A DNA stretch of 64,000 nucleotides, taken from Clostridia bacterium (GTDB taxonomy: Bacteria > Bacillota > Clostridia > Peptostreptococcales > Acidaminobacteraceae). The position numbers were made by a program, and so were the translations under genes. The DNA lies in NCBI GenBank assembly GCA_016937975.1, contig JAFGVN010000024.1:1-64000 (forward strand), in the 5' to 3' direction. The notes beneath the pieces are model-generated. The model made no database searches. It was not told where the DNA came from and saw only the letters and a list, made by a program, of their open reading frames with translations. This document shows, one piece after another, positions 1 through 64,000 of the stretch. Position 1 is the stretch's first letter. Each line of letters begins with the position of its first letter.

Positions 1-13
1 CACGTTGGGTTCT

Positions 14-85
14 GTGAGGGGCAACTAGACTATTTCCCTCACTATGAAAATAGAGAGGGGGAATGTCGAGCGTTGTCTACTCGAC
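14..85. other. Two inverted repeats at the left edge
   Basis: GTGAGGG at 14-20 pairs with CCCTCAC at 36-42, and GTCGAG at 65-70 pairs with CTCGAC at 80-85. Together they could form two hairpins just ahead of the deaminase start. They could be a 5' leader structure or the end of an RNA that begins outside the window. No known RNA family is recognised. Confidence 0.3.
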
Positions 86-91
86 GTAACT

Positions 92-589
92 ATGGAAAAA
101 AGAAAAGATTATATTTCCTGGGACGAATACTTTATGAGTGTGGCTTTGGTTTCCGCAATGAGAAGCAAAGATCCTAATACACAAGTTGGTGCATGTATTG
201 TAGACCCAGATAATAAAATTGTAAGTATAGGTTATAATGGTTTACCGATTGGATGTTCAGACGATGATTTTCCATGGGGTAAGACAGGAGGTTTTTTAGA
301 AACTAAGTATGCTTTTAGTTGTCATGCAGAGTTAAATGCTATTTTAAATAGCAGTCCTAAGAATCTTAAAGGCTGTACTGTTTTTGCTACTTTGTTTCCT
401 TGTAATGAATGTGCAAAAGCGATTATTCAGTCTGGTATAAAAGAAGTCGTTTATTTATCGGATAAATATAAGACCACAGATATTGTTAAGGCTTCGAAAT
501 TCATGTTTGAAAAAGCAGGTGTTGCTATAAGAATGTTTGAGTCGGAGAAAAAAGGACTATGCTTGTCCTTTGATCCAAATGATGTATAA
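92..589 (+). CDS. dCMP/cytidine deaminase family protein
   Basis: About 165 residues of the zinc-dependent deaminase fold, most like deoxycytidylate deaminase (dCMP to dUMP, feeding thymidylate synthesis). The zinc site is visible as a CHAE motif, with His as ligand and Glu as proton shuttle, and a PCNEC motif carrying the two Cys ligands. The N-terminal block SKDPNTQVGACIV is typical of the family. The frame is open back to an ATG at 44. That upstream part does not look like the family and crosses a hairpin, so I prefer the ATG at 92, although neither start has a good ribosome-binding site. A ComEB-like or other nucleotide deaminase is the main alternative. Confidence 0.8.
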   Translation: MEKRKDYISWDEYFMSVALVSAMRSKDPNTQVGACIVDPDNKIVSIGYNGLPIGCSDDDFPWGKTGGFLETKYAFSCHAELNAILNSSPKNLKGCTVFATLFPCNECAKAIIQSGIKEVVYLSDKYKTTDIVKASKFMFEKAGVAIRMFESEKKGLCLSFDPNDV

Positions 590-603
590 GTGAAGAAGGT
601 CAT

Positions 604-1011
604 ATGAGGATTTTAACACCCCTTGCAGTATTTCTAGTATTTGTTGTGCTATTTTTCACCTTTCAGGCTTTCAATCATGAAGAGATTGTTTATAGTGTAA
701 CCTTTGACTATGATTTTAATGCAGTGGAACAGAGCGATTCAAATCTACAGATTTTTCGTTTATCTATTGAAAATCAATCCGAGTATCCTTTAACTTTTAG
801 TGAAGGTAATTTTTATCAATATACCATATCAAAAGGTGAAGCGATTATTGTAGAAGGCAAACATCCTTCTGAAGTAAAATTATATTCAAAAGCAACTCAT
901 GTAAGTGAGATTGAAATGCATTTGGACCCAGGCACCTATACTTTACAATTGCATTTGCTATCCGATGAAGGTTATGAAAAATATTTAAAAGAAAACTTTG
1001 TAATAAAATAG
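604..1011 (+). CDS. Small secreted or membrane-anchored protein, BsuPI-like
   Basis: A 135-residue protein with one hydrophobic N-terminal segment (about residues 4-22), probably an uncleaved anchor or signal peptide, followed by a beta-rich domain. The segment FRLSIENQSEYPLTFSEG resembles the intracellular proteinase inhibitor (BsuPI) domain, an immunoglobulin-like fold often found in Firmicutes cell-surface proteins. It starts 14 bases after the deaminase stop and ends at a strong terminator, so it is probably co-transcribed with the deaminase. No catalytic residues are evident and the function is unknown. Confidence 0.6.
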   Translation: MRILTPLAVFLVFVVLFFTFQAFNHEEIVYSVTFDYDFNAVEQSDSNLQIFRLSIENQSEYPLTFSEGNFYQYTISKGEAIIVEGKHPSEVKLYSKATHVSEIEMHLDPGTYTLQLHLLSDEGYEKYLKENFVIK

Positions 1012-1012
1012 G

Positions 1013-1042
1013 AAAAAAGTAGCGATTTGCTACTTTTTTTTT
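1013..1042 (+). terminator. Rho-independent terminator
   Basis: An 11-bp stem, AAAAAAGTAGC (1013-1023) against GCTACTTTTTT (1029-1039), with loop GATTT and a T run. It ends the deaminase/BsuPI-like unit. Confidence 0.9.
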
Positions 1043-1058
1043 ATTAGTGATGCATTTA

Positions 1059-1078
1059 GAACGAACGTTCGGTATAAT
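1059..1078 (+). promoter_or_regulatory. LexA (SOS) box abutting a TATAAT -10 element
   Basis: GAAC (1059-1062), four bases, then GTTC (1067-1070) matches the core of the Bacillus/Clostridium LexA box, GAAC-N4-GTTC. TATAAT lies at 1073-1078, two bases downstream, so a bound repressor would block RNA polymerase. The transcript would carry the helicase, sbcD and sbcC. No convincing -35 is visible. Confidence 0.75.
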
Positions 1079-1111
1079 ATAAGAGAGACTAATATGTAAA
1101 GGATGATGTTT

Positions 1112-3049
1112 ATGTCTAAAATAAAAATAAAAGAGGCCATTAATGCTTTAAGTGCAAATGAAATCTTAGAGGATTATGCCATAGAGGAATTTGACTATTT
1201 AAAGAATTTGAATCCTCGTCAAAAATTAGCTGCTACAAGGAAAGAAGGTAATTATCTTGTTATTGCTGGTCCTGGGACAGGGAAAACACACACCTTGGCT
1301 TACCGCGTGGTGCATTTGATTAAGCAAGGTGTAGATCCCATGAGTATTGTAGTGATTACCTTCACGAGAAAAGCAGGTAATGAATTAAAAAATAGGATCA
1401 ACAGGTTGCTGCCAAATACATCGATAGGATTCGTTGGCACTTTTCATGCTTTTTCCAATCACATTTCTAATTTGATTGGTCATGCCTCTCCCATATCAAA
1501 GTTTCGCCTGTTGGATCAAGAGGATGATGTGAGTGTACATAAATTGGTTATGGCAGATTTTAAACATTTTAACAAGAACATAAGGGCAAAACAACTTCAA
1601 AAAATTATTTCTTATTGTATGAATGCTCAAATGGATGTAGGAACTTATATTAATACTTTTGATCTTCATGAATATAAATCTGATATTGGAAACATTGAAG
1701 CATATCAGAAACAATATGAAGCCTATAAAGTCGATCACATGCTTGCGAATTACGATGATATGATTGTATTGGTGGCAAAGTATTTAGAAAAAGAAAAAGA
1801 AACAAAAGTGACTGCGCCTTATGAGTATTTAATGATAGATGAGTATCAAGATACCAATCAAATGCAACTGGATTTTATAAGACAACTCAACATAAAAAAT
1901 ATTATGGCCATTGGCGATGACTTTCAGGGCATCTATGCTTTTAGAGGTGCTGATCATCGTATTATTCTTAACTTTTATAATGACTTTGAAGATGCAAAGA
2001 TGATTAAACTAGTAGAAAATTATCGCTCTTCTGCACCTATTATTGATAAAATCAACAAAACCGTTGAGAAATCTCAATTAGGCTATCAGAAGGCTTTGGA
2101 AATTACCCAAACTGAAGAAGGTCAGGCAACGATCATTTCAGGTGAATCTTTAGAAAAACATAAGGATTTTATAATAAATAATATCAAGGCACATCGAGAT
2201 GAGACCCATGCTTTGATTTATAGATTCAACAAACATCGTACGGTTTTTGAAAAGGCTTTGATTCAGGAGCAAATTGAGTATTCTGTTTATGGTGGTATTC
2301 GACTGTTGGAGAGAAAGCACGTCAAAGATGTTATGGCTTTTTTGATGGTTTATTTAAACCGAAGAGATGTTGTCAGTTTTAGTAGGATTTTAACTTTGGT
2401 GCCTGGTGTTGGCCCTAAAACAGCAAGGTATTTAATCCATTCAGAACTTAATGATTTTTCAAAGCTTTCAGGTGCAAAATTAAATGATTTAATGAAAATC
2501 AGAAATATTTTAACCAGTCGGATGGAGAAAAGTGAATTGTTTGATAAAGTCTGTGAATTTTATTTTAGCATTTTCGAACATGTAGCATCTGAATTTTATA
2601 CGAGAGAGGAAATCGCAGAAGATTTTAAACTCATTAAGGAGCTTCTAAATCAATATGAGTCCCTTCATAATTTCATCATCAACTTGATCTTGGATCCTGT
2701 TGTGGATATGCATAAAGGTAAGAATCCAAAAGTGATTTTAACGACCATTCACTCTGCTAAAGGCTTGGAATTTGATCGCGTTTATTATTTTCATACCCAT
2801 GATTGGTATAGAAATTATGATGTGGAGCAACTTGAAGAGGACCGCAGATTATTTTATGTTGGTATTTCAAGAGCGAAACGACTACTCTATATTTTTGATC
2901 ATACTGAATTTAAAAGGGATTTTGAAGGAATTTTAAGAGATTTTGAAAATGGAAGTATGCTCATTGAACCAGAAGAAAAACCAAAAGAAGTAGCCACTAA
3001 GGAGGAAATGATGCATAAATTTAAGTCTTTGAGAAAGACTTTGCATTAA
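1112..3049 (+). CDS. UvrD/PcrA-like superfamily 1 DNA helicase
   Basis: About 645 residues. Helicase motifs appear in order: Walker A GPGTGKT near residues 53-59, DEYQD (motif II) near 245, GDDFQGIYAFRG (motif III), an HSAKGLEF block (motif V) and ERRLFYVGISRAK-type motif VI (here DRRLFYVGISRAK). It is shorter than PcrA (about 740 residues) and lacks the PcrA C-terminal extension, so it is an accessory UvrD-type helicase and not clearly the housekeeping one. In-frame ATGs lie at 1103, 1106 and 1112; AAAGGA at 1098-1103 fits the 1112 start best. It is the first gene of an operon with sbcD and sbcC, preceded by a LexA box, so DNA-damage induction is likely. Confidence 0.88.
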   Translation: MSKIKIKEAINALSANEILEDYAIEEFDYLKNLNPRQKLAATRKEGNYLVIAGPGTGKTHTLAYRVVHLIKQGVDPMSIVVITFTRKAGNELKNRINRLLPNTSIGFVGTFHAFSNHISNLIGHASPISKFRLLDQEDDVSVHKLVMADFKHFNKNIRAKQLQKIISYCMNAQMDVGTYINTFDLHEYKSDIGNIEAYQKQYEAYKVDHMLANYDDMIVLVAKYLEKEKETKVTAPYEYLMIDEYQDTNQMQLDFIRQLNIKNIMAIGDDFQGIYAFRGADHRIILNFYNDFEDAKMIKLVENYRSSAPIIDKINKTVEKSQLGYQKALEITQTEEGQATIISGESLEKHKDFIINNIKAHRDETHALIYRFNKHRTVFEKALIQEQIEYSVYGGIRLLERKHVKDVMAFLMVYLNRRDVVSFSRILTLVPGVGPKTARYLIHSELNDFSKLSGAKLNDLMKIRNILTSRMEKSELFDKVCEFYFSIFEHVASEFYTREEIAEDFKLIKELLNQYESLHNFIINLILDPVVDMHKGKNPKVILTTIHSAKGLEFDRVYYFHTHDWYRNYDVEQLEEDRRLFYVGISRAKRLLYIFDHTEFKRDFEGILRDFENGSMLIEPEEKPKEVATKEEMMHKFKSLRKTLH

Positions 3050-3064
3050 TTTTGGAGGATAAAT

Positions 3065-4213
3065 TTGAAGATACTACATACAAGTGATTGGCATATTGGG
3101 AAACTCGTTCATGGTTTGTATATGACTGAAGATCAAAAGGTTGTACTAGAACAGATGAAGGACATCATTATCAGTGAAAAGGTGGATGTCCTTATTGTTG
3201 CAGGGGATTTATATGATCGGAGCATTCCGCCTACCCATGCCGTAGAGTTGGTTAATGAAACCTTAACGGCTTTAATAACAGAACTGCATATTCAAGTGAT
3301 CATTATTTCAGGGAATCATGATTCGCCGGATCGTTTGGACTTTGGTGCTCAAATGTTAAGGAACCAAGGGCTACATATTATTGGACAATTACCCAAAGAA
3401 ATTAAGCCCATTGTCCTTGAAGATGGATATGGTTTTGTTAATTTTTATCCCATACCCTATGCAGAACCTGCCTTAGTAAAAGCGCTTTATAATGAAAATG
3501 TCTCTGATCATGAATCTTCTGTGGCAGTATTATTAAATCAATTGGATAAGAACGATTTGGAAAGAAATGTTTGCATTGCTCATCAATTTGTAACTGGGAC
3601 TGAACTTCCTGATACCAGTGATTCTGAGAGAACGCTTTCCATAGGAGGCACAGATCAGGTTTCAGTGGAGCTTTTTAAAGATTTTGATTATGTGGCTTTG
3701 GGTCATTTGCATCGACCACAAAAAATAAAATATGAACATGTGCGCTATGGTGGATCCTTGCTCAAATATTCCTTTTCTGAAGCAACTCAAAAGAAAAATT
3801 TTACTTTGGTAACTTTAAATGAAAAGCATCAAGTGGATATAAAGTTGATTCCCGTTGAACCTAGAAGAGATCTGCGAATTATAAAAGGAAAACTTGAGGA
3901 TTTATTATCTGAAGATTTGAGTCTTTTAGCGTCTCGAGAGGATTATATTTCAGCAGTATTAACCGATGAAGGACAAAATTTTGAACCTATGAAACGTCTA
4001 AAAGCGGTGTATCCTAATATTTTGCAAATTGAAAAGGAAAGAAAAAGTATTCAACAACAGGACAACATTCAGTCATTGAAAACATTGAGTCCCTTGGAAT
4101 TGGTAAATGCTTTTTATGAGCAGGTAACTGGGGAAAAGATGAACAAAAGCGAAGAAGATTTATATAAAGAAGCTTATGATTTTGTTTTAAAAGAAGAAAG
4201 GAGCGATCAATGA
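3065..4213 (+). CDS. sbcD: Exonuclease SbcD (Mre11-like nuclease subunit)
   Basis: 382 residues, normal length for SbcD. Calcineurin-type phosphoesterase motifs are intact: SDWH (Asp8, His10), GDLYD (Asp48), GNHD (His85, Asp86) and GHLHRPQ further on. With SbcC it forms the ATP-dependent double-strand exonuclease and hairpin endonuclease that processes blocked DNA ends and palindromes. The start is a TTG at 3065, supported by GGAGG at 3054-3058 and by MKILHTSDWH being the family N-terminus. The gene lies 15 bases after the helicase and overlaps sbcC by four bases (ATGA). Confidence 0.95.
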   Translation: MKILHTSDWHIGKLVHGLYMTEDQKVVLEQMKDIIISEKVDVLIVAGDLYDRSIPPTHAVELVNETLTALITELHIQVIIISGNHDSPDRLDFGAQMLRNQGLHIIGQLPKEIKPIVLEDGYGFVNFYPIPYAEPALVKALYNENVSDHESSVAVLLNQLDKNDLERNVCIAHQFVTGTELPDTSDSERTLSIGGTDQVSVELFKDFDYVALGHLHRPQKIKYEHVRYGGSLLKYSFSEATQKKNFTLVTLNEKHQVDIKLIPVEPRRDLRIIKGKLEDLLSEDLSLLASREDYISAVLTDEGQNFEPMKRLKAVYPNILQIEKERKSIQQQDNIQSLKTLSPLELVNAFYEQVTGEKMNKSEEDLYKEAYDFVLKEERSDQ

Positions 4214-7200
4214 AGCCTATACAATTAACCATGGTCGCATTTGGCCCTTACAACAAACAGGAAATCATTGATTTTAGAAAGCTTCAAAGCAATTTGTTTT
4301 TAATAACAGGACCTACGGGAGCAGGAAAAACCAGTATTTTTGATGGAATTAGTTATAGTATTTATGGAAAAACCAGTGGTACCAGTCGACCTGAGAAAAG
4401 CGTTCGATGCGATCATGCACCAGAGGATTTGTTGACAGAAGTTGTATTTGAATTTGAGCTTAATGCAAAGAAATATAAAGTCACGCGTATACCGGAGCAA
4501 GATCGACTGAAAAAAAGTGGTGAGGGCTTCACGAAACAAAAAAGTGATGCTTTATTGGAGGCTGAACATTTCGAAAGACCGATTGTTGGGGTAAAACTTG
4601 TTAACGAGTATCTTGAAAGTTTGATTGGCCTGAATCAAAAGCAGTTCAAGCAAATTATGATGATTCCTCAAGGAGAATTTAGAGAACTTCTCATGGCAGA
4701 TTCCAATGAACGTTCTGAAATCATGAAGAACATTTTCAAGACTTACTTTTATGAAGCGCTACAAAAGAAATTTTCTGAAGATAAGAAGGTTTTAAAAAAT
4801 GGACTGGACCAGCATTTAAAAAACATTGAACTTCTTTTAAGTCAAATTGAAACTGATGATGAAGAGTTGAATGCTTATTTGGACATGGAAGTAAAACCCA
4901 TGGATCTTATCATTAAGAAAACCATTGAACTTACTGAAAGACAGACAAATATTTTAAATGAGCAAAATCTAATGCTAACTCAACTTAAAGAGGATTACAA
5001 GAAACAGCTTGAAGAAAAGCATCTTCAAATTACTTTTAATCATGAATTAAATACATATAGGGATGCCAAAAGTACTTTAGATCAGTTGTTGGCAGATAAA
5101 GAGGTCTATGAAACCAAGAAAAATAGAATAGAAGTCTTAAACGCTGTAGCAAAGATCAAACCTTATTATGATCAAAATATGCGCTTGAAGGAAAAAGAAA
5201 AACTTTTAAAAGAACAGTTCACAAGCAAGGAAATCAGCTTAAAGGACAAAGCGGAGCAATCGGAAAAGATTCAGAAGGAGTATGAAAAGGTCACTTCTTC
5301 AGCTTATACTGAAAAGATGAAAGCTTTGGATGAATATATTTATCAACTCAATCAGCATCTTCAGAAAATCAAAGAGGCAGAACTTCTTTTGGCTCAAGTG
5401 GATTCTCAATCTGAAATTCTGAATAAACAACAAGAAAATGTTAAAAAAATTTCAGATAGTCTTGGAGAAAATCAAGAAAAGAGAAAAGAACTTCTTGCTT
5501 TCATAGAGTTGAATGAACATTGCAAGTTGGACTTTGAAAAATTAAGCCAGAAAAAATCCGAATTGGAACGACAAAAAAAGAACCTGGAAACCGCAGTTGC
5601 ATGTAAAGATAAACTGACCGCGTTAAGCGACCAAATAAAACTAGTACAAGTGGAGGTCGATGAGAAAAAGAAACTCTATGATGATAAAACCTTGGCATAT
5701 AAGACACTTCAGAAGAACTATCATTTAAATCAAGCTGCAATACTTGCTAGCGAACTTGCTGATCATATACCTTGTCCTGTTTGTGGAAGTTTAGAACATC
5801 CAAGTAAGGCTGTCTTTCATGGTGAAATCATTACGGAAGGATTTTTAAAGACTATAGAAAGTCAATGGACATCTGCTCAGGACATCTATCAGAAGTCTCT
5901 ATTAAGTTATGAAAAAGCCTTAGAGAAAAAAGAAAATGAAAATACTAACTTTGAAAATGCCATGAAAATTCTTTATGAAGATGGCGTTGTAAAAAGTCTT
6001 TCAAAGGATGATTTAGATCAAGGGATAGGTGATTTTAAAGTTTCTCTTTCAAATTGGGAAGTTCAGTTTAGGGCTTTAGAGGAAACTGTGAAGGCTTATG
6101 ATTTAAAAAAGGAAGCCTTGAAGGCTATTAATCTCACTATAGAAGAACATACATTAACCTTTAATCATGAGCAAAAACAATTAGAAGAGATTTTGGAAAT
6201 AGCAAAACAACTTAAAATCCAGTATGATACAATTATTCAAAGTATTCCTGAAAAGCTTAGAAACAAGAAAGATTTAAATCTCGAAAAGGAAATGAGCCTT
6301 AAGGCGTTAGACCATCAGACCGTTTATCGTGAAGATCTGATGAACCGATATCAAATCTTAAAAGATGAGTATTTAACAATACAAACACAACTGGACACTT
6401 TAAAAGTACAACTCAAGGAAATTGAATCTGAAATAGAGGCTTCAGATGGACAATTAAAGAATAAGTTGTTCGAAGTAGAAGTCAACGCCCTGGAAGGGTT
6501 CACGATGCTCATAACAGCATTGGAAGAGTTGGATGCACTTAAAGAGGAAGTTGAGTTGTATAATAATCAAGTCTTACTTTTATCCAATAAATGTACTGAA
6601 CTAAAGGCTTATGAAAATGAGCAAGCGAAAGATTTAGAAAAGCTTGAAGTACAGATTAAAGAGACAGAAGAGAAAGAACAAAGTTATGTGAATACCATCA
6701 ACAGTTTAACAAAGAAAAATGACGATTTTATAAAGATCGTTGATCGTATCCAAAAGATCAAATCAGAAATTGCATCTTCTGAAGGAACCTATAGAGTTTT
6801 GGCAGAAATGACAGACATCTTAACTGGCAAAAATCCTAAGAATATGTCTTTGGAGAAATTTGTTCAAGCCACTTATTTAGAAGATATTTTACAGGTAGCC
6901 AATGGGCGATTGCTTAAAATGACCAACAATCGATATCAGTTGCGTATTGCTGAAGATGTATTGGATCGTAGATCCGGAAGTGGGTTGGACTTAGAAGTTG
7001 AAGACAGCTATACAGGGCAACCAAGATCAGTTAAAACCCTTTCTGGTGGAGAGAGTTTTAAAGCATCACTTGCCATGGCTTTAGGGATGGCAGAAGTTGT
7101 ACAGGCTTATGCTGGTGGCATTCAGCTGGATACGGTCTTCATTGATGAGGGCTTTGGTACTTTGGATCAGGAATCATTGGATAGTGCTATTAATTGTTTA

Positions 7201-7332
7201 GTTGAACTACAGGATACAGGACGATTGGTAGGGATTATTTCACATGTAAGTGAATTAAAAGAACGTATTCAGACTCAGTTGATTGTTTCACCAAGTGATC
7301 AAGGCAGTACCACTGAGTTCGTTCAAGGTTAG
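4210..7332 (+). CDS. sbcC: Exonuclease SbcC (Rad50-like ATPase subunit)
   Basis: 1040 residues with the Rad50/SMC-type layout: N-terminal Walker A GPTGAGKT (34-41), long coiled coils, a central zinc hook CPVCG (Cys522, Cys525), then the ABC signature LSGGES and Walker B with FIDEGFGTLD near the C-terminus. It tethers and opens DNA ends for SbcD. The ATG overlaps the sbcD stop, indicating translational coupling. All diagnostic motifs are intact. Confidence 0.96.
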   Translation: MKPIQLTMVAFGPYNKQEIIDFRKLQSNLFLITGPTGAGKTSIFDGISYSIYGKTSGTSRPEKSVRCDHAPEDLLTEVVFEFELNAKKYKVTRIPEQDRLKKSGEGFTKQKSDALLEAEHFERPIVGVKLVNEYLESLIGLNQKQFKQIMMIPQGEFRELLMADSNERSEIMKNIFKTYFYEALQKKFSEDKKVLKNGLDQHLKNIELLLSQIETDDEELNAYLDMEVKPMDLIIKKTIELTERQTNILNEQNLMLTQLKEDYKKQLEEKHLQITFNHELNTYRDAKSTLDQLLADKEVYETKKNRIEVLNAVAKIKPYYDQNMRLKEKEKLLKEQFTSKEISLKDKAEQSEKIQKEYEKVTSSAYTEKMKALDEYIYQLNQHLQKIKEAELLLAQVDSQSEILNKQQENVKKISDSLGENQEKRKELLAFIELNEHCKLDFEKLSQKKSELERQKKNLETAVACKDKLTALSDQIKLVQVEVDEKKKLYDDKTLAYKTLQKNYHLNQAAILASELADHIPCPVCGSLEHPSKAVFHGEIITEGFLKTIESQWTSAQDIYQKSLLSYEKALEKKENENTNFENAMKILYEDGVVKSLSKDDLDQGIGDFKVSLSNWEVQFRALEETVKAYDLKKEALKAINLTIEEHTLTFNHEQKQLEEILEIAKQLKIQYDTIIQSIPEKLRNKKDLNLEKEMSLKALDHQTVYREDLMNRYQILKDEYLTIQTQLDTLKVQLKEIESEIEASDGQLKNKLFEVEVNALEGFTMLITALEELDALKEEVELYNNQVLLLSNKCTELKAYENEQAKDLEKLEVQIKETEEKEQSYVNTINSLTKKNDDFIKIVDRIQKIKSEIASSEGTYRVLAEMTDILTGKNPKNMSLEKFVQATYLEDILQVANGRLLKMTNNRYQLRIAEDVLDRRSGSGLDLEVEDSYTGQPRSVKTLSGGESFKASLAMALGMAEVVQAYAGGIQLDTVFIDEGFGTLDQESLDSAINCLVELQDTGRLVGIISHVSELKERIQTQLIVSPSDQGSTTEFVQG

Positions 7333-7344
7333 AAGTGGGGTAGA

Positions 7345-7551
7345 ATGGATCAACGAGATAAGTTAAAAGAGAATCCTTTTAGTTATCAAATAAGAAAAAA
7401 TGGCACAATTGCTATTTTTGTAGAGAATAAAATGATTAAAACATTAGGAGAAAAAGATGCCAATCGTTTTTTGAGAAGAATCTTAAATGCAGATGAATTT
7501 AATGTGCAATTGGAATTGGCAAGAGTTACAGGTCATTATAAACATGTTTAA
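7345..7551 (+). CDS. Conserved small protein at the end of the sbcDC operon
   Basis: 68 residues, charged and soluble, with no signal or membrane segment. It begins 12 bases after sbcC with a GTGGGG ribosome-binding site and ends on the operon terminator. The pattern NPFSYQIRKNGTIAIF followed by KANRFLRRI-like helix residues (here DANRFLRRI) and a C-terminal VTGHYKH recalls short uncharacterised Firmicutes proteins known only as conserved hypotheticals. That family likeness is from memory. Its place in a LexA-controlled operon suggests a role near DNA repair, which is inference only. Confidence 0.75.
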   Translation: MDQRDKLKENPFSYQIRKNGTIAIFVENKMIKTLGEKDANRFLRRILNADEFNVQLELARVTGHYKHV

Positions 7552-7575
7552 ACCAAGGATATCCTTGGTTTTTTC
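7551..7575 (+). terminator. Rho-independent terminator after the repair operon
   Basis: The perfect palindrome AACCAAGGAT/ATCCTTGGTT (7551-7570) is followed by a T run. It overlaps the last base of the small gene. Confidence 0.88.
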
Positions 7576-7673
7576 CAGTTCAGGATGAAAGACTATCACA
7601 ATAAACTTCTTATCAATGCGTTACTCGTGATACAATGAAAATAAGGTAAAATAATAAAATGATAGGGTAAGAT

Positions 7674-8789
7674 ATGAAAATATTAGTGGCGACAGATAGC
7701 TTCAAGGAGACACTGACCTCTTTGGAAATTGGTGAAATTATAAGAGATACTTTAGTAGATCATGAAGTATCAATTGTTCCACTATCAGATGGTGGAGAAG
7801 GTTTACTTGAGGCTATTGGGGGAAAAGACAATCTAGTTCACTGTGAAACAGTGGATGGTCTTTTTAGAAAAATAAAAGGTTGTTATCATCTTAGAGGAGA
7901 GATCGCCATCATCGAGGCTGCAGTATCCAATGGCATTGGTTTGCTCTGTGATGAAGAAAAGAATCCCATGAATACAAGTACCTACGGATTGGGCTTGTTA
8001 ATTAAAGATGCCGTAGAAAAGGGTGCCAGGAAGATTTTAGTGGGTATTGGCGGCAGTTGTACCAATGACGGTGGAATTGGTATGTTGGAAGCATTAGGTG
8101 TAGAGTTTTATCATCAAGACGAAAGATTGCACAGGTTAACAGGAAAAGACTTGGAACAAATAGACCATATCCACATCGGTACCTTTAAAGCCATATATGG
8201 GAATGTCGACATTGAAGTTGCATGTGATGTAGACAATCCATTACTTGGTGAAGAGGGTGCTACATGGGTTTATGGCCCTCAAAAAGGTGGTACAGAAAAG
8301 GTGTTGATAAGTCTTGAAAAGGCTATGAGCCATTATAGTCAATTGGTGAGAAAAATACTCAATAAAGATTGGAGTACTTATCCTGGTGCAGGTGCAGCAG
8401 GTGGCTTGGGGTTTGCATTTTTAAGTTTCTTTGAGGGAAACCTAAAGAAGGGCATTGAACTGGTCTTGGATTACAATCAATTTAATGAGCAACTGAAATC
8501 CTGTGATTTAGTGATAACAGGTGAAGGAAAAATTGACCATCAAAGTTTAAGAGGTAAAGTCATTCAAGGTGTATTAAAGAGAGCTCAAGATTTTGGAATT
8601 CCTGTTATAGCAATTGCAGGACAAAGTGAAACTTCTGTAGGGTTTAGAAAAAGCTTTTCAGTTGTACCTGCCTATTGTTCTCTAGAGGAAAGTATGAAGA
8701 ATCCTAAAGACTGTTTAATTAAGATGCTGAAGCAAGGGCTTGTAAAATGGATGAAGGAAGAGGTAATAGATGACACAATTCGAACTTAA
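7674..8789 (+). CDS. glxK: Glycerate kinase
   Basis: 371 residues, typical of the GlxK/GarK glycerate kinase family, which phosphorylates D-glycerate with ATP to a phosphoglycerate that enters glycolysis. The N-terminus MKILVATDSFKETLTS, the glycine-rich GIGGSCTNDGG block and GAGAAGGLGFA are family hallmarks. It is preceded by about 120 bases of intergenic sequence and overlaps the next gene by 20 bases. No glyoxylate or glycerate pathway neighbours are seen, so the substrate source is unknown. The ATG at 7674 matches the family N-terminus. Confidence 0.92.
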   Translation: MKILVATDSFKETLTSLEIGEIIRDTLVDHEVSIVPLSDGGEGLLEAIGGKDNLVHCETVDGLFRKIKGCYHLRGEIAIIEAAVSNGIGLLCDEEKNPMNTSTYGLGLLIKDAVEKGARKILVGIGGSCTNDGGIGMLEALGVEFYHQDERLHRLTGKDLEQIDHIHIGTFKAIYGNVDIEVACDVDNPLLGEEGATWVYGPQKGGTEKVLISLEKAMSHYSQLVRKILNKDWSTYPGAGAAGGLGFAFLSFFEGNLKKGIELVLDYNQFNEQLKSCDLVITGEGKIDHQSLRGKVIQGVLKRAQDFGIPVIAIAGQSETSVGFRKSFSVVPAYCSLEESMKNPKDCLIKMLKQGLVKWMKEEVIDDTIRT

Positions 8790-9300
8790 AATATTGGATT
8801 TAATACAAAATATTCGATTTCCATTACTAGATGATTTTATGGTATTCGTGACAAAACTTGGTGATGCAGGGTGGCTCTGGATCATTTTAACTGGGATTTT
8901 ATTGGTTTTTAAAAAGACCAGAAAAATCGGTTTGATGTGTGCCTTGGCATTGATTATAGGTGCAGTTGTGACCAATGTGACTCTAAAACCTTTAATTGCT
9001 CGTGTTAGACCTTATACCTACAATCAAATCCCTATTCTCATAGAACCACCGAAGGACTTTAGCTTTCCATCGGGTCATACAACTGCATCTTTTGCCTTCG
9101 CCTTTGCCTGGTTAAGATATGCACCTAAGAAGTGGTATACTGTGGTATTGATCCTAGTGGCTACTCTGGTTTCCTTTACAAGATTATACTTGTATGTGCA
9201 TTTCCCTTCAGATATCCTAGTGGCAATTCTAATAGGCTTTTTAGCTTCTTGGATAAGCTACGGAATTATTGAAAAATATAAAAATTTGCTTAAATTGTAA
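8770..9300 (+). CDS. PAP2-superfamily membrane phosphatase
   Basis: 176 residues with about five membrane segments and the three phosphatase motifs: KPLIARVRP (K-x6-RP), PSGH with TTASF following, and R-x5-H-x3-D in SFTRLYLYVHFPSD. Enzymes of this family dephosphorylate phosphatidic acid, undecaprenyl pyrophosphate or related lipids at the membrane; the substrate cannot be told. The ATG at 8770 lies inside the end of the glycerate kinase gene and has GAGG at 8760-8763. A second PAP2 gene lies at 37665-38147 on the other strand. Confidence 0.9.
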   Translation: MTQFELKILDLIQNIRFPLLDDFMVFVTKLGDAGWLWIILTGILLVFKKTRKIGLMCALALIIGAVVTNVTLKPLIARVRPYTYNQIPILIEPPKDFSFPSGHTTASFAFAFAWLRYAPKKWYTVVLILVATLVSFTRLYLYVHFPSDILVAILIGFLASWISYGIIEKYKNLLKL

Positions 9301-9354
9301 TTATATGGATGCATAATAACATTATTTTTCATATAATAATCCTAGGAGGTAAAT

Positions 9355-9627
9355 ATGGAATCAAAAGTATATAAAAGTCGAATAGATGGTGTTGCGACTT
9401 TACTGGAAATATTGGGCAAAATCGCTATGGTTGGCTATACCGCAACAGGCATATATAATTTTTTTAAGTTATCAGAATTCGGTGATCTCATTGATGCATT
9501 AATGTCGAGTGGATTGATCCTCATCAATGGCTTGGCCCTTGGAGGATTTCTAATGGCAGTGGGGCATGGCCTGCAATATCTTAAAGACCTTAGAGATATA
9601 ACCTTGGAGCAACACACAAAAAAATAA
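9355..9627 (+). CDS. Small membrane protein, function unknown
   Basis: 90 residues with two hydrophobic segments (about residues 22-42 and 50-72) and a charged C-terminus, preceded by a strong AGGAGG. I do not recognise the family. A perfect 8-bp inverted repeat, ATTATATG (9300-9307) against CATATAAT (9330-9337), lies just upstream and may be part of its control region. A terminator follows directly, so the gene is probably monocistronic or the last of its unit. Confidence 0.7.
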   Translation: MESKVYKSRIDGVATLLEILGKIAMVGYTATGIYNFFKLSEFGDLIDALMSSGLILINGLALGGFLMAVGHGLQYLKDLRDITLEQHTKK

Positions 9628-9637
9628 TAGCTTTTGG

Positions 9638-9664
9638 AAAGTATGCTTAAAGGCATACTTTTTA
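9638..9664 (+). terminator. Rho-independent terminator
   Basis: AAAGTATGC (9638-9646) pairs with GCATACTTT (9653-9661), followed by T residues. Confidence 0.85.
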
Positions 9665-9737
9665 GCATTTGCCTAATATTATCTTGATTAATGACAAGAA
9701 AATATGTAAAGTAATATATAGAAAAATGGAGGCAAAA

Positions 9738-10271
9738 ATGAAAAAAACAACAAGACAAATTGTATTATCTGGATTATTTATTGCACTAGGATTATTAATG
9801 CCTTTTCTTACAGCGCAAATTCCTACCATTGGAAGTCGTTTATTGCCAATGCATATTCCTATTTTAATTTGTGGCTTTGTATGCGGATGGAGAAGTGGTT
9901 TATTGGTAGGCCTTGTGACACCCTTATTAAGAAGTGTTCTCTTTGGTATGCCGCCAATGTTTCCTGTGGCAATTGCCATGGCCTTTGAACTTGGAACCTA
10001 TGGATTCATAACAGGCTTACTCTATGAGAAGTTAAAAGGTGGACAATTTAAGATCATATTGGTGCTTATATTAGCGATGATTGCAGGTAGAATTACTTGG
10101 GGAATCGCAATGTTTGCTTTACTAAACTTGGATCATGGTACTTTTACACTGACTATGTTTGTTAATGGGGCATGGATCAATGCAATACCTGGCATAATTC
10201 TACAGCTCTTATTTATACCTACTCTATTGATTTCTTTACAAAGAGCTAAGGTTTTAGAGTATGAACAATAG
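9738..10271 (+). CDS. ECF transporter substrate-binding (S) component
   Basis: About 177 residues with five or six membrane helices, closely resembling the ECF S-component family (PF12822 type), which captures a vitamin or nucleobase-like nutrient and uses a shared EcfAAT energising module encoded elsewhere. The frame is open further upstream, but GGAGG at 9728-9732 and the typical MKKTTRQIV start support the ATG at 9738. It overlaps the following kinase-like gene by 11 bases, which suggests the kinase acts on the imported compound. The ligand cannot be read from the sequence. Confidence 0.88.
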   Translation: MKKTTRQIVLSGLFIALGLLMPFLTAQIPTIGSRLLPMHIPILICGFVCGWRSGLLVGLVTPLLRSVLFGMPPMFPVAIAMAFELGTYGFITGLLYEKLKGGQFKIILVLILAMIAGRITWGIAMFALLNLDHGTFTLTMFVNGAWINAIPGIILQLLFIPTLLISLQRAKVLEYEQ

Positions 10272-11340
10272 TCTCTTAAGAATTTTAAAAGAACATCAAA
10301 ATACCTATCCTCTGATGAATTTTGTGGATTTGATTAAAATCATCTATCAAAATGAATTTGCTGGTGGTCATATGATCAAGAATGAGAATGTTGCCTTGCA
10401 GCGTCTGCTAGAAGAAATGGAAACCATAGAAAAAAATAACGATAGGTTGTTTGAACCCCTTGGCAATGGTTTGTGTCGCATTCAACTCAAGGCTGCTAAA
10501 GATGGCATTTTAAACAGTACCTTGAATCGATTTTTTGTCCTGACAGCCAATCATAGAAAAGGCGAAGTCAAAAGCTATGAGGAAAAATTGGATTGGTTTG
10601 TTCATGCCATCGAACAAGGGGCCTTTGAGTGTAACATAGATGAAGTTTTAACTTATGTTCAGAATCAAAAGGACTTGGGCTATCCTGCTATGCATCATAG
10701 TGCCTTATACAATAAAACCTATCAACCTGCTTATCGAGTTGTAGATGATATTTTTAGAATCTATTATGAGATTTTTCATCGTATTGATTTTTTGAAGAAA
10801 ACTAAAGACAAAGTTATTATTGCCATTGATGGCTATTGTGGTTCTGGAAAAAGTACATTAGGGAATTTGTTAAGGGAAGTTTATGGATGCTCCTTGATAA
10901 AAATGGATGATTTCTATTTGCCTCAGGATCAAAAAACCGAAGAAAGATTAAATGAACCTGGAGGTAATGTGGATTATGATCGGTTTAAGAAGGAGATTTT
11001 GATTCCTCTAAGTGAAGACAAAACCGTGATGTATCAATCCTTTGACTGCAAGAAACAAAGTTTGAGAAGTCCCATAACCTTGGAAAGAACACCTTTAGTT
11101 ATTGTGGAAGGATCCTACAGTATGCATCCTACACTTAAGGCTTATTATGACTTAAAAATTTTCTTGAAGGTCGATTCAGAAATTCAAATTAAAAGAATAC
11201 TCGATCGAAACGGTTCAGAAGTTTTAAAAAGGTTTCAAACATTGTGGATTCCATTGGAAAATCATTACTTTGAACATTTTCAGTTGGAAAATGAAGTTGA
11301 TTTAGTTTTCAATACCTCAGAAATTCAAATCAATTTTTAG
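10261..11340 (+). CDS. Uridine-kinase-like P-loop protein with a novel N-terminal domain
   Basis: 359 residues. The C-terminal half (from about residue 180) is a uridine kinase/phosphoribulokinase-type domain: IAIDGYCGSGKST (P-loop near 190-198), KMDDFYLP, and a FIDE-type lid segment later. The N-terminal 170 residues are soluble and match nothing I know. The start overlaps the ECF S-component gene, indicating coupled translation. A trapping kinase for a nucleoside-like or vitamin precursor is the simplest inference. The gene ends on its own terminator. Confidence 0.8.
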   Translation: MNNSLLRILKEHQNTYPLMNFVDLIKIIYQNEFAGGHMIKNENVALQRLLEEMETIEKNNDRLFEPLGNGLCRIQLKAAKDGILNSTLNRFFVLTANHRKGEVKSYEEKLDWFVHAIEQGAFECNIDEVLTYVQNQKDLGYPAMHHSALYNKTYQPAYRVVDDIFRIYYEIFHRIDFLKKTKDKVIIAIDGYCGSGKSTLGNLLREVYGCSLIKMDDFYLPQDQKTEERLNEPGGNVDYDRFKKEILIPLSEDKTVMYQSFDCKKQSLRSPITLERTPLVIVEGSYSMHPTLKAYYDLKIFLKVDSEIQIKRILDRNGSEVLKRFQTLWIPLENHYFEHFQLENEVDLVFNTSEIQINF

Positions 11341-11365
11341 TATCAGTTGACTGATACTTTTTTTT
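11339..11365 (+). terminator. Rho-independent terminator
   Basis: AGTATCAGT (11339-11347) pairs with ACTGATACT (11350-11358), then a T8 run. The stem includes the last two bases of the kinase stop codon. Confidence 0.9.
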
Positions 11366-11418
11366 GTGGAATTGACAGTCTAGGTATTCCATCATATGCT
11401 TTTCTTAGGAGGTTAAAG

Positions 11419-11952
11419 ATGGTTTATATCATATTTCTAAGAGGCATCAACGTAAAAGGTGTAAAGATAAAAATGTCTGAGTTGAAAAAAGTTTTTTTGG
11501 ATTTGGGTTACAATAAGGTAGAAACGGTCTTGGCAACAGGCAATGTAATCCTGGAAGCTGAAGAAGTTTCACCTTTAAAATTGAAAATAGACATAGAAGC
11601 TCATTTGGCAAAAGTTTTTCATTATGAAGCCCATGTCATTGTGAAAAACGCTATGGAATTAGAGCAGATGTTGAAGATTCCTTATGTGAAGGACGATCAT
11701 ATGCAGCATTATATCATTCTAACGGAACAGAAGGATATTTACGAAGCCATTTATCAAGGGTATGAAGCGTTAAAGGATGAAAGACATGAAAGGCTTTATA
11801 CCCTTGAAGATGCTTTGCATTGGGAAGTTGAGAAAGGTTACACTTTGAAAACAGACTTTGGAAAGAAACTCTTAGGCTCAAAAGTCTTTCAATCAAAGTT
11901 AACTACCCGAAGCATAGGAACCATTGAAAAAATAGTTGAAAAGTTGGTTTAA
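11419..11952 (+). CDS. DUF1697 family protein
   Basis: About 177 residues. The N-terminus MVYIIFLRGINVKGVKIKM and the VETVLATGNVILEAEE block are diagnostic of DUF1697, a widespread family of small cytosolic proteins with no known activity. The frame runs upstream to 11347, but AGGAGG at 11407-11412 and the family N-terminus select the ATG at 11419. It lies between a terminator and an AraC-like gene. Confidence 0.85.
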   Translation: MVYIIFLRGINVKGVKIKMSELKKVFLDLGYNKVETVLATGNVILEAEEVSPLKLKIDIEAHLAKVFHYEAHVIVKNAMELEQMLKIPYVKDDHMQHYIILTEQKDIYEAIYQGYEALKDERHERLYTLEDALHWEVEKGYTLKTDFGKKLLGSKVFQSKLTTRSIGTIEKIVEKLV

Positions 11953-11993
11953 ATGATTATTCAAAGGCAAATGACAAAAAACTAGATAAGTAT

Positions 11994-12740
11994 TTGGAAA
12001 TGGTATGGTATGTGCACAGGGATTTTAAACCTGAGGAAAGCAGGGCGGATATCATCATGCCTACAGGACATTTTCATGTCGCATATAATTTTGGTGCGCC
12101 TTATTTTCTGAAACGAGACATAAAGTTGAACAAGATACCAGAATCCTTATTTATGGGACCTTTTAAAGAACCCATGATTGTAGCATATAGCGACAGTGTC
12201 AAACAAATAGGTTTGGCTTTTACACCCTTGGGTTTTTATACTTTTTTTGATAAAATACCAAATTTTTTCAATGAAATGGCAATGGATATATCCAATGTTG
12301 AGATGTTTTATGATTTGAATCATATGATTTATGCGTTGTTCATAGACCATGATGAGGGCAGTGAAGAAATAAACAGGATTATAGATCAAATAGAAGCCTA
12401 TTTTTTAGAAACATTGAACCACAAGGATATCTCGCTTGAAATAGGAGAAATGATGTCTTATATCAATAGCCATGAAGGTCAAATAGATGTCACACAAATG
12501 GCTGCATATTTTTCGTATTCAGTCAGTGGCCTTAAGAGAAGATTTAAAAAGTATTTTTTCATGAGTCCAAAAGCCTATAGCAATATTATTAAATTTAGAT
12601 TTGCCATGGCAGATGAAACACCACAAAGTTATTTCTATGATCAGGCGCACTTTATTAAAAATGTGAAGAAGTACACGACACTAAATCCTGGAGAACTTTC
12701 TGAAACCGATGCTTTGACATTGTTGCAGATGCTAGAATAA
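11994..12740 (+). CDS. AraC-type transcriptional regulator, start region damaged or non-canonical
   Basis: 248 residues from a TTG at 11994. The N-terminal half resembles the effector domain of AraC regulators (EMVWYVHRDFKP, then a PSLFMGPF-like block), and the C-terminal part holds the helix-turn-helix (VTQMAAYFSYSVSGLKRRFK). The frame remains open upstream to a stop at 11937 and codes a family-like KKLDKYLEMVWYV, but contains no usable start and no ribosome-binding site. ATGs at 11953 and 11971 lie one frame away and hit a TAG at 11983. One extra A in the A run at 11976-11980 would join them. The gene is therefore a probable frameshift or sequencing error; otherwise it starts weakly at the TTG. 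Confidence 0.65.
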   Translation: MEMVWYVHRDFKPEESRADIIMPTGHFHVAYNFGAPYFLKRDIKLNKIPESLFMGPFKEPMIVAYSDSVKQIGLAFTPLGFYTFFDKIPNFFNEMAMDISNVEMFYDLNHMIYALFIDHDEGSEEINRIIDQIEAYFLETLNHKDISLEIGEMMSYINSHEGQIDVTQMAAYFSYSVSGLKRRFKKYFFMSPKAYSNIIKFRFAMADETPQSYFYDQAHFIKNVKKYTTLNPGELSETDALTLLQMLE

Positions 12741-12809
12741 TTGCCGAATTTGTACAATAATCTTTCTCCTTTTTATTCTAAACTGTCATTAGAAAGTGAG
12801 GCGGTTACT

Positions 12810-13667
12810 ATGAATAATAAAGTACTTATAGCAGGTGCGACTGGATATTTAGGAAAATATTTGGTTCAGGCATTTTATGAAAATAATTATGAAGTATCGG
12901 TAATCATCAGAAACAAACAAAAAATAGAGTCTGTGTCTCATATGATTCAAAGCATAATTGTAGAAGATATTACGAACAAAGAAGCCTTGAAGGGTTTAAT
13001 GCAAGGTTATGATGCTGTAGTATCAACGGTAGGCATCACAAGGCAAAAGGATCATATGACATACATGGATGTCGATTATCAATGCAATGTGAATTTACTG
13101 GAAACCGCAATTTTGGATGGGGTAAAAAAGTTCATGTACATTGGCGTACTTGGTGGAGAAAAATTTCGAAATCTAAAGATCATGGATGCAAAGGAAAAGT
13201 TTGTAGAAGTCTTAAAAAGGAGCGCCATAGAGGGTATTGTCATTCGACCAAGTGGTTTTTTTGGAGATCTCAAAGAGATTTACAACCTGGCAAAAAAAGG
13301 TACCGTTTATGTAATGGGAAAGGGACATTACGAAGTCAACCCCATACATGGCTATGATTTAGCAAATTTTTGTGTTAAACATTTACAAGATGCTCCTGGA
13401 GAATATCCTGTTGGTGGACCAGAAATTCTGTCTCAAAGAGACCTTGGAAGCATTGCTTTCGAAGTGCTGAATAAACCTGAAAGAATTATTGGTATCCCAA
13501 TATTTTTGGTAAGACTTGTTAAAGTCATCATTCGTTCTTTTACCAAGGAAACTTTTTATGGACCCATTGAGTTTTTTCTAACGGTTTTGACTGAAAATAT
13601 GGTGGGACCTAAAGAGGGAAAAATCACTATTAAAGATTATTTTTCAGAATTGAAGAGGCAAGAATGA
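12810..13667 (+). CDS. NAD(P)-binding SDR/NmrA-like protein
   Basis: 285 residues. The N-terminal Rossmann motif GATGYLGKYL marks an atypical short-chain dehydrogenase of the NmrA/NAD(P)H-binding type, related to proteins that act as redox sensors or ubiquinone-assembly factors. The catalytic YxxxK is not clear, so enzymatic activity is uncertain. GTGAGG at 12796-12801 supports the ATG at 12810; a longer reading from 12741 is not credible. It overlaps the next gene by four bases. Confidence 0.8.
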   Translation: MNNKVLIAGATGYLGKYLVQAFYENNYEVSVIIRNKQKIESVSHMIQSIIVEDITNKEALKGLMQGYDAVVSTVGITRQKDHMTYMDVDYQCNVNLLETAILDGVKKFMYIGVLGGEKFRNLKIMDAKEKFVEVLKRSAIEGIVIRPSGFFGDLKEIYNLAKKGTVYVMGKGHYEVNPIHGYDLANFCVKHLQDAPGEYPVGGPEILSQRDLGSIAFEVLNKPERIIGIPIFLVRLVKVIIRSFTKETFYGPIEFFLTVLTENMVGPKEGKITIKDYFSELKRQE

Positions 13668-14149
13668 TTAGTGCAAGAAATTATTTACAAGAGGATGATG
13701 AATGCTATAGAAAAATGACTTATGAAGCAGTATTTTGGGATCAATCAAAAAATCCACCTGAGTTTTCAGAGGCAATGGTCTTAGATTTTGTTCAACCTAT
13801 TTTAAACGACTTTCCCAATCGTAAGGGTGATCTAGGGGTTACTGCTCTTCAAAACAATGATCCCATCGGTGCTGTATGGATTAGATATTGGAATAAACAA
13901 GAAAACATGAGAGGTTATTACAAGAATGAGGTACCTGTCTTGGTCATTGGCGTTCATGAAACATATCGAAAATCTGGCATTGGTGTCCTCTTAATCAGAC
14001 AACTTCTCGAGCAGTGTAAGGAGAAAGGTATTTCTGAAGTAAGTTTGTGCGTTTCCAAAAAAAATCATGCAAAAAAATTATATGATAAATGTGGATTTTA
14101 AATCGTGGAAGACATTGGTGATTCATGGATTATGTCACAAGTTTTGTAA
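13664..14149 (+). pseudogene. GNAT acetyltransferase with premature TAA
   Basis: The reading frame starts at 13664 (ATGA overlap with the SDR gene) and stops at a TAA at 14099-14101 after KLYDKCGF, in the middle of the last GNAT strand. The same frame continues for 15 codons, IVEDIGDSWIMSQVL, ending at TAA 14147-14149; this is exactly the tail expected of a GNAT protein. The acetyl-CoA loop region RKSGIGVLL is intact. The stop is TAA, so selenocysteine is excluded. Either the protein is shortened by 16 residues and possibly dead, or the base is an error. Confidence 0.75.
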
Positions 14150-14331
14150 AAATATGATTTCAAGTAAAAAAAAATAAAGATTTTGTGTTCTGTTATAGCA
14201 TAAAAAGAGAATACACTTTTAAACTTAAAAAAACATGTTTTTTCAACACTTGTAATAAAATATGGCATTTATTGAGTGGTACTATTTTGAATTAAAGTGA
14301 TTCTTTTTGAAATATTTTCTTAAAAAAAGTG

Positions 14332-14391
14332 TTGACAATCAAAAAAAGGTTGTGTTAAGATAAATGCACAAATGAATCGGAAAGCGATTTC
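14332..14391 (+). promoter_or_regulatory. glcT promoter with probable cre (CcpA) site
   Basis: TTGACA (14332-14337), a 17-base spacer and TAAGAT (14355-14360) form a good sigma-A promoter. At 14377-14391 the sequence CGGAAAGCGATTTCA matches 13 of 15 positions of the consensus WTGNAARCGNWWWCA. It lies just past the expected start of transcription, where CcpA could block elongation. The preceding 14150-14331 is AT-rich with no gene that I can support. Confidence 0.65.
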
Positions 14392-14397
14392 ATATTT

Positions 14398-14460
14398 GGT
14401 GTGTTACTGTTAAATCAGGCATGAACCATACATCTACTCGTTGTATAGTTCATGTTTTTT
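14398..14460 (+). promoter_or_regulatory. GlcT-type RAT antiterminator and terminator ahead of glcT
   Basis: GTGTTACTGTTAAATCAGGC (14401-14420) resembles the ribonucleic antiterminator of ptsG genes. It overlaps the start of a terminator whose arm CATGAAC (14420-14426) pairs with GTTCATG (14448-14454), followed by T6. Bound GlcT would stabilise the RAT and permit read-through, so glcT appears to control itself. Confidence 0.75.
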
Positions 14461-14478
14461 GTTTTTCTGGAGGATGTT

Positions 14479-15324
14479 ATGAAACCAAACTATAAAGTGA
14501 ATATGGTCATGAATAATAATGTCGTCCTTGCAATAAACTTGGAAAACAAAAATGAAGTTATTTTGTTGGGTAAGGGAATTGGATTTGGAAAAAAGAAGAA
14601 TCAAACCGTTTATTATCCAAAGGATGTCATTGAAAGATCTTTTATCAATGTATCACAGACCTTAAAATCAGATTATTACAATTTGATACAGCAAATGGAT
14701 TTACAAGTTATGGGAGTTTGTCAGGAAATCATCTTAATGGCTGAGAAAGCCATAGGCGAATTAAATGACAGTATTCATATTGTTCTCACAGATCATATAG
14801 GATTTGCCATTGAACGTATTAAACAAAACATGGTCATAGAAAATCCATTCCTAGATGAGATTAAAGTGCTGTATGGTCCGGAATTTGAACTGGCCAAGGA
14901 AGCCTTAAATCGCATCAATGAATCCATAGAAATTGTTTTGCCGGAAGAGGAAGCTGGATTTATAGCATTGCATCTCCATTCTGCAAGAAAAAATCTGGCA
15001 GTTAAAACTACTTTAAAGAACACTAAAGCCATTAAAAAGATTATTGAGTTTCTTGAAGGTGAACTGGGCACAAAAGTGATTCAAGACAACTTAAATTATA
15101 GAAGATTATTAACCCACCTTCGTGGTGGCATTGAAAGGGTAGAACAAGGCATTCATTTTGAAAATCCACTGTTGACTACCATCAAAAAGGATTTTAAAGA
15201 GGCTTGGAGAATCGCAGATAAAGTAGGGGAAATGATTCAAGTCGAATTAAATCTTAAAATTGAAGAAGATGAAATCGGGTATCTATGTATTCACATAGAC
15301 CGACTTCTGAGATTAAAGTCATAG
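14479..15324 (+). CDS. glcT: PTS transcriptional antiterminator GlcT (BglG/LicT family)
   Basis: 281 residues: an N-terminal CAT RNA-binding domain (about 1-56, with the KNEVILLGKGIGFGKK block) followed by two PTS regulation domains carrying histidines (PRD1 about 65-170, PRD2 about 171-281; DHIGFAIERI and HIDRLL regions). It binds a RAT hairpin to prevent termination and is switched by PTS phosphorylation. The ATG at 14479 follows GGAGG at 14470-14474. Its own leader and the ptsG leader both carry RAT-like elements, which argues for GlcT specificity over LicT or SacT. Confidence 0.9.
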   Translation: MKPNYKVNMVMNNNVVLAINLENKNEVILLGKGIGFGKKKNQTVYYPKDVIERSFINVSQTLKSDYYNLIQQMDLQVMGVCQEIILMAEKAIGELNDSIHIVLTDHIGFAIERIKQNMVIENPFLDEIKVLYGPEFELAKEALNRINESIEIVLPEEEAGFIALHLHSARKNLAVKTTLKNTKAIKKIIEFLEGELGTKVIQDNLNYRRLLTHLRGGIERVEQGIHFENPLLTTIKKDFKEAWRIADKVGEMIQVELNLKIEEDEIGYLCIHIDRLLRLKS

Positions 15325-15386
15325 CGTGTTACTGATTAGATCAGGCATAAGCTTACTCTTTATGAGGGTTAGCTTATGCCTTTTTT
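15325..15386 (+). promoter_or_regulatory. GlcT RAT and terminator in the ptsG leader
   Basis: CGTGTTACTGATTAGATCAG (15325-15344) is nearly identical to the Bacillus subtilis ptsG RAT as I recall it. It overlaps the terminator stem GGCATAAGCT (15344-15353) with AGCTTATGCC (15371-15380) and T6. In glucose, unphosphorylated EII frees GlcT, which opens the RAT and lets transcription reach ptsG. Confidence 0.9.
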
Positions 15387-15466
15387 AATAAATCTGCTCT
15401 TGATCACAGCAGATGTTATGTCCTAGGATACTTAAACGGGGATTCAAAGTATAAAGGAGAGAAATT

Positions 15467-16861
15467 ATGAGTAATTTTTTTAGTAAGTTACAGAAACTTG
15501 GTAAATCTTTAATGGTTCCAGTTGCTGTATTACCTGTAGCTGCTATATTTTTAAGATTAGGCGCAGGAGTACCAGGTATTGAAGGTAAATTGGCAGAGAT
15601 CTTTTTAAAGTCTGGAGCTGCAGTATTTGATAACATGGCATTGCTATTTGCTATTGGTATTGCATTTGGTTTGGCAAAAGACAATAATGGTGCAGCTGCA
15701 TTAGCTGGTGCTGTTGGTTATTTCGTATTGAAAAATGTCTATTTAGTAATGGATGCAGATATTAACACAGGTGTATTTGGTGGTATCATCATAGGTATTG
15801 TTGCCGGTATAATGTATAATAAATTCCATAAAATCAAACTCCCTGAGTTTTTAGGCTTCTTTGCAGGCAGACGGTTTGTACCCATTATAACAGCCTTCGC
15901 TGCAGTAGCATTAGGATTGGTATTTGGTGTGGTTTGGCCAACAGTACAAGATGGTTTAAATGCATTCTCTGAAAGTGTTGTCAAGGCTGGTGCCTTAGGT
16001 TCATTCCTATTTGGTTTTGGTAACAGAATGTTAATTCCAGTTGGTCTTCACCATGTATTAAACTCAGTGTTCTGGTTTGGACATGGCACATTTACAAATG
16101 CAGCTGGCGAAGTCATTAATGGTGACTTATTGAGATTCTTAGCGGGTGACCCAACTGCAGGCGCATTCCAAGCTGGTTTCTATCCTGTTATGATGTTTGG
16201 TATTCCAGCAGCTGCATTAGCAATGGTCACAGCAGCTAAAAAAGAAAACAAGAAAATGGTTGCAGGATTATTATTTTCAGTAGCTTTCACTTCGTTCTTA
16301 ACAGGTATTACAGAACCCTTTGAATTTATGTTTGTTTTCTTGGCATTCCCATTATATGTTGTACATGCAATCTTTACAGGTTTGTCATTGGTGATTACAA
16401 ATGCCTTTGGGGTGTTACACGGTTTTGGTTTCTCAGCAGGTGCCATTGACTATATTATGTTATGGGAAAATGCAACTAAGCCGATTTTAATCATTCCAAT
16501 TGGTTTAGCCTTTGGTGCATTATACTACATAACATTCTATGCTATGATTAAAAAATTCAACATTATGACCCCAGGTCGTGAAGACATTGATGTAGATGCT
16601 GCAAATATTTTAGAAAGTCTAGATCAAAGTGAAATCGGCTTAAGATATTACAACGCATTGGGTGGTTCTTCAAATATCGTTGAAGTTGATTCTTGTATTA
16701 CACGTTTAAGACTGGTTTTAAGAGATGTAGATGAAGTATCAGATGAAACTTTAAAAGCACTTGGTGCAACAGGCGTTTTAAGACCGAACAAGAAAAACAT
16801 GCAAGTCATTATTGGTACAAAGGCAGAAATGATTTGTGATGAAATAAAAAAATGTATGTAA
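15467..16861 (+). CDS. ptsG: PTS glucose transporter EIICB
   Basis: 464 residues. The EIIC membrane domain (about 1-365) contains the conserved GITEPFEF block near 280-287. The EIIB domain (about 390-464) contains the phosphorylated Cys410 in VDSCITRLRL. It imports and phosphorylates glucose or a close glucoside. Unlike the Bacillus protein it has no fused EIIA; a separate EIIA follows. The RAT/GlcT pair supports glucose; N-acetylglucosamine is the alternative. GGAG at 15455-15458 supports the start. Confidence 0.93.
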   Translation: MSNFFSKLQKLGKSLMVPVAVLPVAAIFLRLGAGVPGIEGKLAEIFLKSGAAVFDNMALLFAIGIAFGLAKDNNGAAALAGAVGYFVLKNVYLVMDADINTGVFGGIIIGIVAGIMYNKFHKIKLPEFLGFFAGRRFVPIITAFAAVALGLVFGVVWPTVQDGLNAFSESVVKAGALGSFLFGFGNRMLIPVGLHHVLNSVFWFGHGTFTNAAGEVINGDLLRFLAGDPTAGAFQAGFYPVMMFGIPAAALAMVTAAKKENKKMVAGLLFSVAFTSFLTGITEPFEFMFVFLAFPLYVVHAIFTGLSLVITNAFGVLHGFGFSAGAIDYIMLWENATKPILIIPIGLAFGALYYITFYAMIKKFNIMTPGREDIDVDAANILESLDQSEIGLRYYNALGGSSNIVEVDSCITRLRLVLRDVDEVSDETLKALGATGVLRPNKKNMQVIIGTKAEMICDEIKKCM

Positions 16862-16875
16862 AGTATTAAATCATA

Positions 16876-16917
16876 AAGGTTTGTTGTATCTCCTTTTGGA
16901 GATACAACTTAAACCTT
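16876..16917 (+). other. Long stem-loop between ptsG and crr
   Basis: AAGGTTT, then GTTGTATCTCC, loop TTTT, GGAGATACAAC, two unpaired bases, AAACCTT. The result is an 18-bp stem without a T tail. It is probably an mRNA processing or stability element that lets ptsG and crr be expressed at different levels. Confidence 0.65.
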
Positions 16918-16965
16918 GAATTGTGTGGAAAACCATAGAATTGAAGGTTTAATTTGGAGGTAATT

Positions 16966-17442
16966 ATGTTAAAGAAATTGTTTAAAAAGTCAGGTACTGA
17001 ATTCAGCCCCCCTATGGCTGGAAAAGTAGTGTCATTGGATCAAGTACCTGACGCAGTATTTTCAAAAAAAATGGTTGGTGATGGTTTTGCAGTTATTCCA
17101 TCGGAAGGCAAAGTTTATGCACCGGTTAACGGTAAAGTGGTACAATTGTTTCCAACAAAACACGCCATCGCAATCATTGATGAAAGCGGTTTGGAAATGT
17201 TAATTCATGTCGGTATTGATACCGTTGAGTTAAAAGGTGAAGGTTTTGTTGCACACATTGAAAAAGGTAGTGAAATAAAAAAAGGTCAATTGCTTTTAGA
17301 AGTCGATTTAGAATTTGTTCAAGCTCAAGATAAAGCGATTATTACACCTGTCGTATTTACAAATCAAAAGCAATATCAATCCATTGAAGTGGTATCTGGC
17401 AATCTAACAATTGCAGATACTGCATGTATCATAAGAAAGTAG
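16966..17442 (+). CDS. crr: PTS EIIA-Glc (Crr-like)
   Basis: 158 residues, the glucose-family EIIA fold. His66 (KHAIAI) and the phosphorylated His81 (HVGIDTVEL) are both present. It passes phosphate from HPr to the EIIB domain of the ptsG product. The frame opens at an upstream ATG, but GGAGG at 16956-16960 selects the ATG at 16966. It is followed eight bases later by ptsH. Having free-standing EIIA, HPr and EI together makes this a complete PTS operon. Confidence 0.93.
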   Translation: MLKKLFKKSGTEFSPPMAGKVVSLDQVPDAVFSKKMVGDGFAVIPSEGKVYAPVNGKVVQLFPTKHAIAIIDESGLEMLIHVGIDTVELKGEGFVAHIEKGSEIKKGQLLLEVDLEFVQAQDKAIITPVVFTNQKQYQSIEVVSGNLTIADTACIIRK

Positions 17443-17449
17443 GTTTATC

Positions 17450-17704
17450 ATGATAAAAGTAGTAATGGCATCAGAGCATGGTTTACATGCTAGACCAGCA
17501 AGTGAATTTGTTGCAAAAGCAACGCAATTTGATTCAGAAATTACCATTGAATCCAATGGTAATGAAGCAAATGCTAAAAGTATTATTAATGTACTGGGTT
17601 TGGGTGTTCAACATCTAGATGAAGTCATAATTACAGCTACTGGAAGCGATGCAAAAGATGCAGAAAAAGCATTGGCAGAACTATTAGGAGCATCTCATGC
17701 TTAA
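17450..17704 (+). CDS. ptsH: Phosphocarrier protein HPr
   Basis: 84 residues. HGLHARPAS carries the EI-phosphorylated histidine (His13 here, His15 in other HPr proteins), and AKSIINVLGLG carries the regulatory serine (Ser44, equivalent to Ser46) used by HPr kinase for CcpA-dependent catabolite repression. Length and motifs are fully normal. The stop overlaps the ptsI start by eight bases. Confidence 0.97.
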   Translation: MIKVVMASEHGLHARPASEFVAKATQFDSEITIESNGNEANAKSIINVLGLGVQHLDEVIITATGSDAKDAEKALAELLGASHA

Positions 17705-19364
17705 GGGCATAAAAGCCTCTGATGGTATCGCCATCGGTGTTGCAAAATGGATTAAAGAAGTAGAAATTGAAATTATTGAAATGTCCTTTATATCAGTAGA
17801 GGACGAAAAATCAAGATATTTAAAGGCCAAAGAGCAAGGCATCATTAGACTTGAAAAACTTAAAGCAGAAACGGCTGAAAAGGTTGGCAGTTATGAAGCT
17901 GAAGTCTTTGAGGCTCACAAGCAGTTGCTCATGGATACGGTTATGGAAAAGGAAATCTTCCAATATCTTGAGAAAGGTCATACCACTGAGTTTGGTTATG
18001 AAACGGTCATAAACAAATACATTAAGATGTTTGAACAAATGGATAATGCCTATATGCGTGAAAGAGCATTGGATTTGAAAGACATTAAAATGAATCAGAT
18101 TCGTATTTTAAATAACGTAGAAGACAACAGTCCTTCTCTTTCAGAAGACATGATCTTAGTGACCTATGATTTAACACCAAGTGAAACTGTTAAAATAAAT
18201 AAAGCACATACCTTAGGTTTTATTACTGAAATTGGAGGTGAGACTTCACATTCAGCTATTATTGCCCGAACAATGGGCATTCCTGCTATTGTAGGTGTAG
18301 GTAAAACCCTTGAGCACATAAAAGATGGCGACGAGTTAATCTTGGATGGCTTAAAAGGTGAAATACACATTAATCCAGATAAAGATTTAAAAGCATCCTA
18401 TCAGGAGATTTTAAAGACTTTGTCAGATGAAAAAGCATCACTTGAAAGTTATAAAAATCAGGCTTCTGTGACCCTGGATGGTCAAGTCATTGAAATTGCA
18501 TGTAATATTGCGAGTGTAGAAGATATGCCCTATGTGCTTGAGTCAAGTGCCGATGGTATCGGTTTGTTCCGTTCTGAATTTTTATATATGAATCGAGATC
18601 ATTATCCAAGTGAAGAGGAACAGTTTGAGGCCTATAAGGCTGTCTTAGAGCAAATGGCACCAAAACCCGTAACCATTAGAACGATGGATGTTGGTGGTGA
18701 TAAGGCTGTTCCCTATATGCAGTTGGAAGAAGAAATGAATCCATTTCTTGGATTTAGAGCCATTAGAATATGTCTGGAAGATCAGGACATGTTTAGAACC
18801 CAATTAAGAGCATTACTTAGAGCTTCAAAATATGGTCGTTTGCGAATCATGTTTCCAATGATTGCTTCATTGGAAGAATTACTTGAAGCGAAAGCAATTT
18901 TGGAAGCTGTAAGCGCAGAAGTCCCCAATGCTTCCTATGAACTTGGTATTATGATTGAAATCCCTGCTGCAGCAATGATTGCTGATTTATTGGCAGAGCA
19001 TGTTGACTTCTTTTCCATTGGAACCAACGACTTGATTCAATATACAACTGCAGTTGATCGTATGAATGCTAAGGTCTCCAAACTTTATTCCCCCTATCAT
19101 CCCGCTTTTATTCGATTATTAGATCGCATCATATCTGCAGGCAATGCAGCGGGCATAGAAGTGGGTATGTGTGGCAACGTAGCGGGCAAACCTGATTTTA
19201 TTCCACTACTTTTGAATATGGGTTTAAAGGAATTCAGTATGAGTCCTGACATGGTTTTAAAGGCGAGAAAGATTGTAAATCACCATCAGCTTAATAAGGA
19301 GCAGGTAAAAGAGATTTATCAATTAAAAAACATCGAAGAAGTGAAAGCATTCTTAAACATATAA
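17697..19364 (+). CDS. ptsI: PTS enzyme I
   Basis: 555 residues, a little shorter than the usual 570. The active His185 lies in GGETSHSAIIARTMGIP. The C-terminal PEP-binding barrel shows DGIGLFRSEFLYM and MVEIPAAA-like motifs (here MIEIPAAA) and FSIGTNDLIQY. It takes phosphate from PEP and hands it to HPr. The gene starts inside ptsH and is followed by a terminator that ends the operon. Confidence 0.97.
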   Translation: MLKGIKASDGIAIGVAKWIKEVEIEIIEMSFISVEDEKSRYLKAKEQGIIRLEKLKAETAEKVGSYEAEVFEAHKQLLMDTVMEKEIFQYLEKGHTTEFGYETVINKYIKMFEQMDNAYMRERALDLKDIKMNQIRILNNVEDNSPSLSEDMILVTYDLTPSETVKINKAHTLGFITEIGGETSHSAIIARTMGIPAIVGVGKTLEHIKDGDELILDGLKGEIHINPDKDLKASYQEILKTLSDEKASLESYKNQASVTLDGQVIEIACNIASVEDMPYVLESSADGIGLFRSEFLYMNRDHYPSEEEQFEAYKAVLEQMAPKPVTIRTMDVGGDKAVPYMQLEEEMNPFLGFRAIRICLEDQDMFRTQLRALLRASKYGRLRIMFPMIASLEELLEAKAILEAVSAEVPNASYELGIMIEIPAAAMIADLLAEHVDFFSIGTNDLIQYTTAVDRMNAKVSKLYSPYHPAFIRLLDRIISAGNAAGIEVGMCGNVAGKPDFIPLLLNMGLKEFSMSPDMVLKARKIVNHHQLNKEQVKEIYQLKNIEEVKAFLNI

Positions 19365-19377
19365 TTCCCTAGTGAAG

Positions 19378-19408
19378 GAAAAGGCATCCCACTGCCTTTT
19401 CTTTTTTT
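19378..19408 (+). terminator. Rho-independent terminator of the PTS operon
   Basis: GAAAAGGCA (19378-19386) pairs with TGCCTTTTC (19393-19401), followed by T7. Confidence 0.9.
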
Positions 19409-19468
19409 GTATGTAAGCTTCTCAAGGTCCTTCTTTTCATGTAAAATATAAAAGAAAAAGAGGTGCTT

Positions 19469-20209
19469 ATGAAAAAGATTATAGGAATTTCTGCGGGACA
19501 GTATTTGATGAAAGACGGTGTTTTCAGCGGCTTTGATCGTACCTATGTGAATCAAGATTATGTTAGATCCATTATTGATGCAGGAGGCATACCCTTAATT
19601 TTGCCTTTAACAGACGATATTGATATTATCAGAGGTTATATGGATATCATAGATGGTTTAGTGCTTTCTGGTGGTCATGATGTTTCACCGCTCATGTATA
19701 ATGAACAACCCAAACCCAAGTTAGGGCCTATTTTGGTATCGAGAGATCTTTTTGACATTCAAATGGTTGAAGAAGCCATGGAAAGACATCTTCCAATATT
19801 GGGCATCTGTAGGGGGCATCAAATTCTTAATGTTGCTTTAGGTGGGACTTTGTATCAAGACCTTTCCTATAAAAGTGATGATATTTTAAAGCACAATCAG
19901 GAACAAGATCCAAGAACCGTGTCCCATGAAGTTAAATTAACCAGTAATTCCATTTTGTTTGATTTGTTTAAGGCCCATCGTATTGGTGTGAATTCTTATC
20001 ATCATTTGGCTATTAAGGATTTGGCAGATGGCTTCAAAATAACAGCAGTATCAGATGATGGTGTGATTGAAGGCATAGAGCATGTGGATCGAGATTTTGT
20101 TCTTGGTGTACAGTGGCATCCTGAAATGATGTCATCAGTAGATAAGGAAATGGCAATGTTGTTTAAGGCTTTAGTTGAAGCTGCAGAGGAGAACTCATAT
20201 GAAAGTTAA
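19469..20209 (+). CDS. Class I glutamine amidotransferase, gamma-Glu-GABA hydrolase family
   Basis: 246 residues of the peptidase C26/PuuD family. The nucleophile Cys lies in LGICRGHQILNVALGG, and the partner His and Glu lie in GVQWHPEM. The family hydrolyses gamma-glutamyl bonds, for example in putrescine breakdown, but no polyamine genes are adjacent. The ATG at 19469 after AGAGG is preferred to an upstream GTG at 19463. It overlaps the downstream ferredoxin gene by 11 bases. Confidence 0.88.
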   Translation: MKKIIGISAGQYLMKDGVFSGFDRTYVNQDYVRSIIDAGGIPLILPLTDDIDIIRGYMDIIDGLVLSGGHDVSPLMYNEQPKPKLGPILVSRDLFDIQMVEEAMERHLPILGICRGHQILNVALGGTLYQDLSYKSDDILKHNQEQDPRTVSHEVKLTSNSILFDLFKAHRIGVNSYHHLAIKDLADGFKITAVSDDGVIEGIEHVDRDFVLGVQWHPEMMSSVDKEMAMLFKALVEAAEENSYES

Positions 20210-20363
20210 TGACAGTAAATGTGTAGGTTGTGGAATTTGCAGTGAAACTTGTCCTGTTGATGCGATTGAATTTAAAAACAATAAGGCTGAAATAATAACC
20301 ACAAGATGTATTAAATGTAGAATGTGTATGGTTGCTTGTGCCCATAAGGCGATTAGTATGTAA
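20199..20363 (+). CDS. 2[4Fe-4S] ferredoxin
   Basis: 54 residues with two cluster-binding motifs, CVGCGICSETCP and CIKCRMCMVACA. The second ends in CA where CP is usual. It is a typical small clostridial low-potential electron carrier. AGAGGA at 20185-20190 supports the ATG at 20199; an upstream ATG at 20175 is less likely. It is translationally coupled to the amidotransferase and ends on a terminator. The redox partner is unknown. Confidence 0.92.
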   Translation: MKVNDSKCVGCGICSETCPVDAIEFKNNKAEIITTRCIKCRMCMVACAHKAISM

Positions 20364-20384
20364 GACTCTTTTAGAGTCTTTTTC
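20362..20384 (+). terminator. Rho-independent terminator
   Basis: AAGACTCT (20362-20369), loop TTT, AGAGTCTT (20373-20380), then T residues. Confidence 0.88.
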
Positions 20385-20458
20385 ATTGTTCAGTGATGCT
20401 GCTGAATAATTGTGACTATAAGCGTCTCATAACGCGTTTATAATAGGATTACTTGACC

Positions 20459-20486
20459 TTGACAAGGCCCTGATATTTGTTAAGAT
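20459..20486 (+). promoter_or_regulatory. Probable sigma-A promoter
   Basis: TTGACA (20459-20464), a 16-base spacer and TAAGAT (20481-20486), 28 bases before the permease start. Confidence 0.55.
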
Positions 20487-20513
20487 GAACATGTTAAGAA
20501 AGATGAGGTAAAT

Positions 20514-20990
20514 ATGTTAAACGGTTTTCTATATTTTGTTGTATTGTTTTTCTTGTTGTTTTCTCTAGTGAAAGATGGCAAAAAGACAAAAATGGCATTG
20601 AAAAAAGCATGGAAATCCATGATGAAAAACATCATGATGATCATGGGTATGATGATCTTAATGGGGGTTGTTTTTAAAGTAATCGATCCTGAAACCATAG
20701 GGAGTTTTTTCGGAAAGGAATCAGGTCTCTTCGGTATTTTTGCAGGACTTGGGATAGGCTCTTTTGCTTTTATACCAAGTTTTATCGCTTTCCCTCTAGG
20801 TGCGCAACTCATTGAAAATGGTGCAGGATACCCACAAGTGGCAGGGTTTATTTCTTCACTGATGGGCGTTGGACTCATTAGTATCACTATGGAAGTTGAG
20901 TACTTTGGGAAGCAGGCTGCGATTACTAGAAATGCATTTGCAGTTCTAGCAAGTGTTGTATTTGTTGTATTGGTGGGTGTAATCATATGA
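20514..20990 (+). CDS. Half-size permease, ArsP/DUF318-like (subunit 1)
   Basis: 158 residues, hydrophobic, about four membrane segments. The glycine-rich stretch with IPSFIAFPLGAQLIENGAG and GLISITMEVEYFG resembles one half of the DUF318/ArsP permease family (PF03773). Full-length members have about 300 residues with two related halves; here the halves are two genes joined by an ATGA overlap. A substrate such as an organoarsenical or metal cannot be inferred. Confidence 0.75.
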   Translation: MLNGFLYFVVLFFLLFSLVKDGKKTKMALKKAWKSMMKNIMMIMGMMILMGVVFKVIDPETIGSFFGKESGLFGIFAGLGIGSFAFIPSFIAFPLGAQLIENGAGYPQVAGFISSLMGVGLISITMEVEYFGKQAAITRNAFAVLASVVFVVLVGVII

Positions 20991-21523
20991 AAAAGTTTTA
21001 CTCCAATAATAAATTATTGATCATTGCATTAGTTTTACTTTTAGGTTTATTTCTTTTTGATTCAAACAAGGGAATTGAAGCTACGAAAAGTGCTGTATAT
21101 AATTTCAAATCCGTGGGAATGATTTTGCCTCCTATATTCATTTTAATAGGTTTATTGGATGTTTGGGTTCCTAAAGAAGTGATGGTAAAGTTTATGGGCC
21201 ATGGCAGTGGCTTAAAAGGTGGTGCCATTGCAGTATTTTTAGGCGCTGTTGGTGCAGGTCCCCTGGTTGTTTCATTTCCTATTGCGGCACTTCTTATTAA
21301 AAAAGGTGCAAGACTCGCTTATGTTTTCTTGTTTTTAGGTGCATGGACCAGTGTAAAACTTCCAATCTTTATGTTCGAACTGGCAAACTTTGGATATAAG
21401 TTCACAACTTTACATGTGATTTCATCTATGACGATTTATTATATAGGTGCAATTATTTTGGAAAAAACCATGTCTCCAAAGGCAAAAGCAATAATGGAAG
21501 AAAAAGCCAATAAATATGCTTAA
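20987..21523 (+). CDS. Half-size permease, ArsP/DUF318-like (subunit 2)
   Basis: 178 residues, about five membrane segments. The block GAVGAGPLVVSFPIAALLIK matches the conserved gate region of DUF318 permeases and mirrors the PSFIAFPLGAQL region of the preceding gene, suggesting a two-subunit transporter with inverted halves. The ATG overlaps the upstream stop. A terminator follows. Confidence 0.75.
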   Translation: MKKFYSNNKLLIIALVLLLGLFLFDSNKGIEATKSAVYNFKSVGMILPPIFILIGLLDVWVPKEVMVKFMGHGSGLKGGAIAVFLGAVGAGPLVVSFPIAALLIKKGARLAYVFLFLGAWTSVKLPIFMFELANFGYKFTTLHVISSMTIYYIGAIILEKTMSPKAKAIMEEKANKYA

Positions 21524-21526
21524 AGG

Positions 21527-21550
21527 AACACGTCTAGGACGTGTTTTTTT
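21527..21550 (+). terminator. Rho-independent terminator
   Basis: AACACGTC (21527-21534), loop TAG, GACGTGTT (21538-21545), then T residues. Confidence 0.9.
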
Positions 21551-21675
21551 GAAACCCCTTGTTTTCCATTATAAACCCTTGTTAATACTTGGTAAATTTT
21601 CGATTTGAATCACTTAACTGTTCTTTTAAAAGTTGTGTTTTTATATTATACTAAAAAGGTATGTAGGAGGATGGG

Positions 21676-23529
21676 ATGAAAAAATATCATGTTATAAATT
21701 TATTGGCTTTGGTTATTGCCGGCACTTTGTTGTTTGGATTAAGTATTGCTAAAAACGGCTTTGAAATTGTTTTGCTTGGGGAATTAATGGCAACTGTTTT
21801 CGTTGTGTCATTGATTACTTTTATACCCATTAAAGATACGATAAAGGGTATTATATTGCCACTTGCTGTGGTGATTATGGGTTCTGTTATGATTGTAACG
21901 AGAGACAACTCTTTTATATTTTTAATGTTTTATGTTATGGCTGTTGCCATGTCAACAGTATACTTTAAGAGACATATCTTTTTGGCGGTATCTATTGTTG
22001 CTGGTATTGCTGCATTTTCAACTTATTTTTATGATCCAGAACATTTCATTGCCATTAGAACTACAGGGTATGATTTGGGACTAAGTGCACTTATTATGGC
22101 TGGTGCAACCATATTATTATTCATTGGTGTTAGAAAAGGGAGCATAACTGCTGAAACCGCTGAGGAGAATAAAACACAGTCTGACAAGTTATTAGTTGAA
22201 TTGGAAAATAAAATTAAACAATTAGAAGACACTTCATATGAAATTCAGAAAAGTGTTGGGGATATTACCATGCGTAGTATCAGCACAAAGGAAAAAAGTG
22301 CTTCTGTTCAACAAAGTGTACAAAACATCATCAATGTGATCGGTGTTCAAGCTGAACACATAGAATCTATTAGTGGTGATGTTGTCAGTGCATCAAGTGA
22401 TTTGGATGCAACTAGAATTTTAGCTCAAACTGTAGATGCCATCAAAGATGAAGCCACAGTGAGTTTAAAAAATTTCTCATCAGATTTTGAACATTTAAAC
22501 CATGCCATGACAGCTATTCATGAGGCGCTTTATTCTTCTAAGGATGTTGTAGACTTATTAAACAGCAATATGAAGGATGTAACCAATGCCTTGTCTGGTA
22601 TTACAAACATAGCAGAACAAACAAATTTACTTGCTTTAAATGCATCCATTGAATCGGCAAGGGCTGGTGAGGCCGGTAGAGGTTTTGCAGTTGTAGCCAA
22701 TGAAATTAGAAAATTGGCAGAAGAAACGTCTGTAATGGTTCAAACCATTAGTACAGTGATTACAAACTTAATTAACAATACGGATAAAGCCAAAACTCAG
22801 GTAGATCATGGTATCGAAGCTGTAGATGTGGGTAATCATACCATCTCACAGGCGAATCAATCCTTAAATGTTGTGACACAAGGTTTTACACATATCGGTA
22901 CAACGATTCAGGAAGAGAACGAGAGTATCATGTCTATTGCTGAATTCATGACCAAAATCAGTTCTAATTTACAAGAGTTTACGGCTCTATCTCAAGAACA
23001 AGCTGCTGCAAGTACGATTATTTCTGATGAAGTCTTAAGCCAACATGAAGAAATGGAGGCCATTAGCCATTCCGTTGAGCGTTTAAACATGCTAAGTAAG
23101 ATGCTAGATGGTCATGAAATGGTTTTAGATGGTATGTTTGACTGGTCAGATAAATTATCTGTAAAGAATCAAACCATTGACAATCAGCATAAGAAACTCT
23201 TGAATATTGGTTCAAAACTAGAAATGTTCAGCAAGAAAACATACAAGGATCAAGAAGAATTTTTAGCGCTAATTAACGAATTAAAGGAATATACGGTTTA
23301 TCACTTTAATGCAGAAGAAGAGATTATGGCAAAGGCTGGTTATCCTAATTTAGCTTCTCATAAAAAAGTTCATGAAAAATTTGTAGCTCAAGTCACTTCC
23401 ATGGATTTTGCTTCCTTTGATTTTAAGGATGCAAAAGCACTGAAGGATTTGTTGATTTTTATTTCTGAATGGATTATCAAGCACATAGGTCAGACGGATA
23501 TGGGCTATGTAGATTATGTAAAAAATTAG
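21676..23529 (+). CDS. Chemoreceptor with C-terminal hemerythrin domain
   Basis: 617 residues. About six membrane helices (residues 7-150) with almost no extracellular domain; no HAMP is obvious. Then a cytoplasmic MCP signalling domain whose hairpin tip reads [26 protein letters not shown], in two adjoining parts. A bacteriohemerythrin domain (about 490-617) follows, with iron ligands in [23 protein letters not shown] and [10 protein letters not shown]. The di-iron site binds O2, so the receptor probably senses oxygen inside the cell, as in DcrH of Desulfovibrio. AGGAGG precedes the start and a terminator follows. No che genes are nearby. Confidence 0.92.
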
Positions 23530-23554
23530 TATGACATTTGTCATACTTTTTCTT
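23528..23554 (+). terminator. Rho-independent terminator
   Basis: AGTATGACA (23528-23536) pairs with TGTCATACT (23539-23547), then a T-rich tail; it overlaps the receptor stop codon. Confidence 0.88.
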
Positions 23555-23608
23555 TTTCCTATAAAAATTATAAGCTAAAATAGACTTATAACTGAGATTG
23601 GAGACTTT

Positions 23609-24016
23609 ATGAAAATACTGGTGAGGATATTTATAAGTTTAATTGGTCTTTTGATGATTATTTACTTTGTTGGTGGTCCCATTTTGTATTGGGTTGGTGA
23701 TGAAACCTTTGCAAATGTAACTTCCTTTAGGAGAGAAGGGGGTGAAATGGATATCGCCATTAGAAACACCTACAAATATGGCATTGGTTATGAATTTACA
23801 GTAAATGGCCAGCTTTTTAGCGGAACATCAACGGTTATTGGAGATTCCATATATGTGAAAGGCAGTGATCAATGGACGATTGTGGTCAAATACTTAAAAT
23901 CCTTCCCTAAAATTAATTTGCCAAAAGATGATACAAAATTCTCCATAGGCAATGTTATAGGAACTTTACTGGGTTTGTTTGTTATTTATGCTGTGAATCA
24001 AAAAAATAACAATTAA
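23609..24016 (+). CDS. Small membrane protein, DUF3592-like
   Basis: 135 residues with one N-terminal helix (about 5-28), a beta-rich middle (YGIGYEFTVNGQLFSGTS) and one C-terminal helix (about 112-128). The middle resembles DUF3592 proteins, which have no assigned function. GGAG at 23599-23602 supports the start. It stands alone between a terminator and the SAM riboswitch. Confidence 0.65.
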   Translation: MKILVRIFISLIGLLMIIYFVGGPILYWVGDETFANVTSFRREGGEMDIAIRNTYKYGIGYEFTVNGQLFSGTSTVIGDSIYVKGSDQWTIVVKYLKSFPKINLPKDDTKFSIGNVIGTLLGLFVIYAVNQKNNN

Positions 24017-24020
24017 AGGC

Positions 24021-24050
24021 TTGACTATATATACTTAAATAGTATACAAT
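24021..24050 (+). promoter_or_regulatory. Promoter of the SAM-riboswitch transcript
   Basis: TTGACT (24021-24026) with TATACA (24043-24048, 16-base spacer) or TACAAT (24045-24050, 18-base spacer), about 20 bases before the aptamer. Confidence 0.6.
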
Positions 24051-24069
24051 GCATTCAACAACTAAATAG

Positions 24070-24219
24070 CTCTTATCAAGAGTGGTGGAGGGACTGGCCC
24101 TGTGAAACCCGGCAACTTACTTTATAGTCAAGTGCTAAATCCTGCAGCTTATGCTGATAGATAAGGAAAAAACAATTTGTATTGCCTTGGTTATTTCTTT
24201 ATTGAAATAACCTTTTTTT
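24070..24219 (+). promoter_or_regulatory. SAM-I (S-box) riboswitch with terminator
   Basis: The aptamer spans about 24070-24165. P1 is CTTATC with GATAAG, and the S-box core GTGGTGGAGGGACTGGCCC with GTGAAACCCGGCAAC is clear. The downstream terminator GGTTATTTC (24189-24197) with GAAATAACC (24204-24212) and T7 switches transcription off when S-adenosylmethionine is abundant. The element is intact although the gene behind it is dead. Confidence 0.95.
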
Positions 24220-24310
24220 GTTGAATTTTATGAGAGATAACCCATGGAATTTCAGTAGTACTTAGCAAATTATTTTTCCTAACAACATTTTTAAAAACAA
24301 GGAGGATAAA

Positions 24311-25303
24311 ATGAGTAAAAAATTGAGAACAGAAACATTATGTATTCACGGCGGTTATAAGGCATCTAATGGAGAAGCACAGGTTCTGCCTATTACACAA
24401 AGCACAACTTTTAGACATGATTCACCAGAACATTTGGCAGATTTGTTTGACCTTAAAGAATTAGGTTGGATATACAGTCGAATTGCCAATCCAACTGTAA
24501 GCCATCTGGAAGAAAAAAAAAACAAACTAGAAGGTGGTGTTGGTGCTTTGGCATTTGGTTCAGGTCAAGCAGCTGTTACAGCAACCCTTCTTACCTTATG
24601 TCAAAAGGGTGATCATGTCATAGCATCTACACATCTTTATGGTGGTACGGTGAACTTGTTTAAGACTTCCTTGAAAAGATTGGGCATTGAAGTAACTTTT
24701 GTAGAACCTACTGCAAGCTATGAAGAGATAGAAGTACAAATCAAAGAAAAAACAAAAAATATATATGGCGAAACCATAGGAAATCCCAATCTAAATGTTT
24801 AGGATTTTGAGAAGTTCTCAACCCTTGCAAAAAAGCACAACATTGCATTTGTTGTAGACAATACCTTTGCAACACCAGTGCTGTTTAAGCCCTTTGAACA
24901 TGGTGCCAATATTGTCATTCATTCAGCAACTCAATACATTGATGATAAATTTAAGATGCCTCATTCAAGGTTTTCGACCATCTTCTGGAGAGATATGGAA
25001 AAGGTCTTTGAACTGGATGTTCTTGCGGACTCATTGGAAACAGGTGCTTCAATTATTGTTAGCCGTGATCTCAAGCAAATTTTCATAGCCGGACATCCAG
25101 AATATAACCAGGAAACTTTGGCAGGAGAATATTTAAGAGATTATGAAAAGGGATTGGACCAAGAGCTTCCAAAAAACTATTATAAAGAGGATGATATTAG
25201 AAATTCAGTTGAGATGAACTGGAGAGGGCATTCTCATTTGCTCTTTGCCAATTGGATAAATTATTGTGTATACCAAATAACACCTTACAATTGGATTTTT
25301 TAG
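24311..25303 (+). pseudogene. metY-metA in-frame deletion fusion with internal stop
   Basis: The first 200 or so codons encode the N-terminal half of O-acetylhomoserine sulfhydrylase (MetY: TETLCIHGGY, FGSGQAAVTATLL, HLYGGTVNLF). An in-frame TAG at 24800-24802 replaces the Leu of the usual NPALNVLDF. The frame then continues as MetY up to HSATQYIDD, where the PLP lysine should stand but Gln is found. At about 24941-24955 it changes, in the same frame, into the C-terminal part of homoserine O-acyltransferase MetA (KMPHSRF, FIAGHPEYNQETL with His and Glu of the triad, NYCVYQITPYN). The missing DNA must have held the metY 3' half and the metA 5' half, including its catalytic Cys. No function is expected. 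Confidence 0.9.
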
Positions 25304-25368
25304 GCATTAATTTCATTATTTGAAATAACTATGCTTAAGCTCCTCATTATACAGAATTTCTATTTTAC

Positions 25369-25399
25369 ACCTAATCCGTATATGTATATTATATTAGGT
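25369..25399. promoter_or_regulatory. Inverted repeat upstream of the solute transporter
   Basis: ACCTAAT (25369-25375) and ATTAGGT (25393-25399) are separated by 17 AT-rich bases that could hold a -10 element. It is a possible operator of the transporter operon. Confidence 0.35.
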
Positions 25400-25424
25400 A
25401 ATGGAGTTTTATTAAGGAGGAAGT

Positions 25425-26357
25425 ATGAAAAAGATTTTAGTTTTAATAATAATGGTTGCATTAATGTTTTCAACATTTATCGCTTGTGACAAAGAAGAGG
25501 CAAAAGGAAAAGGTCCAGTTACAGTTGCAACTATGATTGATTCAGAAGGTGCCATTTTAGGGAACATGCTCTTAACGATCTTATCTGAAAACGGCTTTGA
25601 GACTGTAGACAAAATTGGCTTAGGTACACCTGATATTTTAAGAAAAGCTTTGGAAACAGATGAAGTAGATTTAGTGATTGATTATACGGGTTCAGGTCAA
25701 TATTACGGTGCGGTTGCAGATGCTGAAGTTTGGTCAGATCCTGCTTTGGGATACCAGGCGACCTATGACTTTGACATGGAAACAAACAACATTATTTGGT
25801 TATCTCCTGCACCTGCAAACAATACTGAAATGTTGGCCGTAAAAAAGGAATTTGCAGAAGCAAATCAATTGAAAACCATGGCTGATTTCGCCAATTATGT
25901 TAATCAAGGTGGAGAAGTTATGTTAATTGCAAGCTCTAGCTTTGCTTCCAATGAATTAGGTTTGGTGGGTTATCAGAATGCATATGGTTTCGAATTGACC
26001 AATGATCAAATGATTGTACTATCCCATGGGAATACTGCAGAAATGCTTAAGGCACTTTATGATGGTACTAATGGTGTTAATGTTTCTTTAGTATATGGTA
26101 CAGATGGATCTTTGAAGGAAATGGAAATGGTTGTATTGGAAGATCCTGAAAATGTACCGCCAGTATATTTACCTACACCTGTTTTAAGAGGTGAATTAGT
26201 GGAGCAGTATCCTGAATTGGAAACAATGTTTAAAGCAGTATTTGATACTTTAACCTTGGAAACATTGCAAACTTTGAATGCAAAAGTTGCATTTGATGGA
26301 GAAGACGCAAAAACAGTAGCAGATGCATACTTAAAGGAAAAAGGATTTATTAAATAA
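25425..26357 (+). CDS. Compatible-solute ABC transporter binding lipoprotein, OsmF/OpuC type
   Basis: 310 residues with a lipoprotein signal (Cys21 in TFIACDKE) and a quaternary-amine binding fold like OsmF/OpuBC (VATMIDSEGAILGNML, VDLVIDYTGSGQYYG). It should capture glycine betaine, choline or a related solute outside the membrane. AAGGAGG precedes the ATG. It begins a four-gene transporter operon in the order binding protein, permease, ATPase, permease, the same set as yehZ-yehY-yehX-yehW in E. coli, with matching gene lengths. Confidence 0.9.
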   Translation: MKKILVLIIMVALMFSTFIACDKEEAKGKGPVTVATMIDSEGAILGNMLLTILSENGFETVDKIGLGTPDILRKALETDEVDLVIDYTGSGQYYGAVADAEVWSDPALGYQATYDFDMETNNIIWLSPAPANNTEMLAVKKEFAEANQLKTMADFANYVNQGGEVMLIASSSFASNELGLVGYQNAYGFELTNDQMIVLSHGNTAEMLKALYDGTNGVNVSLVYGTDGSLKEMEMVVLEDPENVPPVYLPTPVLRGELVEQYPELETMFKAVFDTLTLETLQTLNAKVAFDGEDAKTVADAYLKEKGFIK

Positions 26358-27532
26358 TGAATCATGGAAAACAGTATAGAATAACAACAGGTATGGGATT
26401 GCTTTTAATCCTCTGTGGTTATTTGACCAATCGATTTCTAATCGTTAAGCCAAATCGTATTTTAGAAGGTACTGTCATTAATATGCCTGCCGTAATAAAG
26501 GATAAGCCTATTCTTTTTACGGCTTTTTTTCTGTTGTTGGCGGGTATGATATTTATCATTTCGAAGGAAAAAATAAAATGGTATTTCACAAGTGCTGTTG
26601 TCACTTTCGTCATTATACTTTTCCTTTATGGTGTTGGGCTTTACAGCCAGGAAGTGATTACAGATTTTACACAAGTTGCCAGAGTGTCACTCAGTATTGG
26701 ATTTTGGTTTGTATTTCTGGGTTTAATGATTGTATTAGACAGCAGTTGTCATTATGATGGCAATTTTCAGGTTAACAGACTGATAGGTTTTCTAGGGATT
26801 ATACTGTTCTTTATCTTTGTGATGCTTAATCAAGGTTATTTTGATCAAATTGGTATCATCAAGGAAATGCATATTCGAAATGAGCAATATTGGATTGCGG
26901 TTAAGGGTCATTTGCTTCTATCCTTGATTGCCAGTCTTATGGGTTTATTCATAGGCGTATTGCTAAGCTATATCGGTTATAAACACAAAAAGTACAAGAA
27001 ATATTTTATTCTTGTGAGTAATGGTGCTCAAGTCATTCCGACACTGTCATTTTTAGGGCTGTTGATGATTCCCTTAACTTTGCTGGCAAAAAAATATGCC
27101 TTTTTAAAGGTATTGGGTATTTCAGGCATTGGATATTTTCCAGCACTAATCGTTTTAACGTCATATACATTGCTGCCTATCATCAACCAATCCATAACTG
27201 GTTTTGAAACCATTTCAAGAGATGTCATAATTTCTGCAGAAGCGATGGGTATGAAACCCATGGAAGTTTTTTGGCGCATAGAGTTCCCCTTGGCATTACC
27301 AGGCATACTTTCTGGTTTTAAAATTGCCTTAGTTCAATCAACAGCAAATTGTATTTTGGCAGGTTTGGTTGGTGGCGGTGGTTTGGGAGCACTTTTATTT
27401 CTTGGTTTGGCCCAGTCCGCTTCGGATCTGGTTGCTTTAAGTGCGTTAACCGTTGTGATGATGGCAATGATTCTAAATGGCATCTTGTCAGTTGTAATTG
27501 GCAGTATGAAAAAGAGAAAAGGATTTATATGA
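26357..27532 (+). CDS. ABC transporter permease, YehY-like
   Basis: 391 residues. The N-terminal half holds about five extra membrane helices. The C-terminal half is a BinPDT permease domain with an EAA-type loop (ISAEAMGMKPMEVFWRIEFPLALP). YehY is 385 residues with the same layout. The start overlaps the upstream stop by one base (TAATG). Confidence 0.9.
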   Translation: MNHGKQYRITTGMGLLLILCGYLTNRFLIVKPNRILEGTVINMPAVIKDKPILFTAFFLLLAGMIFIISKEKIKWYFTSAVVTFVIILFLYGVGLYSQEVITDFTQVARVSLSIGFWFVFLGLMIVLDSSCHYDGNFQVNRLIGFLGIILFFIFVMLNQGYFDQIGIIKEMHIRNEQYWIAVKGHLLLSLIASLMGLFIGVLLSYIGYKHKKYKKYFILVSNGAQVIPTLSFLGLLMIPLTLLAKKYAFLKVLGISGIGYFPALIVLTSYTLLPIINQSITGFETISRDVIISAEAMGMKPMEVFWRIEFPLALPGILSGFKIALVQSTANCILAGLVGGGGLGALLFLGLAQSASDLVALSALTVVMMAMILNGILSVVIGSMKKRKGFI

Positions 27533-28470
27533 TTCATTTTAAAAATGTAAGTAAGGCTTATGGTGATCATCAGGTTCTTAAGGATATTGATGTTTCTATT
27601 AATAAAGGCGAAATAACGGTGATATTGGGACCATCAGGTTGTGGTAAATCCACTTTGCTGAAACTGATCAATAAAACAATTTTACCTGACGAAGGCGATA
27701 TCTATCTCAATAAGCAGAATATAAGAGATATTCAAGACACAACTTTAAAACGTTCTATAGGCTATGCCATTCAAGGTGTAGGATTGTTTCCTCATATGTC
27801 CGTTAAAGAGAATATTAGTACAGTGCCTAAGCTGCTTAAGTGGGATAAAAGGACTATAGATAATCGGGTTCAAGCGTTAATGGAAATGATGGAATTACCA
27901 GAAACTTTTTCAAAAAAATATCCGATTCACTTATCTGGAGGTGAGGCACAACGCGTTGGTGTTGCCAGAGCCCTTGCTGGAAATCCAGAAATTTTGCTTA
28001 TGGATGAACCTTTTGGTGCATTGGATCCCATTACAAGGGGCAAGTTACAAAGAAAATTGCTCAATATTCAAAAAAAGCTTCATAAGACGATTGTTTTTGT
28101 AACCCATGATGTTTCAGAAGCCTTATTACTTGCGGATGAATTAATACTCATGAAGGATCAGTCGATTCTCAAGAAAGATCATCCCTATAAGATTGTCACA
28201 GAGGCAAAAGCGTTACTTAAAACCTTTACTGGGGGAAGTTTTGCCTTTGAATTGCTTGAAAAATTCAGAATTTCAGATATCGTAGACCAGTTAACAGGTT
28301 TACAGGATTTTGATGGGTATTGTTTACATGAAGACATATCCTTAAAAGAAGTTGTTTCAGAAATGATTTTACAAGGCAAATCCCAATTGACTGTAAGGAA
28401 TAATCATCAGTATTATAGATTGGATTTTTATTCGCTGATGGATTTGGCTAAAAGGAAACATTATGAGTAA
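27529..28470 (+). CDS. ABC transporter ATPase, YehX/OpuCA-like
   Basis: 313 residues. Walker A GPSGCGKST, signature LSGGEAQRVGVARAL, Walker B LLMDEPFGALDP and switch His in FVTHD are all present. The last 70 residues resemble a worn CBS region, usual in quaternary-amine transporters, where it senses ionic strength. The true start is the ATG at 27529, overlapping the permease stop (ATGA); the longer open frame upstream overlaps permease coding sequence. Confidence 0.92.
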   Translation: MIHFKNVSKAYGDHQVLKDIDVSINKGEITVILGPSGCGKSTLLKLINKTILPDEGDIYLNKQNIRDIQDTTLKRSIGYAIQGVGLFPHMSVKENISTVPKLLKWDKRTIDNRVQALMEMMELPETFSKKYPIHLSGGEAQRVGVARALAGNPEILLMDEPFGALDPITRGKLQRKLLNIQKKLHKTIVFVTHDVSEALLLADELILMKDQSILKKDHPYKIVTEAKALLKTFTGGSFAFELLEKFRISDIVDQLTGLQDFDGYCLHEDISLKEVVSEMILQGKSQLTVRNNHQYYRLDFYSLMDLAKRKHYE

Positions 28471-29194
28471 AAGATATTTGATTAGAGAATTCATATTGGT
28501 ATTATCTCTTGTGGTTTTACTAGGCTTTGAGAAACAAATAGATCGCCTCATGTACGACATCATGGGCTTTCAAAGAAATCCCGTCCAATGGACATCATTA
28601 ACAGATTTAATGTTGAATCATATGAAATTGGTTTTGTTGTCTACCCTTTGTGCATTGCTTATTACGGTTTCAGTAGTTTTATTGGTTCATTTGATGAAAT
28701 TAAATGCCTTGGAGGAATTGTTCGGAAATCTTGCCGGACTAGGGACAACTTTTCCTTCCGTTGCGGTTATGGCGTTGCTGGTGCCAATAATCGGGTATGG
28801 TTTTGTACCAGTCTTCCTTGCCTTGAGTTTATACAGTTTTTTACCCATGTATATCAGTATGGTGAGTGGTTTAAAAGCCATAGATCAAAGCATAATCGAG
28901 TCTGCCAAAGGAACAGGTATGAGTTCATTTCAATTATTGTACAAGATAGAACTCCCCTTGGCTAAAAGAATGATTGTCTCAGGTATAAAGACGGCAGTCA
29001 TTATAAATATTTCTTCTGCTACCATAGGATCAATTGTTGGTTCCAATACATTAGGACTTCCAATCGTTATTGGTATTAGAACAACTGACATGGTTATGAT
29101 TCTTAAAGGCGCATTGCCCGTTGCTCTACTGGCTTTTTTGGCAGAAAGCATATTATCAAGATTTGAAGGAGTTGCTTCATGGCAAAAACATTAG
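28463..29194 (+). CDS. ABC transporter permease, YehW-like
   Basis: 243 residues, equal to YehW, with about six membrane helices and an EAA loop (ESAKGTGMSSFQLLYKIELP). It pairs with the YehY-like permease. It overlaps the ATPase gene by eight bases and the DUF169 gene by 16, so the five genes 25425-29946 form one tightly coupled operon. Confidence 0.92.
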   Translation: MSKRYLIREFILVLSLVVLLGFEKQIDRLMYDIMGFQRNPVQWTSLTDLMLNHMKLVLLSTLCALLITVSVVLLVHLMKLNALEELFGNLAGLGTTFPSVAVMALLVPIIGYGFVPVFLALSLYSFLPMYISMVSGLKAIDQSIIESAKGTGMSSFQLLYKIELPLAKRMIVSGIKTAVIINISSATIGSIVGSNTLGLPIVIGIRTTDMVMILKGALPVALLAFLAESILSRFEGVASWQKH

Positions 29195-29946
29195 AATGGA
29201 TGCAAGAAGGTTTTCAAACGTATCTAAATATGCGTTCAAAGGTTGTAGGCATCCAAATCGCTAAAGATAAAAAAAATTATGACGCCATTAATTTTAAAAT
29301 CAATGGCAGTCCCATGTATTATTGTTATTATGTGAAATTAGCTTCTAAAGGGAAAGGGTATAAGGGGACTTTGGCTGAAATGGCTTGTGAAACATCCACT
29401 AAGGTGCTAGGCTTGACACCTTATTATTCAGATGACGAAGGACCAAAAGGATGGCATGATATTCAGATTTTCTCAAGTTTTAACTTATCCAAAGAAAAAC
29501 ATGCCCAATTAAAGCCTGCATCTTCTGATCATTATGGAATTGCTGTTGGACCATTAGAATCATATGATCATTCACCTGACATCTTAATCCTCCTATTAAA
29601 CCCATATCAAGTGATGCGATTCATGCAAGGTTATCATTACCACTACCCAGAAGGTTTGAATGTAAAAATGTCAGGACAGTGTGGTGTATGTTATGAATCA
29701 ACCATGTATCCTTACGAAGAAAATGTAGTGAATATCTCAGCACTGTGTTCTGGCACGCGATTCATCTGTAAATGGGCTGAAGATACTATGATGGTCTCTC
29801 TACCTTTTAATATGGCGAATCAGATACTGGAAGGGATTATAAAAACCGCTAACCCATGTGAAAATGATACCTATAAATCAAAAATTCTAGAGAAAGCATC
29901 AAATCCAGATATAAATTTAAAGGATAATTACTTTACTAAAAAATAA
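29179..29946 (+). CDS. DUF169 family protein
   Basis: 255 residues of DUF169 (COG2043), a family of unknown activity common in anaerobes. Visible features are the hydrophobic block DILILLLNPYQVMRFMQGYHY and Cys-containing SGQCGVCYEST and ISALCSGTR segments. It is the last gene of the solute-transporter operon, overlapping the permease, so it may act on or sense the imported compound; this is inference. A shared terminator follows. Confidence 0.85.
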   Translation: MAKTLEWMQEGFQTYLNMRSKVVGIQIAKDKKNYDAINFKINGSPMYYCYYVKLASKGKGYKGTLAEMACETSTKVLGLTPYYSDDEGPKGWHDIQIFSSFNLSKEKHAQLKPASSDHYGIAVGPLESYDHSPDILILLLNPYQVMRFMQGYHYHYPEGLNVKMSGQCGVCYESTMYPYEENVVNISALCSGTRFICKWAEDTMMVSLPFNMANQILEGIIKTANPCENDTYKSKILEKASNPDINLKDNYFTKK

Positions 29947-29972
29947 TCACCTTTCCCAATCGAAAGGTGATT
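29945..29972. terminator. Terminator between convergent genes
   Basis: AATCACCTTTC (29945-29955), loop CCAATC, GAAAGGTGATT (29962-29972), an 11-bp stem between the DUF169 gene and the reverse-strand AraC gene. Confidence 0.8.
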
Positions 29973-29977
29973 TGCTT

Positions 29978-30853
29978 TTAGATTCTTTTTACTGGTATCC
30001 AAATAGCGCTTTCATAATCTGGCGCTGAAATATCCCCCATGCTGTACCATTCCAAGTTGATGCCGAGAGCTATTTCAAATTCAGGATTGCCAGGTAGCCA
30101 CTCCTTAAAAATGTAAGTGTTTACCCTTTGAAGTGCACCAGGCATAGGTCCGGTGCATTTAAATTTTGCCCATTCCATTTCAGGAATCTCATAAACAGTC
30201 ATTCCGTCTGGGATGTCTTCGCCATTGTAAGTGCCAGCAATCATATAATCAAAGATCCCTGCATCCATGTCACTTTCTAGGCAGACACCGTATTCGCCAA
30301 TACCGCATGCCTGAATTGTTGAGAGTACTTCTTTACTATAGGTTTTCTTTTCCCATTTTTCATTAAACTCTGCCCAGGATTTAGGTATTTCAGAGTAGGA
30401 TGACTCAAAGGAATAGGTCCCTTTGAAACCAATAACCCTAAAACCCCTTAATCTTTCAACTGTATAATTCATGTTTTGTCCTCCTTTAATTGATAATTCT
30501 ATAGACATGGGTAAAAAAGGTTTTATCCTATTTGAATTTAATTTCACCTGAGAAGGTGATATGCCATGAAATCTTGTAAAAGCTTTCGTAAAGCTTTCAG
30601 GCGTTTCATACCCATAAGTATAAGCCAAATCAATTATTTTTTTATCCCTTGCGATTATTTCCAAGGCAGATTGGTATAATCGTCTATATCTGATGTACTC
30701 TGATAAAGAATAACCAGTGACGATTTTAAAACTTCTTTGAAAGTAAAAAGGCGAAATATGAACCACTTCACAAACCTGTTCAGCGGTAATTGATTCTAAC
30801 AAGTTGTTTTCCATAAATTCAATGGCTGTTCTAAAACTTTTCATCCATTCCAT
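29978..30853 (-). CDS. AraC regulator with GyrI-like effector domain
   Basis: 291 residues. Two helix-turn-helix motifs occupy the N-terminal 105 residues (ITAEQVCEVVHISPFYFQRSFK, in parts, and IDLAYTYGYETPESFTKAF). The C-terminal 170 residues are a GyrI-like small-molecule binding domain (GIGEYGVCLESDMDAGIFDY, PGALQRVNTYIFKEWLP), as in the Rob/BmrR-type multidrug sensors. The orientation diverges from the ABC-2 exporter at 31041, so it is a candidate regulator of that exporter. Confidence 0.9.
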   Translation of the reverse strand: MEWMKSFRTAIEFMENNLLESITAEQVCEVVHISPFYFQRSFKIVTGYSLSEYIRYRRLYQSALEIIARDKKIIDLAYTYGYETPESFTKAFTRFHGISPSQVKLNSNRIKPFLPMSIELSIKGGQNMNYTVERLRGFRVIGFKGTYSFESSYSEIPKSWAEFNEKWEKKTYSKEVLSTIQACGIGEYGVCLESDMDAGIFDYMIAGTYNGEDIPDGMTVYEIPEMEWAKFKCTGPMPGALQRVNTYIFKEWLPGNPEFEIALGINLEWYSMGDISAPDYESAIWIPVKRI

Positions 30854-31040
30854 AACCTAACCTCAATTTCATTATAAAGCTTATAAGCAATCAAATCCTG
30901 TCATTTTTAGTGTGAATTTGTCTTTTATTTCATTATAGCATTGTTGTTTTGAATGCAATGGGTATTTCAGTTATATTACACTGTGAAAACTATAAACATT
31001 TATGATAAAATAGAGTGCAATCGGTTGCGTAGGAGGTTAA

Positions 31041-32057
31041 ATGATTCAAGTAAAAAATGTTACAAAAGATTTTACAATCTATAAAAAGGACAGTGGATTT
31101 AAAGGTGCAGTAAAAGGTCTTTTTGTGCGCAAAAAGGAAATCATAAAAGCTGTTAATGATATTAGTTTTGAAATAAAAAAAGGTGAAATAATAGGATATA
31201 TTGGTGCTAATGGTGCAGGTAAATCTACGACTATTAAGATGATGACAGGAGTACTAACACCTTCAAGTGGTGAAATCACTGTATCTGGTTTAATACCCCA
31301 TGAAAACCGAATTGAAAATGCCAAGCACATAGGGGTTGTATTTGGACAGAGAACGCAGCTTTGGTGGGATTTGCCTTTAGAGGAAACCTTTACAATCTTA
31401 AAAGAAATTTATAATGTTCCTGATGACGCTTATAAGGAAAGATTGGATTATTTGGTGAATCTACTGGATATTCAGGCTTTCATTAAACAACCTGTAAGGA
31501 CGCTTTCACTTGGGCAACGTATGAGAGCTGATTTAGCTGCTGCAATGCTTCATAGTCCAGATATTCTTTATTTGGATGAGCCGACCATTGGATTGGATGT
31601 CCTAGTAAAAGAGAAAATAAGATTTGCCATCAAAGATTTAAATGAAAAATATAAAGTTACCGTAATTTTAACCACCCATGATATGAGTGATATTCAGGAA
31701 CTTGCTACAAGAATCATGATTATTGAAAAAGGTGTTATTATCTACGATGGCAGTAAGGAAGATATCAATAAGCGATTTGGAAACAATCGTATGTTGGAAT
31801 TGAAAATTGAAAACTTATCTGAAACGCTTCTTCAGGAAGTTAGTGTTATGTGTCATAAAAAAGACAAGAAATCCATTGTCATTCATGAGGATGTTGTACT
31901 GCGCATAACCTTTAATCAGGATCGATTGGCAGTCGCTGATATTTTAGGTTTTGTCATGAGTCAATGCAAAGTCTTGGATTTTAAATTGAGAGATCAAGAC
32001 ATTGAAGATATTGCAAAACGATTGTATGCGGGAGGCATTCATGAAGAAGTGGTTTAA
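31041..32057 (+). CDS. ABC-2 type exporter ATPase
   Basis: 338 residues of the COG4586-type ATPase: Walker A GANGAGKST, signature LSLGQRMRADLAAA, Walker B ILYLDEPTIGLD, His-loop in TTHDM, plus a C-terminal extension of about 80 residues. AGGAGG precedes the ATG. With two following permeases it forms the COG4586-COG4587-COG3694 exporter found in many Firmicutes, substrate unknown. A divergent GyrI-type AraC regulator suggests a toxic small molecule as inducer. Confidence 0.92.
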   Translation: MIQVKNVTKDFTIYKKDSGFKGAVKGLFVRKKEIIKAVNDISFEIKKGEIIGYIGANGAGKSTTIKMMTGVLTPSSGEITVSGLIPHENRIENAKHIGVVFGQRTQLWWDLPLEETFTILKEIYNVPDDAYKERLDYLVNLLDIQAFIKQPVRTLSLGQRMRADLAAAMLHSPDILYLDEPTIGLDVLVKEKIRFAIKDLNEKYKVTVILTTHDMSDIQELATRIMIIEKGVIIYDGSKEDINKRFGNNRMLELKIENLSETLLQEVSVMCHKKDKKSIVIHEDVVLRITFNQDRLAVADILGFVMSQCKVLDFKLRDQDIEDIAKRLYAGGIHEEVV

Positions 32058-32844
32058 AACATATTTGCCTTTTTCTCGAGCAACTGTTCAAGCCCATATA
32101 TTAGCATATCCCTTTGAGACATTTATGTATTTTTTTGGTATGACCATAGGCATTTTTGTGGTGTATTATATATGGAAGATTATTTATGCAACAGGTGGCT
32201 ATAATTTGTTGGAGGGTTTTACTTTTCATGAAATGATTGTTTATGTGGTGCTAAGTTTTGCTGCGATGCAAGTCACTGATAATGGGACGGTCTGGATTAT
32301 TGCAGATGAAATAAAATCCGGCAATATTATTATGAATTTAATTAAGCCGATAAATTATCATATGAGAGTTTTCGCTGAAGTTGGTGGTATTACAGGATTT
32401 CTAACCATGGTTATGATATTCCCTGTATTAATCATAACTATTTTAATGGTAAAGATTGGTACACCTATAACTATGATGTTCTTCATTTTTAGTTTGATTT
32501 TAGGTGTTGTGATCAGTTTTTTATTTGATTTTATTTTTGGTATGTTAGCATTTTATGTTAAGAATCTATGGGGCATCGGGTTTGGAAAATATGCATTGGT
32601 AAGACTTTTAAGTGGTGCTTTGATTCCTTTGGTATTTTTTCCAAAGCCAATTCAAGGCGTTTTGAATGTATTGCCTTTTAAAGGAATTATCTATACACCA
32701 GTTATGATTTTTTTAGGAAAATACAATAGCGAGGAAATTTTAATAAATCTTTTAACTCAAATGATGTGGATTGCTGTTTTAGGTTTGATGAATTACTTGT
32801 TCTGGAAAAAAGCAATTACAAAATTAACCATACAAGGAGGTTAA
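32041..32844 (+). CDS. ABC-2 exporter permease (COG4587-like)
   Basis: 267 residues with six membrane helices. The ATG at 32041 follows GGGAGG and lies 17 bases inside the ATPase gene; a longer reading from 32002 is not supported. The segment TDNGTVWIIADEIKSGNI is typical of this permease family. It is paired with the next gene as a heterodimer. Confidence 0.88.
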   Translation: MKKWFKTYLPFSRATVQAHILAYPFETFMYFFGMTIGIFVVYYIWKIIYATGGYNLLEGFTFHEMIVYVVLSFAAMQVTDNGTVWIIADEIKSGNIIMNLIKPINYHMRVFAEVGGITGFLTMVMIFPVLIITILMVKIGTPITMMFFIFSLILGVVISFLFDFIFGMLAFYVKNLWGIGFGKYALVRLLSGALIPLVFFPKPIQGVLNVLPFKGIIYTPVMIFLGKYNSEEILINLLTQMMWIAVLGLMNYLFWKKAITKLTIQGG

Positions 32845-33636
32845 ATGCGTTATTTACGAATTTATAAAATATTTCTAAAGCAGTATTTAAAAACCTTGAT
32901 GGAATATAGAAGTGATTTTCTGATTGGCATGCTATCTTTTTTTATTGTCCAGTCATCAAACTTGATATTTTTAACGTTGATTTTCAAAAGAATACCAAAT
33001 CTAAATGGATGGACTTTTGAAGAAGTGTTGTTCATCTATGGTTTTAGTCAAATCCCAAGAGGATTAGATCATCTTTTTACGGACAATTTGTGGCTTTTAG
33101 CCAATGAGTATGTGAGAAGCGGCAGTTTTGACAAATACTTGTTAAGACCTATTAATCCACTTTTTCACTTGATTGCAGAACGTTTTCAACCAGATGCTTT
33201 CGGTGAGATGATTGTTGGTTTATCAATTTTTGGTTATGCTTATCATCTTTTGAATTTAAGTTTTACAGGGATACAGTGGTTGCTGTTGATTATTGCCGTT
33301 CTCTCTGGAAGTCTGATCTATACAAGCATTAAACTTGCAGCAGGGTCTATTGCCCTTTGGACAAAAAGATCACAGCATGTATTGTTTATCATATATCAGC
33401 TTTCAGATTTTGCAAGTTATCCCTTAACAATCTTCTCAACCTTTGTGAGAATGATTTTGCTTATTGTTGTACCTTTTGCATTTGTTGCATTTGTCCCAGC
33501 ATCAGTATTTTTAGATAAACCTTATATCCCTCTGGGTATTTTAACCGGAGCAATTGTAGCTTTCGTAATGTGGTTTATAAGCTATAATTTCATTTGGAAA
33601 CGGGGTTTACAAGTTTATGAAAGTACAGGAAACTAA
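32845..33636 (+). CDS. ABC-2 exporter permease (COG3694-like)
   Basis: 263 residues with six membrane helices. YGFSQIPRGLDHLFTDNLW and EYVRSGSFDKYLLRPINPLF are conserved in COG3694 permeases. It starts immediately after the previous stop, with AGGAGG inside the preceding gene end. A terminator overlaps its stop codon. Confidence 0.9.
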   Translation: MRYLRIYKIFLKQYLKTLMEYRSDFLIGMLSFFIVQSSNLIFLTLIFKRIPNLNGWTFEEVLFIYGFSQIPRGLDHLFTDNLWLLANEYVRSGSFDKYLLRPINPLFHLIAERFQPDAFGEMIVGLSIFGYAYHLLNLSFTGIQWLLLIIAVLSGSLIYTSIKLAAGSIALWTKRSQHVLFIIYQLSDFASYPLTIFSTFVRMILLIVVPFAFVAFVPASVFLDKPYIPLGILTGAIVAFVMWFISYNFIWKRGLQVYESTGN

Positions 33637-33659
33637 GGCATTTAATCCTTAGTTTTTTT
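33631..33659 (+). terminator. Rho-independent terminator of the exporter operon
   Basis: AACTAAGG (33631-33638) pairs with CCTTAGTT (33647-33654), followed by T7. Confidence 0.9.
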
Positions 33660-33723
33660 GTGTTTGTTTAATTTGATATTAAAAGGATATTTATATTGTA
33701 TCTATTGAAAGTAGGTGATACTT

Positions 33724-35040
33724 TTGAGGCAAAGAAAATGGAAAAAGGCACTCTTTGCAATCATTTTATTATTGAATGTTGTTTTTTTTCTTAATATTTG
33801 TAGGTATGACTATAAAACTATATTTAACAACCAAACCGAATATTATAAAAATCATTTCAATATAATCGTCAATGAATTCAAGGCCAAGCTAGATATGTCC
33901 ATGTCCTTTATTTATGGGCTAGAAGGTTTTACATACGCTTCTTTGAATTATGATTTAACCCAAGAGCAATTTGAAGTTTTTGCTACTCGAGCCCAATATC
34001 ATGATAATTTTATTAAGAATTTTTCAGTTGCGCCAGATGCAGTTCAATTGTATGTTTTTCCTTTAGAAGGCAACGAAGTCACCTTAAATCATAATCTAAA
34101 AACAGATGCTAGAGAAAATGTGGTTAGAGATGTGTTGACTGCCATGGAAACAGGAGAAATGGTGATCAGTGGTCCATATGAACTCAGACAAGGCGGACTT
34201 GGCATGGTGGTGAGAAGTCCAATTTATAAAGACAGTCTCCCTTGGGGTCTTGTCAATGTTGTTGTGGATGTTCAAAGTATGATTGAGGAAAGTAATCTGT
34301 ATAATTGCAAAGAATTAAGCTTAGAGCTTCAGCATAAGGGTGAGGCTTTTTGGGGTTCTGTTCAGGAACCTAACTATGAAATTGTATTATCTGTAGGGAA
34401 TGAAACCTGGATAGTCAAAACACATTTACCAGATCAATTAACCAAAGAGAACCATTTATCATTTGTAAAAAATGCCATACTTCTAGGTGTAAGCATAACT
34501 ATTTCCATAACTTTTTTAATATACATAATAGAAAACAATACGACTTTATCAAAAAAGATTAATTACATGATTTACCATGACAGTTTGACCAATTTACCTA
34601 ACCGTAGAGCCTTAAGTGAAAAAATTGATTTATGGATTAGAGAAAAAAAAGAATTTACCTTAGGTTTTTTGGATTTAGATAACTTTAAGGAAATAAATGA
34701 TAAGCTAGGTCATGCTTTAGGAGATGAACTCTTGAAAGTTATAGCAGAACGTTTGACTTCTCATAAATCAGCAGAAGTGTATCGCTTTGGTGGTGATGAA
34801 TTTATTTTAATCAGTGAGTTGAAGATCGAAGCCTTTGAAAAACTCATAGTGGAGATTCAAAGTCATTTAAGCAATGCTGTACATTTAAATGAAGTGATAT
34901 ATCACATTACAAGCAGTGTTGGCATATGCGCATATCCCCATGATGCGGCTACAAAGGATGAGCTTATACAACTGGCAGATAAAACCATGTATTATGTGAA
35001 ATCCATAGGTAAAAATTCTTATCAAATTCACCAATCATGA
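33724..35040 (+). CDS. Diguanylate cyclase with CHASE sensor domain
   Basis: About 438 residues: an N-terminal helix, an extracellular CHASE-like domain (about 30-240; GPYELRQGGLGMVVRSPIY is characteristic), a second helix, then a GGDEF domain with an intact RFGGDEF active site. The product-inhibition RxxD site upstream of GGDEF is absent (HKSA at that position), so feedback inhibition by c-di-GMP is probably lost. The start is either the TTG at 33724, placed well after GTAGGTG, or the GTG at 33715. CHASE domains usually sense small extracellular ligands. Confidence 0.88.
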   Translation: MRQRKWKKALFAIILLLNVVFFLNICRYDYKTIFNNQTEYYKNHFNIIVNEFKAKLDMSMSFIYGLEGFTYASLNYDLTQEQFEVFATRAQYHDNFIKNFSVAPDAVQLYVFPLEGNEVTLNHNLKTDARENVVRDVLTAMETGEMVISGPYELRQGGLGMVVRSPIYKDSLPWGLVNVVVDVQSMIEESNLYNCKELSLELQHKGEAFWGSVQEPNYEIVLSVGNETWIVKTHLPDQLTKENHLSFVKNAILLGVSITISITFLIYIIENNTTLSKKINYMIYHDSLTNLPNRRALSEKIDLWIREKKEFTLGFLDLDNFKEINDKLGHALGDELLKVIAERLTSHKSAEVYRFGGDEFILISELKIEAFEKLIVEIQSHLSNAVHLNEVIYHITSSVGICAYPHDAATKDELIQLADKTMYYVKSIGKNSYQIHQS

Positions 35041-35124
35041 AAAATGGCACTTTGGTATATCAATTGAGAATTTATGTGTATATTGACTTGTTAAGGGTAT
35101 AATTCATCTAAGGATGGAAAGTAT

Positions 35125-37599
35125 ATGAAGAAGATATCAATTAAAACGGCAATGTTATCACCTCTTGTTTTTTTGTTGTTGATTATGTTAATTACTTTTA
35201 CAGTGGTTATGAATAACAGCTATTCAAAAATTTCTTATGATCAAGCAGAAAAGATTATTACCAGTATGAGTGATACAATTGGTAACAAGATAATAACTTT
35301 ACTGAATGAACCTATGTTTGTGAGTGAAGTTTATGCAAATTTAATTATGGACCAAAAGTTATTTTTGTATAGTGATTTTCAAACCATTGAAAAGGTTGCT
35401 CTAAGTCTTACAAAACAAGTGCATACATCATTACCACAAATTACAACTCTTGGTTACGGTAATGAAAATAGTGACTTTGTAGGGATTCGGTCAAATGATG
35501 ACAATACATATACTTTAATGGTGAAAGATGCGCTTACAAATGGATATTTAAATATTTACGCTGGTGAATCCAGAAATACTGAAATTCTTTCATCTTATGA
35601 GGCTTATGATCCCAGAATTAGACCTTGGTATGACCCCGTTCTAAAAAATCCAGTATCTCAGTGGTCCGATATTTATGTGAATCAGGATGATGTGAATTCA
35701 GCAACCATTTCAGCTTTAGTACCTATATTCTCTGATGATGCCCATGCCATATTTGAAGGCGTCGTTTGTATTGATGTAAACCTAAAGCAAATCAATGATA
35801 TCTTAAAAGATATTTCTCAAGATTTAAATGGTATTGTTTATCTCGTTGATCAAAATGGGCAAATTATATCCCATTCAAGTGAAGCCTCAATTTATGAACA
35901 AGTCGAAAATGAGATAACCTTGATTCATGCAATGGATAGTGAGAATCACTTGATTGCTCAATCTTACAAGACTATGGAAGGCTTAAATTTTGATAGTCAG
36001 TTGGAGAAAATTAACATAGATAAAGATGAATACTTTTGTTTAGTAAGTTCCATTGAAGAAGTTGTAGATGAACCATGGCATGTTGTTATTGTCATAAATG
36101 AGAATTTCTTGGTTGGAAGTATAAAAGATAAGTTTAAGACGATGAATAGTTTCTTTATTATTTTGATTTCTTCAAGTTTGTTTCTCGGCATTTTTACTAT
36201 TTCAACGTTTATTACTTCTGTAACTAAAATCTCAAAACAGATTAAAACAACTAAAATCAGTAATTTTGATAAGACGAGTATAAAAACTTCAAAGTTCGAT
36301 TTTAAGGAAACTGAAATTCTTAGAGATTCCTATATAGAAATGATGACTGATTTAAAGGCAACAATACAAAATTTATCCATGCGTGAAGAAGAAAACAAAA
36401 TTCTTTTAGAAAATACTGACGCACTCATTTTCAGTATGATGCCTGATGGTCATATGGTTTCCTTCAATTCTAGAATGTTGGAATCTACAGGATTGACTTT
36501 TGAAGAAATCTCAAATACTAATTTTATAGACTTGTTTGACCTAGAGGAAAGCAAAAATCTGTGGAGAAATCGAATTGATCAAGTAATCAAATCAAAAAAT
36601 CCAATTCGATCGACATATGAATTTCAACATAAGATTACTGGAAGAACTATCTTTGATTGTCGCTTAGTACCTTTTTTGAATGAACATTCAGAAGTAATAC
36701 TTCTGATAGGCTTATTTATTAACATCGTTGATTTAATTGAAGCCCAAGAACATCTTTCACAAATGATGCAAGACGAAAATCAAAGATTGGATGCCTTGGT
36801 TAAAGAAAAAACCCAGGAACTGAACCTCGCTGTGGAAGAACTTATAAAAAAAGAAACTTTGGCATCGCTAGGTGGTATGGTTGCTGGTATTAGTCATGAA
36901 ATCAATACACCATTAGGTGTTGCCATTTCATCTGTTTCCTATATAGAAAGTCTAGTAGAAAAATATAACAAAAGAATTCTTAATAATAAAATTACGAAAG
37001 AAGAATTTACGAACTTTATGAATTCTGTAATTGAAAGTGTTAAAATAACAGTTAAAAGCCTTGATCGGTCCAAGGTGTTAATAGAGAGTTTTAAAGAAAT
37101 TTCTGTGAGCACATCACGACATACTAAAACAGAATTCAGTGTGATGAATTATATTGAAGTGACAATACTCAATCTACAACATGAGTTAAAATCGACACAG
37201 CATGTCATTGATCTTAAAGGCAATTATGATATTTATCTTTATGGAAGTATCAGTAACTTTTCTTTACTCATTTCAAATTTGATTCGAAATTCTATAACCC
37301 ATGGTTTTAAGGAAAAGAATATTGGACATATTCTCATAACAGTTAGTGAAGAAAAAGAAGAAGTCATTATACGATATGAGGATGATGGTTTAGGTATCTC
37401 AGATGAATATCTGAAAAAAGCTTTTGAACCGTTTTTCACCACTGATAGATCCTATGGTGGTAGTGGACTGGGCTTAAGTGTTGTGCATAATATTGTATAT
37501 ACGGAATATGATGGTAGTATTTCAGTTGAAAATAAAAGCTCAGGTGGGCTGATCTTTGAAATTAAATTAAAGAAGGCAGTAAAAGACGAGGAAATTTAG
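35125..37599 (+). CDS. Sensor histidine kinase, dCache-PAS
   Basis: 824 residues: a membrane helix, a large extracellular dCache domain (about 35-330; DPRIRPWYDP is diagnostic), a second helix near 345-365, a PAS domain (about 420-530), a coiled coil, a dimerisation domain with His591 in ISHEINTPLG, and a HATPase domain (DDGLGIS, FFTTDRSYGGSGLGLS). No response regulator gene is adjacent, so the partner lies elsewhere. The ATG has AAGGATGGA upstream. Its start lies 85 bases after the diguanylate cyclase, and a strong terminator follows. Confidence 0.9.
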   Translation: MKKISIKTAMLSPLVFLLLIMLITFTVVMNNSYSKISYDQAEKIITSMSDTIGNKIITLLNEPMFVSEVYANLIMDQKLFLYSDFQTIEKVALSLTKQVHTSLPQITTLGYGNENSDFVGIRSNDDNTYTLMVKDALTNGYLNIYAGESRNTEILSSYEAYDPRIRPWYDPVLKNPVSQWSDIYVNQDDVNSATISALVPIFSDDAHAIFEGVVCIDVNLKQINDILKDISQDLNGIVYLVDQNGQIISHSSEASIYEQVENEITLIHAMDSENHLIAQSYKTMEGLNFDSQLEKINIDKDEYFCLVSSIEEVVDEPWHVVIVINENFLVGSIKDKFKTMNSFFIILISSSLFLGIFTISTFITSVTKISKQIKTTKISNFDKTSIKTSKFDFKETEILRDSYIEMMTDLKATIQNLSMREEENKILLENTDALIFSMMPDGHMVSFNSRMLESTGLTFEEISNTNFIDLFDLEESKNLWRNRIDQVIKSKNPIRSTYEFQHKITGRTIFDCRLVPFLNEHSEVILLIGLFINIVDLIEAQEHLSQMMQDENQRLDALVKEKTQELNLAVEELIKKETLASLGGMVAGISHEINTPLGVAISSVSYIESLVEKYNKRILNNKITKEEFTNFMNSVIESVKITVKSLDRSKVLIESFKEISVSTSRHTKTEFSVMNYIEVTILNLQHELKSTQHVIDLKGNYDIYLYGSISNFSLLISNLIRNSITHGFKEKNIGHILITVSEEKEEVIIRYEDDGLGISDEYLKKAFEPFFTTDRSYGGSGLGLSVVHNIVYTEYDGSISVENKSSGGLIFEIKLKKAVKDEEI

Positions 37600-37608
37600 T
37601 TTTTATTT

Positions 37609-37662
37609 GAACCTATAGTTTAGACTCTTAAGAAGAGCACGTCTAAACTATAGGTTCTTTTT
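37609..37662 (+). terminator. Strong rho-independent terminator
   Basis: A perfect 17-bp stem, GAACCTATAGTTTAGAC (37609-37625) with its complement at 37641-37657, a 15-base loop and a T-rich tail. It ends the histidine kinase transcript and faces a reverse-strand gene. Confidence 0.9.
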
Positions 37663-37664
37663 AC

Positions 37665-38147
37665 TTATTGTAAGATCAGTGGGATTATAAAACCAATGAG
37701 AACATCTGTAGGATAGTGGTAACCAAGTATCATACGAGATAAGCCAACTAAAATGGCGGTGCCTAAAAAAAAGATTTGTAAAGAGGGAACAAAGTTACTG
37801 AGCCCAAAAGCTATTGAAAAAGCAGAAGCCGTATGGCCTGAAGGAAATGAATATTGACATGTAGGTGGATTTTCGATATTTAAATCTTTAATTTTGAAAT
37901 AAGGTCTTATTCTATGAATTAATCTTTTGATCCCTTGAACGATGATTTGAGTCATCAAGATAACTTTTAAAGCATGAAAACCTTGGGGATTTTTGAAGTA
38001 AACGCCGACAAACAGCATCATGAAACCATAGATGAATGTGACTTCAGTGTCGCCGAAATGGGTAATGATTGACATGAAATAATGAATGAACTTATGCCTT
38101 GAGAATCGGTTAAATCTTATGAGTATTCTCGTATCCAGTGTGAACAT
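37665..38147 (-). CDS. PAP2-superfamily membrane phosphatase
   Basis: 160 residues with about five membrane helices and all three PAP2 motifs: KRLIHRIRP, PSGHTASAF and RMILGYHYPTD. It is a lipid phosphatase of unknown substrate, distinct from the paralogue at 8770-9300. GGAGG is visible on the reverse strand just before the start (AGGAGGTC near 38150-38157). Confidence 0.9.
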   Translation of the reverse strand: MFTLDTRILIRFNRFSRHKFIHYFMSIITHFGDTEVTFIYGFMMLFVGVYFKNPQGFHALKVILMTQIIVQGIKRLIHRIRPYFKIKDLNIENPPTCQYSFPSGHTASAFSIAFGLSNFVPSLQIFFLGTAILVGLSRMILGYHYPTDVLIGFIIPLILQ

Positions 38148-38411
38148 TAAGACCTCCTAATCCTGTTATTTTCATTTTTATGATACTAGAAGTTTTTTAA
38201 TTTTAAGTTATGTCTTTAAAAAGTTTGTGTAAAAAATAACACCAAGGAATGAAGAATGTAATGCGATCCATTGTGAAGTCTAAAAAAAACAGATTAATTG
38301 GGACAAAAAGAGGGATTTTTAATATAAAATGATTGAATAATGTTTAAGATAAAATTATTAGTGTATATATTATACAAATTTTGGAATGAAAATAAAAATT
38401 TGGAGTTTAAG

Positions 38412-39932
38412 ATGAATGAAGTGGAACGGTTTAAGAAGTCATGGCATGTTTTATATGACCATCTTGAAAACGAAGAACATCGAGCGTTGTTACATGAAAT
38501 GTTTGACACTTATAAGTCTTTAAAATCAGAAAACATTAACTTGAAAAATAATGTTAACAACTTAGATGATTTTAAAAATGATTTAATGGAGTTATTTGAT
38601 TTTTCACCAATTAGTTATGTGATGATTTCTAAGGACGGCAGTATACTTTGGTATAATGAAACGCTGCATAAATGGATTGCATTGGAAAAAAAATCAAACA
38701 TAATACACTGGATTGAATCTACTAGCCATAAGAATTTCAATTGCTTTATGGAGGAATTGATAGTGAAGGGTGTTAGTAGTAGCCATTTAAATCTTCATGG
38801 TGAAACGGATAAAATTCCGGTAGAAATCAATGGAAAACAGTTGAACAATCATGATGCTTATATGATTGCTATTGTAAATGAATTAAATCAGTACAATACC
38901 CTGAAGAAAATTCGTGAAATGACCTTCATAGATGAGTTAACGGGTCTTTATAATCGAAGATATTTTGAAAATGAAATTTCAAAAATAAATCATGAACACC
39001 TTTTACCACTTTCAGTGATTGTGGCAGATGTTAATGGCTTAAAACTTATTAATGATGCCTTAGGTCATCATTCGGGTGATTTGCTTTTAAAAAGAACTGC
39101 AGACATTATGTTAAGTTGCAACAGTGGCAATGATATTATTTCAAGGATAGGAGGAGATGAGTTTGCAATTCTTTTGTATAATACCCATGAAGAGGATTGT
39201 CAAAAAATCATGTCTAAATATGCTAAAGAGTGCTCCAGAATATATGTGGAAGGCATGCATTTTTCTGTTGCCTTTGGATCTGCAACCTTAGAGAATTTAG
39301 ATGAAACGATAGACAATGTCTTTGCAACTGCTGAAGATAAAATGTATCGCTCTAAACTCATTGAAGAGACATCATTAAGAGGTCAGTTGATTGAGAATAT
39401 GATTTCCAATTTATTTCATAGATGTCCTGAAGAAAAAGTTCATGCAGAACAGGTCTCTCAGTATATGGTTAAAATGGGGCAATATTTTGGCTATGATTAC
39501 AATAAAATAGAAATGTTGAGATTGGCTGGACTCTATCATGATATTGGGAAAATTGCTTTAAAAAATGCACTCTTTAAAAGACATAAACTTTATGAAGAAG
39601 AAGATTATATAGAAATGAAGAAACATCCTGAAATAGGTTATAGAATTTTAAAGAGCCATGTAGCCTACTCTAATATTGCAACGATAATTTTATATCATCA
39701 TGAGAGATGGGATGGTAATGGTTATCCTAGAAAACTATCAGGAGCAGATATTCCAATGGCATCGAGGATTTTGGCGGTTTGTGATGCTTATGAAGCCATG
39801 ACCTCTAATAGAACATACACTAGGATTCTAAGTCATGAAGAAGCAATCCATGAACTGATAGAACATAGTGGTACACAATTTGATGAGGCTGTTGTAAAGG
39901 CTGTTATAACAATACTAAATGCTGTAGCTTAA
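38412..39932 (+). CDS. PAS-GGDEF-HD-GYP c-di-GMP protein
   Basis: About 506 residues, soluble. A coiled coil (to about residue 45), a PAS domain (60-160), a GGDEF domain (IGGDEFAIL intact; inhibitory site reads SGND, lacking the Arg), and an HD-GYP domain (YHDIGKIALK, HHERWDGNGYP, ILAVCDAYEAMTSNR). It may both make and degrade c-di-GMP. TGGAG at 38401-38405 supports the ATG at 38412 over the longer frame from 38340. The 38148-38411 stretch upstream shows no other gene. Confidence 0.9.
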   Translation: MNEVERFKKSWHVLYDHLENEEHRALLHEMFDTYKSLKSENINLKNNVNNLDDFKNDLMELFDFSPISYVMISKDGSILWYNETLHKWIALEKKSNIIHWIESTSHKNFNCFMEELIVKGVSSSHLNLHGETDKIPVEINGKQLNNHDAYMIAIVNELNQYNTLKKIREMTFIDELTGLYNRRYFENEISKINHEHLLPLSVIVADVNGLKLINDALGHHSGDLLLKRTADIMLSCNSGNDIISRIGGDEFAILLYNTHEEDCQKIMSKYAKECSRIYVEGMHFSVAFGSATLENLDETIDNVFATAEDKMYRSKLIEETSLRGQLIENMISNLFHRCPEEKVHAEQVSQYMVKMGQYFGYDYNKIEMLRLAGLYHDIGKIALKNALFKRHKLYEEEDYIEMKKHPEIGYRILKSHVAYSNIATIILYHHERWDGNGYPRKLSGADIPMASRILAVCDAYEAMTSNRTYTRILSHEEAIHELIEHSGTQFDEAVVKAVITILNAVA

Positions 39933-40111
39933 GGTTCTCTCACTAAAATAGTTTATCAAACAAAAAAAGTTCTCTATTATTATAACGGATTAGATGATCA
40001 GGTTGTCTTTTGAAAATATTGCTAAATAATCACAAGTAAAAAAAAATCACAACCTTGGAATAGCAACACTTATAGCAAATGTATATAACTACTTCTAAAG
40101 AAAAGCAAAAG

Positions 40112-40152
40112 AAATCACAGTGACTGTAGATTTAAGGACACTGTGATTTTAT
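40112..40152 (+). terminator. Terminator-like hairpin
   Basis: AAATCACAGTG (40112-40122) pairs with CACTGTGATTT (40139-40149), an 11-bp stem with a short T tail, 180 bases after the HD-GYP gene. The rest of 39933-40211 shows no gene. Confidence 0.55.
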
Positions 40153-40211
40153 ATGTGATTTCATGGTGTTCGTTTAGGTTAACAACACGCTAATCTAAGC
40201 TGTTACGCTTA

Positions 40212-41267
40212 TTAGAATACTTTTTCGATTTGAATTCTTCTTTTTTCTACATTGCTTTGAATTGACGCTTCAATAATTTTTAACACATCGATGGCCTCGG
40301 TCATAGAGACAAGGGGTGAAGCACCCTTAACTAAAACATCATAAATATTGTCATAATAGCTGCCATAGTTTCCTATTTTACTTTCGACTAGGGTTTCATT
40401 GATTTCTTCATTGTCCATGGTAGTAAGTGTACCATAAATAGCTTCAGGTTCTTTTCCCCAGTTTTCATCCTGAGGTCTTTTACCAGCAATAAGATCATTT
40501 TCTTGTACATCCATACCATATTTTACAAAACTACCTTTTGTACCATGTAATGTATAGTGAGGACCTTTCTTTAAAACCACTTGTCCAGCTGATAAAATTG
40601 CTTTTAAATGATCATAATATAAAGTCACGTGGAAATGATCAAATTCGGCAGTCTCTTCTCTTTGCTTTCTAAAGTCTGCGTAAATTTCATTAGGCATGCC
40701 AAAAAGAGTATATGCCTGATCAATAATATGTACCCCTAAATCATAAAGGATATTGACGCCAACACCACCTTCAGCTTTCCATTTTTTTGAGCTGACCCCT
40801 TGAACAAAACGATCAAAATGAGCTTCATAATCTACAAGTTCACCAAGTGCCTTTGATTCTATAATAGACTTCACCGTTAAAAAATCACTGTCAAGTCGCC
40901 TTGATTGATAAACGGTCAATAGGACATGGTTTGCTTCTGCAAGGGCTTTGAGATGCTTTGCTTCTTGAGCAGTAATGGTTACGGGTTTTTCAACAACAAC
41001 ATGTTTTTTATGTAAAATAGCTTCCTTTGCCATTTCATAATGAAACACATTAGGGGTGGAAATCACAACTAAATCTATGTCATCTTCGAGGAGTTCTTCA
41101 AAGTGACGTACAAGAGTTGAGTAACCATATTCTTTTCTAGATGCCGTACCTGAACGCTCATACACTTTTTTGATGTTAAATTTTGGATTCACATGTAAAA
41201 ATGGACCGTGAAAAATTTGACCAGACATTCCAAAACCTGCAATGCCTACTTGAATGATTTTTGACAT
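40212..41267 (-). CDS. Gfo/Idh/MocA family oxidoreductase
   Basis: 351 residues. N-terminal NAD(P)-binding domain (VGIAGFGMSGQIFHGPFL), EKPVTIT motif with the conserved Lys of the family, and DLGVHIIDQAY in the catalytic domain. Members oxidise or reduce sugars and cyclitols. No sugar pathway genes are adjacent, so the substrate is unknown. GGAGG on the reverse strand near 41271-41275 supports the start. Confidence 0.92.
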   Translation of the reverse strand: MSKIIQVGIAGFGMSGQIFHGPFLHVNPKFNIKKVYERSGTASRKEYGYSTLVRHFEELLEDDIDLVVISTPNVFHYEMAKEAILHKKHVVVEKPVTITAQEAKHLKALAEANHVLLTVYQSRRLDSDFLTVKSIIESKALGELVDYEAHFDRFVQGVSSKKWKAEGGVGVNILYDLGVHIIDQAYTLFGMPNEIYADFRKQREETAEFDHFHVTLYYDHLKAILSAGQVVLKKGPHYTLHGTKGSFVKYGMDVQENDLIAGKRPQDENWGKEPEAIYGTLTTMDNEEINETLVESKIGNYGSYYDNIYDVLVKGASPLVSMTEAIDVLKIIEASIQSNVEKRRIQIEKVF

Positions 41268-41779
41268 ATTGCCTCCTTGCCTTAATACTATATTAACAAT
41301 TTAGAGCAATGACTACAAGAACAGATCAGAAGAGAATTTTATGGGCTTTATGTATATTTTTCAGCAAGTATCTAGATCAGCCTATTCACTTGGGCATTTG
41401 CCTATATTCATATAAACTTCAAGTATTTTTAAAAAGGCAAGTTTTTTCTTATGAATGATATTCAATTTTATACCTATTTTGAATCAGGGTGATAGGGTTT
41501 GCTCTTAAAGTTTATCAGAAGAAATACTGACAGTAGAAAACACACAAGAACGGAAACTTTCCAAAGGTACTCTCTAATGTCCTTATGAATAGAAAAAACA
41601 ATTGAAAACAGTGAAAAATTTGAGTACATTACTTCTCTACCTTTGAGTGATTAGATGATAAAGAAAGACTTTGAGTTTTTCGAGTTGTTCCAGAATATAC
41701 AATAACAAAGTTAAAGAATCGAAATTTTCGATTCTTTTTGTTTGACATCATTTTATTTTGAATGAAGGACTTGTTAGCT
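41268..41779. other. Gene-poor stretch of 512 bases with a hairpin
   Basis: I see no supported gene here. A perfect stem, AAAGAATCGAAA (41713-41724) with TTTCGATTCTTT (41726-41737), lies 40-odd bases past the reverse-strand kinase stop and may terminate that operon. T residues flank it on the plus strand, and a weaker T-rich stretch follows it on the minus strand. Confidence 0.55.
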
Positions 41780-43930
41780 TCAACTTTGAATTTTAGGTTC
41801 TATAGGTAGAGTAATGGTGAATTTTGTATACCCAGGATCTGAGACGACATCAATAGCACCTTGATGTTTATCAACTGTTTTTTGAACGAAACTCAAACCT
41901 AATCCACTACCTTCACCTTGTGCTTTTGTTGTAAAAAATGGTTTGAAAATTTCATGAAGAAGATGTTCTGGAATGCCTTTGCCATTGTCTTCTATAATAA
42001 TTTGAACGTTTTCTGTTGAAGGTATATGACGACTTGTGATTTTTAGAATACCTTTAAAATCCATAGCCTGCAAGGCATTTTGAATAAGATTCATCCAAAC
42101 CTGATTCAGCAAGTCAACTATACACAAAATAGGGGGTAATGGGTTAAGCTCCAGCTGAACATCGACACGGCCTTTAAATTGATTGTAAAATAACTGTAAA
42201 ACATTTTCGATACCAATGTTTAAATCTGTCATCTCATAGACTTCTTCTGGATTGAAATGGGTGTAGTATTTTAGTGCTTGAATAACCTTAGAAGCTTTAT
42301 CTACAGAAATATGAATATTTTCAACATTTCTTAAAATGCCTGTTAAGGCATGACAAGTGTTCATAATGAGGTCCCAATGTTCATTTAGCAGCAAATGACT
42401 CAAGGGATCGGTTAACTCATGAATCCCCATATCGACTAAGAGTGACGCCTGTTTGTCAATGGGACGATCAGATATTTGATGGGTTTCATAAAAAACTTTC
42501 AGATGCTTCTCAAGCTGTCTCCTTAACACTCTTTCTTCTCGGGTAGTAAGGAGTAAATCCTTGGTTAATGTTACTTCTAACACTTTAAAAAATGCATGGC
42601 GTGCTGTTTCATCGAGGTTGATTAATAGCGTTGGCAAGTGAAGGGTTAAAGTATCATTGAGTACATGTTGAATGTTGGAAACCGAACCTTGAATTGCACC
42701 AAAAGGGGAGTTAATCTCATGGGCAATACCTGAAATCAAGTTACCCAGTAAAGCCATTTTCTCGTTTTGAACCAAAAGTACTTGTGTTTCTTTTAATTCA
42801 TTTAGTGCTAGTTCCAATGCATCTGATTTTTCCTTTAGTTCTATGTTTTTGAGACGGTAAATTTCAGCGTCTTTTTTTATTTGTTCATGATTATATTCTG
42901 CTTGAAGTGCATTGAGATGAAGATCTAAGCTTTCCGTATGGTAGATATCTTTATATTGTATTGCTTTAACGTAATAGTTAGCGGCTTCTTCATATCGTTT
43001 GAGTTTGTAGAGATAGCCACCATAAAGGAGGTGAACCTCTCCAAGAATTTTAGGTGCATTAAAGACAATGGCTTTTTCCATTGCAATTTTTATATAGGCC
43101 TCAATATCTTCGTGATTCAACTCAATTTTTATTTTTGAAAATAAAATGTAATCCTGAATCTGTAAATCAGGATATTCATTATCAATGTGAATAGAAATCC
43201 CTTTTTCCATAACCTCATATGCTTTCTCATATTTTTTCAAGGAATAATAGAATTCACCTAAGATATGATAGATTTGACTTCTTGAGGAATCAACAGTTAG
43301 ACTATTGGTTCTTTCCAATGCCTGAGCAGCATATTCAAGGGCTTGCATAGTATCACCTAAAGCTTGATAACACACTGCAATATTTGCTAAGATTAATGCA
43401 TAAATAGCTCGGGGTTTATCACTGCCATATGCCTTGGCTTCCAAGTAATAGGACAAAGCCTTCTCATGTTCGTTTAACATGGGATCCAAATATATTTCAG
43501 CTATATTAAACAAAATCATAGATACGGCTTCGTTATCCTGTACGGATTTTGCTAAAGGCAAAGCCTTAAGCAAATGATTTAAAGCCTTTTCAAAATCGCC
43601 GCGATTCAAATAAGTATATGCGATACTGTTTTCAACACGAGATTGATGCAAAATATCATTTTCCTGTACAAAAATTGGCATTATATCTTTAAAAATTGCT
43701 TCAGCCTCTTCATATTCATTTCTATAAGACATTTGCATCGCTATAATCAATTGGCATTTTGCAATGCCTAAGGAATAATTTAGAGTTTTTGATGCCTCTA
43801 AGTAGTCTTTTGCTTGCTTTTCTGATGCGTCATGGTCCACCCGGCGAATTAACCAGGCTTCCTCAATATGAGCATCCAGTTCCTCTATGTCTAAGGTTTT
43901 GTCTTCAACAGTTTCATGGGTATGAACCAT
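41780..43930 (-). CDS. Cytosolic histidine kinase with TPR sensor region
   Basis: 716 residues, no membrane segment. The N-terminal 350 residues are tetratricopeptide repeats (for example ALNHLLKALPLAKSV and ALEYAAQALERTN), then a coiled coil, a dimerisation domain with His404 in ISGIAHEINSPFG, and a HATPase domain (EDNGKGIP, FFTTKAQGEGSGLGLS). It lies one base after the upstream response-regulator stop, with GAGG before its start, so the two form a two-component pair. The repeats probably bind a protein or peptide signal. Confidence 0.92.
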   Translation of the reverse strand: MVHTHETVEDKTLDIEELDAHIEEAWLIRRVDHDASEKQAKDYLEASKTLNYSLGIAKCQLIIAMQMSYRNEYEEAEAIFKDIMPIFVQENDILHQSRVENSIAYTYLNRGDFEKALNHLLKALPLAKSVQDNEAVSMILFNIAEIYLDPMLNEHEKALSYYLEAKAYGSDKPRAIYALILANIAVCYQALGDTMQALEYAAQALERTNSLTVDSSRSQIYHILGEFYYSLKKYEKAYEVMEKGISIHIDNEYPDLQIQDYILFSKIKIELNHEDIEAYIKIAMEKAIVFNAPKILGEVHLLYGGYLYKLKRYEEAANYYVKAIQYKDIYHTESLDLHLNALQAEYNHEQIKKDAEIYRLKNIELKEKSDALELALNELKETQVLLVQNEKMALLGNLISGIAHEINSPFGAIQGSVSNIQHVLNDTLTLHLPTLLINLDETARHAFFKVLEVTLTKDLLLTTREERVLRRQLEKHLKVFYETHQISDRPIDKQASLLVDMGIHELTDPLSHLLLNEHWDLIMNTCHALTGILRNVENIHISVDKASKVIQALKYYTHFNPEEVYEMTDLNIGIENVLQLFYNQFKGRVDVQLELNPLPPILCIVDLLNQVWMNLIQNALQAMDFKGILKITSRHIPSTENVQIIIEDNGKGIPEHLLHEIFKPFFTTKAQGEGSGLGLSFVQKTVDKHQGAIDVVSDPGYTKFTITLPIEPKIQS

Positions 43931-45304
43931 TTATACCTCCTCATTTAAAAGTAACTCTTTTAAAATGGCAATAATCTTTGAATCCATTTTACCGTTTCTG
44001 CCTTCTTGTTCAAGAATTTCAATGGCTTTTTCTGGTGATTGAGGTGAACGATAAGGTCTGTCTTTAGAGGTTAAAGCTTCATATACATCAAGGACCGCCA
44101 AAATCCTTGATGCACAAGGGATGTCTTTACCCTCGAGATGGTTATAATAACCGCTACCATCCAGTCTTTCGTGATGACTTGAAGCAATCGAAGCAACATC
44201 TCCCAATTCTTTTGGCCATGGAATTTGAGAAAGAATATCATAGGTGAATTTTGCATGGGATTCCATAATCTCACGTTCTGCTTTCGTTAAGTTGCCAAAC
44301 CTTACCTGTAAGGCTTCTGCTTCATCGTCTGTAATCAATTTTTTAATCTTAAATTCTTCTTGTGAATTATTTATATGGCTTATTTCCAATAAACTGAGCA
44401 TGGCTATGAAATTAACATCTTCTACGTTTAAACCACCTTTTATGTTGATCTCTTTAAGTTTTGTAGTCCATATCTCAAATTGATTGAGAAACATTTTTTC
44501 ATCTTTTGTAAGACTTTCATAGTCCTGATGTTTTAAATCACATCGATAAAGATTGAAGCGGTTCAGGATAGCTTCCAAATGATCATAATGAATACGAGCA
44601 TCTTTCAAAAGAATGTTTTCCTTGATGCCAATTTTTCCTACATCATGCAACAAGGCTGCAATTCTTAAGGCTTCAATGGAATTCTCATCAAATCCATTGC
44701 ATTCAAAGTGTGGATCATTGCTCTTCTGAATGGAACGGGCGATAGCCACGGCAAAATCAGCCATTCGATTGGAATGCCCCGAAGTCGTGGTATCTCTTTT
44801 ATCTAATGTCATACTAAGGGTGTTCACCACGGCATTGGCCCATTTTTCAAGCGCTTCATTTCTTTCAATTAGACTTTTATTTTGAGCTTCAATGGTACGG
44901 TCCTTTTCAAAGCTTTTAATGGCTTCAACCGTTGCTAAAACAAGATCTTCTCTTTCCCAAGGCTTTTGTATATAGCGAAATAGACCTGCTTGATTGATAA
45001 TATTGGAAATACCTTCAAGATTGGCTTGACCCGTTAATAGTATTTTCACAGATTCGGGATAGTCTTGATGTACTTTGGCTAAGAATTCATCTCCCTGCAT
45101 ACCAGGCATGACATAATCAGAGATGACCAATAAAATATCATAGCCTTCTTCTTTATATTCTTCTATTATTTCTAAGGCTTCCATTCCACTTTGAGCAACA
45201 TCGATTTTATAATTATGTGGCAATTGATTCATTAACTGCTCTTTTAAGCTGTTGAGGACTATTTTTTCATCATCAACACATAAAATTAATTTCTTTAGTT
45301 CCAC
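43931..45304 (-). CDS. Response regulator with HD-GYP c-di-GMP phosphodiesterase domain
   Basis: About 457 residues. The receiver domain shows CVDDE, the phospho-acceptor Asp63 in ISDYVMPG and the LTGQ and KPW positions. The output is an HD-GYP domain (LHDVGKIGIK, HHERLDGSGY with Tyr then Asn in place of the usual Pro, DVYEALTSKDRPYR). A long insert of about 100 residues separates the first HD motifs from the HHE motif. GTGAGG six bases ahead of the GTG at 45304 favours that start; a GTG at 45334 would give 467 residues. It is co-transcribed with the TPR kinase. Confidence 0.9.
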   Translation of the reverse strand: MELKKLILCVDDEKIVLNSLKEQLMNQLPHNYKIDVAQSGMEALEIIEEYKEEGYDILLVISDYVMPGMQGDEFLAKVHQDYPESVKILLTGQANLEGISNIINQAGLFRYIQKPWEREDLVLATVEAIKSFEKDRTIEAQNKSLIERNEALEKWANAVVNTLSMTLDKRDTTTSGHSNRMADFAVAIARSIQKSNDPHFECNGFDENSIEALRIAALLHDVGKIGIKENILLKDARIHYDHLEAILNRFNLYRCDLKHQDYESLTKDEKMFLNQFEIWTTKLKEINIKGGLNVEDVNFIAMLSLLEISHINNSQEEFKIKKLITDDEAEALQVRFGNLTKAEREIMESHAKFTYDILSQIPWPKELGDVASIASSHHERLDGSGYYNHLEGKDIPCASRILAVLDVYEALTSKDRPYRSPQSPEKAIEILEQEGRNGKMDSKIIAILKELLLNEEV

Positions 45305-45476
45305 TGGCATCCTCACTTTTATTCTACTCTTCACTCTACACTTTTTACCCGATGTGGATGCTTTTAAGCATAAGACCTATACAATTTCCCCTTAAAATAT
45401 GTCAATATGATGACATCATAAAAATAATATTAGGATTGGTTTATAATAGAAAAGAGTAAGAAAAAAAGGAGATGCT

Positions 45477-46325
45477 ATGATTGATTTTTATTTGAAACAT
45501 TTTGATTTGAAAGTAAATGAAGTGATAAATGTACCAGAATCCTTTAGTTCTACAGTTTATCTGTTGCTATTACAAAACAACAAAAAAGTGATTTTAAAAA
45601 TCCCTTACAATCAGGTAAAACTTCAAAGAGAACTTTTTGTTTTAGAAACTTTGAAAGGCAAAATAAAAGTACCTGAAGTCATAGACTACTTTGAAGGGGA
45701 TTCCGTGCATTCAGGCGCTATGGTTTTAAGTTATTTGGATGGAAAGCCGATCACAGGAGCAATCGATGAAGCATTAGCTTATGATATGGGCGTGCTTTTA
45801 GGTCATCTGCATGAAGTGAAAATGCCGCATTTCACTTTGGAAAAGGACAATGATAAATGGTGGGAATCTGTAGAAATAAGATTCAACGAATGGGCGAAAG
45901 AATGTCAACCTGTTTTAGAACCTGATTTTTTTGAGCAATGTATGATAACCTTTAAAAAATTGTATAGGGATTTGCCACATGCCGATGGACCTTCTTTGAT
46001 TCACTTTGATTTTAGACCAGGAAATATATTGGTGAAAGAAAATAAGATTGTTGGACTCATTGATTTTGAAAGTTCTAGAGGGGGGTCTACTGACATTGAC
46101 TTTACAAAGGTGAAAGTCTATGTGTGGGATCTTTACTCTCATACGAAGGAAGCTTTTATAAAAGGTTATGAATCCGTGAGAGTATTACCCCCTATAGACA
46201 AGACCTTACCCTTGTACTTGTTTTTCAATGGATTTGGGGGATTGGCTTGGTGTGCCAGAAGGAATAAATTAGAGGATGAATTCTTTATTGAAAACTATGA
46301 ACAAGTGAAGGCTTTTTTTGATTAA
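45477..46325 (+). CDS. Aminoglycoside phosphotransferase (APH) family kinase
   Basis: 282 residues with the APH/choline kinase-like fold: an N-lobe ATP site, the catalytic loop HFDFRPGNIL and the metal-binding LIDFESSRGG. The usual catalytic HGD reads HFD here, which keeps the Asp. AAGGAG precedes the ATG. Family members phosphorylate aminoglycosides, macrolides, homoserine or sugars; the next gene is an AAC(6')-like acetyltransferase, which makes antibiotic modification possible but unproven. Confidence 0.82.
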   Translation: MIDFYLKHFDLKVNEVINVPESFSSTVYLLLLQNNKKVILKIPYNQVKLQRELFVLETLKGKIKVPEVIDYFEGDSVHSGAMVLSYLDGKPITGAIDEALAYDMGVLLGHLHEVKMPHFTLEKDNDKWWESVEIRFNEWAKECQPVLEPDFFEQCMITFKKLYRDLPHADGPSLIHFDFRPGNILVKENKIVGLIDFESSRGGSTDIDFTKVKVYVWDLYSHTKEAFIKGYESVRVLPPIDKTLPLYLFFNGFGGLAWCARRNKLEDEFFIENYEQVKAFFD

Positions 46326-46468
46326 ATGGCAGTTTATTTTGACAAATTATTAAAGTTTTCTTAACCATATTATTTTTTAAGTAATTTGTAAATGTGTTGT
46401 ATGGGCTGTTGTATAATAAAAATGAATTATAAAATAAGATTATAAATTTGAATCTGTGAGGTTGAGTA

Positions 46469-46906
46469 ATGATGATTAGAGTAGATGAAACAAATGTAAC
46501 CCTTATGGCAAAAATGGCAAAGAGCCTATGGACGGATATTGATGTAGATGAATATATTTATGACATGAAATGTGCCTTTGATGAAGGCAAAGAAATCACC
46601 TATCTCTATCAAGATGAGCAGGGAGACTACTTGGGTTTTATTCAATTGTCTTTAAGACATGATTACGTGGAAGGCAGTGAATCCTCACCAGTAGGTTATG
46701 TGGAAGGCATTTATGTAAAGGATGAACATCGAAGAAAAGGTATTGCCAGAAAACTCATAGAGTTTGCTGAAGAATGGTCAAGAGAACAGGGGTGTACTGA
46801 ACTGGCTTCTGATTGTGAACTTTCAAATACATTAAGTATTGATTTTCATAAGAATTCTGGTTTTACAGAAGCAAACCGTTTGGTATGCTTTATTAAATCA
46901 TTGTAA
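46469..46906 (+). CDS. Aminoglycoside 6'-N-acetyltransferase-like GNAT protein
   Basis: 145 residues. The blocks RHDYVEGSESSPVGYVEGIY, KDEHRRKGIARKLIEFAEEW and ELASDCELSNTLSIDFHK followed by GFTEANRLVCF closely follow chromosomal AAC(6')-I enzymes, which acetylate the 6'-amino group of kanamycin-type drugs. The acetyl-CoA loop RRKGIA is intact and the length is standard. Two adjacent ATGs (46469, 46472) follow GTGAGG. Whether it acts on drugs is unknown. Confidence 0.82.
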   Translation: MMIRVDETNVTLMAKMAKSLWTDIDVDEYIYDMKCAFDEGKEITYLYQDEQGDYLGFIQLSLRHDYVEGSESSPVGYVEGIYVKDEHRRKGIARKLIEFAEEWSREQGCTELASDCELSNTLSIDFHKNSGFTEANRLVCFIKSL

Positions 46907-46915
46907 GAGGTGTGT

Positions 46916-47416
46916 ATGTTATTTAGTTATTGTCCAAAATGTGGTGAAAAACTGGTTTTAAAATCTTTTGGTGATGAAGTAGACATTCCATATTGTGAAA
47001 TCTGCAAAAGTCCATATTTTGATTATTTTGGCCAAGCCGTTATTGTAGCTGTTTTTAATGAACATCAACAAGTGGTTTTGCTGAAGCAAAACTATGTTTC
47101 TTCTGAACATAGAGGTCTAGTTGCAGGTTACTTGAAACAAGGAACTTCAGCAGAAGAAAATGCTGTAAGAGAAGTTTTAGAAGAAACGGGTCAAGTTACT
47201 GAAAGCATACAATATGTGAAATCATACTGGCATGAGAATAAAGAGCTTTTAATGTTAGGTTTTCTTGTTCATGTCAAAAGAAGAGCGTTTAATGATTCCA
47301 AAGAGGTAGATGAAATCGATTGGTTTGAAAGGAATCATGCTTTAACACTTGTGAGAGAAGGTAGCATTGGCAAAGAACATTTAGAAAATTGTATTGCTAT
47401 TGTAAATCAAAAATAA
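46916..47416 (+). CDS. NUDIX hydrolase with N-terminal zinc ribbon
   Basis: About 166 residues. An N-terminal CPKCG and CEICK pair forms a zinc ribbon as in NADH pyrophosphatase NudC, and a NUDIX box follows (GYLKQGTSAEENAVREVLEE then TGQV), with the REVLEETG core intact. It probably cleaves a nucleoside diphosphate derivative. AAGAGG at 46905-46910 selects the ATG at 46916. It starts ten bases after the AAC(6')-like gene. Confidence 0.88.
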   Translation: MLFSYCPKCGEKLVLKSFGDEVDIPYCEICKSPYFDYFGQAVIVAVFNEHQQVVLLKQNYVSSEHRGLVAGYLKQGTSAEENAVREVLEETGQVTESIQYVKSYWHENKELLMLGFLVHVKRRAFNDSKEVDEIDWFERNHALTLVREGSIGKEHLENCIAIVNQK

Positions 47417-47489
47417 ATCCATACTAACGATTAACCTATCATATGTATGATTTAGATGAGAGTAATTTATGAGCAGGAAGGTTGGTTAT

Positions 47490-47945
47490 ATGTTTAAAGT
47501 CATAAGAAAAATGGAGGACATTGAGCATTTATCAGTGCTCATTGACATGATACAAAAGCAAATGAGTCACATCGGTGGTCAAACAGATCCTGTTCGCATA
47601 GAAGAAGCTTTAAAACGAGGTTTGTCAGATCAAACGAGAACAGTACTGTTTTTACTCACTGAAAAGGATCAGTATCAAGGTTTTTCATTCTGCAATATTT
47701 CAACTGGATTGGAATCTGGTGGTGATTATTTATGGATGAATGAACTGTATGTTCATGAGGAACATAGAAGAAAAAGCATTGGTTCTCAATTAGTTGAACA
47801 TATGGAGAGATGGTGTGAAGAAAATGAAATAAAAAATTTTCTTTGTATGACCAGTAAGGAAAACAAGGAAGCTCAAGTCTTTTATGAAAAGAAAGGGTTT
47901 GGGCTTGAAGAAGTCATATGGGTAAGTAAAGCCATTACAAAGTAA
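47490..47945 (+). CDS. GNAT family N-acetyltransferase
   Basis: About 151 residues. MNELYVHEEHRRKSIGSQLV carries the beta4 strand and acetyl-CoA pyrophosphate loop; KENKEAQVFYEKKGFG is the family C-terminal signature. Starts at 47469 and 47490 are both possible; GGAAGG upstream favours 47490. The substrate is unknown. It belongs to a run of GNAT genes at 46-56 kb. Confidence 0.85.
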   Translation: MFKVIRKMEDIEHLSVLIDMIQKQMSHIGGQTDPVRIEEALKRGLSDQTRTVLFLLTEKDQYQGFSFCNISTGLESGGDYLWMNELYVHEEHRRKSIGSQLVEHMERWCEENEIKNFLCMTSKENKEAQVFYEKKGFGLEEVIWVSKAITK

Positions 47946-47959
47946 TTGAGGAGAGATGG

Positions 47960-48427
47960 ATGATCAAGATATTAAGAACAATGGATGCAGGATTGTTAGG
48001 CATTCTGAACCATGATGTACAAGAGATTCACCATGAAATTGAACCCGGTATTTTCAAAGCCCATTCTAAGGAAGCCATGGATGCTTTGTTTCAAGAATAT
48101 TTGAAAGATGAGAATATGTCCGCTTATATTGCATATGATGATGAAATGCCTGTTGGCTATATCCTTCTTGAAATCAAACACAGCAAGGAAACCTTTTTTA
48201 AATACAGTTATAAAGCTTTAGTAATCGATCAAATATGCATTGAAGCAGCTTACAAAGGTAAAGGTTTCGGGAAAGCCCTTGTGGATTTGGCAAAGGATAT
48301 TGCCAGAGAAGAAAATATCAAGCGTATTGAAATGAATTACTGGACTGAAAACAAGGCATCGGGAGAATTTTTTAGAAGCCAAGGCTTTGAGAATTATAAT
48401 GAGAGGTTGGCCTTTACATTAAAATAA
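47960..48427 (+). CDS. GNAT family N-acetyltransferase
   Basis: 155 residues with IDQICIEAAYKGKGFGKALV (acetyl-CoA loop) and a C-terminal WTENKASGEFFRSQGFENYN signature. GAGGAGAG precedes the ATG, 14 bases after the previous GNAT gene, so the two are probably co-transcribed. The substrate is unknown. Confidence 0.88.
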   Translation: MIKILRTMDAGLLGILNHDVQEIHHEIEPGIFKAHSKEAMDALFQEYLKDENMSAYIAYDDEMPVGYILLEIKHSKETFFKYSYKALVIDQICIEAAYKGKGFGKALVDLAKDIAREENIKRIEMNYWTENKASGEFFRSQGFENYNERLAFTLK

Positions 48428-48546
48428 CGAAAGGACAGAGGTGTCTATTTCATAAAGTAGGTATATCCATATGTAAGACCTGATCTCCATGTTGAAAATA
48501 CGGTCAGCATATGACGAAAAAAAGTTTGAATGAAAAGGATCGAAGT

Positions 48547-48993
48547 ATGGAAGAAAAGAATTTTACACTAATCAAGTCATATAAACTGCTCATAGTTTGG
48601 TTTATAGGTTTTATAGTAGGTACAGTATTTTTAAGTTATGTGATGTCGCTCCTTAAAATAAGTGGAGATTATTTGGCGCTTATCTGGTTGAATCTTACCA
48701 ATTTATTTGTTATCAGTTTGTTTCAGATGATCTATAAGACAGAAAGGGTTTATTACATTAACTATGTAACTTATAAAGAAGCTTGTGAAGCAACCCGTGA
48801 AGAGCGAAAAGCCTTTGCATACAAACATATCAATGTTTTTTCTAAGGCTTCATTAATCTTTCTTATTTATTCAGCAATTTCTCTCATTGTAAAAATAAAT
48901 ATAGGTATTAATATTGGTGTTTATACGGTGCTGATTGTTGTAGCAGCCATTAGAACTGTGCCTTTTAGATTAAAGGAAAAAAATAAATATTGA
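48547..48993 (+). CDS. Four-helix membrane protein, function unknown
   Basis: About 148 residues with four hydrophobic segments in two pairs, separated by a charged middle (TYKEACEATREERKAFAYKH). AAAGGA seven bases ahead of the ATG at 48547 favours it over the ATG at 48511. I do not recognise the family; the layout recalls small DUF3021-type proteins, without certainty. Confidence 0.65.
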   Translation: MEEKNFTLIKSYKLLIVWFIGFIVGTVFLSYVMSLLKISGDYLALIWLNLTNLFVISLFQMIYKTERVYYINYVTYKEACEATREERKAFAYKHINVFSKASLIFLIYSAISLIVKINIGINIGVYTVLIVVAAIRTVPFRLKEKNKY

Positions 48994-49068
48994 AATATTC
49001 GTGATTATAGAGGGTTTAAGGGTATTTTATCATCATCAGGAACCTATTTTAAAAAAAGTGAGGTAAAA

Positions 49069-49863
49069 ATGGACTCAGATCAGATTACAATTGAGCATAA
49101 AGAAAGTTTAAAGGCCTTCATACGTCTTGAGGAAGATTTGTTTCCATCAAATTTCACGAATTATCATGAAAAGGATTTTGGTGTTTTGTTTTTTAATACT
49201 GAAAATAAAACTTCTTATGACAGTAATCATGCTATTATCTTTGAGAATAAAGTAGAACATTTAGGTGAAGTGTTAGATGAAATCACAGAATTTTACTTGC
49301 ACAAAGGGATTCATCCAAGTATATATCAATCTTTGGGAGATGAAGGTTATTTTACTGAGATGAAAGAGGTTTTTGAAAGACACGGCTATCATGTTTGGGT
49401 AGAAGAGCCTGCAAATATCATGTTGCTATGTGAAAGCAATCAATTGAAAAAGCCTTATGAAATTCAGATTAAATGTCTTGAGGAATGGGATGAGCGAATT
49501 GCAACAGACATATGCATACCCTCTAATGAAGCTTATGAAATAGATGTGATCAAAAATAATATTTTAAATCCCAATGGGCGAGTTTTTGTTGGTTATCTAA
49601 ATGAAAAAGCCGTAGTTGTAATGCATATGCATCTGTCCAAACGGGATTGTTGTCGTTATGATTATATCTTGGTCTCCAAGGCAGAAAGAAACAAAGGATA
49701 TGCCAGAGCTTTATTGTCACATGTCACAGATTACTGCAGAGTAAATGGGATTCGAAATTGTTTTCAGTGGCCTGCCCATGAAACATCGCAGCGAATCTGT
49801 TATGAGGCGGGTTTTAGACATTTGTTTACTTCAGAGATTGGTAGAGCATCATATTATAAATGA
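49069..49863 (+). CDS. Two-domain GNAT family N-acetyltransferase
   Basis: 264 residues. The N-terminal 130 residues look like a degenerate GNAT domain. The C-terminal half is a complete one (YDYILVSKAERNKGYARALL holds the acetyl-CoA loop, and the ending RICYEAGFRHLF is typical). AGTGAGG precedes the start. The substrate is unknown. Confidence 0.85.
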   Translation: MDSDQITIEHKESLKAFIRLEEDLFPSNFTNYHEKDFGVLFFNTENKTSYDSNHAIIFENKVEHLGEVLDEITEFYLHKGIHPSIYQSLGDEGYFTEMKEVFERHGYHVWVEEPANIMLLCESNQLKKPYEIQIKCLEEWDERIATDICIPSNEAYEIDVIKNNILNPNGRVFVGYLNEKAVVVMHMHLSKRDCCRYDYILVSKAERNKGYARALLSHVTDYCRVNGIRNCFQWPAHETSQRICYEAGFRHLFTSEIGRASYYK

Positions 49864-49888
49864 TAAAGAAAATAGACAAGGGAGCGTT

Positions 49889-49996
49889 ATGAAATTAGCA
49901 TTTTGGATTTGTGTAGGTATTGCCATATTTGGTGGTGAGTTAGTTTTTAAGCGTCGTAAAAAAGATGGGCATAAAAAAGACAAAAATGATCATTAG
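49889..49996 (+). CDS. 35-residue single-helix membrane protein
   Basis: The sequence begins MKLAFWICVGIAIFGGELVF and ends in a run of Lys, Arg, Asp and His. AAGGGAG lies six bases before the ATG. It is located between two clear genes with short gaps on each side, in the same direction. A small regulatory or stabilising membrane peptide is possible; no family is recognised. Confidence 0.55.
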   Translation: MKLAFWICVGIAIFGGELVFKRRKKDGHKKDKNDH

Positions 49997-50011
49997 TATT
50001 GTGAGGTAATT

Positions 50012-50641
50012 ATGAAAATATATGATATAACCAAAACCCTTAACGAAGATATTGCAGTATGGCCTGGGGATCAAAAGTTTCAAAGAGAAAGTGAATCCTT
50101 TGAACTCCAGGGGAATATATGGCATGCCAGTCGATTGTCGATGAGTTTACATACAGGTACACATTTAGATGCACATTATCATTATGATGAAAAGGGAAAA
50201 ACCATAGATCAACATGATTTATCCAGATATGTTGGTAAATGCCAAGTGATTGATGTCAGTCAACGTCGTGATAAGACCATTTCTTTAAATGAAATTTCCT
50301 GTGAGATTGTTGCGAAGCGTGTATTGTTTAAAACCAGTAGAAGTGTTGATGCAAAAATATGGGAAGATGATTTTAGAGGTTTTTCCCCTGAACTCATTCA
50401 TTTTCTTCATGAGAAAAAAGTAGAACTCATTGGTATAGACAGTTTCAGTGTAGATCCTTATGGAGAAGAAATGCCCGTACATCTTTTGTTGGGACCGTAT
50501 GATATTTATAACATTGAAGGTTTAAACTTAAATGAAGTAGAAGAAGGTCTATACACATTAATGGCTTTACCTCTAAAACTTGAAGGTGCAGATGGTAGTC
50601 CTGTAAGAGCCATCTTAATTGAGGGTGATCTTGAATCATAA
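50012..50641 (+). CDS. Cyclase family protein, kynurenine-formamidase-like
   Basis: 209 residues of the cyclase/KynB family. The metal-binding HTGTHLDAHYH motif is intact (Pro of the usual HxGTHxDxPxH is Ala here), as is the IGIDSFSVDP block. Members hydrolyse N-formylkynurenine or cyclic amides. No tryptophan-catabolism genes are near, so the substrate is unknown. TGAGG precedes the ATG, 15 bases after the small membrane gene. Confidence 0.85.
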   Translation: MKIYDITKTLNEDIAVWPGDQKFQRESESFELQGNIWHASRLSMSLHTGTHLDAHYHYDEKGKTIDQHDLSRYVGKCQVIDVSQRRDKTISLNEISCEIVAKRVLFKTSRSVDAKIWEDDFRGFSPELIHFLHEKKVELIGIDSFSVDPYGEEMPVHLLLGPYDIYNIEGLNLNEVEEGLYTLMALPLKLEGADGSPVRAILIEGDLES

Positions 50642-50689
50642 TAAGCTTCGAAAGATGTTTTTCTTAAAAAGAGACCCAAAAGTATATAA

Positions 50690-50722
50690 AAAGCATGAGT
50701 GTAAAAAACTCATGCTTTGTTA
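50690..50722. terminator. Bidirectional terminator
   Basis: AAAGCATGAGT (50690-50700) pairs with ACTCATGCTTT (50708-50718), an 11-bp stem between the cyclase gene and the reverse-strand ArsC-like gene, with T-rich sequence leaving it in both directions. Confidence 0.85.
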
Positions 50723-50728
50723 TTTGAG

Positions 50729-51079
50729 TTAGAGAAGTTTTTCTTCCCAATCCTTTAATTTGAATCCTGATAAAACGAAGTTGTCACCAATTAGAACAGG
50801 TCTCTTATGAAACATACCATCACTTTCAAGGATCGAAAGCAACTCATCCTCTGAAAGACTATTCCAACGTTCTTTCAAGTTATTTTCCTTGTACAAACGG
50901 CCATTGGTGTTAAAGAATTTGACCAGTTCTAAACCACTCATAGCCATCCATGCTTTTACTTCTTCTGCTTTTGGGTTGTCTTTATGAATTAACCTTAACT
51001 CATAATTAATTTGATTGTCATCAAGCCAATCCTTGGCTTTTCTACTGGTGGTTCACGATGGGTAATGTAATAAAATCAT
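50729..51079 (-). CDS. Probable selenoprotein of the ArsC/Spx family (TGA-encoded Sec9)
   Basis: Read from an ATG at 51079 (reverse strand, AAAGGAG seven bases before it), the frame gives MILLHYPS, then TGA at 51055-51053, then TTSRKAKDWLDDNQINYEL and on through a complete ArsC/Spx-type domain (GLELVKFFNTNG, KRPVLIGDNFVLSGFK) of 116 residues. The TGA stands exactly where the redox-active Cys of the CxxS/CxxSRKA motif belongs. The hairpin AAGCCAA-GGA-TTGGCTT lies 13 bases after the TGA, with its G-starting loop 20 bases from it, within the known bacterial SECIS geometry. The shorter frame from 50947 has no ribosome-binding site and lacks the active site. The alternative is a Cys-to-stop nonsense mutation. 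Sec machinery is not in this window. Confidence 0.72.
51023..51039 (-). promoter_or_regulatory. Candidate bacterial SECIS element
   Basis: Seven base pairs (AAGCCAA with TTGGCTT) closed by the loop GGA, on the mRNA of the ArsC-like gene, 13 bases after the UGA. A short apical loop beginning with G, 16-37 bases from the UGA, is the published general pattern for bacterial SECIS elements. The same bases code for KAKDWL, so chance pairing is possible. Confidence 0.55.
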
Positions 51080-51181
51080 CTTGTACTCCTTTCAAACCTG
51101 TTAATGTATTCATACCATTATCTTACATAAATAAACAGGGACTGTCTAGGAATATCTTGAATTAATACAGTTTTGTATTAA

Positions 51182-51748
51182 TTATAATTGATTTGACATC
51201 CTATAGGCTTTGATAAATCCTTTATAGACTTCATGACTGAAATTAAAACCTAATGCTTCATAGAACTTACCAACGATCTCATTACCATTGGCAACATATA
51301 CCCAAAGGTCTTCTGCATCCTTTTGTGATCTTAACCATGTCATGGCCTCCTCTGCAAGCTGTTTGCCAATATTATGACTTCGATATTTTTCGTCAACAAT
51401 TAAGAGTCTAAAAGTACCTACAATTTTTGGCATATCATAATCAACAGGATAGAAGCCAATACCACCTAAAGATTCTGCCCAAGCTGCCTTATGATCGGCT
51501 ACTGCCTTTGTCACTGTAGTGACAATGGAAAAAGCAAATCCGATGGGAGTATTTTCATCATATGCAACAAGCATATGCTTTCTTTTCGTATTAGCATATT
51601 CTGGTTTTAAGCGATTCTCATAATTCATACTTTTCATGACATCTTGTCTAATGGTAGCTCTTTCACCTTGAAAAGTCATAAGTTGATTGCACAAGTCTGC
51701 CAAGAAATCAATGTTGTCGCCTTCATAGATTTTGAGCTTAATTTTCAT
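51182..51748 (-). CDS. GNAT family N-acetyltransferase
   Basis: 188 residues. RLLIVDEKYRSHNIGKQLAE contains the beta4 strand and a YRSHNIGKQL acetyl-CoA loop; NEIVGKFYEALGFNFSHEVY is the C-terminal signature. It lies divergent from the LysR gene at 51857, so it may be that regulator's target. The substrate is unknown. Confidence 0.85.
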   Translation of the reverse strand: MKIKLKIYEGDNIDFLADLCNQLMTFQGERATIRQDVMKSMNYENRLKPEYANTKRKHMLVAYDENTPIGFAFSIVTTVTKAVADHKAAWAESLGGIGFYPVDYDMPKIVGTFRLLIVDEKYRSHNIGKQLAEEAMTWLRSQKDAEDLWVYVANGNEIVGKFYEALGFNFSHEVYKGFIKAYRMSNQL

Positions 51749-51856
51749 AGTTTTTTCCTTTCAATACAAAATATATGGACTCTCATAATATAATTATATG
51801 AATAATATTGAGAATAATCCAATTGTTAGTTACAATATTTATCATAGGAGATACCT

Positions 51857-52765
51857 ATGAATGGAGGCATTATGGAAATTCGTGAAATCATTCATGTCAG
51901 ATGCGTTGCAACGTTTCAAAACATCACAAAGGCTGCAGAGTTTCTTCACATCACACAACCCTCACTATCACAAAGTATTAAGTTGATAGAAAAAAAGCTT
52001 CAGTTGTCACTGTTTCATAGAAGTAAGAAGGGGATGACTTTAACAGAAGAAGGTAGGGCATTTGTAAGGGATTCAGAACCTTTGATTCAAGCCTACGAAA
52101 TGTTTCTCTCTAAAATCAACCAATACAATCTATCAGAGCAGTATCATATCGGCTTATTTAAGTTATCTTATACAACTGCGATTAACGATGGGGTGATGAA
52201 CTTTATATCTGAACATAGTGATGACAATTATATGATTAAAGTAGAAAGCATTGATGATTTGGAAAAAATGCTTTTAGGAAATCAATTGGATGTTGCGATT
52301 GTCAAGTATACACCTATTTACAAAAGAAACCCGAAACTCCATTATGAGATGCTTTTTAAAGAACCTTTGTATTGTATATTAAGTAGTACTCATCCATTAA
52401 GTTCTGAAAAGATAATTGATGCGAAATCACTTTCAGGCAATGCCTTAATTACAAGTGCACCTTCGGAATATCCCTATAAGATGACAGAACATATTTTAAA
52501 GGAAGCGGGCATAACTTTGGAAATCCATACCATGACGAATTACTACAATTTGGCCATGATTTTAGATTTGGTGGAAAAAAACATGGGGGTTGGTTTTGCT
52601 TCTGAAAAGATATGTCAGCATTTTAAAAGACCAGGGATTCGAAGTATTCCTTTAAGTATAAGTTACGATTATGAGGTTTGTATCGTCACCAATCCAAACC
52701 AAAAGACTTCTGTAAAGATTCTTGAATTCATAGAATACCTAAAGGAATATGTTGCTTCCAATTAA
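51857..52765 (+). CDS. LysR-family transcriptional regulator
   Basis: About 302 residues: an N-terminal winged helix-turn-helix (NITKAAEFLHITQPSLSQSI, KLQLSLFHRSKKGMTLTEEG) and a periplasmic-binding-like effector domain (about 95-300). Two ATGs, 51857 and 51872, each have a ribosome-binding site; MEIREIIH at 51872 is the usual LysR start. It is divergent from a GNAT gene. In the gap, ATTG-N9-CAAT at 51807-51823 has the T-N11-A form of a LysR site. Confidence 0.9.
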   Translation: MNGGIMEIREIIHVRCVATFQNITKAAEFLHITQPSLSQSIKLIEKKLQLSLFHRSKKGMTLTEEGRAFVRDSEPLIQAYEMFLSKINQYNLSEQYHIGLFKLSYTTAINDGVMNFISEHSDDNYMIKVESIDDLEKMLLGNQLDVAIVKYTPIYKRNPKLHYEMLFKEPLYCILSSTHPLSSEKIIDAKSLSGNALITSAPSEYPYKMTEHILKEAGITLEIHTMTNYYNLAMILDLVEKNMGVGFASEKICQHFKRPGIRSIPLSISYDYEVCIVTNPNQKTSVKILEFIEYLKEYVASN

Positions 52766-52797
52766 AATGAAAAGATCCTATTCATGATCTTTTCATT
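52766..52797. terminator. Terminator-like hairpin between convergent genes
   Basis: AATGAAAAGATC (52766-52777) pairs with GATCTTTTCATT (52786-52797), a 12-bp stem between the LysR gene and the reverse-strand GGDEF gene. The T tail is poor on the plus strand. Confidence 0.6.
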
Positions 52798-52835
52798 GGT
52801 TATGTTCGGATTGAGTTTTAGCTGCTCAAATACAT

Positions 52836-54396
52836 TTAGTTGGATTCAGGTTGAAAAACACAGACTCTGTTCCTGCCCTTATTTTTAGCTTGATACATCG
52901 CTGCATCAGCTTCATCAATTATTTGTACTAATGCTCCTTGAGTAGATGTAATTTCAGAAAGTCCAATGCTGATGGTCATGTCTTTTAAATAACCGAGACT
53001 TGAGTTTTCCACCAATGCTCTTATTTTTTCAGCGATTTGTTCTGCCTGTGTTAATGCTGTGTGGGAGAGCAAAATAATAAATTCCTCTCCTCCCCATCGT
53101 GCAAAAATATCTGATTTTCTCACATTTTGAGAAACCAATTGAGCAAGCTGTTTTAATGCATGATCTCCTGCATCGTGTCCATGGGTGTCATTGATTCTTT
53201 TAAAAAAGTCGATATCAAACAACATGATGCTGCCAGGATAGTCATATCGTTCCATACGTTTAAGCTCTTTTTCAGCAAGTTCAAAAAATGTGGCGGTTGT
53301 AGATTTGTGTGAGAAAATCAATGTGTGCAATATTTTGTATTTTGGATTGATAAAAGGAAATCGCCCAACCAAAAGTAATGATAGAAATTGTAAATACTGT
53401 AAAGAAAATAATTTGCTTTATATATCCTTTAACAATATCTGCATGTTCGTCAGTGCCAAGAAAAGTAATTAAATAGGCAACTGGTTGACCTACAATATTG
53501 TTGATGGTGAGAAATTTGACGATATAATTTTCGCCGTTATATTGACAATTAATGACAAAATTCTCATTGTTGTTGATTTGTTCTTCATATTGATCCTTGA
53601 TTTTAGAAAAAAAACTTTGACTGTCAAAATCTTTTAAATAAGTGGTATTGTCAATAATTTCTGTTACTTCTCTGTCGAAGTAATAGTTTTCTGAAATGTA
53701 GGAATCCGTGTAGTTTGAGATTTCCTCTTCGAAAACATTGTCTTGAACTTCTGATTTTTTAATGATAAATTTAAAATTCTGTGCTGGATACAAGTCGGAC
53801 AAAATCTCTAAAATGGAAGCTGTCGAGATAGAAACTTCAGCAGTTCCAATGAGTTCGTTGTTATCATGCAAAGGATATACAAAGCGATAGCCATTAAAAA
53901 TTCTACCTTCCTCAAAACCGGATACATATGAGTCCGTTTCATTGGCAATTTTTATACTATCTCTAATATCATATAGGAGATCACCATAAGTATCTAGACG
54001 GTGCATTCTCAAGAAACTTTCGGTATTAGCCAATTGAAAATGTAATTGTCTGAATTTGTATTTTGTCATATGTTCATATTTAACGATGAGATAATCGTAT
54101 AGTTCTTGACGGAGTATTTTTTTCTCTTCATCGGATGCTGTTGCAGCTTCTCGGATATGAGATAAAATATATGAATCTGATTTTATATCATCAAAAATAT
54201 AATTGGAGAATGACTCATAAGTTTTTAAAATAGATTCAATCTTACCTTTAAAATTAGATAATTCCAAATCAAAATAAGAGGATTCAGTTTCCTTGAAGTT
54301 CAAATGTGATGTCCATGTCATCAAACCCCAGAGGACTATTATGATGATGGTATAAGTTGTCCAAAAGATATATTTTCGATTCATAGCTTTTTTCAT
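52836..54396 (-). pseudogene. Membrane diguanylate cyclase broken by a +1 frameshift
   Basis: The first frame (54396 to 53281, 371 residues) has two membrane helices around a large extracellular sensor region and enters the GGDEF domain with IAHIDFLTQIYNRHIF before a TGA. The second frame resumes as FELAEKELKRMERYDYPGSI and continues through a full GGDEF domain (RWGGEEFIILL, with an intact RKSD inhibitory site) to 52836. The join lies in a run of six A at 53283-53288 on the plus strand. Removing one base gives a continuous 519-residue protein. It is a real frameshift, an assembly or sequencing error, or less likely slippage. Confidence 0.88.
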
Positions 54397-54585
54397 GAGT
54401 AAATCTCCTTAGTGTTCTATAAATATACCCTTATTATTGCGATTCAACCATTTTACAGGGATTGGGCTGGATAGATGCTTTTAGAATGATTCTGTCATGG
54501 GATAAGTTTAGAATTGTTTAATTCAAAATTTGACTACCATTTACGTTCTATTTTGCTAAGATGAAAATAAAGAGAAAGGATCTTT

Positions 54586-55107
54586 ATGTTTATAGAAAAG
54601 AATGACTTAATTATAAGAAATGCAACAGAAGAAGATGCTTGCCAACTGATGCAATGGTGGAATGATGGAAAGATTATGGCACATGCAGGTTATCCGAAGG
54701 GCTTAAATATTACAAAAGAAAAAATCGTATCAGACCTTGCAGAGGATTCAGACGATACGAGAAGACGATTGATTATTGAATATAAGAAACAGTCGATTGG
54801 AGAAATGTCTTATCGTAACTTAGGCCAAGGAAGTGTAGAAATAGGGATTAAAATATGTGTGGAAGTATTAAGAGAAAAGGGTTTAGGAACACAGATTCTT
54901 AAACTGTTCATTCAAGATTTATTTGAAACCTATCTCTATGAAAAAATTGTTTTGGATACAAACTTAGAAAATAAAAGAGCACAACATGTTTATGAAAAAT
55001 TAGGTTTTAAAAAAGTGAGAGTCAACTATAATGCTTTTAAAAATCAAATGGGAGAAGTTCAGTCATCTGTAGATTATGAATTATTAAAGGGTGAATGGCA
55101 TGTATGA
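54586..55107 (+). CDS. GNAT family N-acetyltransferase, RimJ/RimL-like
   Basis: 173 residues. IGIKICVEVLREKGLGTQIL holds the acetyl-CoA loop, and DTNLENKRAQHVYEKLGFKK the C-terminal signature. The fold is that of the GNAT_3 group, which acetylates protein N-termini or antibiotics. GAAAGGA precedes the ATG. It overlaps the next GNAT gene by 17 bases. Confidence 0.87.
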   Translation: MFIEKNDLIIRNATEEDACQLMQWWNDGKIMAHAGYPKGLNITKEKIVSDLAEDSDDTRRRLIIEYKKQSIGEMSYRNLGQGSVEIGIKICVEVLREKGLGTQILKLFIQDLFETYLYEKIVLDTNLENKRAQHVYEKLGFKKVRVNYNAFKNQMGEVQSSVDYELLKGEWHV

Positions 55108-55633
55108 TTTAGTTTTAGTAAAACCCAGTGAAGTCAGTCCTGAACAAATTAATGAATATATTAAATCTTTCTTGGAGAAGGGTGAAAATCACATAAACGG
55201 GACCAGCGGTTTATTGAGATATGATGATTTAAGTGAATGGTTAGATATGATTTCAAAAAAGGAAATCGACACAATTAATGATGAGATCACTGCCAGTACT
55301 TATTTCACTTTGAGAAAATCGGATCAAAAAATTATAGGATCTATTCAATTGCGTCATCATTTAGACGATGAACTAAAAGAGCATGGTGGACATATTGGCT
55401 ATGGGATTTCACCCCTTGAAAGAAATAAAGGGTATGGCAAGGAACAATTAAGACTGGTTTTGGAAAAAGCGAGTGAAAGAAAAATACCTAAGGTTTTAAT
55501 CACTTGTAGAAAAGATAATCAAGCATCTAAAAGAACAGCGATCAGTTGTGGCGGTGTGTTTCTTAAAGAAACTATTTACGAAGGTGTAGAACAGTTGCAT
55601 TTCATCATACAGTTAAGTGAATCCAAAAGATGA
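55091..55633 (+). CDS. GNAT family N-acetyltransferase
   Basis: 180 residues. HIGYGISPLERNKGYGKEQL contains the acetyl-CoA loop; CRKDNQASKRTAISCGGVFL is the C-terminal signature. Starts within the preceding GNAT gene (at 55091 or the ATG at 55100, with AAGGGTG upstream), so the two are coupled. The substrate is unknown. Confidence 0.87.
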   Translation: MNGMYDLVLVKPSEVSPEQINEYIKSFLEKGENHINGTSGLLRYDDLSEWLDMISKKEIDTINDEITASTYFTLRKSDQKIIGSIQLRHHLDDELKEHGGHIGYGISPLERNKGYGKEQLRLVLEKASERKIPKVLITCRKDNQASKRTAISCGGVFLKETIYEGVEQLHFIIQLSESKR

Positions 55634-55714
55634 TTTTTTTTGAGTGTTCGTTTCATTTTACACTTTTAGGGTATCAAAGTATTATGATACTGGCGTTCTT
55701 GAAAGGAGCATAAT

Positions 55715-56275
55715 ATGGAAATGATTTTAAAAGCGATTGAATATACGACAATACATCATCAAGGACAATATAGAAAAGGTTCTCAAAAGCCTTATGCCAT
55801 GCATCCCATTAGTGCTGCCATGGTCCTTCAAAGAGCTGGAATTAACAATGAACATGTCATCGTTGCAGCACTACTTCATGATTTGTTGGAGGATACGGAA
55901 GTTTCATATGATGATTTAACAGATGAATTTAATGAACATGTGGCAAGATTGGTAGCCTCTGTTTCTGAAGAAAAATATAAATGCTGGGAAGAAAGAAAAC
56001 AACATACCATTGATATGTTAAAAACTTGCAATTTAGAAACCAAACAAATTACTTTGGCAGATAAATACCATAATCTTTATACTGTCTATGAAGATATGAA
56101 GGTATTAGGGGATGAAGTATGGCATAGGTTCAGCCGACCATATGATCGACAAAAGTGGTATTATACCTCTATTTACGATGCTTTATCACAGGATGTTGAA
56201 ATCCGCAGACTAAACTTGTTTCAATCTTTTGGACAATTGATAGAAGCTGTTTTTAATGAAAATGAAAAGAATTGA
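55715..56275 (+). CDS. HD-domain phosphohydrolase, SpoT/MESH1-like
   Basis: 186 residues. The HD metal site is visible as AMHPISAAMVL, ALLHDLLEDTE and LADKYHNL, the pattern of the ppGpp hydrolase domain of SpoT and of the stand-alone MESH1-type enzymes. No synthetase or TGS domain is present. AAAGGAG precedes the ATG. The activity could be ppGpp or another nucleotide hydrolysis. Confidence 0.82.
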   Translation: MEMILKAIEYTTIHHQGQYRKGSQKPYAMHPISAAMVLQRAGINNEHVIVAALLHDLLEDTEVSYDDLTDEFNEHVARLVASVSEEKYKCWEERKQHTIDMLKTCNLETKQITLADKYHNLYTVYEDMKVLGDEVWHRFSRPYDRQKWYYTSIYDALSQDVEIRRLNLFQSFGQLIEAVFNENEKN

Positions 56276-56285
56276 AATCAATTGA

Positions 56286-56318
56286 GCAGAGTATGTCCTT
56301 GCACATACTCTGCTTTTT
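56286..56318 (+). terminator. Rho-independent terminator
   Basis: GCAGAGTATGT (56286-56296) pairs with ACATACTCTGC (56303-56313), followed by T5. Confidence 0.92.
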
Positions 56319-56347
56319 AGATTCTTGAGGTATTTTCCAAAGATGAA

Positions 56348-56388
56348 AGTTTTCATCCCTTGAAAAGATATTAGTTTTCATCCCTTGA
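56348..56388 (+). repeat. Two exact 16-bp direct repeats upstream of the riboswitch promoter
   Basis: AGTTTTCATCCCTTGA occurs at 56348-56363 and 56373-56388, spaced 25 bases start to start, ending two bases before the -35 element. They look like paired binding sites for a regulator. Confidence 0.75.
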
Positions 56389-56390
56389 GG

Positions 56391-56425
56391 TTGACAAGTG
56401 ATAGTTGTAGGGCTATACTACAACT
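56391..56425 (+). promoter_or_regulatory. Promoter of the c-di-GMP riboswitch transcript with an operator-like repeat
   Basis: TTGACA (56391-56396), a 17-base spacer and TATACT (56414-56419). The inverted repeat AGTTGTAG (56403-56410) with CTACAACT (56418-56425) straddles the -10 element and could be an operator. Confidence 0.75.
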
Positions 56426-56433
56426 AACCGATA

Positions 56434-56515
56434 CTCTAATGAAACGGCAAACTTATCGTAAGGTAAGGACGCAAAGCTAAAGGGTCTTAATGAGACAGCC
56501 AGTTACCAAATGGGG
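56434..56515 (+). promoter_or_regulatory. c-di-GMP-I riboswitch aptamer (GEMM-I)
   Basis: The conserved pieces of the class I aptamer appear in order: ACGGCAAAC, a short hairpin, GGACGCAAAGC, a second hairpin GTCTTAATGAGAC and AGCCAGTTACC. It is the only such aptamer in the window. It lies just past a strong promoter and ahead of an attenuator. Confidence 0.85.
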
Positions 56516-56522
56516 TTTTTTT

Positions 56523-56666
56523 AGTGGAGATTTAGAGTCGGAAAACTTTAGAGTTGCTCCACTATTAAAAGGATATTAATCCGTTGCGGTTCATTGGTAG
56601 ACAGCTAAAGGAAAGATTACTTTCCTTAATTGAAAGGAAAGATGACGATCTTTCCTTTTTTTTTTT
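56523..56666 (+). promoter_or_regulatory. Expression platform: alternative hairpins and terminator
   Basis: AAGGAAAG-ATTA-CTTTCCTT forms one hairpin near 56608-56627. AAAGGAAAGAT-GACG-ATCTTTCCTTT with T11 forms the terminator (about 56633-56666). The 3' arm of the first can pair with the 5' arm of the second, giving an antiterminator. A further stem, TAGTGGAG with CTCCACTA (about 56522-56564), lies between aptamer and switch. The sense of control, on or off, cannot be told by eye. Confidence 0.7.
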
Positions 56667-56712
56667 GCAAATGATGTATTTAAATATGAAATATGGGTAA
56701 ATAATGGATTGT

Positions 56713-56773
56713 TTTGGACTACTCCAAAATACGGTTTTGGTACTTTATTGAATAGTCCAAATAATGCTATAAT
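56713..56773 (+). promoter_or_regulatory. Nested inverted repeats and -10 element ahead of the MocR-like gene
   Basis: TTTGGACTA (56713-56721) is an exact inverted match of TAGTCCAAA (56753-56761). Inside, CCAAAA (56724-56729) matches TTTTGG (56735-56740). TATAAT at 56768-56773 follows. This is a likely autoregulatory operator and a second promoter independent of the riboswitch. Confidence 0.6.
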
Positions 56774-56809
56774 TTTTTTGAATATTTCAATAATTTAAGG
56801 GGTTAAGTT

Positions 56810-58303
56810 ATGAATATAGAAATTAACAGAGAAAGTAAAACACATGTATATCTTCAAGTGATGCATGCCATTAAGAATGCCATTATTAAAAATGAAGTCG
56901 TTTCAGGGTATAAGCTGCCACCAGAAAGAAAATTGGCGGATACTTTAGGCGTCCACAGAAACACCATTATTAAAGCATATAAAATGCTTGTAGATGAAGG
57001 TTATGTGGCAATATCCAAACAACCTAAAGGCTACTTTGTTTCTTATGGTGCAAGTCACAATCCTTTAAAAGGACATTACCTTTCTGCACATTTTCAACCC
57101 TTTGAATATATCGTTAAAGATGAATTCTTACATATGAATGCGTTGTTTAGTCGTTTGTTTCATACTTCCATTTCAAAGAAGATGATTTCATTTGCAACAG
57201 CTATGCCTTCATCATCTATGTATCCCATTCAAATTCTAAATCATCTCACTCAAGCTCTTCTTGAAAATAATAATAATGAGATCTATGGGTACAGTCACCC
57301 CCAAGGTGACTTAGGTCTTAGAGAAGCCATCTCCAAATATCTTGAAAAACAACATATTCTTACGTCACCATCAGAAATCACCATTTGTTCTGAAACCTAT
57401 CAGGCTATGGATTATCTTGTGAAATTAGTCGTTTCCCATGGTGAAACTGTCATATTGGAAGAACCTGTTAATCCTGATTTGTTTGATTTGTTGACCTTGT
57501 TGGGCGCAAAGGTCGTGACAATACCCCTCGATCATGATGGGATGATTGTAAACTGCTTAGAAAATTTGATTCTGAAATATAAACCTAAATTTATTTTAAC
57601 CATACCAACTTTTCATAATCCTTCCATGACGATTTTATCTCTAGATCGAAGAAGGGAATTACTGAAATTATCTTATCAGTATAATGTACCTATTGTAGAA
57701 ATCAATCATGATTCGAGCCTTCGTTATTCAGGAGATGCTGTACCTTCATTGAAATCAATGGATACAATGGGTACTGTGATCTACATTGATTCCTTTATTT
57801 TTAAAATAGCACCAGGCATCAAAGTGGCATATTTGGTTTCTTCCAAAAGCATTGCTAAAAAACTAAGTAAAATGGTTGAAATCAACCAAATCTTTTTTAA
57901 TACACTCACACAGAAAATCATAGCGAAGTACTTGAATGATCATTACATATATGCCCATGAAAAGGTTCTGAGGGATTTCTATTATGAGAAACAACAATTA
58001 ACAGCCCTTTATTTAAAAACATTATGTCAAGACTATTTGGACTTTACGATACCCAATGGCGGTGTGAGTATTTGGTGCAAACTAAAAGTTAAAGTGAACC
58101 AGGACATACTCTTGTTAAAGGCCGAAGAAAGTGGGATTTCTTTTGCACCAGGACATTTGTTTTATCCTTATGGCAATGAAGGAGATGATTATTTGAGAAT
58201 CAGTTATAGTGTCTGTACAGAAAATGAAATCAAAACTGGCATTGAGAAATTGAGTCAAGTGTTCAAATCTGTTTTGGAAAGAGGAGAAAATCATGAGCAT
58301 TAA
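56810..58303 (+). CDS. MocR-type GntR regulator with degenerate aminotransferase domain
   Basis: 497 residues: a GntR winged helix-turn-helix (about 10-75, LPPERKLADTLGVHRNTIIK) and a class I aminotransferase-like domain. Two PLP-binding positions look changed. The YIGTFSK-type motif reads YIDSFIFK (325-332), placing Phe331 where the Schiff-base Lys is expected, with a Lys one residue later. The usual EDDYD reads EINHD (297-301), putting Asn299 at the ring-nitrogen Asp. It may therefore not bind PLP. GGGG precedes the ATG. It overlaps the LD-carboxypeptidase gene by 11 bases. Confidence 0.85.
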   Translation: MNIEINRESKTHVYLQVMHAIKNAIIKNEVVSGYKLPPERKLADTLGVHRNTIIKAYKMLVDEGYVAISKQPKGYFVSYGASHNPLKGHYLSAHFQPFEYIVKDEFLHMNALFSRLFHTSISKKMISFATAMPSSSMYPIQILNHLTQALLENNNNEIYGYSHPQGDLGLREAISKYLEKQHILTSPSEITICSETYQAMDYLVKLVVSHGETVILEEPVNPDLFDLLTLLGAKVVTIPLDHDGMIVNCLENLILKYKPKFILTIPTFHNPSMTILSLDRRRELLKLSYQYNVPIVEINHDSSLRYSGDAVPSLKSMDTMGTVIYIDSFIFKIAPGIKVAYLVSSKSIAKKLSKMVEINQIFFNTLTQKIIAKYLNDHYIYAHEKVLRDFYYEKQQLTALYLKTLCQDYLDFTIPNGGVSIWCKLKVKVNQDILLLKAEESGISFAPGHLFYPYGNEGDDYLRISYSVCTENEIKTGIEKLSQVFKSVLERGENHEH

Positions 58304-59243
58304 AGCAAAAGCATTAAAAAAGGGTGATACCATCGGGATTATTTCTCTTTCCAGTGGTATTTGGGAAAGAAGTGAATTGGAGCTCAGTGTAAAGGCTTTA
58401 GAAGGAATGGGCTACAAAGTAAAGTTGGGGAAACATGTTTTAAAGACAAATTATTATATGGCAGGCACCGATAAAGAACGTCTGGAAGATTTAGTATGGG
58501 CCTTTGAAGATCCAGAGGTTGACGCAATCTTTGTCAGTCAAGGTGGGTATGGTTCTGCAAGACTCTTACCCTATATTGATTTTGAAATCATAAAAAATAA
58601 TCCGAAAATTTTTATTGGCTATAGTGATGTAACCACCTTACATCTTGCTATTTTAAAGGAAACCGGTTTGATTACCTTCCATGGTCCAAGTGCCTTGAGT
58701 TTTGGTACGGAAGATATGACAGCATATCGATTCGATCATTTGATGAAGGCCATAGAAGAATTGGAACCTATTGGTGAAATAAAAATGAATAATCCTTTTA
58801 AACATTTAGTGAAAATGAATCCATCTGTTGTAGAAGGTGAGATTGTAGGTGGCAATCTTTCTATGATTTGTGCATCTTTAGGAACACCTTGGGAAATTGA
58901 CACAAAAGACAAAATTCTCTTTATTGAGGATCTTGACATGGAACCTTGGGTTATGGACCATATGCTTACCCATTTAAAAAATGCAGGTAAGCTTGATGAT
59001 ATGGCTGGCATTGTTGTTGGAGAGTGTAAAGGATGTGAACCTTTTACACATCATCCAGGATTTCCAAATCAATGTAGTCTGGAGACTGTTTTATATGACC
59101 TATTGGAACCTTTTAAAAAACCTGTGTTATATGGACTTCCTCTGGGACATACGCCTGATTTGGCAACAATTCCTTTAGGGGTAAAAGGACGTCTGGACAG
59201 CATCAATGGTATTTTTGAAATATTGGGAAGCGGCGTATTATAG
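58293..59243 (+). CDS. ldcA: LD-carboxypeptidase (S66 family, LdcA-like)
   Basis: 316 residues with the S66 catalytic triad: Ser111 in GYSDVTTLHLA, Glu212 in FIEDLDMEPW and His286 in GLPLGHTPD. It removes the terminal D-Ala from murein tetrapeptides in the cytoplasm, or cleaves similar peptides, so that the peptide can be recycled. It is coupled to the MocR-like regulator and followed eight bases later by a peptide transporter, which fits murein-peptide recycling. Confidence 0.9.
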   Translation: MSIKAKALKKGDTIGIISLSSGIWERSELELSVKALEGMGYKVKLGKHVLKTNYYMAGTDKERLEDLVWAFEDPEVDAIFVSQGGYGSARLLPYIDFEIIKNNPKIFIGYSDVTTLHLAILKETGLITFHGPSALSFGTEDMTAYRFDHLMKAIEELEPIGEIKMNNPFKHLVKMNPSVVEGEIVGGNLSMICASLGTPWEIDTKDKILFIEDLDMEPWVMDHMLTHLKNAGKLDDMAGIVVGECKGCEPFTHHPGFPNQCSLETVLYDLLEPFKKPVLYGLPLGHTPDLATIPLGVKGRLDSINGIFEILGSGVL

Positions 59244-59251
59244 GAGGGGTT

Positions 59252-60991
59252 ATGTTTAGAAAGTTGAGTTTATTTATTTTAATGTTGTTACTCGTAATGA
59301 ACAGCATGTTGGCTTTTGGCGAATCAGAAGACACCATTTTAAAAATAGGTGTCAAACAAGAACCGGATTCTTTGAATCCAATGGTAGCTTGGGAAAATGC
59401 ATCTTACGAAATCTTTATGTTAACTTATGATGCTTTGACTCAAATTGATCGAGAAATGAATGTGGTACCATCATTGGCAACATCCTGGGAATTGTCAGAG
59501 GACCAGTTGACTTGGACTTTTCATTTAAGAGAAGATGTGAAGTGGCATGATGGTGAAAAATTTACAGCAAATGACGTTAAATTCACTTATGAGTTTATTC
59601 AAGAAACTGAAATGGGCTTGTATTATGGTGCAATTGCAGATATTACAACCATTGATGTAGTGGATGACTATACCATCAAGTTTACAAGTGATTTACCGAA
59701 AGCGAATATGTTGCAAAATGTAACACCAATTCTACCGGAACATATTTGGAGCCAATATGATGCAGATTCAGTAATGGATTTTGAAAATGAAGAAATGATT
59801 GGTACGGGTCCATATAAATTTGTTGAATGGCAACGCAGTCAACAAGTTGTTTTTGAAAGAAATGAAGATTATTTTGGCAATGTACCTCAAGTCAGTCATT
59901 TAATTTATGTTATTTATGCAAACAATGATACCATGGTTCAATCCCTTGAGAATGGCGAAATAGAAATTGCTTTGGGTTTGGATTCTGTGGATATTAAAGG
60001 TGCATTGAAGAATGAGAATATTAAAGCTTATACCTTTATGGAAAATGGTTTTACACAAATGGGATTTAACTCATCAGAGCCTTCTGATGCTTTTAATCCT
60101 TTGATTCAAAACAAAGTCGTAAGACATGCTATTGATTATGCAATGGACAAGCAAAAAATTGTAGATCTTGTTTTTGACAGTTCTGCAGAACCTGGCTCTA
60201 CAATGATTCCACCATCACAAAAGATTTGGCATTATGAACCACAGGGTGATGAATTGAGAACTTATAATCCTTCAAAAGCCATAGAGCTTTTGGAAAGTGA
60301 AGGTTTTACGATTATCGATTCAGAAGGTTACAGAAGCAATGCATCAGGAGAAAAATTAGAGTTCTTGCTTTTATCAAGAAGTGATAACACTTCAGAAGTG
60401 AAAGTTGGTCAAATGATTCAAAGTTATTTAAAGGATGTTGGTATTCAATTAAATATTGATGTTGTGGATGATGGTGTTTTATATGATCGAACCATGATCA
60501 ATTTAGATTATGATATGTTTATTTGGGGTTGGGGCGGCGATATTGATCCTGCAGTCTTGTTAAACATCTTAACCACTTCAAACTTAGACAACTTAAATGA
60601 TGTTTTCTATTCCAATCCTGATTACGATGCCATCATTGAATTACAAGGTTCAGAAATGAATTTGGATGCGAGAATTGAACTGGTGAAAGAAGCGCAAAGG
60701 CTCTTATATGATGAACTTCCATACGATATTTTATATTATGAACAAGACAATCAACTCGTCAGATCGGATTTAGTATCAGGTATTGTACCAGCTGTTAATG
60801 GCTCTGTATTTTATACTTTTACCAACGCCAACTATTTGGATGCTGAATTGGTAAAAGGAGATGAAAGCCAATCGAGTGTTTTAATGCTAGCTGCAGTTGG
60901 CGTTGTCATTTTATTATCTGCTGTCATTTGGTTCATGAAAAATAAAAAAAGCAGTAAAAAATCAGAAAATGCCCAAAAACAGGAATGGTGA
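59252..60991 (+). CDS. Peptide ABC transporter binding protein with C-terminal membrane anchor
   Basis: 579 residues of the SBP_bac_5 (DppA/OppA) family (KIGVKQEPDSLNPMV, WHDGEKFTANDVKFTYEF, GTGPYKFVEW). The signal peptide ends in NSMLAFGES with no lipobox Cys. Instead a C-terminal helix (VLMLAAVGVVILLSAVIWF, about 552-570) followed by KNKKSSKKS anchors it. That is unusual for a Firmicute, where lipoproteins are the rule. AGGAGG precedes the ATG, and permease genes follow directly. Confidence 0.92.
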   Translation: MFRKLSLFILMLLLVMNSMLAFGESEDTILKIGVKQEPDSLNPMVAWENASYEIFMLTYDALTQIDREMNVVPSLATSWELSEDQLTWTFHLREDVKWHDGEKFTANDVKFTYEFIQETEMGLYYGAIADITTIDVVDDYTIKFTSDLPKANMLQNVTPILPEHIWSQYDADSVMDFENEEMIGTGPYKFVEWQRSQQVVFERNEDYFGNVPQVSHLIYVIYANNDTMVQSLENGEIEIALGLDSVDIKGALKNENIKAYTFMENGFTQMGFNSSEPSDAFNPLIQNKVVRHAIDYAMDKQKIVDLVFDSSAEPGSTMIPPSQKIWHYEPQGDELRTYNPSKAIELLESEGFTIIDSEGYRSNASGEKLEFLLLSRSDNTSEVKVGQMIQSYLKDVGIQLNIDVVDDGVLYDRTMINLDYDMFIWGWGGDIDPAVLLNILTTSNLDNLNDVFYSNPDYDAIIELQGSEMNLDARIELVKEAQRLLYDELPYDILYYEQDNQLVRSDLVSGIVPAVNGSVFYTFTNANYLDAELVKGDESQSSVLMLAAVGVVILLSAVIWFMKNKKSSKKSENAQKQEW

Positions 60992-60995
60992 TTAA

Positions 60996-61964
60996 ATGTC
61001 CAGGAAATATCTATTAAGAAAAGTATTTTATGCAATTCTCACTTTGTTTGGTGTCTTGGTGATTAATTTCTTTTTATTTAGAATTATGCCAGGTGACCCA
61101 ATCAGTATGTTGGTTAGAAATCCAAATGCCAATTTAGAAACTGTAGCACGAATGAAGGCTCAGTTTGGATTGGATGAACCTGTATACATTCAGTTTTTTA
61201 CCTATATGAGTAATTTGTTTCAAGGTGATTTTGGGACTTCCTTTCATTACAATCGTCCAGTGCTTAGTGTGATTGGAGAACGGGTTTTTGCTACCGTTCT
61301 CCTTGTAGGTACCGCAGAGTTTTTTGCCATCATCATCGGTGTCTTTCTTGGCATTATTGCTGCACATAGAAGAGGCAGTAAAGTAGACGTGATGTCGTTG
61401 AGTTTCTCTTTAGTGACTTACGCAATGCCCTCATTTTGGTTAGGTATTTTATTGATTGCTTTCTTTAGTGGGTTTTTAAGTATATTGCCTACTTCAGGTA
61501 TGACTTCTCCTGCTTTGTTCTTTGCAACGGGATTTGAAAGGTTTTTTGATATTTCAAAGCATTTGATTTTACCTGCTTTGACCCTTGCACTGGTACTAAT
61601 AGGTGAATACATGCTGGTCATGAGAAGTTCATTAATTGAAGTATTGACAGAGGACTATATTACAACTGCTCGTGCAAAAGGTTTTGATGAAAAAACAGTT
61701 TTACGTAAGCATGCTTTGCCAAATGCTATGATTCCTATGGTTACAATAGTAGCTATGAGTATAGGTTTTGTTATTACAGGTGCTTTACAAGTGGAAACAG
61801 TCTTTTCGTGGCCAGGCTTGGGTAGACTCATGTATGATGCTTTACAGGATCGTGATTATCCATTGTTGCAAGGGATTTTCTATATTAGCAGTATCTGTAT
61901 CATAGGTGCCAATTTAATCTCTGATATTTTGTATGGCTATTTAGATCCTAGAGTAAAGGAATAA
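60996..61964 (+). CDS. dppB: Dipeptide/oligopeptide ABC permease DppB-like
   Basis: 322 residues with six membrane helices, the DppB N-terminus (LFRIMPGDPISMLV), and an EAA loop (TTARAKGFDEKTVLRKHALPNA). It forms the channel with the DppC-like protein. It starts four bases after the binding-protein stop. Confidence 0.94.
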   Translation: MSRKYLLRKVFYAILTLFGVLVINFFLFRIMPGDPISMLVRNPNANLETVARMKAQFGLDEPVYIQFFTYMSNLFQGDFGTSFHYNRPVLSVIGERVFATVLLVGTAEFFAIIIGVFLGIIAAHRRGSKVDVMSLSFSLVTYAMPSFWLGILLIAFFSGFLSILPTSGMTSPALFFATGFERFFDISKHLILPALTLALVLIGEYMLVMRSSLIEVLTEDYITTARAKGFDEKTVLRKHALPNAMIPMVTIVAMSIGFVITGALQVETVFSWPGLGRLMYDALQDRDYPLLQGIFYISSICIIGANLISDILYGYLDPRVKE

Positions 61965-61968
61965 CAAG

Positions 61969-62817
61969 ATGAAAAAGAATTCGTTTATAAAACTTTTTAT
62001 AAAAAATAAAATGGGTCGAATAGGCATGATCATCTTTATGATTTTTGTAATGGTTGCGTTGGTTGGACCTGTAATTGTACAATACGATCCTCAAGATTTT
62101 GGGGAAAAAGAAGATGTGCTTCAACCACCATCCTTAACACATTTCTTAGGTACAGACGATTTGGGAAGAGATGTCTTTAAAGCCATAGTGGCTGGTAGTC
62201 GAGTGTCACTTATCGTTGGTATTATGGCCACGCTAATATCAATGGTTATTGGGACTTCTCTTGGTATTACATCGGGATATTTTGGTGGAAGAATAGATGA
62301 TTTTTTAATGCGGCTGACGGATATTTTTCTTGTATTGCCATGGCTGCCACTGATGTTGGTTTTGGCAGCCTTGTTAGGAGCCAGTATTTGGAACATCATC
62401 TTGGTTATTGGCGTTACAGGTTGGGCTGGCACGGCAAGAATTGTAAGAGCACAAACCTTAACAGAGAAAGAACGACAATATATTGAAAGAGCCAAGTCCA
62501 TAGGCGCTTCACATTTTCATATCATAAAGCATCATATTTTCCCCAATGTATTTCCTTTGATCTTCGCAAATACAATTTTAGTTACAGCAGTTTCCATTTT
62601 GTCTGAGACCACTTTAAGCTTCTTAGGTATGGGGGATGTCTCTAAACCAAGTTGGGGTACAACCCTTCATTTTGCCTTTGAATCTGGTGCATTAAGCAAC
62701 AAGGCCTATTGGTATTTTGTACCTCCCGGGTTATGCGTATTGTTACTTGTTTTATCCTTTACACTGATGGGTTTTGCACTAGATGAAATTGTAAACCCTA
62801 AATTACGCGAGCGTTAG
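61969..62817 (+). CDS. dppC: Dipeptide/oligopeptide ABC permease DppC-like
   Basis: 282 residues with six membrane helices; LGTDDLGRDVF is the DppC/OppC hallmark and ERAKSIGASHFHIIKHHIFPN the EAA loop. It lies four bases after the DppB-like gene. Confidence 0.94.
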   Translation: MKKNSFIKLFIKNKMGRIGMIIFMIFVMVALVGPVIVQYDPQDFGEKEDVLQPPSLTHFLGTDDLGRDVFKAIVAGSRVSLIVGIMATLISMVIGTSLGITSGYFGGRIDDFLMRLTDIFLVLPWLPLMLVLAALLGASIWNIILVIGVTGWAGTARIVRAQTLTEKERQYIERAKSIGASHFHIIKHHIFPNVFPLIFANTILVTAVSILSETTLSFLGMGDVSKPSWGTTLHFAFESGALSNKAYWYFVPPGLCVLLLVLSFTLMGFALDEIVNPKLRER

Positions 62818-62822
62818 GAGGC

Positions 62823-63791
62823 ATGCATTTGGAAATATTAAATGTTAAAGACCTGAAAATAGAATTTAATCTATCCGGTCATAGAAAACTCCACGCTGTA
62901 AATGGTGTGAGTTTCTCATTGAATAAAGGAGAAACTTTGGCACTCGTAGGGGAATCTGGCTCAGGCAAGACGACAACAGCTTTATCTTTAATGAAGTTGC
63001 TGCCAGACAATGGTTCTATTGTGGAGGGAGAAATTTTATACAAAAATCAATCCGTTATCAACGCTTCAGCAGAAAAAATCAGAAGTTTGAGATGGAAAGA
63101 AATTTCAATTATTTTTCAAGGTGCAATGAATGCCTTGAATCCTGTACTGACCATTGAAAAACAATTGATGGATGTGATCATGCACCATGACCATTTAGAA
63201 GAGAATGAGGCGAGAATAAGAGCTGAAGAACTTTTAAAAATGGTTGAAATAGATGTGACAAGATTAAAACAGTATCCTCATCAATTTAGTGGAGGCATGC
63301 GCCAAAGAGTCATGATTGCCATGGCTTTGGCGTGTAATCCTAAAATTGTCATAGGGGATGAACCAACTACTGCTTTGGATGTCATGGTACAAGCACAAAT
63401 CTTTGATTTGCTGGAACGTTTAAAAAAAGTGTTGGAGTTGTCTATGATCATCATCACCCATGATTTATCAATTCTAGGGGACACTTGTGATAAAGTGGCT
63501 GTCATGTATGCTGGCGAAATCGTAGAATATGGTGAGGTTCAGGATATTTATTGTCATCCCAAACACCCTTATACACAAAAGCTTTTGAGTTCCTATCCTG
63601 TTATTGGCGGCAAAAAGGCATTACCGGAATCTATACCGGGTATTCCCATGGATATGACACAAATTCCTGTTGGATGTAAGTTTGCACCAAGATGTCACAA
63701 AGCAATGCCTATTTGCTTTGAGGAGGCACCCATTCAAAAAGTGGAAAATGGACATCGGTATTTTTGTCACTTAGGAGGTGAATCCTTATGA
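62823..63791 (+). CDS. dppD: Dipeptide/oligopeptide ABC ATPase DppD-like
   Basis: 322 residues. Walker [10 protein letters not shown], signature [15 protein letters not shown], Walker [10 protein letters not shown], His-loop in IITHDL, and the C-terminal oligopeptide-transporter domain with Cys ligands of the iron-sulphur type ([15 protein letters not shown] and a later Cys). TTAGGAGG precedes the ATG. It overlaps the next gene by four bases (ATGA). Confidence 0.95.
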
Positions 63792-64000
63792 AGCCTTTAC
63801 TAAAACTAGAACACATTGAGGTCAAATTTCCCATTAAAAGAAGTCTGTTGGAGGTCATAAGAAACACCCCTCAGAAGTTGGTTCATGCAGTAAACAACAT
63901 TTCTTTAGAGGTAGCTGAAGGAGAGATTTTAGCAATAGTAGGAGAAAGTGGCTCTGGAAAAACCACATTGGGAAAAGCCGTAAATGCCCTTCATGATTCC
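63788..64000 (+). CDS. dppF: Dipeptide/oligopeptide ABC ATPase DppF-like, cut by the window end
   Basis: The first 71 codons, in frame to the right edge. The Walker A region [14 protein letters not shown] is visible near the end, and the start [10 protein letters not shown]-type N-terminus (here [10 protein letters not shown]) fits DppF/OppF. AGGAGG lies ahead of the ATG at 63788. It completes the BCDF set of the transporter. Confidence 0.92.

Follow-up and report, generated by a model that had tools for sequence, protein, structure and literature searches.

The window, meaning the whole stretch of 64,000 nucleotides analysed here, contains on its reverse strand a frame of 116 codons whose sole internal stop is a TGA at codon 9. 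The first-pass annotation had described this frame as opened by a well-placed ATG with a ribosome-binding site, and the layout is confirmed in the sequence. With the TGA read as a residue, the product begins MILLHYPS-U-TTSRKAKDWL. The features of the locus are the following:

50729..51079, reverse strand: predicted selenoprotein coding frame, 116 residues and TAA, with selenocysteine (Sec) at position 9 in the motif UTTS
51090-51086, reverse strand: Shine-Dalgarno-like AGGAG, six bases ahead of the ATG, read directly from the sequence
51079-51077, reverse strand: start codon ATG, read from the sequence
51055-51053, reverse strand: in-frame TGA, predicted Sec codon 9, matched in the alignment by TGA in 33 further fetched loci and by TGT or TGC in 80
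51023..51039, reverse strand: SECIS-like hairpin from RNAfold, with a 7-bp stem and a GGA loop 20 nt past the TGA
50731-50729, reverse strand: stop TAA, the end of the 116-codon frame
50690..50718, no strand assigned: terminator-like inverted repeat between the selenoprotein gene and a convergent cyclase gene, flagged for the forward strand only

A mechanical ORF call on this gene returns the tail alone, 72 aa from the ATG at 50947, as had been anticipated for simple gene callers. Elsewhere in the window TGA is an ordinary stop, ending 14 of the 56 ORFs of at least 150 aa; the genetic code is therefore not altered globally, and a general recoding of TGA was ruled out on this ground. The terminator scan found one element at 50690..50718, compared with a mean of 0.2 (sd 0.5) in shuffled sequence, and the repeat may have a role for the reverse-strand selenoprotein gene. 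The promoter scan gave no signal: its 3 sites compare with 2.6 in shuffled sequence.

A GNAT acetyltransferase gene stands upstream, also on the reverse strand, and the cyclase gene converges on the predicted selenoprotein gene. No conserved gene neighbourhood was found, the three closest relatives having different neighbours; at one homologue locus (L032) a rhodanese/disulfide-reductase gene is located upstream in the same orientation, and this is taken as a hint only. The surrounding region, 46469-55633, holds seven GNAT acetyltransferase genes in about 9 kb, together with APH, NUDIX and HD genes that are interspersed with or adjacent to them. Further along the forward strand, a c-di-GMP-I riboswitch (56436-56510, 67.2 bits) is located 299 bases ahead of 56810-58303, a 497-aa gene that appears by eye to encode a GntR/aminotransferase (MocR-type) regulator. 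A SAM riboswitch (24070-24167, forward strand, 83.7 bits) is followed at 24311-25303 on the same strand by what appear by eye to be two O-acetylhomoserine sulfhydrylase-like fragments of 163 and 141 aa, possibly a decayed gene under an intact riboswitch.

Codon 9 in relatives and the selenium machinery

The gene was matched in 92 of 198 related genomes, and in 194 of 393 genomes of the order, a set that overlaps the first. From these, 114 loci (113 distinct places) were fetched, including every TGA match among the matches listed. A single in-frame TGA is present in 34 of the 114, always aligned to codon 9, and the remaining 80 carry a cysteine codon at that position (TGT in 36, TGC in 44). No second in-frame TGA occurs within residues 1-113 in any of the fetched loci. 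The recurrence of the same TGA at one codon in 34 loci places the observation far beyond chance. The alignment proposed earlier as a check thus returns only Cys codons or TGA at codon 9, in agreement with the claim that the TGA occupies the redox Cys position of the ArsC/Spx family. The three closest relatives, 73-77% identical and belonging one each to the same genus, family and order, are all TGA genes with no further stop within the match; the additional lesions in related strains that the first-pass annotation had named as evidence against Sec are absent from them.

The four components of the Sec machinery that were to be sought in the genome are all present. A tRNA-Sec with anticodon tca is called by both ARAGORN and Rfam (70 bits against a gathering score of 47), and selA, selB and selD score 616, 387 and 403 bits, each over the cut-off. 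All four lie on one contig (C128), and the TGA gene lies on another (C93), in an assembly of 153 contigs that is 98.7% complete with 4.6% contamination; in one relative (G002), selA and the TGA gene are about 16 kb apart on a single contig. Among 14 control genomes, the model cut-offs were passed for tRNA-Sec in 5, for selA in 1, and for selB and selD in 2 each. Furthermore, the selD and grdA genes of the same genome, both members of known selenoprotein families, each contain one in-frame TGA (L061 1531-1533, forward strand, and L135 1821-1819, reverse strand, respectively).

Across the homologue set, a selA match was obtained in 33 of the 34 TGA genomes and in 31 of the 46 Cys genomes tested (Fisher p 0.0013, with relatedness not corrected). 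Over the curated cut-off these counts become 30 of 34 and 30 of 46. The search in one TGA genome (G345), which is 82% complete, gave no selA match, and in three further TGA genomes the matches are partial and under the cut-off.

The hairpin downstream of the UGA

Bacterial selenoprotein genes carry a short hairpin just past the UGA, with a G early in the apical loop. In the window gene, RNAfold reproduces the hairpin that had been noticed from the sequence, with arms at 51039-51033 and 51029-51023 enclosing the loop GGA at 51032-51030; it thus has a stem of 7 bp and a loop that begins with G and starts 20 nt after the UGA. All seven of these pairs are present when the 45 nt beginning at the TGA are folded optimally. 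Taken singly, this hairpin beats chance only modestly: its z is -1.67 relative to dinucleotide shuffles, 10 of 200 of which fold equally well, and synonymous recoding gives p 0.03. Scanned against Rfam at gathering scores, the window yields two riboswitches and no match at the hairpin. A simple fold test is no sure guide here, because the stretches after the TGA of selD and grdA likewise show no strong hairpin when folded simply (z 0.13 and 1.52).

Across the loci, a single rule was used to score hairpins: a perfect stem of at least 4 bp, a loop of 3-10 nt that has G at its first or second place, and a distance of 12-30 nt between the codon and the start of the loop. Under this rule the best energy averages -5.9 kcal/mol in the 34 TGA loci vs -1.1 in the 80 Cys loci (Mann-Whitney p 2e-16, relatedness not corrected), and synonymous recoding of the same peptides leads to expected means of -1.1 and -1.0, respectively. 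Counted without correction for relatedness, the recoding test gives p < 0.05 in 25 of the TGA loci and in 8 of the Cys loci, and p < 0.01 in 19 and 0, respectively. The pairs of the stem were also counted one at a time, again without that correction. Among 32 distinct TGA sequences, each of the five middle pairs is retained in 30-32, and those at the two ends in 19 and 23. Among 78 distinct Cys sequences, retention is 69-75 for three middle pairs, 36 and 56 for the remaining two, and 25 and 17 for the pairs at the ends. This partial conservation in Cys loci indicates that much of the stem follows from the coding sequence. The difference between TGA and Cys loci lies in the pairs that hang on codon choice; the Ala codon 15, for example, is GCC in 27 of 34 TGA loci vs 12 of 80 Cys loci.

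If presence of the hairpin is defined as at least five of its seven pairs in the optimal fold of the 45 nt starting at codon 9, 20 of the 34 TGA loci have it, the window gene included, as do 18 of the 80 Cys loci. The other 14 TGA loci prefer a different fold, often a rival structure on the same near-palindrome. One of them, L066, can be set beside the TGT locus L086 from a congeneric genome (mean column identity 93%): the change from GCC to GCA, which keeps the Ala, shifts the named stem from -6.0 to +0.3 kcal/mol, and both loci share another best fold, at -9.2 and -5.6 kcal/mol, respectively. The two form a near-clean natural Sec/Cys pair in which the alternative best fold is common to both. 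Given these limits of the hairpin evidence, the case for Sec rests on the codon and the machinery first and on the hairpin second.

Two other readings of the TGA have to be considered against these data. If it were a nonsense mutation, in a pseudogene or through a sequencing error, at most the tail from the internal ATG would be made, which is what a plain reading of the code yields; however, 34 fetched loci from separate genomes share the TGA at this codon, no other in-frame TGA occurs across the homologous stretch, and the TGA is associated with a better hairpin, all of which speaks against decay. The sharing of the TGA by 34 loci rules this explanation out, and the probability left to it is negligible. 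A UCA tRNA charged with Cys is known elsewhere, and decoding of the UGA as Cys in this way, or some other read-through without selenium, would agree with Cys being the only alternative residue at codon 9 in the 114 loci. Yet the tRNA of this genome is identified as tRNA-Sec by two programs, selA, selB and selD accompany it, and TGA genes retain the SelB-type hairpin better than their Cys counterparts do, so that incorporation without selenium is very improbable.

Insertion of Sec at the UGA of codon 9 in the window gene is very probable, as predicted from the sequence. The Sec inference of the first-pass annotation is thus borne out by the machinery, by the survey of codon 9, and by the better preservation of the hairpin in TGA genes. 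In the proposed mechanism, SelB would bring Sec-tRNA to the UGA, guided by the hairpin just downstream, and the ribosome would then read on through to residue 116.

Fold, active site and likely function

The claim that the rest of an ArsC/Spx protein follows the TGA holds for the read-through product, which matches the Pfam ArsC family PF03960 at 50.1 bits (cut-off 24). It is best placed in TIGR01617 (ArsC-related, Spx/MgsR family), at 83.1 bits against a cut-off of 75.05. The more specific models remain below their cut-offs: TIGR00014, for glutaredoxin-dependent arsenate reductase, gives 40.9 bits against 106.05; three Spx-specific models give 33-45 against 123-159; and NF041106 (ArsC_rel_Se_1) gives 14.7 against 85. 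The AlphaFold2 model of the product has a mean pLDDT of 97.1, with residue 9 directly before helix 1. The nearest solved fold is 3gkx (TM 0.92, 46% identical), with Spx and ArsC next.

A true arsenate reductase, with Sec replacing Cys12, is what the ArsC fold and Pfam family would suggest. In E. coli ArsC, the residues beside Cys12 that bind arsenate are presumably Arg60, Arg94 and Arg107. Arg94 aligns with Arg in 113 of the 114 loci, but Asn takes the place of Arg60 in 113 and Phe that of Arg107 in 107; this substitution pattern, the score under the TIGR00014 cut-off, and the lack of any ars gene among the 12 annotated window neighbours make such an enzyme improbable. The arsenate reductase function implied by the ArsC name is not supported by the active-site residues, and arsenate is an unlikely substrate of the window protein. 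A Sec-bearing regulator of the Spx/MgsR type, binding the RNA polymerase alpha subunit and sensing redox state, would be in line with the TIGR01617 assignment and with a fold close to Spx (TM 0.86-0.87). We take Gly52 of Spx to be its contact to the RNA polymerase alpha C-terminal domain, and CxxC to be its redox switch. Gly52 aligns with Glu51 of the window protein and the second switch Cys with Ser12, which, together with the low scores of the Spx-specific models, argues against this role; it is unlikely, although somewhat less so than arsenate reduction. Judged by the aligned residues, neither of the two named functions is supported.

With two of the three ArsC arginines and the Spx glycine missing, the window protein is read as an oxidoreductase that works with one selenol. 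Sec9, just before helix 1, would take the place of the family's nucleophilic Cys and attack an oxidised substrate, and an outside thiol or redoxin would resolve the resulting selenyl-sulfide. In the motif UTTS a Ser stands where the usual CxxC has its second Cys, which makes a one-selenol cycle likely. On balance, a one-selenol oxidoreductase resolved by an outside thiol is the probable function, held with moderate confidence.

Exchange of Sec and Cys, and comparison with known selenoproteins

A tree of 112 rows implies 13 changes of the Sec/Cys label, no fewer than 7 of which are required by well supported branches; when the columns that code for the motif and the hairpin are dropped, the total stays at 13 and no fewer than 4 are required. 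The clade of the window gene (L031-L034) forms one side of a 100/100 branch. The trees were built on 117 and 103 columns and leave many forks open, and the bootstrap of the first had not fully converged. The count of switches is therefore approximate, but that several took place is clear. At the fourth motif place, 11 of the 34 Sec rows are UxxC, and Cys is absent at +3 in 23 of 34 Sec rows vs 12 of 78 Cys rows. These raw counts are suggestive of a link between loss of the second Cys and the change from Cys to Sec; the link was dropped after independent pairs on the tree gave a median p of 1 and no support. The repeated exchanges, foremost the pair L066/L086, constitute a natural experiment on the effect of a Sec-to-Cys swap.

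A bolder possibility is that the TIGR01617 branch in this order forms an unlisted selenoprotein group with many Sec/Cys exchanges (13 on the best tree), of which some members, the UxxS clade of the window included, would be selenium-bearing redox regulators, tying selenium supply to a transcriptional or adaptor response, and not enzymes. As a whole, this proposal is improbable.

Sec-containing proteins of the ArsC family have been in print since 2005, and the window protein adds a member. The Sargasso Sea study of 2005 describes a Sec-containing arsenate reductase with UxxS (COG1393 / pfam03960, 14 sequences) and, for each of its new families, reports a stem-loop following the UGA (PMC1088965); ArsC-like selenoproteins were listed in 2006 (PMC1794560); and the 2008 GOS study sets UxxS "ArsC 1" beside UxxC "Arsenate reductase 2", cd03032 (PMC2398784). 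Both forms appear in two reviews (PMC9312934, PMC13188914), the second of which, from 2026, puts the UxxS arsenate reductase selenoprotein under TIGR00014 and the UxxC arsenate reductase-like selenoprotein under NF041106. That review, the one searched for the term TIGR01617, does not use it in its main text, and no mention of ArsC or arsenate reductase was found in the accessible part of PMC5029168. The literature search found no paper joining selenoprotein to ArsC and Spx, to Spx and MgsR, to Peptostreptococcaceae, or to arsenate reductase, SECIS and Firmicutes. The selenoprotein branch of TIGR01617 may not have been listed apart so far.

The window protein shares its superfamily, Sec at the catalytic Cys and the motif UxxS with the UxxS ArsC selenoproteins. 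Unlike those listed under TIGR00014, it fits TIGR01617 instead, and it is without Arg60 and Arg107 of ArsC. The UxxC forms (NF041106 / cd03032) belong to the same superfamily and have Sec at the same place, whereas the window protein has Ser and not Cys at the fourth place and fails NF041106. Its nearest fold by structure, 3gkx from Bacteroides fragilis (besides which 3fz4 and 2m46 are of the same kind), scores 114 bits by sequence; it is a Cys protein (CSTC) entitled "putative ArsC-family related protein", a title that names no tested function. Spx (1z3e, 3gfk) has the same fold and is 22% identical, but its Gly52 and second switch Cys are missing from the window protein at the aligned places. 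What is added to these known systems is a firmly predicted selenoprotein that plain ORF calling trims to its tail. Because both an arsenate reductase and a transcription regulator are built on this fold, identifying the substrate of the window protein would tell what selenium contributes to it.
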